From the NCBI GenBank assembly GCA_903907925.1, contig CAIVQB010000059.1:1-40751 (forward strand): a stretch of 40,751 nt of DNA, read 5' to 3'. The position numbers and the translations under genes were made by a program. This DNA is from an uncultured Verrucomicrobiota bacterium (GTDB taxonomy: Bacteria > Verrucomicrobiota > Verrucomicrobiia > Limisphaerales > UBA9464). Shown here one piece after another: positions 1-40,751 of this stretch (position 1 is the stretch's first letter; each line of letters starts with the position of its first letter). The notes below the pieces were generated by a model. It ran no database searches. It was given only the letters and a program-made list of their open reading frames with translations, and was not told the DNA's origin.

Positions 1-2
1 CC

Positions 3-899
3 CCTCATTCCGAGCCTCTCCGTACCATTCTTCAGAACCTTCTCCACCGGATCTCGAAATCATTCAGCCTTTTTGCTCCATTCCCAGAATGCCGTGAGAC
101 ATGCGGGCTAGGAGACCTACTGCGAAAGCTCTTAAACGCATCGAAACTGCCAGCGTTCCAGCAGTTGTGGCCCCACGTCTTGCTGCTGCTCAAGAATACC
201 AACATCACGCAGAATCTTTGGAGCCCCAGAGAGGATGCGGATGCCAACAAGATATTTGAGCTCTATACCGCCCTCCTGCTCCTGCCCATCTCTCAGACCA
301 TCGAATTGGAGGATCCCGATGCCTCCGCCAACGGAACGAACCCGGACGTTATTGCAGAAATCTCCGGCACGCGCTGGGCCTTTGCTTGTAAGGTGATGCA
401 CACCGACTCGCCGAAGACGTTTTTGGAACGAGTCGAGGAAGGCGTCGAACAGATCCAGAACTGCCGATGTGACAAAGGCCTCGTCATAGTAAGCCTGAAG
501 AACCTAATCCCGCATGATGAGCTTTGGAACGCGACACGGGGTCAGTCCGGAGAATTCACCTATTCCGCGTGGCCGTCCCCAGAACACCCGATCCAATCCA
601 TGCGCGCACTGTGTCAGCGATACGACGAAGGCGTCGTGGACGAATTGTCCCTGAAGGAGGCCCTCACAAAGCGATTCGATTCCAAACGCGCCATTCCTGC
701 GGTTATTCTCCATATGTGTACCACCGGCAGCCTTTCGACCAGAGGTATGATCATTCCCTGCATGCCCCGAATGCTTTACGGTGTTATCCTCGGGGCGATC
801 CCACCCGACGGCCAAGCTATCCTGCAGAACCTCAACGACAGTTTGCACGACCGGTTTGTGAGCTTCGCTCCTCCAGCTGCGGCCCTGCCTGGATATTGA
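3..899 (+). CDS. C-terminal part of an uncharacterised, possibly nuclease-like protein (5' truncated by window edge)
   Basis: The reading frame is open from the first bases of the window to a TGA at 897-899, so the start lies outside and about 298 residues are visible. A TTG at 165 could serve as a start, but the uninterrupted frame upstream argues against it. The segment encoded at about 330-480 contains NGTNPDVIAEI, then WAFACKV, then a helix and LVIVSLKN. This order of strand, Asp, strand, Lys resembles PD-(D/E)XK nuclease folds (Mrr/restriction-like), where the usual motif ends in E-x-K. Here the residue two before the lysine is alanine (ACK), so the catalytic site would be incomplete or displaced. 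No membrane segment or signal peptide is visible. No partner gene can be seen because the upstream side is missing. The family was not recognised by name; the nuclease-like reading is a fold-level inference. Confidence 0.55.
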   Translation, partial: PHSEPLRTILQNLLHRISKSFSLFAPFPECRETCGLGDLLRKLLNASKLPAFQQLWPHVLLLLKNTNITQNLWSPREDADANKIFELYTALLLLPISQTIELEDPDASANGTNPDVIAEISGTRWAFACKVMHTDSPKTFLERVEEGVEQIQNCRCDKGLVIVSLKNLIPHDELWNATRGQSGEFTYSAWPSPEHPIQSMRALCQRYDEGVVDELSLKEALTKRFDSKRAIPAVILHMCTTGSLSTRGMIIPCMPRMLYGVILGAIPPDGQAILQNLNDSLHDRFVSFAPPAAALPGY

Positions 900-991
900 A
901 CAACAATCGAAGGAGCAAAAATGGGAAGGGGTCAGTCACAATAATTGACACTTTTCTTTGCACCGGGGCAGATGGTTGCTGGGGAGGTGAC

Positions 992-1070
992 GCCCCTTCA
1001 GGGCTTGGGAAGGTCGGGATTCGGAACCTTGGGCGATGCCCAAGGCTGGTATCGGACGGACCGTTGGTCC
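992..1070. repeat. three-hairpin intergenic repeat
   Basis: Three short perfect hairpins follow one another: GCCC/GGGC at 992-1004, an 8-bp stem CCTTGGGC-gat-GCCCAAGG at 1027-1045, and GGACC-gtt-GGTCC at 1058-1070. The wording (CCCTTCAGGGC, then TTGGGCGATGCCCAA, then a G/C-rich palindrome) matches a family of dispersed intergenic repeats that I recall from planctomycete and verrucomicrobial genomes. That match is from memory, not from a search. The surrounding gene-free stretch 900-1184 also holds GGGTCAGTCACAATAATTG at about 930, reminiscent of REP-associated motifs, and a 6-bp inverted repeat at 1144-1166. Confidence 0.5.
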
Positions 1071-1184
1071 TTTGAAAGGCGTCAAACAGTCGGAACACCA
1101 GCACTTGCGGGGTCGAGAGTCCCGGCGACGCCACGGTGGGAAGGCGGCGTCTCGTCGGATCGCCGCTTCACTCCGCAATCGGAA

Positions 1185-1361
1185 TCAGGCCGCCGGAGCC
1201 AGCAGCATCAACAGGCCGAAGATCAGCATCGCCAGTACCGCGCACCATAGCAGCAGCTTGATCAGGGACTTGGTGATCTTCCAGACCACGATTACCCCGA
1301 GGATTGCCCCAGCCGCGAGTCCGGCGAGGGCGATGCCGCTTTGGAGTGCGGGCGGAATCAT
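1185..1361 (-). CDS. small two-helix membrane protein (58 aa)
   Basis: This 58-residue protein begins at an ATG whose four bases ATGA overlap the TGA stop of the DAHP synthase gene, a typical translational coupling signal. It has two hydrophobic stretches, roughly residues 9-27 and 33-54, joined by a short basic linker (WKITKSLIK). The predicted topology is therefore a hairpin in the inner membrane. The C-terminus is LLAPAA. No family was recognised. Tight coupling to the first enzyme of the shikimate pathway suggests co-expression but not a defined role. It lies in frame within a longer open frame that extends into the DAHP synthase gene; the start chosen is the coupled one because only the part after it looks like a sensible protein. 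Confidence 0.55.
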
Positions 1362-2449
1362 GCAGCCGGCGTGGGTTGAGCGGCGGTGACGGGCGTCGAA
1401 CGGGCGGCGCGGAGACGTTCCGCACCGTGGCGGAGCATGCGTTCGGTGACCTCCCAGCCGAGGCAGGCGTCGGTGAGAGACACGCCGTACTTCAACTGGG
1501 TGAGATCGGTCGGGATGGGCTGATTGCCTTCGTGAAGATGGCTCTCGATCATCACGCCGATAAGGGGATCGCTTCCTTCGATGCGCTGCGAAACGAGGTT
1601 CTGCCAGACATCCTCCTGGCGGGCGTGTTGCTTGCCCGAATTCGCGTGGGAACAATCGACCATCAAGCCATCGGGCAGACCGGCCTTCTTCAGTTGAACG
1701 GCGGCGTTGGCGATGCTGGCGGCGTCATAATTGGTCTGGAGACGGCCGCCGCGGAGTACGACATGGCCTTCGACATTGCCGACGGTGCGGACCACCGCCA
1801 CCGCGCCCTCCTGATCAATGCCGAGAAAATGGTGGGGATGCTTGGCGGAGAGCATCGCATCGATGGCGATCTGGAGGGAGCCGTCGGTGCCGTTCTTGAA
1901 CCCGACCGGCATCGACAGACCGCTGGCCATTTCCCGGTGAGTCTGGCTTTCCGTCGTCCGGGCACCGATGGCGGCCCAGCTCACCAGGTCCGCGGTGTAT
2001 TGCGGAACGATGGGGTCGAGGAATTCAGTGGCGGAGGGAAGGCCGAGTTCGCTGATGTCGAGCAGGAGCTTCCGGGCCATGCGCAGTCCGGTATCGACAT
2101 CGTAACTGCCGTCCATGTGGGGATCGTTGATCAACCCCTTCCAGCCGATGGTCGTCCGCGGCTTCTCGAAATAGACCCGCATGACCAGGTGTAACTGGTC
2201 TTCGACCTCCGGTTGGAGCCGGGCGAGGCGGCCCGCGTATTCGAGGGCGCTGGCTGGATCGTGAATCGAGCAGGGACCGACCACCACCAGCAGGCGCCGG
2301 TCCTGCCGGCGGAGGATGCTTTGGACCCGGGCACGGCCGGCCACCACCGTGGCGTTGGCGCGTTCGGACATCGGCACGGCGGCTTTCAGCTCCCGCGGGG
2401 CAAGGAGCCGCCGGGTGCTGACCACCCTCAGGTCATTCGTCTGCTGCAT
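1358..2449 (-). CDS. aroF: 3-deoxy-7-phosphoheptulonate (DAHP) synthase, AroF/G/H type
   Basis: This enzyme condenses phosphoenolpyruvate with erythrose 4-phosphate, the first committed step of the shikimate pathway for aromatic amino acids, in the cytoplasm. The 363-residue length fits the class I microbial family (about 350). Clear family motifs are [53 protein letters not shown] and DCSHANSGK, which contribute the metal and phosphate-binding residues. The open frame extends upstream to 2611, overlapping the start of dnaE, but family alignment begins near [16 protein letters not shown], so the ATG at 2449 was chosen. No Shine-Dalgarno sequence is visible. The gene is divergent from dnaE with 132 bp between the starts, and its stop overlaps a small membrane protein gene. 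Which feedback isozyme (Phe, Tyr or Trp) it is cannot be told; the symbol stands for the family. Confidence 0.93.
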
Positions 2450-2581
2450 AGATCGGGAGACTTTAGAGCGCGTCTGAAAATTGGGAAGTGTCCTGTTGTC
2501 GGGGAAAAGACGGGCTGACAACGCGATGGTGAACAATCCGCCCTCGACAGCCGGCCTGCGTCCCCAAACCTTCCTCCGTCC

Positions 2582-5500
2582 ATGTCCGATTTCGTCCATC
2601 TGCATCTCCATACCGAGTATTCACTGCTCGATGCCTGTTGCCGTTTGGACAAGCTGATGGCCCGCGCGGTGGAATTGAAACTGCCGGCGCTGGCCATGAC
2701 CGATCACGGCAACATGTTCGGGGCGATCGAATTCTACACCGCGGCGCGGAAGGCGGGCATCAAGCCCATCCTCGGTTGCGAGGTGTACGTGGCCCCGGGA
2801 AGCCGCCTCGACAAGAAGCCCGGCAACGGCATGCGGGACATCTACCATCACCTGGTCCTGCTGGCCCGGAATGAAGCCGGATACCGCAACCTGGTCCGAC
2901 TGGTGACTGCCGCTAATCTGGAGGGCTATTACTACAAGCCGCGCGTTGATCGTGAATTGTTGGCCCGGCATTCCGAGGGCATCACCGCCCTGTCCGGATG
3001 CCTCGCCAGTGAGTTGTCGGAACACATTCTCAAGGGCGATGAAACACGCGCCCGTTCGACCATCGACTGGTTCAAGCAGGTGTTCGGCGCAGAACATTAC
3101 TTCCTCGAACTGCAGAACCACGGCATTCCCGAACAGGCGAAGGTCAATCGCGCGCTGATCCCTTGGGCGCGGGAATTCGGGTTGAAAACGGTGGCCTCGA
3201 ACGACGTGCACTACGTCGAAAAAGGCCACTGGCGCGCGCACGACTGCCTCATCTGCATCGGCACCCAGGCGCAGATGTCGGACACCAAGCGGATGCGCTA
3301 TCAGGAGGCGCAGTTCTATCTCCGATCGGGCGAGGAGATGAAGACGTTGTTCTCGGAGACGCCGGAAGCCGTGCTCAACACCGTCGCCGTGGCGGAGCAA
3401 TGCGATCTCGAAATCCGCTTCGGAAAAGGCGCGCAACACTACCCCGTTTTTCAGCCACCCGAGACCTGGACCCGTGAAGGCTACTTGCGAAGGCTGCTCT
3501 GCGATGGTCTGGCGGCCCGGTACACCATTGATGCTGAGGTGGTGGAGGGGAAGATCGTGTTCAAGGGCATCCGGGATCCGCGCCGGGTTGCATTTTTGCT
3601 TCCAAAACCCGACGCGCCAGCTGACGCGGAAAACAAGCCGGTGATCGCCGCTGCCGTCGTGCAAGAAGTAGCCAGCCCCGAGGTGCCATCGGAACCCTCG
3701 GTCGAACCCGCCTTGCGCCAGCTTCTCGACCGATTGGACCTTGAACTCGGGGTCATCGAAAAGACCGGATACGTTTCCTACTTTCTGATCGTCGGAGATT
3801 TCGTCCGCTGGGGCCGGGATCACGGCATTTCCTGTGTCGCGCGTGGTTCGGCCGCCGGTTCGCTGGTAACCTACCTGCTGGAGATCGCCAACGTCGATCC
3901 GCTTCGGTACGGACTGCTCTTCGAACGGTTCCTCAATCCCGAACGCGTCAGCCCGCCGGACATCGACATCGATTTTGCCGATGACCGGCGCCAGGAGGTC
4001 ATCGAGTACGTCCGCAACAAATACGGCCGGGATGCCGTCGCCCAGATCATCACCTTCGGCACGATGGGGGCGAAGTCGGTGATCCGCGATGTCGGCCGGG
4101 TGATGGGTTTGAGTTTCGGCGAGTGCGATCGCCTGGCGAAGATGATCACCGACGTCAAATGGGGACTGAAGGACGCCCTGGAGAAGAACGCGGAATTGAA
4201 GGCGGCCTACCAGTCGGAGGAGGTCACCCGCGAGTTGATCGACCAGGCGTTGATCCTCGAGGACCAGGCCCGCAGCGCCGGCGTTCATGCGGCTGGCGTG
4301 GTCATCGGGGCGCAGCCGCTGGTGAACCTGCTGCCGCTGAAACAGGATGACGAAGGGGGCATCGTCACCCAGTACGCGATGAATCCGGTGGGCGACCTTG
4401 GCCTGCTGAAGATGGATTTTCTCGGGCTGAAAACGCTGACCGTGCTGCGCAACACGGTGGAATTGGTGGCCCGCACCAAGGGCATCCAGATCGATCTGGA
4501 TGCCATCCCACTGGACGACGCGAAGACCTACGAGCTGTTGAACAACGCGCAGACGCTTGGAGTGTTCCAGTTGGAATCGGGCGGCATGCGGGACCTTTGC
4601 AAACGGTTCCAAATCGCCAGCGTGGAACACATCACCGCGCTGGTTTCGCTGTACCGGCCGGGTCCGATGGACCTGATCCCGGATTTCATCGAGCGCCGGC
4701 ACGGGCGCAAGGCGGTTGAGTATCCGCACCCGCTGCTGGAACCCATCTCTCGCGAGACCTACGGGGTGCTCATCTATCAGGAGCAGGTGATGCAGGCGGC
4801 CCAGATTCTGGCCGGCTACACGCTTGGCGGCGCTGATCTTCTCCGCCGTGCGATGGGCAAGAAGAAGCTCGAGGAGATGGTGCAGCAGCGCGAGGCGTTC
4901 GTCGCGGGATGCGCCACCCAGAACCAGATTTCCGCGGCGAAGGCTAACGAGGTGTTTGACCTGCTCGAGAAATTCGCCGGGTACGGATTCAACAAATCCC
5001 ACGCGGCCGCCTATGCCGTCGTCGCCTACCAGACGGCCTACCTGAAGGCGAATTATCCGGTCGAATTCCTGAGCGCGATGATGACCAACGACCAGGCCGA
5101 CCTGGCAAAGCTGGCGCTCTACATCGGCGAGGCGAAGGGCTTCGGCATTGACGTGCTGGGACCGGATGTCAATGAGTCGGACGTGATGTTCGCCCCGGTC
5201 GCAAGGCCGGCGCAGACCTCGGGTGCCGAGGCGGCCGGGTTTCCGCCCATTCGATTCGGATTGGCGGCCATCAAGGGCGTGGGCGAGGTCGCGGTGCAGA
5301 GCATTCTCGAAGCCCGTCGGGCGGGCGGGCGCTTCACGTCACTCCAGGAATTCTGCGAGCGGGTGGACATGCGCTCGGCGAATCGGAAGGTGATCGAGTG
5401 CCTGATCAAGACCGGTGGGTGCGATTCCCTCGGTGCCAATCGGGCCACGCTGTGGGCAAGTTTGGATCATTGCCTCGGCCGTGCCAACGCAATCGCTTCG

Positions 5501-6310
5501 GATCGTGCGCGCGGACAGTCGTCGCTGTTCGACGCCTTTGATGCCGCACCCAAAGCCGCCCCGGAAAAACCGGTGGTGATTCCGGAATGGCCCGCCGCCG
5601 AACGGCTCGCGGCTGAGAAAGAGTTGTTGGGCTTTTATGTCAGCGGTCATCCGTTGCAGCCGTTTGAAGGAACGCTCCGGCGGTACGCGCTTAACACGGT
5701 GGAAGGATTGGCCGGATTAGCCAACCGCTCGATGGCCCGGTTCGGTGGTTTGGTGGGGGCTGTTCAACAGGGGGTCAGCAAGAAGTCCGGCAAACCGTAT
5801 GCCATGGTGACCGTGGAGGACATGACCGGCAGCGTGCAGTTGTTGTGCATGAACGAGAGCTACGACCGCTTCCGCGAGTTGTTCGTGCTCAACACGCCGC
5901 TGATGGTGACTGGCGAGGTCAACACCGGCGAAGACCGGCCGAAGGTGTTCCCGGTGGAAATCCTGCGACTCGAAGATGCGCCGCGAAAATACACCCGACA
6001 GGTCCAGTTGCGGTTGCGGACCGAAGGACTCGATCGCGACCGCCTGGAGATGGCGCGGCGCCTGTGTGAATCCCATCCCGGGACCGTGCCGGTGATGGTG
6101 CGGCTTCAATTGCCCGGAGGTGAAATGGCGTTCATCGAATCCAACGACCGGTACTACGTCACCGCCTCTGCAGGTCTCGAATCCGAGATCACCGAAGTGC
6201 TGGGTCCAGGGACGTACTTCGCCCGGGCCGACACCGCTTTGCCCGAACGGGCGCAGCGGAAATGGGAGCGCAAAGGGAGTGGTGGGAGCGGCGGTGGAGA
6301 TGATGAATGA
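2582..6310 (+). CDS. dnaE: DNA polymerase III alpha subunit
   Basis: This is the replicative polymerase catalytic subunit, 1242 aa. The N-terminal PHP domain carries HLHLHTEYS at residues 6-14. The polymerase active site PDIDIDF is near residues 459-465, with the third motif region and HAAGVVIG downstream. An OB-fold ([13 protein letters not shown], then [13 protein letters not shown]) lies near residues 1050-1090 and would bind single-stranded DNA. The length is about 80 residues above the common E. coli form. Part of the difference is a charged, alanine/proline-rich segment at about residues 328-383 ([13 protein letters not shown]) between the PHP and palm regions. The ATG at 2582 is preceded by no clear ribosome site. 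The C-terminus ends in a Gly/Ser-rich tail ([11 protein letters not shown]). No proofreading or tau subunit gene is near. Confidence 0.97.
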
Positions 6311-6436
6311 GTCATCCTTGGCGGAATCCGGCCGTGTGACCGCGCGGTGAGGAACGAAGCCCAAAGCTCGAAACCTTCGCGTCTTCGTGCCTTTGTTGTT
6401 TTCCCTTTCGGCAGGATTCCTGCGTTCCAGACCGTC

Positions 6437-6451
6437 TGAAGTCGGGACTCC
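6437..6451 (+). repeat. copy 1 of the TGAAGNCGGGACTCC repeat core
   Basis: The bases TGAAGTCGGGACTCC occur here in the 228-bp gap between dnaE and the first kinase gene. The same core, differing only at the sixth base, occurs at 27967-27981 and, inverted, at 34604-34618. Nearby at about 6380-6405 is a second repeat-like phrase (AACAACAAAGGCACGAAGACG on the minus strand), of a type common in many bacterial intergenic regions. Confidence 0.55.
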
Positions 6452-6501
6452 GGACGGGTGCCCCAAATGGGGGAAAATTCGGCCAAACCCGCAAAAACTC
6501 G

Positions 6502-6529
6502 TTGTCACGCGCCGTGCTGGGCCTAGGTT
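6502..6529 (+). promoter_or_regulatory. putative promoter of the first thymidylate-kinase-like gene
   Basis: TTGTCA (6502-6507) and TAGGTT (6524-6529) are separated by 16 bases. Only nine bases lie between the -10-like hexamer and the ATG at 6539, so transcription would begin within a few bases of the start codon. This fits the absence of a Shine-Dalgarno sequence. The hexamers match those before ileS and resemble those before tpiA, pgk and pgi. Confidence 0.4.
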
Positions 6530-6538
6530 CGCGCGCCG

Positions 6539-7228
6539 ATGAAGCGCACGTTTGCCGAGCTTGGATTTCCCGGGCGACTGATCGCCGTTGAGGGCCTGGA
6601 TGGCTCTGGGAAGTCGACGCAGGTCCATCTCCTGAAGCGCTGGCTCGAGCAACAGGGCTGCAAGGTCTTCTTTTCTGAGTGGAATTCCTCGGCCTTGGTG
6701 AAGAGCGCCACCAGCAAGGGCAAGAAGCAGAATCTGCTCACCCCGACGACCTTCAGTCTCATCCACGCCACCGACTTCGCCGACCGTTACGAGCGCCAGT
6801 TGGTGCCACTGCTCCGGGCCGGATACGTGGTGCTCTGCGACCGTTACATCTTCACCGCCTTCGCCCGGGATGTCGTCCGTGGGTGTCCGCCCGACTGGGT
6901 TCGGGGCCTGTATTCCTTCGCCGCCCTGCCCGACATCACCTTCTTTTTCCGGGCCGACCTGGAGGTCTCCCTGGCGCGCATTCTGGATAATCGACCGGTG
7001 TTGAAACACCACGAGGCGGGCATGGACCTGAACCTCTCGACCGATCCGTACGAGAGCTTCCGGATCTTTCAGGGCCGGATCTTCGAGCAGTACCTGGCGA
7101 TGAGCACGGAATTCGGATTCACCCTGGTCGATGCCAACGCGCGCATCGAAGAGCAGCAGGGATTGGTCCGGAAGATGATCCGCGCCCGGATCGGCCTCGA
7201 TCGTTTTACCGCCCGCCCTCTGGTCTGA
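6539..7228 (+). CDS. thymidylate kinase-like P-loop protein (paralogue 1)
   Basis: Thymidylate kinases phosphorylate dTMP to dTDP. This 229-aa protein has a complete Walker A motif GLDGSGKST at residues 19-27 and the DRY motif of the family at 101-103 (VVLCDRYIFTAFARD). Length is near the usual 205-225. However, the conserved arginine-containing loop after the second strand of true Tmk (typically REPGGT) is replaced by FSEWNSSALVKSAT, and the lid region is atypical. A nucleoside-monophosphate kinase role is likely, but the substrate may differ. A close paralogue starts eight bases after the stop. The pair shares ATDFAD, LRAG and DRY motifs and an LxxVLP-like order, so it arose by tandem duplication. 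Confidence 0.75.
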   Translation: MKRTFAELGFPGRLIAVEGLDGSGKSTQVHLLKRWLEQQGCKVFFSEWNSSALVKSATSKGKKQNLLTPTTFSLIHATDFADRYERQLVPLLRAGYVVLCDRYIFTAFARDVVRGCPPDWVRGLYSFAALPDITFFFRADLEVSLARILDNRPVLKHHEAGMDLNLSTDPYESFRIFQGRIFEQYLAMSTEFGFTLVDANARIEEQQGLVRKMIRARIGLDRFTARPLV

Positions 7229-7235
7229 ACCTCCC

Positions 7236-8015
7236 ATGCGCGCCCGCACTCGTACCCGTACTCAAGCTGCTCCACGCCGGTCGGCGGTCGTCACCCACGA
7301 ACCGATCGTCGTGGTCCCGTCGACCACGCCGAAACGTTTTTTCGGCCGCGGCATTCCCGGTGAGGAAGTCGCCAAGCTGAACGGCAAGCTGATCGTGGTG
7401 GAAGGGGCGGACGGCTCGGGCCGGTCGACCCAGATTTCCCGACTGGTCGAATGGCTGGAGGGAACCGGGCATGCCACCCTGCAGGTCGGCCTCAAGCGAT
7501 CCACGCTGGTCAGCGAGGAATTGGAGCAGGCGCAGCACGGGAATATTCTTTCGCGCACCACGCTGTCGCTGTTCTACGCGACCGATTTTGCCGACCAGAT
7601 GGAGAACGCGATCCTGCCGGCATTGCGCGCCGGCTTCATGGTCCTCGCCGACCGCTACATCTACACGCTGATGGCGCGGGATCTGGTGCGCGGCATGGAC
7701 GAACCGTGGTTGAAGAATCTCTACGGCATTGCCCTGGTGCCGGACGCGGTCATCTATCTGGACGTCTCGCCCGAGCAACTGGTACAGCGGGTGTTCGCCA
7801 AGAACCAGGCCCTCGACTACTGGGAAAGCGGCATGGATCTCGGGCTGTCGCGCGACATGTTCGACAGCTTCCTCAAGTACCAGGCCCTGATGCGCGATGC
7901 CTTTCGCCGCCTGCAGAAGACCTACGGATTCGCCATCGTCGACGGCGAACGCCCGGCCGGCGAAGTCAGCGACGAACTCAAGGAAAAGATCGAAGCCGTG
8001 CTGGCGGGGCGGTAG
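7236..8015 (+). CDS. thymidylate kinase-like protein (paralogue 2) with altered Walker A lysine
   Basis: This 259-aa protein aligns along its length with the preceding gene product but has about 30 extra residues at the N-terminus, including an RTRTRT run. The Walker A motif reads GADGSGRST at residues 57-65: the invariant lysine is arginine (codon CGG). The DRY motif at 139-141 (VLADRYIYTLMARDL) and the ATDFAD segment are intact. In P-loop kinases the lysine contacts the beta and gamma phosphates, so this copy may be weakly active, may bind nucleotide without catalysis, or may act as a partner of paralogue 1. The two genes are seven bases apart and probably co-transcribed. The gene converges on vapC with a 15-bp gap. 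Confidence 0.75.
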   Translation: MRARTRTRTQAAPRRSAVVTHEPIVVVPSTTPKRFFGRGIPGEEVAKLNGKLIVVEGADGSGRSTQISRLVEWLEGTGHATLQVGLKRSTLVSEELEQAQHGNILSRTTLSLFYATDFADQMENAILPALRAGFMVLADRYIYTLMARDLVRGMDEPWLKNLYGIALVPDAVIYLDVSPEQLVQRVFAKNQALDYWESGMDLGLSRDMFDSFLKYQALMRDAFRRLQKTYGFAIVDGERPAGEVSDELKEKIEAVLAGR

Positions 8016-8030
8016 TGGGGCGGTTGAAGA

Positions 8031-8441
8031 CTACGCTCGCTCCGGAGTGATTAGCTTCAGCTTCGGAAAGTAAGTTCGGTAGCGAGCGTCGTCGCGGGTC
8101 ACGAGTGTCACGCCTTCGGATTCCGCGTGGGCTCCGATGTAAAAATCGGGCAGGGGCGACGATTTGGAACCACCGCGTTGACGGTAGGCGAGAAACGCCT
8201 GGCCGGCCCGAAACCCGGCTTCATACGGAAGCGCCAGTCGCCGGAAAAGGGAAGGTCGTAGCCAGCGATCCAACGAGGCCTGGGTTTCGAATCCTGGAGC
8301 CAATTCAGCGTAGATGATGGGATTCAGCAGAATCGGCCCATCTTCGGACGCTTTCCGGAACTGGTCCATTGACCAACGTTGCCAGATCGGATCTGCGGTC
8401 ACGATGTCCAGCAGTACGTTGGTATCGAGCATCCGCGGCAT
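8031..8441 (-). CDS. vapC: VapC-type PIN-domain toxin ribonuclease
   Basis: PIN-domain toxins cleave RNA, often initiator tRNA or rRNA, and are held inactive by their antitoxin. The 136-aa product has the expected acidic residues: LDTNVLLD near the N-terminus, YAEL in the middle, LPDFYIGAHA and TRDDARYRTYFP near the end. The ATG at 8441 shares one base with the TGA of vapB (TGATG), so translation is coupled; a TTG three bases upstream is also possible. The gene ends 15 bp from the convergent kinase gene. Target RNA is not predictable. Confidence 0.9.
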   Translation of the reverse strand: MPRMLDTNVLLDIVTADPIWQRWSMDQFRKASEDGPILLNPIIYAELAPGFETQASLDRWLRPSLFRRLALPYEAGFRAGQAFLAYRQRGGSKSSPLPDFYIGAHAESEGVTLVTRDDARYRTYFPKLKLITPERA

Positions 8442-8671
8442 CAATCCTCCCCGCGGGTCAGTTTCATGACTTTTGCCGTCGTCGTTCTTCCGTAGGCGAT
8501 TCCGGCGGACTCCTGAAGCCAGGCCTCAACTGGATCGATGCCCTTACGTCGCGCCCGCAGAACCACTTTTCCGTGATCCGCAACAAACTCGACGTCGGTA
8601 CCTGGCTTGAAGCCGAATTCCTCGCGAATGGGCATTGGAATGGTCACCTGACCTTTGGTCGTAATTCGCAT
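8441..8671 (-). CDS. vapB: VapB-type AbrB/MazE-fold antitoxin
   Basis: This 76-aa protein has the SpoVT/AbrB DNA-binding fold at its N-terminus (MRITTKGQVTIPMPIREEFG, then GTDVEFVADHGKVVLR), followed by a C-terminal tail (ESAGIAYGRTTTAKVM) that would wrap the toxin. Such antitoxins bind DNA as swapped-hairpin dimers and repress their own operon. A perfect inverted repeat lies immediately upstream, between promoter hexamers. No ribosome binding site is present, and the start codon lies six bases from the -10 element. Confidence 0.9.
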   Translation of the reverse strand: MRITTKGQVTIPMPIREEFGFKPGTDVEFVADHGKVVLRARRKGIDPVEAWLQESAGIAYGRTTTAKVMKLTRGED

Positions 8672-8677
8672 AAGAAA

Positions 8678-8706
8678 GTAATACCAATCTTGGTAATACT
8701 TTTCAA
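8678..8706 (-). promoter_or_regulatory. vapBC promoter with embedded operator palindrome
   Basis: On the minus strand TTGAAA (8706-8701) and TATTAC (8683-8678) are exactly 17 bases apart. Between them sits the perfect inverted repeat TACCAA-ag/tc-TTGGTA at 8682-8695, overlapping the -10. This is the layout expected for autorepression by an AbrB-fold antitoxin. The vapB ATG begins seven bases after the -10, predicting a leaderless or nearly leaderless mRNA. Confidence 0.65.
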
Positions 8707-8712
8707 GACAGG

Positions 8713-8743
8713 AAAAAGGCGGCAGGCAATGATGCCAGCCGCC
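8713..8743 (-). terminator. intrinsic terminator of the cupin/isomerase-like gene
   Basis: On the minus strand GGCGGC-t-GGCA, a TCAT loop and TGCC-t-GCCGCC form an 11-position stem with one T-T mismatch, followed by five Ts. It lies 25 bases after the stop at 8769 and directly upstream of the vapBC promoter, insulating the two units. Confidence 0.8.
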
Positions 8744-8768
8744 GTTGTCGTGGGAAAGGGCGCCGCCC

Positions 8769-10043
8769 TCAGTTGAAGGTGTTCTTCCGGTACGCGCCCA
8801 TGGCCGGGGCGTTCGGGTTTACTTCGGGTCCGAAGTAGCGGAGGCAGACCAGGGGTTCGGTTTCGCTGGTGTTTTCGAAGGTCACGCCGGCCTTGGCGCC
8901 GTCTTCGGTGCAGAAGTATTCGTCTTCGGTCAGTTCGTGGAAGCGGATCAGCTTCGGGCTGACCAGCGGCTGGCCGTTGATCTTGCCGCTGCCCTGGACG
9001 CAGATGAGGCCATAGGCGCCGTTGTCCTTCACCACGGCCTTCGTGCCGGGATCCACGGTCAGTTCCTTGGCGGTGAACAACTGCTCGCCGTCGACCTTGC
9101 CGTAGACGATCCAGCGATCGACGTAGCCTTCGCTGCGGGTGTCGGCCACCGGCACCGGTTCGAGGTAGTGGTTGTCCTTGAAATTCGGATCCACGTTCTT
9201 CTCCCAATCGAGCTGATCGACGATGAAATCCAGGTCCTTGTGCTTGTTCTTGGGCATGTCCTTCACGAGCAGGCTCCAGGGCACTTCGCGACCCTCGACC
9301 AGGTTTTGGTACATGCCGAAGACGTCGCTGCCCCACTGCGGCTCGTAGGTGCAGAGGCTGCCCGGGGCGTGGAGGATGCAGGGATCGATCAGCCAGCCGG
9401 TGCCGACCTTGAGGCGGTAGGCCTTGGACAGGTCGAGAATGCCGTTGTCGCCCTTGTTCCAATTCTCGATGCATTTCCGAACCTGCGCCTTGGTGGTGCC
9501 GGGTTCGAAGCCCATGAAGGTGTAGGGGAAGTTGTTGCCGACATTGTTGTGCTGCGGCGGGAAGTAGTAGCTCTCCGGCTTGCCTTCCTGGCCGACCAGT
9601 TTCGCCTGCTTGGCGCTCTGGTGCATGTGATGGGGAATCGGCCCCATGTTGTCGAAGAACTTGGAGTAGACCGGCCATTTTCCGTACTTCTTCCAGATCG
9701 CCTTGCCGACGAGCGTGGCACCGCAGTCGGCAACCGCCTGATGCAGGGTGAACCGCTCCTTACCCACCACGCAGTAGCTCAGACCTTCATCGGCGGCGCG
9801 GCCTTCGTTGGCAGTGACGGTGGTGGAGGCGAACCAGCGTTCGTCGATGCCGCCGCGGTTCAGGCCGTAGGCGTAGGTGTCGTCCGGATGCAGTTTGATC
9901 CGGAGGCCGGGCTGCAGGAAGGAGCGCGGAACCCAGGCGGGCGCCAGGCGCAGCAGACCGCCCGTGCGGGCCAGCTCGGCTTCCACGAGGCGGGTGACAT
10001 TCTTTTTGACGGTCTTGAGCTGGGTGACGGAGTGGAGACTCAT
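8769..10043 (-). CDS. cupin-fold protein related to class I mannose-6-phosphate isomerase
   Basis: The 424-aa product shows features of the phosphomannose isomerase/cupin superfamily: a metal-binding type cluster PIPHHMHQ, a long helical insert (EPGTTKAQVRKCIENW) like that following the metal site in class I isomerases, then LKVGTGWLIDPCILHAPGS and YEPQWGSDVF, and a C-terminal cupin barrel (VVKDNGAYGLICVQGSG). In such enzymes fructose 6-phosphate and mannose 6-phosphate are interconverted with zinc bound by His and Glu side chains. The exact substrate is not certain. The open frame runs upstream to 10337, but family-like sequence begins near MSLHSVTQLK, so the ATG at 10043 was chosen. It is divergent from a small lipoprotein gene. 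A TATCCT element at 10121-10126, embedded in GCCGCTATCCT, could be part of its promoter. Confidence 0.6.
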   Translation of the reverse strand: MSLHSVTQLKTVKKNVTRLVEAELARTGGLLRLAPAWVPRSFLQPGLRIKLHPDDTYAYGLNRGGIDERWFASTTVTANEGRAADEGLSYCVVGKERFTLHQAVADCGATLVGKAIWKKYGKWPVYSKFFDNMGPIPHHMHQSAKQAKLVGQEGKPESYYFPPQHNNVGNNFPYTFMGFEPGTTKAQVRKCIENWNKGDNGILDLSKAYRLKVGTGWLIDPCILHAPGSLCTYEPQWGSDVFGMYQNLVEGREVPWSLLVKDMPKNKHKDLDFIVDQLDWEKNVDPNFKDNHYLEPVPVADTRSEGYVDRWIVYGKVDGEQLFTAKELTVDPGTKAVVKDNGAYGLICVQGSGKINGQPLVSPKLIRFHELTEDEYFCTEDGAKAGVTFENTSETEPLVCLRYFGPEVNPNAPAMGAYRKNTFN

Positions 10044-10269
10044 GGCGTGCAATGCGTGCGTGAATGATGGACAAAGGCGCCGGTTCCGGACCAGTTCCGA
10101 GAGATCGGCGGCGTGGAGAGAGGATAGCGGCAGCCCCGTAACGCCTGCCAAGCAAAACTCCGGTGGCAAAAGCCTGCAACCTTTCACCCCGCCGCGGGTG
10201 ATGGGAGTGGAAAGCCGCTCCGAGTTTCCGATGAGGAAGACCGGTTGGGCTGCGTCCGAATGCCCCGAT

Positions 10270-10617
10270 ATGAAGACCCGATTGTCCCTGTTGATCGTCA
10301 CCCTGACCGCCATGGCCGCCGCCGGCTGCATCCACACCGAGGAAACCGTCGTCCGCGACGCGCCCCGAGTGCCGGTGGAATTCGAAACCGAAACTGCCGG
10401 CCGGATCTTTTACGAGGCTCTGAGCCGGTCGAACAGCGAATACTCCCACCGCGAAAGCTCCGCCGATGTCGAGGTCCCGTTCGTGTTCGGGCACAAGACC
10501 CGGACCGTCCGCGGACCGAATCTTGCCTTCAACGAGGCCGTCCAGCGTGCCGACACGAATCACGATGGTCGGATTACGGAGACGGAGGCGCGGATTTATG
10601 CGGATCAGGTGAGGTAG
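10270..10617 (+). CDS. small lipoprotein with one EF-hand
   Basis: The 115-aa product begins with a lipoprotein-type signal (LLIVTLTAMAAAGC; predicted lipidated Cys20). Near the C-terminus is a canonical 12-residue EF-hand loop DTNHDGRITETE at 95-106, with Asp, Asn, Asp, Thr and terminal Glu in the calcium-coordinating positions, and a flanking helix NLAFNEAVQRA before it. It is probably exported and anchored to the outer or inner membrane and may bind calcium. Proteins with isolated EF-hands and lipoprotein signals are frequent in the PVC group. No function is assigned. It is followed by an octamer tandem repeat rather than a terminator. Confidence 0.6.
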   Translation: MKTRLSLLIVTLTAMAAAGCIHTEETVVRDAPRVPVEFETETAGRIFYEALSRSNSEYSHRESSADVEVPFVFGHKTRTVRGPNLAFNEAVQRADTNHDGRITETEARIYADQVR

Positions 10618-10627
10618 CCGGCGGGGA

Positions 10628-10667
10628 GAGTGGGCGAGTGGGCAAATGGGCGAGTGAGTGAGTGGGG
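10628..10667. repeat. degenerate tandem octamer repeat
   Basis: Five consecutive eight-base units follow the pattern GAGTGGGC: GAGTGGGC, GAGTGGGC, AAATGGGC, GAGTGAGT, GAGTGGGG. It lies between the lipoprotein gene and the convergent sigma-factor gene and looks like a slippage-prone spacer. Confidence 0.7.
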
Positions 10668-10703
10668 CAGTTGCGGGACGCAATGCTGGTGATTTTCGGG
10701 CCG

Positions 10704-12092
10704 CTACTGGCCTGAGGGTTTGGCGAGGTGTTGGCGTTCCCAGGGTTCGAAATTGCCGTCTTCGGCGCGGTGGATTTCCGAGTGGCCGTCGGCGAAGGCG
10801 TACGCCCGCTCGAATCCCCTGGCCGATCGCACCACATAAGCCTCTTTTTCCCGCGCCAGGATCACCCGCGCCGGGTCTGTAATGGCCGCCAGGGAGCCGC
10901 TGTACATCAATTCGTATTGGCTGGGGTCAAGTTCAGGGGATTCTGCGTCCTTGGGGAATTCGGACGCGGCATCGGCAAAACTCGCGGGGACCTGCCCGTC
11001 GTGTTTCGAAGCGTACAGATGAATGGCGAGGCTCCATCCCTTTGCATAAACCATCTTGGCGATCGCCACCCGCTTGCGTTCCTCAGCATCGGCGTCGTCG
11101 TTTTGTGGGTTCGACGCGACCCGCTTGGCGCGCAGTTGGGTGACTTCCGACTTCAGCCGGGCCAGTTCATTGGATTGCCCCCGCAGCCGCGCCACTTCGC
11201 CGCGCAATCGCAGCAGCTCCGGATCGACGCCGGGGCTCTGGCTGGGAGCGGGAACCGGAATCGCCGCCTTTGCCGCGGCTTCCGCAGCGACGGCCTGCAA
11301 ACGTTCCTGTTCGGCTTGAAGGCTGCGCACCTGCTGATGTTGGAGGACGAGTCCGGTGACGAGGGCGAGGCCGACGGCACCGGTGATCAAAGTTTTGGCG
11401 GTGGTCATGGTGAAAAGGGTGAAGGAGCTGGTGGTGAGACTGACAGAACCGACGGTTGCGGCGGCGAGCGCAGCGGTGGCAATGGTCGCGGCATGAGCGG
11501 TCGATGGGGCGGATTCAATGGCCCCGGCAGTGATTGCGGCCGCCAATGCGCCGGGAGTGATCCAAGGTTGCCGCGGGTGGATGAACTTCCGGAGGCGGTC
11601 GATGGAACGGCTCAGACGCTTTTGGGCGGCATCCTCGGAGATGCCGAGAGTCCGGCCCACTTCGCCGAGGCTGCGGTTCTCAAAAAAACGCAGCACCACG
11701 GCATCCCGGTCGCGCTCCGGCAAACGGGCCATGGCGTCGTCCAGCAACGGTTCGATTGCTTTCCAGGTGGCGTCGGGATGGGGATCGTTCATGGCCGTCA
11801 CGGCTTCCTGTTCCCGGCGCTGACGCCGGCCTTCGCTCCGATTGTGTTCGCCGGCCAGGTGCACTGCGGTTCGATACAACCAGCCCGAAAGAATGACATC
11901 ACGCCCGAGTCCGGCGGCCTTCCGGGCGAGCACGGTGAACACCTGTTGGGCCACGTCCTCGGCGTGGTCGGGAATCGACAGCCGGCGCCGCGCGGTGGAA
12001 AGGACCAGCGGCAGATGGCGCCGCACCAGCTCGCCGAAGGCTTCGGTGGAAGCCCCGGTCACGTGCGCGGACAGCAACTCGCGGTCGGTCAT
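10704..12092 (-). CDS. ECF sigma factor fused to membrane anchor, coiled coil and extracytoplasmic domain
   Basis: The 462-aa product starts as an ECF sigma-70 factor: region 2 at residues 10-80 (PDHAEDVAQQVFTVLARKA) and region 4 at 115-172 (LPERDRDAVVLRFFENRSLGEVGRTLGIS, read in two parts). It does not stop there, as free ECF factors do (about 190 aa). A hydrophobic stretch at 203-222, a transmembrane helix at 234-251 (ITGAVGLALVTGLVL), a coiled coil at about 255-325 with regular leucines, and a C-terminal domain at 335-455 follow. The last part contains a helix (KMVYAKGWSLAIHLYA) and FADGHSEIH near 433-441, which recalls the C-terminal segment of pseudopilin-like proteins of this phylum. 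A membrane-held sigma factor whose activity responds to an external signal, or that is released by proteolysis, is the likely design. ATG at 12092 follows a GTG; AGGTG nearby is a weak ribosome site. Confidence 0.8.
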   Translation of the reverse strand: MTDRELLSAHVTGASTEAFGELVRRHLPLVLSTARRRLSIPDHAEDVAQQVFTVLARKAAGLGRDVILSGWLYRTAVHLAGEHNRSEGRRQRREQEAVTAMNDPHPDATWKAIEPLLDDAMARLPERDRDAVVLRFFENRSLGEVGRTLGISEDAAQKRLSRSIDRLRKFIHPRQPWITPGALAAAITAGAIESAPSTAHAATIATAALAAATVGSVSLTTSSFTLFTMTTAKTLITGAVGLALVTGLVLQHQQVRSLQAEQERLQAVAAEAAAKAAIPVPAPSQSPGVDPELLRLRGEVARLRGQSNELARLKSEVTQLRAKRVASNPQNDDADAEERKRVAIAKMVYAKGWSLAIHLYASKHDGQVPASFADAASEFPKDAESPELDPSQYELMYSGSLAAITDPARVILAREKEAYVVRSARGFERAYAFADGHSEIHRAEDGNFEPWERQHLAKPSGQ

Positions 12093-12201
12093 CACCTGAG
12101 TAATGGCCGCCGCCCGGAAAAATCCGACAGGGAATTTTGGGGATCCGTTGTTGCGAACCGGACGGGTCGCAGGTGCAATTTCACCCAGTACATTTCACTG
12201 C

Positions 12202-13956
12202 ATGGACAAAGATCAGGTCGCATCAATCCTTTCGGAGATCGGAGTTCTTCTCGAACTGAAGGGGGAGAATCCGTTCAAGACCCGTGCCTACACCAACGGC
12301 GCGCGGGTGCTGGAGGGACTCACCGAATCTCTGGAGACGTTGGTGGCCGAAAAGCGCCTCGGCGAATTGAAGGGCTTCGGCGATGCGCTCCAGGAAAAGG
12401 TTGCGACGTTGGTCACGACCGGCCGGCTTCCCTATTACGAACAACTGAAGGCCTCCATCCCGCCCGGCTTGATCGAGATGCTCGGCATCCAGGGTGTCGG
12501 ACCCAAGAAGGTTAAACGGCTTCACGACGAGTTGGGGATCGATTCGATTGAAAAACTGGAGGCGGCCTGCAAGGCGGGGACCGTCGCGGCGCTGGATGGG
12601 TTCGGCGAGAAATCACAGGCCAAGATTCTGGAGGCCATCGCCTTCAAACGGCAGTTCGCCTCGCGCCACCGGTTGGTCGACGCCTTGGTGGTTGCCGAGC
12701 CGGTGCTCGAAGCGTTGCGCTCCCATCCCGATGTCATCCGCTGCAGCACCGCGGGAAGCCTGCGGCGTTGGAAGGAGGTCATCGGTGACATCGATTTCCT
12801 GGTGTCCTCGCAAAGTCCGGCCGAGGTCATTGGCTTTTTTGTGAGTCAGCCCGGCGTGCGTTCGATTCTCGCGCAGGGGGAGACCAAGGCGAGCGTGATA
12901 CTTGGGGAAGGCATCCAGGCCGATCTGCGGGTGGTGGGTGATGCGGAGTATCCGTTCGCACTGGCCTATTTCACCGGCAGCAAGGAGCACAACATCGTCA
13001 TGCGTCAGCGGGCCATATCCCGAGGACTTCGGCTGAACGAATACGGATTGTTCCGCAGCCAGGAGGAGACTCGCGATCCGGCCTTGCGGGTGGTGTGTCA
13101 CGATGAACCGGAGATCTTCCGCGAACTGGGCCTCGCCTATGTGCCGCCGGAACTTCGGGAAGATCACGGCGAATTCAAGGCGGGCGAGGCGGACGCATTG
13201 CCCCGGCTGGTCGAATGGACCGATCTCAAGGGTTCCCTCCACAACCATTCCGATTGGAGCGACGGCCGAAACACGCTCGCCGATATCGCGGCGCGGATGG
13301 ACGAGTTGGGGCTGGAGTATTGGGCCATCACCGATCACTCGCGGGCGAGCTACCAGGCCAATGGTCTCGATGAAGCGCGGATGGAGCGGCAGCTCACGGC
13401 GATCGCCGAAGTGAACGCGGCCATTGCGGATCGGGGTTCGGATTTCTGTCTCTTCACCGGTACCGAGGTGGACATTCTGAAGGACGGACTCGATTTCGAC
13501 GACGCGTTGCTGGAGCGCCTGGAAGTGGTGGTGGCGAGCCTGCACGTTCCGTCGGGCGAGGAGGCGGAAAACACCCGCCGCCTGATTGCCGCGGCGGAGA
13601 ATCCGCTGGTCCACATGCTCGGTCATCCGAGCGGCCGGCTGCTGTTGGAGCGTGACGCCTACAAGGTTAACCTGCCGGCGGTCATCGACGCCTGTGCCGC
13701 GACCGGGACATGGATTGAATTCAACGCGTCACCCTACCGGTTTGATCTCGACTGGCGGTTGTGGCATTACGCGAAGTCCAAAGGCGTGCGATGCGTGATC
13801 AATTGCGATGCGCACCGGTTGGAGCATGTCCAGTGGCTCCGGCTCGGCACCGGCGTGGTACGGAAAGGCTGGCTGACCAAGGCTGATGTCATCAACACCC
13901 AGCCGCTCGACCGCCTTCGGGTGGAACTTGGCCGCAAGCGCGCCCGGGCACGCTGA
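12202..13956 (+). CDS. polX: DNA polymerase/3'-5' exonuclease PolX
   Basis: Family X polymerase of 584 aa, as is usual for bacterial PolX with a PHP domain (about 570). Order: 8-kDa-type helical region, helix-hairpin-helix GIQGVGPKKVKRL near residue 94, nucleotidyltransferase site GSLRRWKEVIGDIDFLV near 184-200 with the two metal Asp residues in GDID and a third in IQADLRV near 240, then a C-terminal PHP domain from about 343 with LHNHSDWSDG, AITDHS and NCDAH for metal binding. It fills gaps in base-excision repair and trims 3' ends. The open frame reaches upstream to 12103, but homology begins at MDKDQVASIL, hence the ATG at 12202. It converges on folC with only 12 bp between stops, and no terminator is visible there. 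Confidence 0.95.
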   Translation: MDKDQVASILSEIGVLLELKGENPFKTRAYTNGARVLEGLTESLETLVAEKRLGELKGFGDALQEKVATLVTTGRLPYYEQLKASIPPGLIEMLGIQGVGPKKVKRLHDELGIDSIEKLEAACKAGTVAALDGFGEKSQAKILEAIAFKRQFASRHRLVDALVVAEPVLEALRSHPDVIRCSTAGSLRRWKEVIGDIDFLVSSQSPAEVIGFFVSQPGVRSILAQGETKASVILGEGIQADLRVVGDAEYPFALAYFTGSKEHNIVMRQRAISRGLRLNEYGLFRSQEETRDPALRVVCHDEPEIFRELGLAYVPPELREDHGEFKAGEADALPRLVEWTDLKGSLHNHSDWSDGRNTLADIAARMDELGLEYWAITDHSRASYQANGLDEARMERQLTAIAEVNAAIADRGSDFCLFTGTEVDILKDGLDFDDALLERLEVVVASLHVPSGEEAENTRRLIAAAENPLVHMLGHPSGRLLLERDAYKVNLPAVIDACAATGTWIEFNASPYRFDLDWRLWHYAKSKGVRCVINCDAHRLEHVQWLRLGTGVVRKGWLTKADVINTQPLDRLRVELGRKRARAR

Positions 13957-13968
13957 GTCGACGGGCGT

Positions 13969-15270
13969 TCAGCGCGTCGGAGGGCTCCAATGATTCAAGG
14001 CCCGTTCACCGGCGGTGTCCGAGGCTTCCAGTCCCAACTGTTCCATCGCTTCGCCGACGAAGTAGAGCGAGCCGGTGATCAAGACCAGGGAATCGGTCGC
14101 GGTCCATTTGAGCGCCTCGGTCAGTGAACCCGCGGCGCGAACCGGGCGGCCCTTTCCCGTCGCCACGCAGGCGGCACGCAGTTCCTCGGGGCCGACCGTT
14201 CGTTCGCTGGAAACCGGCGCGGTGATGATCCGGCTGGCGAGCGGGACAAGCTGTCTGACCATTGAGCGCCAATCCTTGTCGGACAACAGTCCCACGATCA
14301 GGACTGGTCGGCGATCCAGGAATTGCCGGGCCAGGGTGGAGGCCAGCGCGGCGACCCCGGCGGGATTGTGTGCCCCGTCGAGCACCAGGGTTTGCGGTCC
14401 ACGAACGACGGTCTGGAAACGTCCCGGCCAGTTCGCCGTTTCAAGGCCCTGCTGCAACTGGGTGTCATTCACCGGAATGCAGTAGCGCAGCAGGCGAACG
14501 GTGGTGGCGGCGACGGCGGCATTGACCTTCTGGTGATCGCCGGTGAGCTGAAGTTCGAAGGGAAAGGCGGCAATGTCCGCTGTGCCAACCTGGATCAACG
14601 GAGAATCCAGTTCGCGCGCGCGGAACTCGATGACCGCCCGGGCGTCGGGATCCTCCACCGCGGTCACCACCGGAATGCCGGGCTTGATGATGCCCGCCTT
14701 CTCACTGGCGATGGCGGCCAGGGTGTTGCCGAGCACCGCCTGATGATCGAGGGAGATGTTGGTGATCACGCTGGCAAGGGGATCGACGATATTGGTGGCG
14801 TCCCACCGCCCGCCGAGACCGGTTTCCCAAATCACCAGATCGACCTGTTCCTCGGCGAAGTGCTGGAGCGCCAGAACGGTGGCGAATTCGAACAGGGTGG
14901 GTTCCAAGCCCGCCGCCAAGTTTTTCAATTCCGCAACCCGTCGCGCCAGGGTGTCGTCGCTGATGGGACAACGGTTCACCTGGATGCGTTCGCCGAACCG
15001 GACCAGATGTGGCGAGGTGAAAAGCCCCACCTTGAGGCCGGTCGCGCGGTAGACACTTTCGAGCAGCGCGCAGGTGGATCCTTTCCCATTGGTGCCGGCC
15101 ACGTGGATGAAGCGCAGTCGTCGCTGGGGATCTCCGGCCAGTGCCGCCAGCCGTCGCGTGGATTCCAAGCCGGGCTTAAATCCGAAGAGTTGCAGGGAAC
15201 GCAGATAGGAAAGCGCTTCGTCGATCGTCACCGGAGAGTGGTAGACGGGAACCGGTGGCGAGCAAATCAC
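13969..15270 (-). CDS. folC: dihydrofolate synthase/folylpolyglutamate synthase
   Basis: This Mur-ligase-fold enzyme adds glutamate to dihydropteroate or folate using ATP. The 433-aa product has the P-loop HVAGTNGKGST at residues 56-66, the Omega-loop region LFTSPHLVRFGERIQV, WETGLGGRWDATN, ITNISLDHQAVLG and the DGAHNPAG motif of the central domain. Length is typical. The start is taken as GTG at 15270 (ICSPPVPVYHSP follows); an alternative GTG lies 14 codons in, at VTIDEALSYL, closer to where family members begin. It is divergent from a fatty acid hydroxylase-like gene. Confidence 0.95.
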   Translation of the reverse strand: MICSPPVPVYHSPVTIDEALSYLRSLQLFGFKPGLESTRRLAALAGDPQRRLRFIHVAGTNGKGSTCALLESVYRATGLKVGLFTSPHLVRFGERIQVNRCPISDDTLARRVAELKNLAAGLEPTLFEFATVLALQHFAEEQVDLVIWETGLGGRWDATNIVDPLASVITNISLDHQAVLGNTLAAIASEKAGIIKPGIPVVTAVEDPDARAVIEFRARELDSPLIQVGTADIAAFPFELQLTGDHQKVNAAVAATTVRLLRYCIPVNDTQLQQGLETANWPGRFQTVVRGPQTLVLDGAHNPAGVAALASTLARQFLDRRPVLIVGLLSDKDWRSMVRQLVPLASRIITAPVSSERTVGPEELRAACVATGKGRPVRAAGSLTEALKWTATDSLVLITGSLYFVGEAMEQLGLEASDTAGERALNHWSPPTR

Positions 15271-15444
15271 AAGATGGCGCGCCTGACGGGAACCTGCTGA
15301 TCACCAACGCTCCCAACGATCGAGGCATTGTCGGCGGCGGACTTATTCTCCGACCGCGCCGGCGGGAGGACAAAATCGGAGCGGTTATTTCGCATGTTTC
15401 CCCTTGTCGTGCCCCGGGGGTTCCGGGCACAAGATTAGGAAATC

Positions 15445-16083
15445 GTGAGCACATTCTTGTTCTGGTCGGCTCTCAGTTTTGCCGCCGCTGTCATTTGGTC
15501 GTCTTTTTTCGAGTGGACCCTGCACCGGTTTGTCATGCACAAGCCGCTCCCGGGCTTTGACTATCCGTTCAAGGCGCATGCGCTGGTCCATCACCAGATT
15601 TTCAAGGCCGACGAGACCTATCATCTCGTCGAGGAGAAGGACAAATGGACCATTCCCATGGCGTGGTGGAACGGTCCGGTGCTGGTCGTTTTGTGCCAGT
15701 CGCCGTTCATCCTCGCCGCCGTGTTGTCCGGTCACTGGGGCATCTGGGCCGGTGCCGCGGTGGCCACTTTGGGATACTTCGCCACCTACGAGTATTTGCA
15801 CTGGTGCATGCATCTGCCCCGGAAGCGCGCGGTCGAACGGTCGGGAATCTTTTTCCGGTTGAACGGCCATCACATCCTTCATCACCGGTACATGCACAAG
15901 AACTTCAACGTGGTGTTCCCGTTCGCCGACCTTTGCCTCGGAACGCTGGTGACCCGCTCGAAGATCGCCTTTGCCCAGCCCAAGGGTCAGTCGGTGCCCA
16001 ATCTCCAGCCGGTTGCCGAGATTCCCTCGTTCCCGCGGCGGATGGGTCGTTTCGTCCTGCTGTGTTTCACCGGGGTTCGCTGA
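15445..16083 (+). CDS. fatty acid hydroxylase superfamily membrane protein
   Basis: This 212-aa integral membrane protein carries the histidine clusters of the sterol desaturase/fatty acid hydroxylase superfamily that bind a di-iron centre: HRFVMH at 27-32, HALVHH at 45-50, YEYLHWCMH at 115-123 and GHHILHHRYMH at 141-151. Hydrophobic spans lie at about 3-20, 77-97 and 100-115. Such enzymes oxidise C-H bonds in lipids (carotenoid or fatty acyl hydroxylation, sterol desaturation); the substrate is unknown. The start is GTG at 15445 with AGGA eight to five bases upstream. A hairpin GTGCCC/GGGCAC lies just before the ribosome site (about 15405-15430). An intrinsic terminator follows the gene. Confidence 0.8.
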   Translation: MSTFLFWSALSFAAAVIWSSFFEWTLHRFVMHKPLPGFDYPFKAHALVHHQIFKADETYHLVEEKDKWTIPMAWWNGPVLVVLCQSPFILAAVLSGHWGIWAGAAVATLGYFATYEYLHWCMHLPRKRAVERSGIFFRLNGHHILHHRYMHKNFNVVFPFADLCLGTLVTRSKIAFAQPKGQSVPNLQPVAEIPSFPRRMGRFVLLCFTGVR

Positions 16084-16111
16084 CGAGATCCCGCGGTTGA
16101 TGACAGCTTTT

Positions 16112-16139
16112 GGCCGCCTCCTCACGGGGCGGCCTTTTT
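16112..16139 (+). terminator. intrinsic terminator after the fatty acid hydroxylase-like gene
   Basis: GGCCGCC (16112-16118) pairs with GGCGGCC (16128-16134) across a nine-base loop and is followed by five Ts. It lies 28 bases after the stop at 16083. The convergent pgi gene ends at 16183. Confidence 0.85.
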
Positions 16140-16182
16140 GTGTCGATGGGACCCGCGTCGAACGAGTGTGGAACAAACCGCG

Positions 16183-17787
16183 CTACGATGTCGAAGCGGG
16201 CGCGGCCTGATGGAACAGGGCGGAGGTGCCGGTGCCGGTGGAAGCGATTCCCCGTTGATTGGCGCGGAGGTGGGTCAGGATTTTGAAGACGGTTTCGGCC
16301 TCCTCGGCGCGTCCGATCGCGGAGGCAAGATCGGCGGCGCTGAAGCTCCGCTCCGGGTGCGCGGCGAGATGTGCGGCGGCGAGGGATTGAAGCGCGAGGA
16401 CGCTGGCGGCGGCTTTCTTACCCGCTTCGACGCCGGGTTGGTGGTAGGCGTTGATGTTGACCAGCGACGCGTACAATCCCACCGCCCGTTCAAAGAGCGC
16501 GATCAACACACCGACCGTGAAGGGGGAGGCGTCTCGAACCGTGAGGGTGATGCTTTGGCGACCGTTTTCATGGAGAGCGGAGCGCGTGCCGAGCAGGAAT
16601 CCGTTGAGAAAATCCCCGCTGGTCACGCCGGGCTCCACTTCGATGCTCGGACCAGACCGGTCGGACAGAACCTCAATGAAGGTGACGAAGAAATTCAGGA
16701 CGCCTTCGCGGAGTTGTTGGACGTAGGCATGTTGATCGGTCGACCCCTTGTTGCCGTACACGGCGATGCCGGCGTTCACGATCCGTCCGTCGAGATCCAG
16801 TTCCTTGCCGAGGGATTCCATCACGAGCTGTTGCAGGTATTTCGCGAACAGCTCCAGACGATCCTTGTAGGGCAGTACGACCATGTCCTTCGAGCCCCGG
16901 CCCTCGCCGAGAAAATACCACATCAACGCGAGTTGCGCGGCCGGGTTTCGGTGCGTGTCGGTGCGGCGGGTGACTTCATCGCAGCGGCCCGCACCTTCGA
17001 GCAATCCGTCGATGTTGAGACCCTGCAGTGCGGCCGGCAGCAGGCCGACGGCGCTGGTCTCGCTGGTCCGGCCGCCGACCCAATCCCACATCGGGAACCG
17101 GCGGATCCAGGCACCGGACAGGGCTTCCTTGTCCAGGGCGCTGCCCACACCGGTGACGGCGACGGCGTGCTTGGAAAAGGCGAGCCCTGCCTTCGTATAG
17201 GCGGCCCGGGCTTCGAGCATTCCATTGCGCGTTTCCGGAGTTCCGCCGGATTTGGAGATCACGACGCAGATCGTGCGGTCGAGTTGCCCCGCCAGTTCCG
17301 CCAGGACGCGATCCATTCCGTCGGGATCGGTGTTGTCAAAAAACCAGGGCTTCAACCGGTCGGTCGCCGGATGCCCGAGGGCGCGGGCCACGAATTGCGG
17401 GCCGAGGGCGCTGCCACCGATGCCGATCACCAGGAGGTTTTGGAAGGATCCGCCCGTGCCGGCGATCGTGCCGGAATGCACCGCGGCGGCGAACTCGTGG
17501 ATCTCCGTCACCGTGCGGCGGATCTCGGCGGAAAGAGTCGCGGTGGGGGCCAGTCCCGGATTCCGAAGCCAGTAGTGTCCGACCATCCGGCGTTCATCCG
17601 GATTGGCGATCCCGCCTTTTTCCAGCTCGGCCATGGCGATCAGCGCCCGCTGGATCGGCCGTTCCATTCGTGCCAGGAAGGTGTCGGGAAAATCGACCCG
17701 GCTGAGGTCGAGGGCGAGACCGAGCTCCGGGTGCTCGAAGTACTGCTGCTGAAACCGGGTCCACAAAGCCGTCTTGCTGGGCGTCAT
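16183..17787 (-). CDS. pgi: glucose-6-phosphate isomerase
   Basis: It interconverts glucose 6-phosphate and fructose 6-phosphate in glycolysis and gluconeogenesis. The 534-aa protein has [14 protein letters not shown] and [14 protein letters not shown] for phosphate binding in the first SIS domain, [16 protein letters not shown], and [18 protein letters not shown] in the second SIS domain, a form of the second Pgi signature. It is the last of three minus-strand genes (ATP-grasp, alpha-E, pgi), with 93 bp after the alpha-E stop, and it has its own promoter-like element. Only seven bases separate that element from the ATG, and there is no Shine-Dalgarno sequence. Confidence 0.95.
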
Positions 17788-17794
17788 GGCCGTC

Positions 17795-17822
17795 AGGCTA
17801 GCGGCGGGAACCGGCGTGCAAA
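17795..17822 (-). promoter_or_regulatory. putative pgi promoter
   Basis: On the minus strand TTTGCA (17822-17817), 16 bases, TAGCCT (17800-17795). The 12-mer GCCGCTAGCCTG containing the -10-like hexamer is identical to the one before pgk. The ATG lies eight bases after the hexamer, predicting a leaderless transcript. Confidence 0.4.
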
Positions 17823-17880
17823 GAGGGAAGTTGACCGGATCAGCGTGCGGCGGAGGTCAAAGGCGAAGGAACGAGGTTCG

Positions 17881-18897
17881 CTACTGTTGCTGCTGGAATT
17901 CCTGCTGCACCAGGATCTCCTCCTCCATGTTCACGAACGGTTGGAAGATGTAGGCGTTGAACATGGCGGCACCGATGTTGCCCAGCTTGATCTGGAGCAG
18001 ATCGACGTAGTCGTGCAGACCCACTGCAAACACCTCGTCGACGGTGCCGAACTCCAACTCCGCCAGCAGGCGTCCGGACAAACGTTCGGCGTCATTGCTG
18101 AAACGGCGGGCGGGCACGCCGGAAATGTTGCGCAGCGAATGATCCAGTTCCTCGACGCAGAACCGCGCTGATCGCGGGAAATTTTCACTGAGCAGGAGAA
18201 AGTCGGCGACCTTCACCGGGCTGACATCGCCGCCGTGAAGATCCTTGTAGGCATCCCAGGCGGAACAGGAACGCAGAACGGCGCTCCATTCGAGAGCGTC
18301 GGTCTGGCTGACCGTGGTGGGAGCGCCCTTGGCGGGAAGGGAAGCGTGGCGGACGTCCAGAATTCGGGTCGTTTGGTCGGCCCGTTCAATGAACTTGCCC
18401 GCCTGCATGAAATGCCAGCCTTCGTTGTGGACGACGGTGGCAAAGCCGATGCCGACCAATTGCAGCGAGCTCGCCTTCACTTGCTGGAGAAAATCGAACG
18501 GGCTGTCGTCCCAGACTTCGCGGGCGCGGGGCGAATTGAGGAAGAGATAGAGCCGGTTCAGTTCCTCCCAGATCTCGACGGTGATCTGGTCGCGAACCAT
18601 CCGGGCGTTCTCCCGGGCCTGGGAAATGGAGGTGAAGATCGAATTGGTGTTCCCCGGATGGAACACCAGAAAGTCAGTGACCGAATGGCCCGTGGCTTTC
18701 GGAAACAACTGACCGAACAACTCCTCGACGCCGGTCGCCTGAATGATCGGCATCCAGTGCGCGGCCAACTGCGCGTCGTTCAGGTGCCGGGAATCCAGCA
18801 ACAATTGCAGGGTGGTGTCCACGATGCGCGCCGTGTTTTCGGCGCGCTCGATGTAGCGGGACATCCAGTAGAGCGAGTTCGCGACGCGGGAGAGCAT
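17881..18897 (-). CDS. alpha-E domain-containing protein
   Basis: The 338-aa, largely helical product starts MLSRVANSLYWMSRYIERAENTAR (read in two halves), a hallmark of the alpha-E family (DUF403), and continues with WEELNRLYLFLNS, GWHFMQAGKFIERADQTTRILD and a repeat of the ERA motif. The family occurs next to circularly permuted ATP-grasp genes and often transglutaminase or Anbu-proteasome genes; from genome context it has been proposed to take part in synthesis of a peptide or peptide tag. The C-terminus is glutamine-rich (QQEFQQQQ). It follows the ATP-grasp gene by 58 bp in the same orientation. Confidence 0.9.
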   Translation of the reverse strand: MLSRVANSLYWMSRYIERAENTARIVDTTLQLLLDSRHLNDAQLAAHWMPIIQATGVEELFGQLFPKATGHSVTDFLVFHPGNTNSIFTSISQARENARMVRDQITVEIWEELNRLYLFLNSPRAREVWDDSPFDFLQQVKASSLQLVGIGFATVVHNEGWHFMQAGKFIERADQTTRILDVRHASLPAKGAPTTVSQTDALEWSAVLRSCSAWDAYKDLHGGDVSPVKVADFLLLSENFPRSARFCVEELDHSLRNISGVPARRFSNDAERLSGRLLAELEFGTVDEVFAVGLHDYVDLLQIKLGNIGAAMFNAYIFQPFVNMEEEILVQQEFQQQQ

Positions 18898-18955
18898 GGA
18901 GTGAGCGGGTCAGGACCGGCGGCGGCGGCGATCGTCGGCCCCGCGGTGAGCGGAT

Positions 18956-20395
18956 TCATTCATCGCCATAAAGCACCCAGGTGTCCTTGCTGCCGCCGCC
19001 CTGCGAGGAGTTGACCACCAGCGAGCCCTTGCGCAGCGCGACCCGGGTCAGGCCGCCCGGAACGATGACCGGTTTTTCCCCGTAGAGAACGAACGGACGC
19101 AGGTCAATGTGGCGGCCCTCGAAATTCCCGTCACCGACATGGGTGGGATGGGTGGACAGCGAAATCATCGGCTGCGCGATGTAGTTCCGCGGATCCTTAA
19201 GGACGGCACCGCGGAATTCATCGCACTCCGCCTTCGTCGACTTCGGTCCCATCAGCATGCCGTATCCGCCGGACTCATTCGCCGCCTTGACCACCAGCTT
19301 CTCGATGTTCTCGACGATGTACTTTTTGTCCGCCTCCTCGCTGGCGAGATAGGTCGGGACATTGGGCAGGATCGGATCCTGGTCCAGGTAGTATTTGATC
19401 ATCTTCGGCACGAAGTAATACATCACCTTGTCGTCAGCGATGCCGGTGCCGATGGAGTTGGCGAGGCTGACCGTGCCGGAGCGGTAGGCGTGAATCAGGC
19501 CGGGAACGCCCAGCATCGAATCCCGCCGGAAGACCGTGGGATCAATGAAATCGTCGTCGAGCCGTCGGTAGATCACATGCACCGGCTGGAGACCCTTGGT
19601 GGTGCGCATGAACACCCGGGCGTCGCGGACCAGCAGATCGCGGCCTTCGACGATCTCAATGCCCATCTGGCGGGCGAGATAGGTGTGTTCGAAATAGGCC
19701 GAATTGTGGGCACCGGGTGTCAGCAGGACGACCGTAGGATCGACCACACCGGCCGGGGCGATGTGCTGGAGGGTCTTGAGCAGTTCCTGGGGATACTGGT
19801 CAACCGGCCGGACGCCAATGGCTTCGAACATTCCCGGGAACGACCGCTTCATCGCCCGGCGGTTTTCCAGTACGTAACTGACGCCGGACGGCGTGCGGCC
19901 GTTGTCTTCCAAGACCATCCAGGTGCCGTCGCCGCCCCGGATCAGGTCGGTGCCGCAGATGTGGATGTAGATGTCCTTGGGGACCTTGAAATTAACGAAT
20001 TCCCGGCGGAAATGTTTTCCGGACAGGATGTAGAAGGGCGGGATCACTCCGTCCTTCACGATTTTCTGACCGTGATAGATGTCGTGCAGGAACAGGTTGA
20101 GCGCGGTGATCCGCTGGATGAGCCCGCGTTCCAAATGTTCCCATTCCTTGGCTGGAATGATGCGCGGAATCAGGTCGAACGGGAAGATGCGCTCAGTGCC
20201 CTGCTTGTCGCCGTAGACGTTGAAAGTGATGCCCTGACGGAGGAACGCGAGATCCACCGCACGGCGCTTCTCGTCGAACTCAGCGGGGGTGAGTTCGCAG
20301 AAAAGTCGGGCGAATTTCTCGTAATGAGGACGCAGTTGGCCTGGGGCGGAGGCCATCTCGTCGAAAAAGCCGTTTGGGTCGTAGCTCTTCAGCAC
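18956..20395 (-). CDS. circularly permuted ATP-grasp family protein
   Basis: The 479-aa product has the typical opening [38 protein letters not shown], the phosphate and nucleotide-contacting [20 protein letters not shown], and [32 protein letters not shown] and [28 protein letters not shown] split across its length. Members form amide bonds between a carboxylate and an amine with ATP. Together with the alpha-E gene it makes the conserved two-gene core of a predicted peptide-modification system. The start is probably GTG at 20395, because LKSYDP begins family alignments; a TTG three codons earlier is the only other in-frame option after an upstream stop. Confidence 0.9.
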
Positions 20396-20543
20396 GCGGC
20401 ACAAGGAGATCGAACGCCGCCGGTCGCGGCAAGCCTTTCAATGAAAAACCCGGAACCCCGGCGAAATTCGGCGGCCCCGATGATCCTCAATCCGCGCGGG
20501 CGGGCGTGGACAGGATCGAGCGGCCGAACGATGGTCGGCTGCC

Positions 20544-20891
20544 ATGCGACCGATCGATATCACCACCTTTCCCGCCGAATTGGCCCTGAAATGGTCGGAC
20601 GGCGGGGAATCGTTCCTGTCGTTCGAGACCCTTCGCCGCTTTTGTCCCTGCGCCGCCTGCATGGGCGAGACCGACGTTCTCGGCCAGGTCTACAAGGCAC
20701 CACAGCGGCCCTACGCCGCGAATGCGTTCACGCTGACCGGATTCTCGGAAGTGGGCGGATACGGCCTGCAGCCGCGCTGGGCTGATGGACACGGTACGGG
20801 CATTTACACATGGGAGTACCTGCGCCGATTGGCCGCGGCTGACCTCGCATCGGGTTCCGGTCCGGAAAGCAAAACACCCGCTCCGGTGTGA
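20544..20891 (+). CDS. DUF971 family protein
   Basis: The 115-aa product has ELALKWSDGGESFLSFETLRRFCPCAAC and FSEVGGYGLQPRWADGHGTGIYTWEYLRRL (each read in parts), the pattern of the DUF971 (gamma-butyrobetaine hydroxylase N-terminal-like) family. CPCAAC near residues 34-39 and the C-terminal His could bind a metal. Stand-alone members have been linked by neighbourhood to iron-sulfur or Mrp-like functions, but the role is unproven. The gene is divergent from the ATP-grasp gene, and its last codons overlap a hairpin that serves the convergent gene. Confidence 0.8.
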   Translation: MRPIDITTFPAELALKWSDGGESFLSFETLRRFCPCAACMGETDVLGQVYKAPQRPYAANAFTLTGFSEVGGYGLQPRWADGHGTGIYTWEYLRRLAAADLASGSGPESKTPAPV

Positions 20892-20905
20892 GCCGGAAGC
20901 GGGTG
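20871..20905 (-). terminator. intrinsic terminator for the small secreted protein gene, overlapping the DUF971 gene end
   Basis: Plus-strand CACCCGCT-CCGG and CCGG-a-AGCGGGTG (20875-20886 and 20893-20905) form a 12-bp stem with one bulged base and a six-base loop. On the minus strand it is followed by TTTT (20874-20871). It sits 30 bases after the minus-strand stop at 20935 and inside the last codons of the plus-strand gene. Confidence 0.75.
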
Positions 20906-20934
20906 AATGAGTGTCGAAGACGAACCGGTGACGG

Positions 20935-21270
20935 TTACTTCGCGTCTTCGATCTTGGCGACGGTCACTTCAAGCATGCCGTCTTTCTTTTCGCACATGCC
21001 GGTGACGGTGACCTTCTTGGAGTCGTCCTTTTTCACCTGGCAGAGGTTCTTGTGGAAAGCCTTGCTGACGTCGCCAACGAGGTAATAGGTGGTGATCTTG
21101 TCACCCTTTTTGACTTCGACGACGTTCTGGCACTTGTCGGACTTGCCGAGGGTGCACTTGAGGCATTTGCCTTCACCGGTGACGGTGACTTCCTTGCCGT
21201 CGGCGGCGCGGAGTGAGGTGGTGCTGAGGGCGAGGGCGGCAATGGCGGCCCACTGGATCATTTGCTTCAT
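20935..21270 (-). CDS. small secreted cysteine-containing protein
   Basis: The 111-aa product has a signal peptide (residues 1-22, cleavage near SLRA-ADG) and a mature part with cysteines at 36, 39, 47, 77 and 93, within KCLKCTLGKSDKCQ, KNLCQVKK and TGMCEKK. The sequence looks like two short beta segments repeated (EVTVTGEGKC and KVTVTGMCEK), suggesting a small beta-barrel. The CxxC-x7-C cluster may bind a metal or form disulfides. It resembles short secreted families of unknown function seen in planctomycetes and verrucomicrobia. A terminator follows it. Confidence 0.65.
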   Translation of the reverse strand: MKQMIQWAAIAALALSTTSLRAADGKEVTVTGEGKCLKCTLGKSDKCQNVVEVKKGDKITTYYLVGDVSKAFHKNLCQVKKDDSKKVTVTGMCEKKDGMLEVTVAKIEDAK

Positions 21271-21348
21271 GAGACGAGGTAGGATTGGTTAGAGACTGTG
21301 GCTGACGATTTGCAGCGAAGAGAGCCGAGCCATTGAACCTTGGCAAGT

Positions 21349-21966
21349 ATGGATTTCATGCGGATTTTGACGGATTTCCCGGATGTCTTCGGGGTGGTCC
21401 TGGCGGGGGGTGCGTCCTCCCGCATGGGGCATGACAAAGCCCGGATTCGTGTCGCGGGCGAACCATTGATCCTCCGGCAGTTGCGGCTTCTGAGTGCCGC
21501 CGGCGTCCTGCGCCGGGCGGTCGCGGTTTCCCAGTCCCCCCCGACGGGACAGCTCGACGAGATTCCCCCCGACGTCGGAATTCTTCGGGACGAACAACCG
21601 AACCAGGGGCCTTTGGCGGGAATTGAACGGGCGCTTTCTGCAATCCAGCCGGCGGAGACCCATGTTCTCGTCCTTGCGGTCGACCTGCCACGGCTTACTC
21701 CTGATTTCATTCAGTCGCTTCTTCTCCAGGCCCGGCCCGGCATCGGAGTGGTGCCGTCGCTGGCCGGCCGCCTCGAACCGCTCATCGCCGTCTATCCCGT
21801 CGAGGCCCGTGCGGAGGTCGTGGCGCGATTGGGCCGGGGCGAGGGCTCCGTGCAGAACTGCCTGCGTGCGGGATTGCGGGAGGGCTGGATGATGGAGCAC
21901 CCGGTGGTGCCTGACGAGGCGGTGCTCTTGACCAACTGGAACCGTCCGGAAGACATGACGTCCTGA
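21349..21966 (+). CDS. mobA: molybdenum cofactor guanylyltransferase-like protein (MobA family)
   Basis: MobA transfers GMP from GTP to molybdopterin. The 205-aa product has the nucleotidyltransferase opening FGVVLAGGASSRMGHDKA, then LRDEQPNQGPLAGIERAL and VLVLAVDLPRLTPDF, the region holding the metal-binding Asp (usually DMP). RLEPLIAVYP and the final TNWNRPEDM (family form NxNTPED) complete the match. Length is typical (about 195). ATG at 21349 or 21358 is possible; neither has a ribosome site. No other molybdenum-cofactor gene is visible nearby. Related enzymes for other nucleotides (MocA) differ in the final motif, so the MobA assignment is good but not certain. Confidence 0.85.
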   Translation: MDFMRILTDFPDVFGVVLAGGASSRMGHDKARIRVAGEPLILRQLRLLSAAGVLRRAVAVSQSPPTGQLDEIPPDVGILRDEQPNQGPLAGIERALSAIQPAETHVLVLAVDLPRLTPDFIQSLLLQARPGIGVVPSLAGRLEPLIAVYPVEARAEVVARLGRGEGSVQNCLRAGLREGWMMEHPVVPDEAVLLTNWNRPEDMTS

Positions 21967-22056
21967 CCGGGCCTCCGATCGGCCCTGGAACGTTTTCAGT
22001 CGCGGTTGAATAGCCGATGCTTTCCAAGGTCTGTTCCTGCCGCCACCATTCCATTT

Positions 22057-25050
22057 ATGCACCTTCGACGCTTTTTCTGCGCAGCCCTGATCAGCGCAGC
22101 CGTGCTTGTGATCCGCACCCAGGCCCAGTCCCCGGAATGGATCTGGGGATCCACCACCGCGGAAACCGAAACTCGTTACTTTCGAAAATCGTTTACCGTT
22201 CCACCGGGTTTCCAGCGTGCTCAATTGAGTGTCGCCGCCGACAACGCGGCCGAGGTGCGCATCAACGGCAAGGTCGTGGCCCGCAATACCAGTTGGGAAC
22301 GGCCGTCGACGGTCACGCTGAACAAGCTCGAACCCGGTCCGGCCGTCCTTGAAGTCACCGCCCGCAATGAAGGCGGAGCGGCCGGCCTGCTGATCCGGTT
22401 GGAGCTGGCGAAAAAGGAGGGCCGCCCCGAGGTCGTCATCTCGGATGCTTCCTGGGAAACGGGATCCAGCACCAATCAGTGGGTCGCCGCAAAATCACTC
22501 GGTGCAGTGGGCGTGGCGCCGTGGGGTGAAGTTTTCAAGCCGGCCGTTGCCGCCGCCGCCGATTCCATCCGCGTTCCCGCCGGATTCAAGATCGAGCTGC
22601 TGCGGTCCGCTCAACCGGAAGAGGGCTCGTGGGTCAGCATGACCGTGGATTCCAAGGGCCGGCTGATCATCAGTCCGCAAGGCGGCGAACCGATGGAACG
22701 GTTGACGCTCGATGCTTCGGGACACATCGCCAAGGTCGAGACCATCGACCTCCCGGTGAGCGGCGCCATGGGCCTGTTGTATGCGTTCGACTCCCTGTAC
22801 GTGAATGGCCAGGGACCCCAAGGCTATCACCTGTATCGCCTGCGCGACACCAACGGCGACGACCGCTATGATTCGGTCGAGCTTCTCCGCAAATGGCAGG
22901 GCGGCGCCGGTGAACACGGAGCCCACGGCATCGTGAAGGGACCCGATGATCATCTTTATATCGTTTGCGGCAATTTCGTGGATTTGCCCGGTGACACCAC
23001 CGCGACGTCCCGCGTGAAGAATTATGCCGATGACCTCGTCCTGCCGCGGATGGAGGATGGCAATGGTTTCGGTGCGGGCCGAAAGCCGCCCGGCGGATAC
23101 GTCGTGCGACTCGACCGCGACGGCGGCCAGGCGGAGGTCTACGCCGCCGGCGAACGCAACACCTACGACATCGCCTTCAATCCCGAGGGCGAACTGTTCG
23201 GGTTCGATTCGGACATGGAATGGGACTGGGGTGCGCCCTGGTATCGTCCGATCCGCGTGTTTCACATCGTCAGCGGCGGGGATCAGGGATTCCGTGAAGG
23301 CAGCGCCAAGTGGCCCGAGTCCTATCCCGATTCGCTCCCCGCAGTGGCCAACGTCGGCATTGGATGCCCCACGGGTGTTCGTTTCGGAACCGGCGCGCGT
23401 TTCCCCGCGAAGTATCAGCGTGCGTTGTTCGTGATGGACTGGAGTTATGGCCGGATTCTCGCCGTCCATCTTTCCGAATCAGGCGCCAGCTACACCGGCA
23501 AATTTGAAACTTTCGTCCAGGGAAAGCCGTTCAACCTCACCGACCTCGAAATCGGTCCGGATGGGGCAATGTATTTCACCATCGGTGGCCGTGGAACCCA
23601 GGCGGGTTTGTACCGGGTCAGCTATGTGGGAACTGAGCGGACCGATTCCGCAAACGTTCACACGCTTCAAGTAACCCCGACTCAGTTGGCCCGGCTGACC
23701 CGCCACGATTTGGAACGGTTCCACTCGCACGAAGACGAGAGCGCCATGGTCCGCATTTGGTCCGGTCTCGATTCACCCGACCGCCACATCCGCTATGCCG
23801 CGCGCATCGCGCTGGAGTCGCAGCCGGTTGCCAGTTGGAAGGACAAGGCGCTGGAAGCAACCGAACCGCGCGCCGGTCTCACGGCATTGCTGGCCCTCGC
23901 ACGGGTTGGCAGTGCCGACGACGAAGTGCCATTGCTGAAGGCGCTGACCCGTTGGCCGCTGGATACGCTCGATGAAGAATGGAAGTTGAACAAACTGCGG
24001 GTGATCGAAGTGGCGTTCGCGCGCCACGGGATTCCGGACGAGGTCCGTCCGCTGGCCATCGAACGCCTCGGCAAACAGTTTCCGGCCACGTCATGGGCGC
24101 TGAACCGGGAGCTGTCGCAGATTCTCATCGCCCTCGATGCGCCGGGCATTGCCGCCAAGGTCCTTGATCTGCGCGATGCGGCCACCACCCAGGAGGAACA
24201 ATTGCATTACCAGACCGCGCTAAGGAAGGCCAAGAGCGGTTGGACGCTCGACGACCGCCGCCGTTATTTCGCCTGGTTCAATCGCCCGACCCAGGCCAAT
24301 GGTGGACCCACCTATCCGAATGGTGGCAATTACTTCGTGAGCCGCAGCGTTCGCCATCCGGATAATTTCGTCGGCTGGTTCAAGGACGTCGGGCTTGAAG
24401 CGGGCAACGGCGCGAGTTTGGACAACTTCCTGAAGAACTTGCGCAAGGAAGTCGTCGCCAGTCTTTCGGACAACGAGAAGGGCGAACTCGCCGGAGTCAT
24501 CACGGGCAAGGAACCCGTGCCGGTGAAAGCGCCCGCGCCGAAGCGGGCCTTCGTTCAGGATTGGAAGACCGCGGATTTGCTTCCGGCGCTCGCCGATACG
24601 GGTCACGGCCGCAACTTCGCCCGCGGACGCGAGGTCTTTGCCGCGGCGCAATGCGCGGTCTGCCATCAGTTCAACGGGCAGGGTGGTGCGGTGGGACCGG
24701 ATCTCACCGGCGTGGGCACCCGTTACGCCCCGATCGACGTGCTCAAATCCATCACCGAACCGAGCGCGGTGGTTTCGGAGCAATACCAGGCAATGACCTT
24801 CACCTTGAAGAATGGCGACGAGGTCACCGGCCGGTTGTTGGAGGACACCGCCGACAAGATCGTCGTGCTCACCGATCCGCTGAATGCCGGCAAAACCGAG
24901 CTGAAGAAGGCCGACGTGAAATCGCGCGAGGCGTCCAAGATTTCCCCGATGCCCGAGGGAATGGTGAACACCTTCGATCGCGGTGAGATCCTGGATCTGC
25001 TGGCCTATCTCCTGGCGAACGGAAAACAGGATGCTGCCGCATTCAAATAA
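22057..25050 (+). CDS. PVC-type secreted propeller/HEAT protein with C-terminal cytochrome c domain
   Basis: The 997-aa protein has a signal peptide (residues 1-24, ending TQAQ). Domains in order: a beta-sandwich (27-120: YFRKSFTVPPGFQRAQLSVA, INGKVVARNTSWE) of the kind found at the N-terminus of rhamnosidase-like proteins; a sugar-dehydrogenase-like beta-propeller from about 165 to 540 (IRVPAGFKIELL, GPDDHLYIVCG, FGFDSDMEWDWG, DLEIGPDGAMYFT); a helical HEAT-like region about 555-720; and a cytochrome c domain with CAVCH at 866-870 and GPDLTGVGTRY after it. The family is expanded in Planctomycetota and Verrucomicrobiota and is thought to oxidise sugars or related compounds in the periplasm, passing electrons to the haem. 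Substrate unknown. A signal-peptide start at 22057 is preferred to an earlier in-frame one at 22006. Confidence 0.85.
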   Translation: MHLRRFFCAALISAAVLVIRTQAQSPEWIWGSTTAETETRYFRKSFTVPPGFQRAQLSVAADNAAEVRINGKVVARNTSWERPSTVTLNKLEPGPAVLEVTARNEGGAAGLLIRLELAKKEGRPEVVISDASWETGSSTNQWVAAKSLGAVGVAPWGEVFKPAVAAAADSIRVPAGFKIELLRSAQPEEGSWVSMTVDSKGRLIISPQGGEPMERLTLDASGHIAKVETIDLPVSGAMGLLYAFDSLYVNGQGPQGYHLYRLRDTNGDDRYDSVELLRKWQGGAGEHGAHGIVKGPDDHLYIVCGNFVDLPGDTTATSRVKNYADDLVLPRMEDGNGFGAGRKPPGGYVVRLDRDGGQAEVYAAGERNTYDIAFNPEGELFGFDSDMEWDWGAPWYRPIRVFHIVSGGDQGFREGSAKWPESYPDSLPAVANVGIGCPTGVRFGTGARFPAKYQRALFVMDWSYGRILAVHLSESGASYTGKFETFVQGKPFNLTDLEIGPDGAMYFTIGGRGTQAGLYRVSYVGTERTDSANVHTLQVTPTQLARLTRHDLERFHSHEDESAMVRIWSGLDSPDRHIRYAARIALESQPVASWKDKALEATEPRAGLTALLALARVGSADDEVPLLKALTRWPLDTLDEEWKLNKLRVIEVAFARHGIPDEVRPLAIERLGKQFPATSWALNRELSQILIALDAPGIAAKVLDLRDAATTQEEQLHYQTALRKAKSGWTLDDRRRYFAWFNRPTQANGGPTYPNGGNYFVSRSVRHPDNFVGWFKDVGLEAGNGASLDNFLKNLRKEVVASLSDNEKGELAGVITGKEPVPVKAPAPKRAFVQDWKTADLLPALADTGHGRNFARGREVFAAAQCAVCHQFNGQGGAVGPDLTGVGTRYAPIDVLKSITEPSAVVSEQYQAMTFTLKNGDEVTGRLLEDTADKIVVLTDPLNAGKTELKKADVKSREASKISPMPEGMVNTFDRGEILDLLAYLLANGKQDAAAFK

Positions 25051-25064
25051 GGTTGGAGGCGCAC

Positions 25065-25544
25065 ATGAAAATTGTATTCATTGTCGGGCTTCCCGGCGCT
25101 GGAAAAACAGAAATGATCAAAAATAAAGATCACGCTTTCTTGAAGAGTGAGATCATTGAGTTTGATGATATTCTGGGGTGTTACTATACTGGCAAGGACC
25201 GTGAGGATATTCGGAATGCAACAGAATTTAGCAAACTTGTCAGTTCTTTGAAGGAGGGTAGGACGTGTTGCGTTGCAGATATCCAATTCTGTGATCGACG
25301 CAAACTTATCAATGCAGAAGTGGCCATTAAAGGTGCCGTTGAAGGTCGGATTGAAATCGCTTGGGTTTACTTCGAGAACGAGCCCGAGCAATGCCGAAAG
25401 AATGCCACTGGTCGTGCGCTTAAATGTAAGAAACGAGAAGCGTGTCTACCAACGGAACTCGCCAATATTGAATATTATTCTAAGTTGTATGTTATACCCG
25501 ATGGTGTGATTCCACGCCCGGTCTATCGCCCTCCAATTTGTTAG
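25065..25544 (+). CDS. AT-rich P-loop ATPase/kinase-like protein, probably acquired
   Basis: The 159-aa product opens MKIVFIVGLPGAGKTEMI, a Walker A loop, followed by an IIEFDDILG segment where P-loop kinases place a substrate- or metal-binding Asp, and VADIQFCD. Six cysteines are spread through it. It resembles small nucleotide or zeta-toxin-like kinases only in general plan; the family was not recognised. Base composition differs sharply from its neighbours: two sampled 60-base lines are about 42% G+C. It has a strong GGAGG ribosome site six bases before the ATG, unlike almost all other genes here. It lies 14 bp after the cytochrome gene and 9 bp from the convergent permease gene. Confidence 0.65.
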   Translation: MKIVFIVGLPGAGKTEMIKNKDHAFLKSEIIEFDDILGCYYTGKDREDIRNATEFSKLVSSLKEGRTCCVADIQFCDRRKLINAEVAIKGAVEGRIEIAWVYFENEPEQCRKNATGRALKCKKREACLPTELANIEYYSKLYVIPDGVIPRPVYRPPIC

Positions 25545-25553
25545 GTGGCTCCT

Positions 25554-26966
25554 TCACGCCCCACGTGCCTCAACCGTCTCAAACGGCCAGCGTGCGGTGA
25601 AGCGGGCCCACAGAAAGTAACTGCCCATTCCCACCGCGAGTGCGGCCAGGGCGAAGCCAATGACCTGCGGTGGGGTCGTGGCGAAGACCAACAGCCAACC
25701 CACGCCCGCCACCACCAGCGGCAGCGGGTAGAGCCAGATCTTGTAGGGACGGGATATATCCGGCCGGTTCCGACGCAGCAGAACCAAGGCGACAATCTGG
25801 CCGATGAACTGGATCAGGATCCGCGCCGCGATGAGCGTGTCGATGACGACGCCGAGCGACGCGAAGCTCGCGACGATGGCCAGAACGCCAATCACCAGCA
25901 GTGCCACGTGCGGGAAATGTTTCGTCGGATGCACCCGGCCGAAGATGCGGAAAAAGGTTCCGTCCAGCGCCGCGGCATAGGGAATCCGCGAATAACCGAG
26001 CAGCAGTGCGAACACCGATCCGAGGGCCGTCCACACGACCCCGAGCGTGAAGAATTGCGCCGCGCGATGTCCGTACAGCCGTTCGATGAAGACGGAGCCG
26101 ATGAAGTTGGCGATGTCCTTGTGATTCTCGTACGGCACGAATTCACGCCACGAAATCACCCCGTTGATGGACAGATTGATTCCCACGTAGATCACTGCCA
26201 CGACGATCAGACTGGTGATGACTGCCCGCGGAATGGTCCTGCCCGGATTCTTCACCTCGTCGCCGAGATAGCAGATGTCGTAGTAGCCGAGAAAATCATA
26301 GATACCCACTCGGGTCGCCGTGCCGAGTCCCATGAGGAAACCGGCAGAGAAACGCCAGGGTGAATCGGGAAAGTCGAAGGCCTTCTTCGGATCAAAATGC
26401 AGGGCGCCACCGACCAGCACGACAGTCACGGTGATCATGGCGCCGATCCACAGTGCGATCGTCAGTTTTCCGAGACTGCCGATCCGTCGCCACAGCAGCG
26501 CGATGTTGAGGAAACCGAGGGCCGTCACGACCAGTCCGCCGCGGACGGTCAACGCGTCGTTGTGGGTCAGTCCGGGCCAGAGGAATTCGAGGTATTGCGC
26601 TACGCCGATGTAGCCGGTGGCGATTTCCATCGGGCCGCTGACGATGAACTGCCAGATGAAGAGGAAGGCCATCAGTCGGCCCCAGGTTTGCGGACCGAAT
26701 CCTTCCCGCAGCCAGCGGTAGGTGCCGCCCGAACCGGGGAGGGACGAACCCAGTTCACTCCACACCAGCGCATCCGGAAGCGTGATGACGAGTGCGATGA
26801 TCCAGCCGAGTAGGGATTGCGGACCGCCCAGCGCGGACATCAGCAGCGGAATCGTCACGAACGGCCCGGCGCCGATCATGTTCGCCATGTTGAGCGCCGT
26901 GGCGGGCAACGCCGTGAGCCGTCGCTCCAGATGCGGTGCGGTGGCGGCGTCGGGTTCCGGACTCAC
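25554..26966 (-). CDS. APC-family amino acid/polyamine permease
   Basis: The 470-aa protein has about 12 hydrophobic helices and the family's first-helix motif (ANMIGAGPFVTIP), followed by GWIIALVITLPDALVWSELG, GGTYRWLREGFG, and YLGDEVKNPGRTIPRAVITS in the helix 6 to 7 region. It imports or exchanges an amino acid or amine across the inner membrane; substrate cannot be told. The start is GTG at 26966. It follows mtnP by 10 bp in the same direction, so the two are probably one transcript and the substrate may be connected to methionine or polyamine metabolism. Confidence 0.88.
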   Translation of the reverse strand: MSPEPDAATAPHLERRLTALPATALNMANMIGAGPFVTIPLLMSALGGPQSLLGWIIALVITLPDALVWSELGSSLPGSGGTYRWLREGFGPQTWGRLMAFLFIWQFIVSGPMEIATGYIGVAQYLEFLWPGLTHNDALTVRGGLVVTALGFLNIALLWRRIGSLGKLTIALWIGAMITVTVVLVGGALHFDPKKAFDFPDSPWRFSAGFLMGLGTATRVGIYDFLGYYDICYLGDEVKNPGRTIPRAVITSLIVVAVIYVGINLSINGVISWREFVPYENHKDIANFIGSVFIERLYGHRAAQFFTLGVVWTALGSVFALLLGYSRIPYAAALDGTFFRIFGRVHPTKHFPHVALLVIGVLAIVASFASLGVVIDTLIAARILIQFIGQIVALVLLRRNRPDISRPYKIWLYPLPLVVAGVGWLLVFATTPPQVIGFALAALAVGMGSYFLWARFTARWPFETVEARGA

Positions 26967-26976
26967 GGCGGTGGAA

Positions 26977-27846
26977 TCAGAGATACGACGCGAGAATCGG
27001 CTTCAACGACTTCGTGGTGGCGGCAGGCCACAGGCTGCGGTCAGTCATGATCGCATTCCGCAGCGCATGGTGACAGGGCCAGTCGGCGATGGTCGGGATT
27101 CGCGGGAGAACGTTGGCGACGATCGCCTGGGCGGTGGCGGCGTTGCGCTTGAGGTTGGCGATGACCATTTCCACGGTCACGTGCGCCTCGTCCGCCTTCC
27201 AGCAATCGTAGTCAGTGACCATGGCCATCGTGGCGTAGGCGATCTCGGCTTCGCGCGCGCAACGGGCTTCGCCGAGATTGGTCATGCCGATCACGTCGAA
27301 ACCGGCGCGATGATTGGCAAGTGATTCCGCGCGGGTGCTGAACGCGGGGCCCTCCATGTTGACATAGGTGCCGCCGTCGTGAACCCGGGCCTTGCAGGCG
27401 CGGGCGGATTTCAAAAGGAGCCCGCGAAGTTCCTCACTGACCGGATCGGCGAAGGCGATGTGGGCGACGATGCCGCGGCCGAAAAAGGTGTGTTCGAGAT
27501 CGCGCTTGGTGCGATCGATGAACTGATCGACCAGAACGAAATCGCAGGGCCGGTATTTCCTCTGGAGCGAACCGACCGCACTGGCGCTGATGATCCACCG
27601 CACCCCGAGTGACTTCATCGCCCAGATGTTGGCGCGATGATTCAACTCGGTCGGGAGAATACGGTGACCGCGGGCGTGCCGGGGCAGGAACACCACTTCA
27701 CGGCCGGCGAGGGTGCCGGTCAAAAAGGAGTCGGACGGATCGCCGAACGGAGTCCGCACCCGGACCCACTTCTGCCGTTCAAAGCCTTCGATGTGATAAA
27801 GGCCGCTGCCGCCGATGATGCCGATCCGGGGTGATGTGTTCTTCAT
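26977..27846 (-). CDS. mtnP: S-methyl-5'-thioadenosine phosphorylase
   Basis: It cleaves methylthioadenosine with phosphate into adenine and methylthioribose 1-phosphate, salvaging a polyamine by-product. The 289-aa product shows IGIIGGSGLYHIEG at the N-terminus, FLPRHARGH for phosphate, ANIWAMKSLGVRWIISASAVGSL, MEGPAFSTRAES, GMTNLGEA and the TDYDCW stretch that separates MTA phosphorylases from purine nucleoside phosphorylases. Length is typical. The open frame extends to 27909, but ATG at 27846 begins the conserved part. The next gene, 10 bp on, is a permease. Confidence 0.92.
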   Translation of the reverse strand: MKNTSPRIGIIGGSGLYHIEGFERQKWVRVRTPFGDPSDSFLTGTLAGREVVFLPRHARGHRILPTELNHRANIWAMKSLGVRWIISASAVGSLQRKYRPCDFVLVDQFIDRTKRDLEHTFFGRGIVAHIAFADPVSEELRGLLLKSARACKARVHDGGTYVNMEGPAFSTRAESLANHRAGFDVIGMTNLGEARCAREAEIAYATMAMVTDYDCWKADEAHVTVEMVIANLKRNAATAQAIVANVLPRIPTIADWPCHHALRNAIMTDRSLWPAATTKSLKPILASYL

Positions 27847-27966
27847 GGTCCGTCGCGCGCAGTGAAGGCGCTGGACATCGCCGTGGCAAGCCGGAGCTGG
27901 AACGGACACCGAATCTCAACGCCGCACCGGCCGCGCCCACTTCCACTTGCCACGCGCTTCGCCATT

Positions 27967-28009
27967 TGAAGACGGGACTCCAACGACACGAGGTTCCGCC
28001 TTCAGGCGG
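27967..28009 (+). repeat. copy 2 of the TGAAGNCGGGACTCC repeat, imperfect inverted-repeat form
   Basis: TGAAGACGGGACTCC (27967-27981) is followed after about 11 bases by GGTTCCGCCTTCA (27992-28004), an imperfect reverse complement, and CCGCCT-tc-AGGCGG closes a hairpin at 27996-28009. The same core occurs at 6437 and 34604. Confidence 0.55.
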
Positions 28010-28049
28010 CGTTTTGTCTTCGTCGGAAAGGATCGTGAACGGGGGTGAA

Positions 28050-28259
28050 ACGGCCCGCCAAAGGGGCCGTCGGGTCATTAAAGAAATTGTTTGAACGACC
28101 CCGGAGCATAAGCGTCAATGGGTCGGTAGGTTACCGGGAACGGACACTGCGGCCACAACAGTCGCAAGCCCGCTCCCTGCCGGCCCGGCAACGGTCTGGC
28201 AAAGGGGGTTTAGTTTGGTTGTTTGGGTTAGGCGGGTGCCGCGAGGCGCCCGCTTTTTT
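28050..28259 (+). ncRNA. candidate structured RNA upstream of pgk (unrecognised)
   Basis: A hairpin (28050-28070) is followed by CGACCC at 28096-28101. It can pair upstream with GGGTC (28072-28076) or downstream with GGGTCG (28120-28125), a mutually exclusive choice. A CGGTA-ggt-TACCG hairpin follows at about 28124-28136, and a strong terminator ends the element 95 bases before pgk. No protein frame explains the terminator. The sequence does not match the SRP, tmRNA, RNase P or common riboswitch cores I know. It may be a free small RNA or a leader that is prematurely terminated. Confidence 0.3.
28232..28259 (+). terminator. orphan intrinsic terminator upstream of pgk
   Basis: GCGGGTGCC (28232-28240) pairs with GGCGCCCGC (28245-28253) through nine pairs, one a G-T wobble, across a GCGA loop, and six Ts follow. 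No coding gene precedes it on the plus strand within the window's gene-free stretch. Confidence 0.85.
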
Positions 28260-28299
28260 AATGCCCGCGGAGTGTTGTCGTTCGCCGATAAAAACCCCG

Positions 28300-28328
28300 T
28301 GGACGGGTCCTGCGCCTGCCGCTAGCCT
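28300..28328 (+). promoter_or_regulatory. putative pgk promoter
   Basis: TGGACG (28300-28305), 17 bases, TAGCCT (28323-28328). The surrounding 12-mer GCCGCTAGCCTG is identical to that before pgi. It lies downstream of the orphan terminator, so pgk could be transcribed independently of the structured region. Confidence 0.4.
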
Positions 28329-28354
28329 GCGCCGCCTTTTGGGCAAAACGATTT

Positions 28355-29608
28355 ATGGCAAAACTTTCTGTTCGCACTCTCGATGTCGCCGGCAAACGCG
28401 TGCTCATGCGCGTGGATTACAATGTGCCGATGGAGGAAAAGGGTGGCGCGATGGTGATCAACGATGTCACCCGCATCCGCGAGACGCTCCAGACGGTGAA
28501 TCTGCTGTTGTCGAAGGGCGCCCGGCTCATTCTTGCCGCCCATCTCGGCCGTCCCGACGGCAAACGCGAGCCGTCGATGAGTCTTCGTCCGGTCGCAGAG
28601 AAACTCGCTGAATTGCTCGGCAAGCCGGTGCAGTTCGTTGATGAAACCGTCGGCGAAAAAGCGGAGGCCGCCGCCGCTGCACTGCGGGACGGCGAGGTGT
28701 TGGTGCTCGAAAACGTCCGCTTCCAGGCCGAGGAAGAAGCCAACGATCCGGTGTTTGCCGCGCGTCTCGCCCGCCTTGCGGATGTGTACGTCAACGATGC
28801 CTTCGGTGCCGCCCACCGCGCTCATGCTTCGACCAGCGGCGTGGCCCGCATCGTCCGCGCCTGGGGTGGCAAGGCCGCCGCCGGTTTGCTGATGGAACGC
28901 GAATTGAAGTTTCTCGGTGACGAACTCGAAACCCCCGCCCGGCCGTTCGTGGTCATTCTCGGCGGTGCGAAGGTGTCGGACAAGATCAAGGTGATCGATC
29001 GCCTTTTGGAAAAGGCCGACACGGTGCTCATCGGCGGCGCGATGGCCTACACCTTCAAGCTCGCCCACGGCGGCAAGACCGGGAAGAGCCTGATCGAAAA
29101 GGATCACACCGGTACGGCACTCGCCGCCGAAGCCAAGGCCGCCAAGAAGGGGGTCCAATTTCTTCTCCCGACCGACACCGTGGTGGCCGATCTCCGTGAC
29201 ACCGGCCGTTTGAACAAGAAGGGCCGGCCCGTTCTGGAACCGATCAATCCGCGGGTGGTCGAGGGTGATATTCCCGATGACACCGAAGGATTCGACATCG
29301 GTCCGGCCACCGCCGCCGCCTATGCCAAGGTGATCGCGGGTGCCAAAACCATTTTGTGGAACGGCCCGATGGGCATGTTTGAAGATCCGCGATTTGCCGC
29401 GGGCACGCTGGCTGTTGCCCAGGCGGTTGTGGCCGCGACCCAGGCGAGTGGTGCCAAATCGATCATCGGCGGCGGCGACAGCGTCAAGGCGGTCAATAAG
29501 GCGGGTCTCGGCGACAAAGTGACCTTTGCCAGCACCGGTGGCGGGGCGAGTCTCGAATTCCTGGAAGGCATTCCGCTTCCCGGTGTTTCCGCGCTCGACG
29601 ACGAATAG
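28355..29608 (+). CDS. pgk: phosphoglycerate kinase
   Basis: It transfers phosphate between 1,3-bisphosphoglycerate and ADP in glycolysis. The 417-aa, two-domain protein has RVLMRVDYNVPM at the N-terminus with the substrate-binding Asp and Asn, AAHLGRPDGKREPSMSL, ENVRFQAEEEAND, VYVNDAFGAAHRAHAS, ILGGAKVSDKIKVI and, near the C-terminus, SIIGGGDSVKAV and FASTGGGASLEFLEG. Length is slightly above the usual 390-400. The ATG at 28355 has no Shine-Dalgarno sequence. tpiA and secG follow in the same direction. Confidence 0.97.
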   Translation: MAKLSVRTLDVAGKRVLMRVDYNVPMEEKGGAMVINDVTRIRETLQTVNLLLSKGARLILAAHLGRPDGKREPSMSLRPVAEKLAELLGKPVQFVDETVGEKAEAAAAALRDGEVLVLENVRFQAEEEANDPVFAARLARLADVYVNDAFGAAHRAHASTSGVARIVRAWGGKAAAGLLMERELKFLGDELETPARPFVVILGGAKVSDKIKVIDRLLEKADTVLIGGAMAYTFKLAHGGKTGKSLIEKDHTGTALAAEAKAAKKGVQFLLPTDTVVADLRDTGRLNKKGRPVLEPINPRVVEGDIPDDTEGFDIGPATAAAYAKVIAGAKTILWNGPMGMFEDPRFAAGTLAVAQAVVAATQASGAKSIIGGGDSVKAVNKAGLGDKVTFASTGGGASLEFLEGIPLPGVSALDDE

Positions 29609-29698
29609 CCATCGTCGGATCACGTTTTCCACGACACTGGACCGGCAGGAGTCCGGTTCCGGGGTCCTTGGGACCATGAAGTGGAGTCAAAAACCGCT

Positions 29699-29726
29699 TT
29701 GACGGCCCCTCCGACCCCGCTAAGGT
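29699..29726 (+). promoter_or_regulatory. putative tpiA-secG promoter
   Basis: TTGACG (29699-29704), 16 bases, TAAGGT (29721-29726), 27 bases before the ATG. The gap between pgk and tpiA also has three small hairpins, ACCGG/CCGGT at 29641-29657, GGTCC-ttg-GGACC at 29663-29675 and GTCAAA/TTTGAC at 29686-29703. The last overlaps the -35-like hexamer. Confidence 0.45.
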
Positions 29727-29753
29727 CCGCGTTCCGCATTGGCGGAAATCTGC

Positions 29754-30518
29754 ATGGAAAAAGAACGCAAACTGATCATCGCCGGCAACTGGAAGAGCAA
29801 CAAGACGGTGGCCGAAGGCCTCGCCCTGGTGGCCGATCTCAAGCGTGAGCTGGCGTCGGTGAAGGAGGTCGACATCGTCGTCTGCCCCCCGTTCACCGCG
29901 CTGGAGAGTGTCTCGAAGGCGATCCTCGATTCCAACATCCGGTTGGGCGCCCAGAACATGAGCGACAACGGCTACGGCGCGTTCACCGGCGAAATCGCCG
30001 CCGGCATGCTCAAGGAATTCTCGGTCGGCTACGTCATTCTCGGCCACAGCGAACGGCGCCAGTTCCAGAAGGAATCGGACGCCCTCGTCGCGAAGAAGGC
30101 CGCCGCTGCCCACGCCGCCAATCTGGTTCCGATCGTCTGCGTTGGCGAAACCCTCGCCGAACGTGAAGCTGGAATCACCGGCCAGGTGGTGGAAACCCAG
30201 GTCCGGGGTTCACTCGCCGGTCTGACACCCGAACAGGTGGAGAAGACCATCATCGCTTACGAACCCGTCTGGGCCATTGGCACGGGTCGCACGGCCACCA
30301 GCGCGCAGGCGCAGGAAACCCATGCCACCATTCGCAAGGTGGTGGCGGCGATTCATGGCGATGCCGTGGCCCGCCGGGTCCGCATCCAATACGGCGGCAG
30401 CGTCAAGGCGGCCAACGCCCGTGAACTTCTCGGCCAGCCCGACATCGACGGTGCGCTGGTCGGTGGTGCCAGCCTCGAGGTCCGCAGTTTCGCCGACATC
30501 ATCAAGAATTCGATCTGA
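29754..30518 (+). CDS. tpiA: triosephosphate isomerase
   Basis: It interconverts dihydroxyacetone phosphate and glyceraldehyde 3-phosphate. The 254-aa product has IIAGNWKSNKT with the catalytic Asn and Lys, GAQNMSDNGYGAFTGE, GYVILGHSERRQ with the electrophilic His, YEPVWAIGTGRTAT with the catalytic Glu and loop 6, and YGGSVKAANA and GALVGGASL for phosphate. ATG at 29754 fits the family; an in-frame TTG at 29739 does not add conserved sequence. It is six bases from secG. Confidence 0.97.
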   Translation: MEKERKLIIAGNWKSNKTVAEGLALVADLKRELASVKEVDIVVCPPFTALESVSKAILDSNIRLGAQNMSDNGYGAFTGEIAAGMLKEFSVGYVILGHSERRQFQKESDALVAKKAAAAHAANLVPIVCVGETLAEREAGITGQVVETQVRGSLAGLTPEQVEKTIIAYEPVWAIGTGRTATSAQAQETHATIRKVVAAIHGDAVARRVRIQYGGSVKAANARELLGQPDIDGALVGGASLEVRSFADIIKNSI

Positions 30519-30524
30519 TCCGTT

Positions 30525-30944
30525 ATGAGTTTCCTTATCGGTCTCCTCAGTTTTGTCCTGTTCCTCGTCTGCCTGTTCCTCGGTCTTTTGGTGCTGATCC
30601 AGCTCCCGAAGAAGGAGGCCGGCATGGGCCAGGCCTTCGGTGGCGCCGCCACGGACGCCTTGTTCGGCGCGGGTTCCGGCAATGCCCTGACGCAGATGAC
30701 CAAGTACGCCGCCGGCGCTTTCCTGATCCTCTGCCTGGTGATTTCCGTCCTCGGCAAACAGGCCGGCAAGGCGAAGACCGAGAGTGTCCGCCAGAAGCTG
30801 GCCCAGACCGCTCCGACGACTCCCACCCCCGCACCGGCTTTGGGCGGCGCAGTCATTCCGAGCACCGCGATTGCTCCGGCCCTTCCGATGACGACCAATG
30901 CCGTCAAGAAGGCGGCCACCAACGCGGTTGCGCCGGCCAAGTAA
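30525..30944 (+). CDS. secG: preprotein translocase subunit SecG
   Basis: SecG is the third core subunit of the SecYEG channel and aids protein export. The 139-aa product has two transmembrane helices (about 3-25 and 61-78) joined by the conserved loop IQLPKKEAGMGQAFGG and LFGAGSGNALTQMTKYA. A 60-residue Ala/Pro/Thr-rich tail follows (APALGGAVIPSTAIAPALPM), making it longer than typical SecG of 70-110 residues. The gene follows tpiA by six bases; the pgk-tpiA-secG order is widespread in bacteria. Confidence 0.93.
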   Translation: MSFLIGLLSFVLFLVCLFLGLLVLIQLPKKEAGMGQAFGGAATDALFGAGSGNALTQMTKYAAGAFLILCLVISVLGKQAGKAKTESVRQKLAQTAPTTPTPAPALGGAVIPSTAIAPALPMTTNAVKKAATNAVAPAK

Positions 30945-30966
30945 CGCTCCCACACTGCCGCCAGCC

Positions 30967-32667
30967 ATGCTGGTGAAGCACAACGCCCCCGGAATTTTCC
31001 CGGGGGCGTTTCGCTTTCGGACGCTGCTCGCTGCGGCGCTTCTCATGTGGACGGCCGGCTGCCGGCCGGCCCCGGTTCCCGATCTCGTCATCCACAACAC
31101 GTCGGAACCGGAGACTGTCGATCCCCAGATTCTCACCGGTCAGCCCGATGGTCGAATCGGGGCCTCCCTGTTTGAAGGTCTCACCCGCTTCAACCCGGAA
31201 ACCGGGCGAGCGATGCCGGGTCTCGCCGAACGTTGGGAGATCAGTCCGGACGGTCGCACCTACACCTTTCATCTTCGTCCCGGTCTCGCCTTCTCCACCG
31301 GGGAACCGATCGCCGCTGCGGACGTGGTCTGGTCCTGGAATCGCGCCGTCGATCCCGCCACCGCCGCGGATTATGCCGGATTCTTTTTCTACGTCCGCAA
31401 CGGGAAGGCGATCAACACCTCCGCCGCCGCGCCGTCGGTTCGTCCTCCGCTCGGAATCCGGGCGCTGGATCCATTGACCGTTGAGGTGGAGTTGGAAAAT
31501 CCGACGCCCTTCTTTCCCGACCTCTGCGGCATGCGGATCATGGCGGTGGTGCCGCGCTTCGCCATCGAACGGTACGGTGATCAGTGGGTGCGGCACGATC
31601 CGGTTCCGTGCAGTGGGCCTTATCAACTCGTCAGTTGGCGTCCCAACGACCGCATCCGGCTCCGCAAGAATCCACACTACTGGGATGTGGAACACGTTCG
31701 GTCTGACACCATCGATGTGTTGTCCGGGGATTCGCCCTCGACCGCACTCAATCTCTTCCTCACCGGGAAGATCGATTTCATCGTGGATAAAACGGTAATC
31801 CCGATCGAGCTGGCGGATCTGCTTCGGCGTCGGCCGGAATTCCATCCCTTCAACTATCTCGGGAACTATTTCATCCGTTTCAACTGCACACGAAAGCCGT
31901 TCGACGATCCGCGGGTGCGGCGCGCGTTCGGGCTGGTGATCGACAAACGCCGTCTGGTGGAACGCATCACGCGCATGGGCGAGCGCCCGGCGGACGCGCT
32001 GGTTCCGCCCGGGACCGAGGGCTATGTCGGGGCCCGGGGGTTGGGTCGCAACGCCCTCGATGCCGCCACACCGGCGGCGTACGAAGAGGCGATGGCCCGC
32101 AATGTCGAGGAGGCGCGACGCTGGCTGGCTGAGGCCGGCTTCCCGGGCGGGCACGGATTCCCACGGTTTTCGTACATGTTCAATTCCGGCGGTGGGAGCG
32201 GGGCCCGGATGCACGAGCAGATCGGAGTCGAAATGCAGGAGATGCTTCGACGACATCTCGGGATCGAATTCGATCTGCGACCGGTGGAGTACAAGACCTA
32301 CCTCTCCGAGATGTCCCGGCTGAATTTCGATATGATCCGCGGTTCCTGGATCGGGGATTACAATGATCCGACGACCTTTCTGGACCTCTTCCTGGCCGAC
32401 AACGGCAACAACCGCACCGGTTGGAAGAATGCCCGCTACGATGAACTCATGGCCGGGGCTGCCGCCACCGCAGCGCCAGAGAAGCGGTTCGATCTGTTGC
32501 GCGAGGCGGAGACGTTGCTGGTTCGCGACGAGGTTCCGATCATTCCCATTTGCTACTATGTGGGTTTCTTCGCGTTCGATCCGGAACGGGTCGGCGGGAT
32601 CTACGCCAACATGACCGATGAACATCCCTTTTGGGCCATTTATCGGAAGGGCGCGTTGCCGAGGTAA
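30967..32667 (+). CDS. ABC transporter substrate-binding lipoprotein, peptide/nickel (SBP family 5) type
   Basis: The 566-aa product has a signal ending LLMWTAGC (predicted lipidated Cys32) and the family 5 pattern: EPETVDPQILTG, LFEGLTRFNPETGRAMPGLAERWEISPDG (in parts), YTFHLRPGLAFSTGEPI, AADVVWSWNRAVDPATA and GPYQLVSW. It captures oligopeptides or another solute in the periplasm for the two permeases downstream. The first codons overlap a hairpin that looks like the secG terminator. No later in-frame ATG precedes the signal's hydrophobic core, so ATG 30967 (or GTG 30973) is the start. No ribosome site is visible. Confidence 0.9.
   Translation: MLVKHNAPGIFPGAFRFRTLLAAALLMWTAGCRPAPVPDLVIHNTSEPETVDPQILTGQPDGRIGASLFEGLTRFNPETGRAMPGLAERWEISPDGRTYTFHLRPGLAFSTGEPIAAADVVWSWNRAVDPATAADYAGFFFYVRNGKAINTSAAAPSVRPPLGIRALDPLTVEVELENPTPFFPDLCGMRIMAVVPRFAIERYGDQWVRHDPVPCSGPYQLVSWRPNDRIRLRKNPHYWDVEHVRSDTIDVLSGDSPSTALNLFLTGKIDFIVDKTVIPIELADLLRRRPEFHPFNYLGNYFIRFNCTRKPFDDPRVRRAFGLVIDKRRLVERITRMGERPADALVPPGTEGYVGARGLGRNALDAATPAAYEEAMARNVEEARRWLAEAGFPGGHGFPRFSYMFNSGGGSGARMHEQIGVEMQEMLRRHLGIEFDLRPVEYKTYLSEMSRLNFDMIRGSWIGDYNDPTTFLDLFLADNGNNRTGWKNARYDELMAGAAATAAPEKRFDLLREAETLLVRDEVPIIPICYYVGFFAFDPERVGGIYANMTDEHPFWAIYRKGALPR
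30984..31013 (+). terminator. hairpin after secG, inside the start of the binding-protein gene
   Basis: CGCCCCCGG (30984-30992) pairs perfectly with CCGGGGGCG (31000-31008) and is followed by TTTCGCTTT. It lies 40 bases after the secG stop but within the first 15 codons of the next gene, so it may partly terminate secG transcripts or limit expression of the transporter. Confidence 0.5.
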
Positions 32668-32676
32668 TCCAAGACC

Positions 32677-33633
32677 ATGCTCCGGCGCATTCTCCTGCTG
32701 ATCCCGCTGACCTGGGTGATCGTCACGCTCGCGTTCTTCCTGGTGCGCGTCGCTCCCGGCGGTCCGTTCGATCGCGAACGCAAGCCGGCCTCGCCACAGG
32801 TGGAGGCCGCGTTGCGCCAGAAATATCACCTGGATGAAACGCCCTTCTCCCAATACCTGCGCTTTCTCGGGCTCAAATGGGAAGCCCGTCCGGATGGTTC
32901 ATGGCATCGGGCCGAGGGTGGGCTGCTGGTCGGCGATTTTGGTTTGTCCCTGAAATACCGGAATCATTCGGTGACCGACATCATCCTCCAGGGACTTCCG
33001 GTCTCGCTCGTGCTGGGCTGGCTGGCATTTGGTTTCGCCATTGGAACGGGCATTCCCATCGGCTTTGCCACGGCGATTCGCAAGGGCGGTTGGGCGGACG
33101 CAGCGGGCAGCATGGCGGCCATCCTGATGGTCTGCGTTCCCGGCTTTGTCATCGGACCGATCCTCGTCCTTGTTGCGGGTCTGAAGCTGGGATGGTTTCC
33201 CGTCGGCCTCTGGGGAAGCCCGATGCATGCGGTGCTTCCGATGATCACGCTCGGACTGTATTTCAGCGGCCGCGTTGCCCGGTTGATGCGGGAGGGAATG
33301 GTTCAGGCACTGCAGAGCGAATTCATCCGCACCGCACGGGCCAAGGGCCTGGGAGAATTCTCGGTCCTACTTCGGCACGCCTTCCGTTTGGCTGTCATGC
33401 CGGTGCTCTCCTACAGCGGTCCGATGCTGGCCGATCTGCTCACTGGATCTTTCGTGGTGGAGAACATCTTCCAGATCCCAGGTATCGGCGTGTTCATGGT
33501 GAACGCCTCGCTGTCGCGCGATTATCCCATGGTGGTGGGATTGGTGCTGCTCTACGCCGTGTTGCTGTTGGTGCTGAATCTGGTGGTGGATGTGGCCTAC
33601 GGATTTCTCGATCCCCGGGTGAAGCATGGATGA
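32677..33633 (+). CDS. ABC transporter permease, OppB/DppB family
   Basis: The 318-aa inner-membrane protein has an N-terminal helix MLRRILLLIPLTWVIVTLAFF (read as one span of hydrophobic residues), PGGPFD, and the coupling EAA loop EFIRTARAKGLGEFSVL followed by a region RHAFRLAVMPVLSYSGP. Six predicted helices. It starts ten bases after the binding-protein stop and its end overlaps the next permease gene by eight bases. A central soluble segment (residues 55-85) is longer than in E. coli OppB. The EAA loop would contact an ATPase that is not encoded nearby. Confidence 0.92.
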   Translation: MLRRILLLIPLTWVIVTLAFFLVRVAPGGPFDRERKPASPQVEAALRQKYHLDETPFSQYLRFLGLKWEARPDGSWHRAEGGLLVGDFGLSLKYRNHSVTDIILQGLPVSLVLGWLAFGFAIGTGIPIGFATAIRKGGWADAAGSMAAILMVCVPGFVIGPILVLVAGLKLGWFPVGLWGSPMHAVLPMITLGLYFSGRVARLMREGMVQALQSEFIRTARAKGLGEFSVLLRHAFRLAVMPVLSYSGPMLADLLTGSFVVENIFQIPGIGVFMVNASLSRDYPMVVGLVLLYAVLLLVLNLVVDVAYGFLDPRVKHG

Positions 33634-34576
33634 TCCGAATCCAGATTCCTCGGCGATGATTTCCGGGAAGCAGCCCCGGCCACTCACGCCGCGACAACGT
33701 GCCTGGCGTCGTTTTCGCAACAACACTCCCGCCGTGGTATCGGCGGTCTTCCTGCTGACGATGCTCCTGCTGGCGCTCGCCGTTCCGGTGCTGAGTGGTC
33801 ACGGCGCAGCGCAGGGTTCCGATACCCAGTTTGCCCCGCCGGATGCCGCGCATTGGTGGGGCACGGATGTTCACGGGCGCGACGTGCTAACCCGGGTGTT
33901 TGCCGGGGCGCGCCTTTCGTTCCTCGTGGGTGGCGTCGGGGCAGCCGTCAGCCTGGTGATCGGTGTCTGCTGGGGAATGGTGGCGGGCTATGTCGGTGGA
34001 AGGGTGGACGGAGCGATGATGCGCTTCGTCGACATCCTGTATTCGCTGCCGAGCGTGGTGTTCGTCATCGTACTGATCACCACGCTGGAGGATCATCTCA
34101 AGGGGATCCTCAACCGGGTGTCGCCCCAATCGGCGGGAGCGGCCCGACTACTCTTTCTCTTTGTTGGTCTCGGCGCGGTTTCCTGGCTGACCATGGCGCG
34201 CATCGTGCGCGGTCAGGTGTTGTCGCTGCGGACGCGGCCCTTCGTCCTCGCCAGTCGCGCCCTCGGGGCCAGTGACGCCCGGATTCTGTTCCGTCACATC
34301 CTCCCGAACGTTGCCGGAGTGGTCATCGTCTACCTGACCCTCACCGTTCCCAGCATCATTCTTTACGAGAGTTTTCTCAGCTATCTCGGACTCGGCATCC
34401 AGCCGCCGCAAGCGAGCCTCGGATCGCTCATCGCCGAGGGCGCGGCACAGATCAACCCGATCCGGACCTATTGGTGGTTGATCGTTTTTCCCGGCGGGGT
34501 GCTCGCGTCAGCCCTGCTCGCACTCAACCTCCTCGGCGACGGATTGCGCGACGCACTCGATCCGCGTTCCGGTTGA
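33626..34576 (+). CDS. ABC transporter permease, OppC/DppC family
   Basis: The 316-aa product has a cytoplasmic N-terminal tail, a first transmembrane segment near residues 36-54, HWWGTDVHGRDVLTRVFAGAR (periplasmic loop, in part) and the EAA loop VLASRALGASDARILFRHILPN. It ends SLGSLIAEGA and LNLLGDGLRDALDPR, typical of this family. With the preceding gene it forms the heterodimeric channel for the binding protein. It overlaps the previous gene by eight bases (ATGGATGA), which implies coupled translation. Confidence 0.92.
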   Translation: MDDPNPDSSAMISGKQPRPLTPRQRAWRRFRNNTPAVVSAVFLLTMLLLALAVPVLSGHGAAQGSDTQFAPPDAAHWWGTDVHGRDVLTRVFAGARLSFLVGGVGAAVSLVIGVCWGMVAGYVGGRVDGAMMRFVDILYSLPSVVFVIVLITTLEDHLKGILNRVSPQSAGAARLLFLFVGLGAVSWLTMARIVRGQVLSLRTRPFVLASRALGASDARILFRHILPNVAGVVIVYLTLTVPSIILYESFLSYLGLGIQPPQASLGSLIAEGAAQINPIRTYWWLIVFPGGVLASALLALNLLGDGLRDALDPRSG

Positions 34577-34603
34577 CTCGCGGGACGAATCCCGGCGTGT
34601 GCC

Positions 34604-34624
34604 GGAGTCCCGGCTTCAGGCGGC
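34604..34624 (-). repeat. copy 3 of the TGAAGNCGGGACTCC repeat, inverted
   Basis: GGAGTCCCGGCTTCA (34604-34618) is the reverse complement of TGAAGCCGGGACTCC, followed by GGCGG as at the second copy. A small hairpin CGGGA-cgaa-TCCCG lies just before (34581-34594). Confidence 0.55.
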
Positions 34625-34670
34625 TCTGAACGACCGGATGGATCTCCGAATGAGCAAGGGCAGACAACGA

Positions 34671-34967
34671 ATGTCCGACCCGGTGTGGGATCTTGCGCCC
34701 ATGCAAAACAACAGGCTCCTTGGATTCGGGATCGGTGATGTGGTCGAAGTTCAGCCGGTGACGGGCGGTTCTCCATTGCCGGACGGTCTGCCCACCGGTG
34801 CGCAAGTCCGGGTGATCCGGCTTCGGTCGGGATCGTGCGGGGTGGAACGGGATGGCCGCGAATGGGAAGTGCTGGCCACCTGTGTCGTGCCAAGGCGAAC
34901 GATTCGCGTCCGGCCGACCCTGTCACCAGGTCGTTGCCCGCAGATCAGCGGGGCAGTTCGCGGATGA
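34671..34967 (+). CDS. hypothetical small protein with a possible beta-barrel core
   Basis: The 98-aa frame contains GFGIGDVVEVQPVTGG, GAQVRVIRLRSGSCGVE and REWEVLATCVV, alternating hydrophobic and polar residues with glycine turns, as in small SH3-like barrels. Starts at 34671 and 34701 are both plausible; the longer frame from 34599 overlaps a repeat and is unlikely. It lies after the ABC permease genes and its last 23 bases overlap the end of the convergent nucleosidase gene. It could be chance, and no family was recognised. Confidence 0.35.
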   Translation: MSDPVWDLAPMQNNRLLGFGIGDVVEVQPVTGGSPLPDGLPTGAQVRVIRLRSGSCGVERDGREWEVLATCVVPRRTIRVRPTLSPGRCPQISGAVRG

Positions 34968-35937
34968 TTTCCCGAAGAACTTGGGCGGCGTGTTTCGAGA
35001 TCGGTCCTTCGGTGAAATCGGCAGCGTTCAAGCCTTCCTGTCCGCCCGCGAGATCGCTGAGCGAACGCACGATCAGGCACGGTTTGCGATTCACCCAACA
35101 GACCTGGGCCACGGCGGTGGATTCCATGTCCAGACAATCGGCGTGCCAGACCCGGAACGCCCATTTTCGATACTCCCGATTGTCCATGAAGACCGGACCA
35201 CTGATCCCGTTGCCGCCGATCGTGACCTCGCAGGTGTGATCGCCGAAGGTGAGTTTTGGAAGCCGGTTCGAAGCGCGACGAGCCGCCGCGAGAAGTTCGG
35301 GATCGGCCGGGAAGAATTCCTGCCGCTCCGATTCCTTCATTTCGTCCCGGATCGCCCAGACGTGATCGGGGAAGAGGAACCCGAAGTTTTCGTACGGCGG
35401 TTTGAAGTATTTGGGCAGGACATAGCCCGATCCGTCGGGTTTGGGATTCAGGTAGGCGGCTTCGCTGTGATGAAACCAGCGTTCGGGAATCACCACGTCG
35501 CCAATGCCGCGGACCGGATTCATACTGCCGGCGATACCCGCGAACAGGACATGGGTGATGGGAAACCGGTCGAGGGCGAGTTGGGTGGTCATCGCCGCGT
35601 TCACCATGCTGACCCCGCTGGGGAACAGCAGCAGATCGTGACCGTCGAATCGGGCCCGCTTGAACGGAACGCCGTGAATGAGGGTGACTGAAACGGGGAC
35701 GTTGGTTCCGAGCAGCGCGTCTTCATTGGCGACTGTTTCCGGCCCGTAGGCGGACATCACGGCATAGAGCGGATGCGTCGGTATCGATGTACTCGCAGCG
35801 GAATCCGCGGGTCGGGTCGTGCAACCGGCAACCCAAGCCACAACGGCGAGCCAGAGCGTTGCGCGCGTCAGCAGGCGAACGGAGATCGTGGTGTTGGAAT
35901 CCGTCGCCTGACGTTGGCCACACCCAGGCGTTCTCAT
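34945..35937 (-). CDS. lipoprotein nucleosidase (MTA/SAH nucleosidase-like, PNP/UDP phosphorylase fold)
   Basis: The 330-aa product has an N-terminal lipoprotein signal (LTRATLWLAVVAWVAGC; lipidated Cys39), unlike the cytoplasmic enzyme. The rest has the nucleoside phosphorylase/nucleosidase fold: VLFAGIAGSMNPVRGIGDVVI, CLDMESTAVAQVC with the methionine-glutamate ribose contact, and LIVRSLSDLAGG with the catalytic Asp. It would release a base from a nucleoside outside the cytoplasm. The ATG overlaps the TGA of the purine permease gene (ATGA), so expression is coupled. Related exported nucleosidases occur in several groups, but the natural substrate here is unknown. Confidence 0.8.
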   Translation of the reverse strand: MRTPGCGQRQATDSNTTISVRLLTRATLWLAVVAWVAGCTTRPADSAASTSIPTHPLYAVMSAYGPETVANEDALLGTNVPVSVTLIHGVPFKRARFDGHDLLLFPSGVSMVNAAMTTQLALDRFPITHVLFAGIAGSMNPVRGIGDVVIPERWFHHSEAAYLNPKPDGSGYVLPKYFKPPYENFGFLFPDHVWAIRDEMKESERQEFFPADPELLAAARRASNRLPKLTFGDHTCEVTIGGNGISGPVFMDNREYRKWAFRVWHADCLDMESTAVAQVCWVNRKPCLIVRSLSDLAGGQEGLNAADFTEGPISKHAAQVLREIIRELPR

Positions 35938-37280
35938 CGCCAGATCAAATGCGCCAGGAAGAGGGCCCCCAGTACCCATGCGAGCGGCTTCACTTCCCGG
36001 GCCCGGTTGGTTCCCAGCGCGAACAGCACGTAGACCACGAAGCCCAGCGCAATGCCCTCCGCGATGCTGAAGGTCAGTGGCATGGCCAGCATGGTCACCA
36101 CCGCGGGAACCGCCTTGGAGAAATCCTTCAGATCCAATTCAGCGACGCTCTGCATCATGAAAACACCCACGATAACCAGCGCCGGAGCGGTGGCCGCCGC
36201 CGGGATGATGGTGATGAGCGGGGTCAGGAACAGGGCCAGCAGGAAGCAACCCGCAGTGGTTAGCGCGGTGAGGCCGGTGCGTCCCCCGGCTTCGACCCCG
36301 GCGGCGGATTCGATGTAGCTGGTCACCGTGGAGGTGCCGAGCGTCGACCCGACCATTGCGGCCGTGGCATCGGCGGTGAGCGCGCGGCCGAGTTTTGGAA
36401 GATTGCCGTCCTTGTCCAGCAGACCGGCCCGCTGGCAGACGCCGATGAGCGTGCCCATGTTGTCGAACAAATCGACGAAGAGCAGGGCCAATAGCAACGG
36501 CAGGCATTCGGCCCAATGCGCCCAGAAATAACCCAGGTCCAGTTTCAGAAATGTCGGCGCCAATGAAGCCGGTGCGGCGAGGAACGCCTCGGGCGGAACG
36601 GTGATCGGGATGGATTTGCCGTCGGCACCGGTGGTTTTGAGGAACAGTCCTAGAACCGTGATGGCGGCGATGACCAGAATGATGGCCCCGGGAATCTTGC
36701 GCCAGACGAGGATGGCGGTGAGGACGATGCCGCCGAGGACCAGCAGGGGACCCGGTTGGTGCAGGTTGCCGAGGCTCACGAAGGTCGGAGGACTGGCCAC
36801 GATGATCCCGCCGCCCTTGAGGCCGATGAAGGCGATGAACAGCCCGATGCCGCAGGTGATGGCCAGCTTCATCTCGTGGGGAATCGCCTCGATCAGCTTC
36901 TTGCGAACGCCGGTCAGGGTGAGGATGAGGAAGATGCAACCGCTGTAAAACACGAGACCGAGGGCGGCCTGCCACGGGATCTTGTTGCCGAGACAAAGTC
37001 CGAAGGTGAAGAAGGCGTTCAGGCCCATACCGGGCGCGAGGGCGATCGGGTAATTGGTGGCGAGGGCCATGACCGCGGTCATCAGGGCCGAGGCGAGGGC
37101 GGTGGCAGTGATCAGTGCGCCGCGGTCCATGCCGGTCTGGCCGAGGATGCCGGGGTTCACCGCCAGGATGTAGGCCATCGCGGCGAAGGTTGTGATTCCG
37201 GCCACGAGTTCGCGGCGGAGCGTGGTGCGGTGTTGGGTTAGCTGAAACACGCGTTCAAGCACCCCCGATGATTCGTTCAT
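35934..37280 (-). CDS. purine-base permease, NCS2 family (AzgA-like)
   Basis: The 448-aa protein has about 12-14 membrane helices and AzgA-type features: TTFAAMAYILAVNPGIL, NYPIALAPGMGLNAFF, HEMKLAITCGIGLFIAFIG, LFVDLFDNMGTLIGV, TSTVTSYIESAAGVEAGGRTG and SIAEGIALGF. AzgA/PbuG/PbuO members import adenine, guanine or hypoxanthine with protons. The gene directly precedes and overlaps the nucleosidase gene, which suggests that a base freed outside is taken up here. The ATG at 37280 has GGGAG touching it, too close to act as a normal ribosome site. Confidence 0.88.
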   Translation of the reverse strand: MNESSGVLERVFQLTQHRTTLRRELVAGITTFAAMAYILAVNPGILGQTGMDRGALITATALASALMTAVMALATNYPIALAPGMGLNAFFTFGLCLGNKIPWQAALGLVFYSGCIFLILTLTGVRKKLIEAIPHEMKLAITCGIGLFIAFIGLKGGGIIVASPPTFVSLGNLHQPGPLLVLGGIVLTAILVWRKIPGAIILVIAAITVLGLFLKTTGADGKSIPITVPPEAFLAAPASLAPTFLKLDLGYFWAHWAECLPLLLALLFVDLFDNMGTLIGVCQRAGLLDKDGNLPKLGRALTADATAAMVGSTLGTSTVTSYIESAAGVEAGGRTGLTALTTAGCFLLALFLTPLITIIPAAATAPALVIVGVFMMQSVAELDLKDFSKAVPAVVTMLAMPLTFSIAEGIALGFVVYVLFALGTNRAREVKPLAWVLGALFLAHLIWR

Positions 37281-37401
37281 CTCCCGGACCGCGCCAACAG
37301 GAATCAGCGCCGATGAAAAGGATTCAGGATCGGGGATGCGATCTGAGCTGATTGCGCTGAACGCGGGGGATGTGACCTCGCCGACTCGCGGTGGAGCGCC
37401 T

Positions 37402-37465
37402 CCTCACCCCGTCCCTCTCCTCCATCGCCGAGATGGAGGAGAGGGTGCCCGGAGGGCGGGTGAGG
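37402..37465. repeat. nested palindromic intergenic element
   Basis: An inner perfect 14-bp inverted repeat CCCTCTCCTCCATC-gccga-GATGGAGGAGAGGG (37413-37445) is nested in outer 8-bp arms CCTCACCC (37402-37409) and GGGTGAGG (37458-37465). It lies in the 299-bp gap between the azgA-like gene start and the ileS end. The wording matches palindromic repeats that I recall as dispersed in many bacterial genomes. Confidence 0.75.
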
Positions 37466-37544
37466 CGGCGTCCAAGGGTGTCAGTAAATGATCGTGGCCC
37501 GGGCACGCCAACATCCGTGAGAATGTTCCAAACCGCGCCGGTCT

Positions 37545-37567
37545 CCTCGGAAAACAGATTTCCGAGG
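37545..37567 (-). other. perfect hairpin downstream of ileS
   Basis: CCTCGGAAA (37545-37553) and TTTCCGAGG (37559-37567) form a 9-bp stem with a five-base loop, 12 bases after the ileS stop. A second perfect 7-bp hairpin GCGGTTC/GAACCGC spans the last codons (37587-37606). Neither is followed by a T-run, so they may protect the 3' end or assist factor-dependent termination. Confidence 0.5.
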
Positions 37568-37579
37568 AACCATTCCGAC

Positions 37580-40531
37580 TCAGGAAGCGGTTCCCACCTG
37601 AACCGCTCCGACGCACCGGGCGCAAAGCTCGGGAAAGGCGGGGTTCACGCCGACGTCCGTCTCCCAATGCCAGCAGCGATCGCATTTCACGCCGGCGGCT
37701 TTTGAGACCGTCACCGTGGGTCCGCCGTCCGCTGCTGTTTCCCAATGAATCTGGGAGACGTTTGCGAGCTCTTGCAGCAACGCGGTGTCCGACCCGGTGG
37801 GATCGAGCGTTTCGCGATAAGCAGCGGTCGCGTGAATCGTGACTTGGGCGTCCAACGCCTTGCCGATGGACTTCTCCTGGCGCGCCTTTTCCAACGGCTT
37901 GAGGATGTCCTCGCGCAGTTTGAGCCGGGCGGACCATTGGCCGCGTTCGGCCTCGGACAAGGCGACGAGAATGGGCTTCCACTCGGAGGCATGCACCGAG
38001 GTCGTCGGGCGGCCCGGGATGTATTCCCAGGCTTCCTCGGCGGTGAACACCAGCATCGGTGACAGCATCTGGCAGAGGCGGGTCACCATCCGGTGCAGGG
38101 CGGTCTGCGTGCTGCGCCGGCGGGCGGAATTTACCGCGTCGGTGTAGAGCCGGTCCTTCACCACGTCGTGGTAGGTGGCGCTCAATTGAACGGCGACGAA
38201 TTGCGCCAGTTTCTGGTACACCACGTGAAATTCGTAAGCGTCGTAAGTCGCGGCGATTTCGGTTTCCAGCGCGGCAAACTCACCGAGAATCCAGCGGTCG
38301 AGACCCGTCAGGTCCGCGTCGGCAACGGCATCGCGTGCGGGGTCGAAGTCGTACAGGTTGCTCAACTGATAGCGCAGGGTGTTGCGGATCAGCCGGTAGG
38401 TTTCACCCACCTTCTTCAGCCGTTCCTCGCTGACCACGATGTCGCTCCGGTAATCCTGCGAGGCAACCCACAGGCGGAGAACGTCGGCGCCGTAATCCTT
38501 GATGTAGCGATCCGCGGTCTGCGGTTTCTGGTAGCCGCCTTCGCCCTGTTTGGACTTCGAGATCTTCTCGCGGTCTTCGTCCACCATGAAGCCGTGGGTC
38601 AGAACGGTCTTGTACGGCGCGGCGCCATTGCCCGCCAGCGAGAGCAACAACGACGACTGGAACCAGCCGCGATGCTGATCCGAGCCTTCGAGATACACGT
38701 CGGCCTGCCAGACACCGGCGCCGGTGCGATCCGGATGCTGGAGTTCGGCGCGGCGCATCAGAACCGCCCGGCTCGAACTGCCGGAATCGATCCACACGTC
38801 GAGCGTGTCGTGACCCTTGGCGACGGCTTCGGGGCCGGACCAATTCGCGGGACGACATTTCTGCCAGAGTTCCGCGGCGGGCGTGGCAAACCAGACGTTG
38901 CTGCCGTGTTCTTCGATCAGGCCGGCGGCCCGGCGGACGATGTCGGCGTTCAGGATCGGTTCGCCGGCGGCATTGTAAAAGGCTGGGATCGGCACGCCCC
39001 AGGTCCGCTGACGCGAGATGCACCAGTCGGGACGGCTTGCGACTGCACCTTGGATTCGGTTTTTGCCCCAGTCCGGAACCCAGTTGACTGACTCGATTGC
39101 ATTGAGTGCAGAACTGCGAAGCCCGCGGCCGAACCCACCTTGCTTTCCGAACTGATGTAGCGTCTCTGGATCAGAAGTGCTGATTTCGAGGCGATCTACA
39201 ACTTCTCCGGGCCGCGGTTCTCGAGCTGTCCGTGGACTTTCCAGACCGATAAACCACTGGTCCACCGCGCGAAAGATGATCGGCGTCTTGGACCGCCAGC
39301 AATGCGGATAGCTGTGTGGATAATCCTCGCGGTGGGCGAGGGCCTGTTTCTCGGTCAACAAGGCCAGCACGGCGTCGTTGGCGTCGGAACGGTTGTTCTT
39401 TTCGAGCACCGATTTGCCGACCAACGATTCGGGTAATTGCTGTTCCCGGGGCAGATCCGAGGTCGGCGTCAGGCGGCCTTCGTCGTCGACCGGGCAATAG
39501 ATCGGAAGGCCAACCCTGAGGCCGAGTTGATAGTCATCCGTACCGTGACCCGGGGCGATGTGGACGAAGCCGGTGCCGGTGTCGCTGGTGACGAAATCCG
39601 CGGGATACAACCGGCCGGTGCGGGCGCAAAACGGATGTTCGTACTCCACCTGGGCCAGTTCCTCGGCGTGCAGCGTCCGGACGATCTGATAGCTCTGCCA
39701 TCCGAGCTTTTCCGAGACGGCGGAAAGCAGCGGATTGGCGACGATGTAGGAGCCGCCTTCGACCATCACCAGCGAGTAGTGGAAGGCCGGATTGAAGGCG
39801 ACGGCGAGGTTGGCGGGGAGCGTCCAGGGCGTGGTCGTCCAGATGAGAACGAAGGTGTTCGGTTCGTCCTTGAGCCGGAACTTCACGTACACGCTCTGGC
39901 TGATGTGATCCTTGTATTCGACCTCAGCCTCGGCGAGTGCGGTCTTGAACGGGATGCTCCAATAAACCGGCTTTTTGCCGCGATAAACGAATCCCTTTTC
40001 GACGAGATCGGCGAACAACCGCAGCTCGGCGGCTTCGTAGCCCTTGTCGAGGGTGAGATAGGGATTCTGCCAGTCACCGAACACGCCGAGCCGTTTGAAC
40101 TGCGTGCGTTGGAGATCGATGTACTTGCGGGCGTAAGTATCGCAGGCGGTGCGGATGGTGGCGGCATCGGCGGCGGTGTTGCCGGCGGCGCGCAATTCCT
40201 GGGTGACCTTCGATTCGATGGGCAGGCCGTGACAATCCCAGCCGGGGACATAGGGCGCGTCGAACCCGCGGAGGGTCTTGTATTTGACGATGAGGTCCTT
40301 GAGCACCTTGTTGAGGGCGGTGCCGACATGGACATCTCCGTTCGCGAAGGGCGGGCCGTCGTGGAGAACGAACCTTTCCCGGCCGGTCCGCGCGGCGCGA
40401 ATCTGGCCGTAAATGTCGTTCGACTCCCACTGGGCGAGGCGTTGCGGTTCGCGTTGGACGAGATTCGCCTGCATGGCGAACTCGGTGCGCGGGAGGTTGA
40501 GCGTGTATTTTTTTTCCGGCTTCTGGCTCAT
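37580..40531 (-). CDS. ileS: isoleucyl-tRNA synthetase with an in-frame insertion
   Basis: It charges tRNA-Ile. The 983-aa, class I enzyme has the HIGH-like motif HVGT at residues 68-71 (LHDGPPFANGDVHVGTALNK), the editing domain (GTGFVHIAPGHGTDDY, in part), RPDWCISRQRTWGVP, the KMSKS-like KISKS near 652, and a C-terminal zinc site CDRCWHW with a CARC pair. Between PIIFRAVDQWFIGL and the next family block, about 36 residues (about 431-470) are inserted: EPRPGEVVDRL, STSDPETLHQF and GKQGGFGRG. Codons there are less GC-biased than elsewhere. A weak AAAGG ribosome site precedes the ATG at 40531. Confidence 0.96.
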   Translation of the reverse strand: MSQKPEKKYTLNLPRTEFAMQANLVQREPQRLAQWESNDIYGQIRAARTGRERFVLHDGPPFANGDVHVGTALNKVLKDLIVKYKTLRGFDAPYVPGWDCHGLPIESKVTQELRAAGNTAADAATIRTACDTYARKYIDLQRTQFKRLGVFGDWQNPYLTLDKGYEAAELRLFADLVEKGFVYRGKKPVYWSIPFKTALAEAEVEYKDHISQSVYVKFRLKDEPNTFVLIWTTTPWTLPANLAVAFNPAFHYSLVMVEGGSYIVANPLLSAVSEKLGWQSYQIVRTLHAEELAQVEYEHPFCARTGRLYPADFVTSDTGTGFVHIAPGHGTDDYQLGLRVGLPIYCPVDDEGRLTPTSDLPREQQLPESLVGKSVLEKNNRSDANDAVLALLTEKQALAHREDYPHSYPHCWRSKTPIIFRAVDQWFIGLESPRTAREPRPGEVVDRLEISTSDPETLHQFGKQGGFGRGLRSSALNAIESVNWVPDWGKNRIQGAVASRPDWCISRQRTWGVPIPAFYNAAGEPILNADIVRRAAGLIEEHGSNVWFATPAAELWQKCRPANWSGPEAVAKGHDTLDVWIDSGSSSRAVLMRRAELQHPDRTGAGVWQADVYLEGSDQHRGWFQSSLLLSLAGNGAAPYKTVLTHGFMVDEDREKISKSKQGEGGYQKPQTADRYIKDYGADVLRLWVASQDYRSDIVVSEERLKKVGETYRLIRNTLRYQLSNLYDFDPARDAVADADLTGLDRWILGEFAALETEIAATYDAYEFHVVYQKLAQFVAVQLSATYHDVVKDRLYTDAVNSARRRSTQTALHRMVTRLCQMLSPMLVFTAEEAWEYIPGRPTTSVHASEWKPILVALSEAERGQWSARLKLREDILKPLEKARQEKSIGKALDAQVTIHATAAYRETLDPTGSDTALLQELANVSQIHWETAADGGPTVTVSKAAGVKCDRCWHWETDVGVNPAFPELCARCVGAVQVGTAS

Positions 40532-40555
40532 CGGCGGGCCTTTCTGGAAGCGCGG

Positions 40556-40584
40556 AACCTAACGGCCTGCGAAATCCACGGCAA
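40556..40584 (-). promoter_or_regulatory. putative ileS promoter
   Basis: On the minus strand TTGCCG (40584-40579), 17 bases, TAGGTT (40561-40556), 24 bases before the ATG. The same TAGGTT is found before the first kinase gene. Confidence 0.4.
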
Positions 40585-40635
40585 AGTTAAACAGGAGGGG
40601 AGTCTGGCTGTGGAAGGGGGGCACCGCGCAGCCTA

Positions 40636-40672
40636 TGGAGTGCGGCGGGAAGCGGAGCGCCACGCCGCTTTG
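40636..40672. repeat. GC-rich dispersed-repeat fragment
   Basis: The phrase GGAGTGCGGCGGGAAGCGG, then GCGCCACGCCGCTTTGG, has a GCGGCG/CGCCGC stem (40642-40647 and 40663-40668). It matches an intergenic repeat that I recall from verrucomicrobial genomes. The 220 bases beyond ileS show no gene apart from this. Confidence 0.4.
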
Positions 40673-40751
40673 GAACCGGTGGCGCGAAACGGGGGTGCAG
40701 AAGAATTCCGGCGCGTTGTTCGTGACGCTCAAGAAACAGCGTTGGAAGGTC

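Follow-up and report, generated by a model that had tools for sequence, protein, structure and literature searches.

How might an ECF sigma factor be controlled when no anti-sigma gene lies beside it and its own chain runs on, past the sigma domains, into the membrane and beyond? Most of what is understood about ECF sigma factors involves an anti-sigma factor that is a separate protein, and the question is raised by a minus-strand gene in the window (by which we mean the whole stretch of DNA analysed, 40,751 nucleotides from an uncultured Verrucomicrobiota bacterium). We think it rather likely that this gene encodes a membrane-tethered ECF sigma factor, with a cytoplasmic sigma part, a transmembrane helix, a coiled coil and an outer pilin-like head, which would serve as a one-chain envelope sensor that activates its own gene. 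Its features are collected in Table 1.

Table 1. Features of the sigma-fusion gene, in window coordinates
Feature	Position	Strand	Remarks
CDS, sigma-TM-coiled coil-pilin-like head protein	10704..12092	-	462 aa; ATG at 12092, stop 10704-10706
Promoter-like element TGTCGGATTT-N11-GGCCATTA	12101..12129	-	Ends 8 nt before the ATG
Sigma-70 region 2 (residues 22-89)	11826..12029	-	Pfam PF04542 (Sigma70_r2), E 2.5e-9
Sigma-70 region 4 (residues 120-169)	11586..11735	-	Pfam PF04545 (Sigma70_r4), E 4.5e-12
Juxtamembrane stretch (residues 176-230)	11403..11567	-	A-A-P-x-x-L here in many relatives
Transmembrane (TM) helix (residues 232-250)	11343..11399	-	Best hydrophobic window, scale value 1.08
Coiled-coil motif ELLRLRGEVARLR (residues 292-304)	11181..11219	-	E292, L296 and E299 invariant in 24 rows
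Pilin-like head (residues 326-462)	10707..11117	-	Predicted fold; model pLDDT 92.4
FADGHSEIH motif (residues 433-441)	10770..10796	-	Resembles the ends of several own-genome prepilins

The open reading frame could begin either at a GTG (as ORF 10704..12095) or at the ATG at 12092. Because the distance from the first base of the conserved upstream motif to the ATG is 37 nt both here and in three orthologues, the start is fixed at 12092, and the gene end given in the first-pass annotation was correct on this ground. Within the N-terminal part, the Sigma70_r2 and Sigma70_r4 matches both exceed the curated Pfam cut-offs, and TIGR02937 matches with an E value of 5e-21 (75 bits versus a cut-off of 42.9). 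In VIA alignments, the model of region 2 superposes on region 2 of Escherichia coli sigmaE (4lup_A; Z 14.5, 91 residues aligned, 1.4 Å) and that of region 4 on sigmaE region 4 bound to −35 DNA (2h27_D; Z 9.5, 69 residues aligned, 2.5 Å). Both regions looked for in an ECF sigma factor are present, each with a sigmaE-like fold, and the intact regions 2 and 4 read from the letters at first pass are borne out by the Pfam cut-offs and by these folds. A phage origin was considered and rejected: PHROG 1740 covers residues 13-282, yet none of the 36 viral-contig stretches was confirmed by tblastn, and the two phage records that resemble the protein do so over the sigma part only, at about 30%.

The same architecture recurs well beyond this gene. 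Its own genome holds 20 matches; 11 of them, at E 2.1e-34 or better, are clear members, and in these the similarity extends past the sigma part. At E 0.001 or better, each of the 50 genomes searched has some match, a portion of these being plain sigma factors, and the C-terminal half is matched in 25 of the 50. Full-length matches were found in genomes G009 (56%), G010 (51%), G001 (48%) and G040 (46%); on the tree of sigma parts, the copies in G009, G010 and G001 form one clade with the sigma-fusion gene, and the copy in G040 falls outside it. For comparison across the family, 95 of 121 sigma ORFs were kept (those of at least 240 aa, after removal of redundancy). By the names given by submitters, the family belongs mainly to Verrucomicrobiota, for example Limisphaerales and Pedosphaera (80 of 84 confirmed stretches kept). 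For four family copies (L203, L205, L247 and L251) the record title is Akkermansia muciniphila or Proteobacteria, and these bins may be mislabelled. Since the fusion is conserved in orthologues and paralogues, the reading of it as a frameshift artefact fails. The idea that sensor and sigma factor might be a single chain stands as far as the chain itself is concerned: the ORF is intact, orthologues and the 11 own-genome members share its architecture, and the polypeptide that carries the sigma factor also carries a probable outer domain.

Whether the head lies on the far side of the membrane depends on how many times the chain crosses it. In the AlphaFold model of the whole chain (pTM 0.37), long helices at residues 230-276 and 291-326 lead to a helix/strand head at residues 332-453, and model confidence is low around the juxtamembrane stretch (pLDDT 38-60 over residues 191-240). 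One TM helix is clear. A second, Ala/Thr-rich window at residues 201-219 is marginal, at 1.50 versus 1.08 for the TM helix on a hydrophobicity scale whose pass line is 1.5; of the “transmembrane segments” proposed at first pass, one is clear and a second doubtful. Were the two hydrophobic segments to form a hairpin, as the closeness of 1.50 to 1.08 might suggest, the head would return to the cytoplasm and the protein would be an internally regulated, membrane-attached sigma factor. We regard this as improbable, given that in 87 of the 95 family members the TM window scores better than the segment before it, that this preceding segment is under 1.5 in 8 of the 95, and that charged residues occupy the stretch equivalent to residues 201-219 in some relatives. 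The TM window itself passes 1.5 in 65 of the 95. Family means for flanking Lys plus Arg (1.61 before the TM helix, 2.22 after it) do not favour an N-in orientation. Pilin, redoxin and carboxypeptidase-regulatory-like domains, the kinds of head found in the family, are expected outside the membrane, which also counts against a hairpin and favours an outside location here. We infer that the head of the sigma-fusion protein lies outside. A cytoplasmic C-terminal domain, named at first pass as the outcome that would overturn the proposal, is not what the single clear TM helix of most members and the several extracytoplasmic-type heads point to, though this protein does have the marginal second segment.

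A methionine near the start of the TM helix (window 11403-11420) recurs across the family, lying within −10 to +5 of the TM window in 70 of the 95 members versus an expectation of about 0.25 per member. Its position coincides with the apparent starts of some genes that lack the sigma part, and it may mark an internal start or be a relic of fusion. Internal translation from it was tried as an explanation and set aside, because that site shows no enrichment of Shine-Dalgarno-like matches (mean 1.60, compared with 2.37 at methionines within the sigma part and 1.79 at first methionines), a test that is weak because first methionines score equally poorly.

The head was modelled separately, with 24 family sequences. 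Aligned with VIA against 998 chains, the model gave type IV pilins in all of the top seven rows: 6xxd_A (Z 7.2, rmsd 3.7, 103 residues aligned), followed by 4noa (Z 5.3), 1ay2_A (4.3), 4v1j (4.2), 5vxx_A (4.0), 4bhr_B (3.9) and 3sok_B (3.3), with the best non-pilin row at Z 2.9. The leading Z of about 7 (under 8) is modest taken alone. Foldseek on the head alone returned no significant row (best E 0.14, with reverse transcriptases at E 0.14 and above), a PDB sequence search with the head profile gave a best E of 0.038 to proteins other than pilins, and an NCBIfam scan of the 24 head sequences yielded nothing useful. Independent support for a pilin-like head comes from the prepilins that the head profile finds in the organism’s own genome. 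After three sigma fusions (E 8e-38 or better), the profile lists 24 weaker matches up to E 1.8, spanning about positions 10-58 of 145; of these 24, the best 12 (E 1.5e-4 to 0.06) comprise 11 with a canonical prepilin leader and one with a variant leader. Prepilins at several loci of the genome also close on a motif similar to FADGHSEIH, for example FADGHSEVHKW. The sigma-fusion ORF itself contains no prepilin leader motif, and with a pilin-like fold this makes the C-terminal domain a pilin-type head carried on an anchor that lacks a prepilin site, not a pilin. On the strength of the model, the VIA rows and the prepilin-finding profile, we assign to the C-terminal head a predicted fold like that of type IV pilins, in keeping with the coiled coil and folded pseudopilin-like domain with FADGHSEIH that the first-pass annotation described. 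The search that it suggested for genomic copies of this domain yields three sigma fusions with a pilin-like head in this genome.

Other members carry other heads on the same chassis. Those encoded in the genome of the sigma-fusion gene are pilin-like in three cases, carboxypeptidase-regulatory-like in three and HEAT-like in one (a weak match, under the cut-off), the rest being unnamed, and a scan of 94 outer parts across the family gave CarbopepD_reg_2 in 15, AhpC-TSA in 2 and FKBP in 1. In two members (L099 and L137), an AhpC-TSA/redoxin domain lies at the far C-terminus, about 500 residues past the TM helix. The pilin-like label applies to 32 of the 95 rows, an over-representation that stems from the choice of members by similarity to the sigma-fusion protein among the matches listed. 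The coiled-coil motif ELLRLRGEVARLR follows this label, being present in 29 of the 32 pilin-headed members and 14 of the 63 others. On the tree of the 95 sigma parts, the pilin-like label needs 10 changes versus a mean of 27 when labels are shuffled, a count that holds when only well-supported branches are considered; heads have thus been inherited, yet gained or lost several times, with the reservation that some of the 10 changes may reflect truncated, frameshifted or unrecognised heads. Two members, L036 and L115, have almost identical sigma parts and different labels.

Nothing adjacent to the gene or within its chain was recognised as a partner that would hold the sigma part off. No anti-sigma gene appears among the neighbouring ORFs that were read (PolX, a small lipoprotein-like ORF, a Mur-ligase [FolC-like] ORF, thymidylate kinase, a PIN-domain gene, a fatty acid hydroxylase and a 432-aa ORF), as the first reading of the locus had it. 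A genome-wide search with PF13490, the zinc-finger anti-sigma family, gave one match, on contig C92. Within the chain, Pfam places no zinc-finger domain between the sigma part and the TM helix at E up to 1, and no anti-sigma domain was found by the same means.

Conservation around the gene is uneven. PolX, thymidylate kinase and the 432-aa ORF are kept in G009 and G010 at 86-95% identity; the 432-aa ORF (window 8772-10067, minus strand) is 93-94% identical in both and matches no Pfam family at E up to 0.001. The PIN-domain gene (window 8034-8444, minus strand), which lies between thymidylate kinase and the 432-aa ORF, has no match among those listed for the syntenic stretches of G009 and G010. 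The small lipoprotein-like ORF (window 10270-10617, plus strand) converges on the sigma gene, contains a calcium-loop-like stretch, DTNHDGRITETEA, and is about 68% identical in both genomes. In the same comparison, the sigma-fusion protein is 54% identical in G009 and 50% in G010. Divergence this fast (about 54% and 50% versus 86-95% for several neighbours) might suggest a relic, in which an inactive sigma domain persists in a gene kept for its membrane head. However, the sigma part is the best-kept portion of the protein (68, 63 and 60% identity in G009, G010 and G001, versus 39% in each for the head), and the promoter motif described below is retained; we consider a relic very improbable indeed.

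Relatives in which the head and the sigma factor are not joined were also found. Genes for a TM helix, coiled coil and pilin-like head without a sigma part adjoin a fused gene in three cases (L058 6728-7504 in G009, L068 7646-8653 in G005 and L138 4481-5356 in G007), and two more (L062 7812-8597 and L139 5724-6503) lie in stretches in which no fused gene was read. In G039 (L141 1701-3229), a plain ECF gene is followed by a separate gene, whose product is a membrane protein that has a coiled coil and, at E 1.4e-9, a pilin-like head. This second protein is a candidate anti-sigma factor, the pair being a two-gene version of the fused design. The sigma-less and split forms, few cases of each, speak for a regulatory connection of the head with the sigma factor and suggest hetero-oligomers.

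These observations bear on how the sigma part would be activated. With the head outside, the sigma factor could work while still bound to the membrane, switched by a conformational change or by oligomerisation through the coiled coil and without proteolysis, following a ToxR-like logic. The conserved coiled coil, the failure to recognise an anti-sigma domain between sigma part and membrane, and the sigma-less coil-and-head copies beside fused genes in G009, G005 and G007, placed as if they were partners, are all compatible with this. Against it stands the precedent of IutY, which in the available portions of a 2022 review is the sole ECF sigma factor whose activation through proteolysis of its extension has been shown, by Prc and RseP (PMC8999054). 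We take membrane-bound activity to be possible, though unlikely, and return to release from the membrane as the simplest step in the mechanism proposed below.

If the protein is a switch, what it switches may be sought in the DNA before its own gene. Paired conserved elements lie directly 5′ of family members. Upstream regions were obtained for 74 of the 95 members, of which 68 were kept; in 26 of the 68 nonredundant regions, TGTCGGA occurs at −50 to −28 (shuffled mean 0.13, maximum 2 in 500 shuffles), and it occurs in none of the 68 between −140 and −60. For the less strict TGTC[CG]G the count is 37 of the 68 versus 1.95 when shuffled. A second set of 37 regions, kept from 84 ORFs, behaves alike, with TGTCGGA in 11 (shuffled mean 0.04) and TGTC[CG]G in 20 (1.24). 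We considered and rejected the possibility that the motif is a coding signal or part of an N-terminally extended protein. Among 135 upstream regions, 49 lacked the motif expression (some of them belonging to subgroups with other motifs) and 28 were redundant; in the remaining 58, the motif occurs in all three frames relative to the ATG, and an in-frame stop intervenes in 21, so it is not a coding signal. Ending where it does before the ATG, the element would leave the mRNA almost leaderless.

The second half of the element differs among subgroups. The exact pattern of this gene, TGTCGGATT-N-GGCCATWA, has four sites in the 50 genomes (none in the control), which are those of the sigma-fusion gene and its three orthologues. 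A sister motif with GCGGGTGTT has 15 sites, nine of them at family starts (1 in the control, over 50 genomes); the other six lie in ORFs, four in one trypsin-like gene. A third type has three sites, each just before a family match. A promoter model was built from 52 of 54 candidate sites in other genomes (L137 and L204, whose sites seemed out of register, were omitted) and applied to the genome of the sigma-fusion gene. With 150 of 2052 candidates scored, the sigma-fusion gene ranks first (E 0.003) among 14 matches, and the starts of three paralogues come next. The ten lower matches all lie within ORFs of at least 150 aa, which in GC-rich DNA is a poor ground for discounting them as promoters. 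Two of them, L264 and L268, have an ATG 59 nt downstream that opens over 100 codons, compared with 41-47 nt for the four family starts.

Searches for a wider regulon brought no clear further target. Allowing up to three mismatches, the own-type pattern has one extra site in the genome, inside a 378-aa ORF, and no start was found downstream of it. Two looser patterns give seven sites (2 in the backward control) and two sites (none in the control): the first group includes the start of the paralogue on C77 and the second includes the sigma-fusion gene, and the remaining seven sites have no ATG-started 60-aa ORF within the 95 nt read. The recognisable target of the element, as judged from sequence, thus appears to be the sigma-fusion gene itself; paralogues carry a related element, and weaker promoters are possible. 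A conserved promoter-like element before the sigma gene, a feature looked for in an autoregulated ECF sigma factor, is present, and this sigma factor probably reads it.

Another ECF sigma factor of the family might read it instead, the fused genes together forming a single regulon or cascade whose members activate one another. The elements of four members in this genome, the sigma-fusion gene included, are all found by one model (150 of 2052 candidates scored), and much of the family has a similar TGT.CGG half. The second half, however, is specific to subgroups and kept across genomes (GGCCATWA at 4 of 4 sites, GCGGGTGTT at family starts in 9 of 15, the third type in 3 of 3), and we judge cross-activation rather unlikely. 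The subgroup-specific halves fit recognition of each element by its cognate sigma factor; they would also fit a gene and promoter that are simply inherited together.

The architecture and its conservation, the predicted pilin-like fold, the differing heads and the promoter-like element come straight from the computations; the mechanism that we would attach to them, a sensor and transcription factor in a single chain, is the following. The N-terminal sigma domain would reside in the cytoplasm, with the TM helix and coiled coil holding the pilin-like head outside. The head would sense a change in the envelope, conjecturally contact with, or loss of, parts of a pilus or type II secretion system. 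This change would release or rearrange the sigma part, most simply (again by conjecture) through intramembrane proteolysis as in IutY. The sigma part would then start transcription at the conserved promoter 5′ of its own gene, giving positive autoregulation through a nearly leaderless mRNA. In paralogues the chassis would be the same, bearing other heads and served by related or diverged promoters.

A more far-reaching version, which we hold only tentatively and think doubtful, is that each member is a self-contained switch whose private sigma factor targets its own promoter only, so setting the amount of its own outer domain in place of a stress regulon. The lineage would then make new switches by exchanging heads on one chassis, with chassis and promoter diverging together. 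A large family that joins sensor, anchor and sigma factor in one chain, with varied heads and seemingly gene-specific promoters, would amount to a set of one-gene envelope switches that could be tested directly, and sigma regulons of one gene would alter how ECF regulons are expected to look. The membrane-fused ECF idea would also extend past the described groups, and sigma signalling would be tied to pilin-type domains.

Parts of the design have known counterparts. The head shares its fold and a FADGHSEI-type motif with prepilins and pseudopilins that carry a C-terminal DG[HS] motif; unlike prepilins, the protein has no leader, a coiled coil separates its TM helix from the head, and a sigma factor forms its N-terminus. 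Membrane regulators of the ToxR type place the DNA-binding part inside and the sensor outside, and both they and VtrA/VtrC carry a winged-helix activator where this protein has a sigma factor. As described in the available portions of PMC9214523, the VtrA/VtrC co-component regulators likewise combine an inside DNA-binding part with an outside sensor in a fast-evolving cassette.

Among ECF sigma factors, the nearest are ECF48, ECF52 and ECF53, for which the portions of PMC8999054 and PMC5826349 available to us describe a sigma factor, a TM helix and an extracytoplasmic C-terminal part in one chain, with release by proteolysis proposed; positive autoregulation has been suggested for SCO4117 (ECF52, Streptomyces). 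The order of sigma factor and then TM helix in one chain is the same here. Those groups, as far as these portions describe them, are from Actinobacteria and have a zinc finger before the TM helix (and, in ECF52, a carbohydrate-binding domain), whereas the present protein showed no zinc finger and has a pilin-like head, and its verrucomicrobial family varies in its heads. In Pseudomonas putida, IutY (ECF243) also unites a sigma factor and a membrane regulatory part in one chain and, in the same portions of PMC8999054, is activated by Prc and RseP proteolysis; the part joined to its sigma factor is a cell-surface-signalling anti-sigma factor of iron uptake, a domain that Pfam does not find here. 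The WD40 ECFs of Planctomycetes, compared by their description in the available portions of PMC8567305, are a lineage-specific expansion with added C-terminal domains and appear in detergent-soluble fractions; the added domains are WD40 domains, and those portions report no pilin-like head. The available portions of PMC8103513 and PMC8195603 describe no closer relative, and a search of mainly open-access literature by titles and the openings of abstracts found, among the papers listed, neither a fusion of sigma factor and pilin-like domain nor this verrucomicrobial family. One-chain membrane ECF sigma factors are thus known, and what is seemingly new here is a head of pilin type, the lack of a zinc finger, heads that differ from member to member and a promoter that seems to serve its own gene only.
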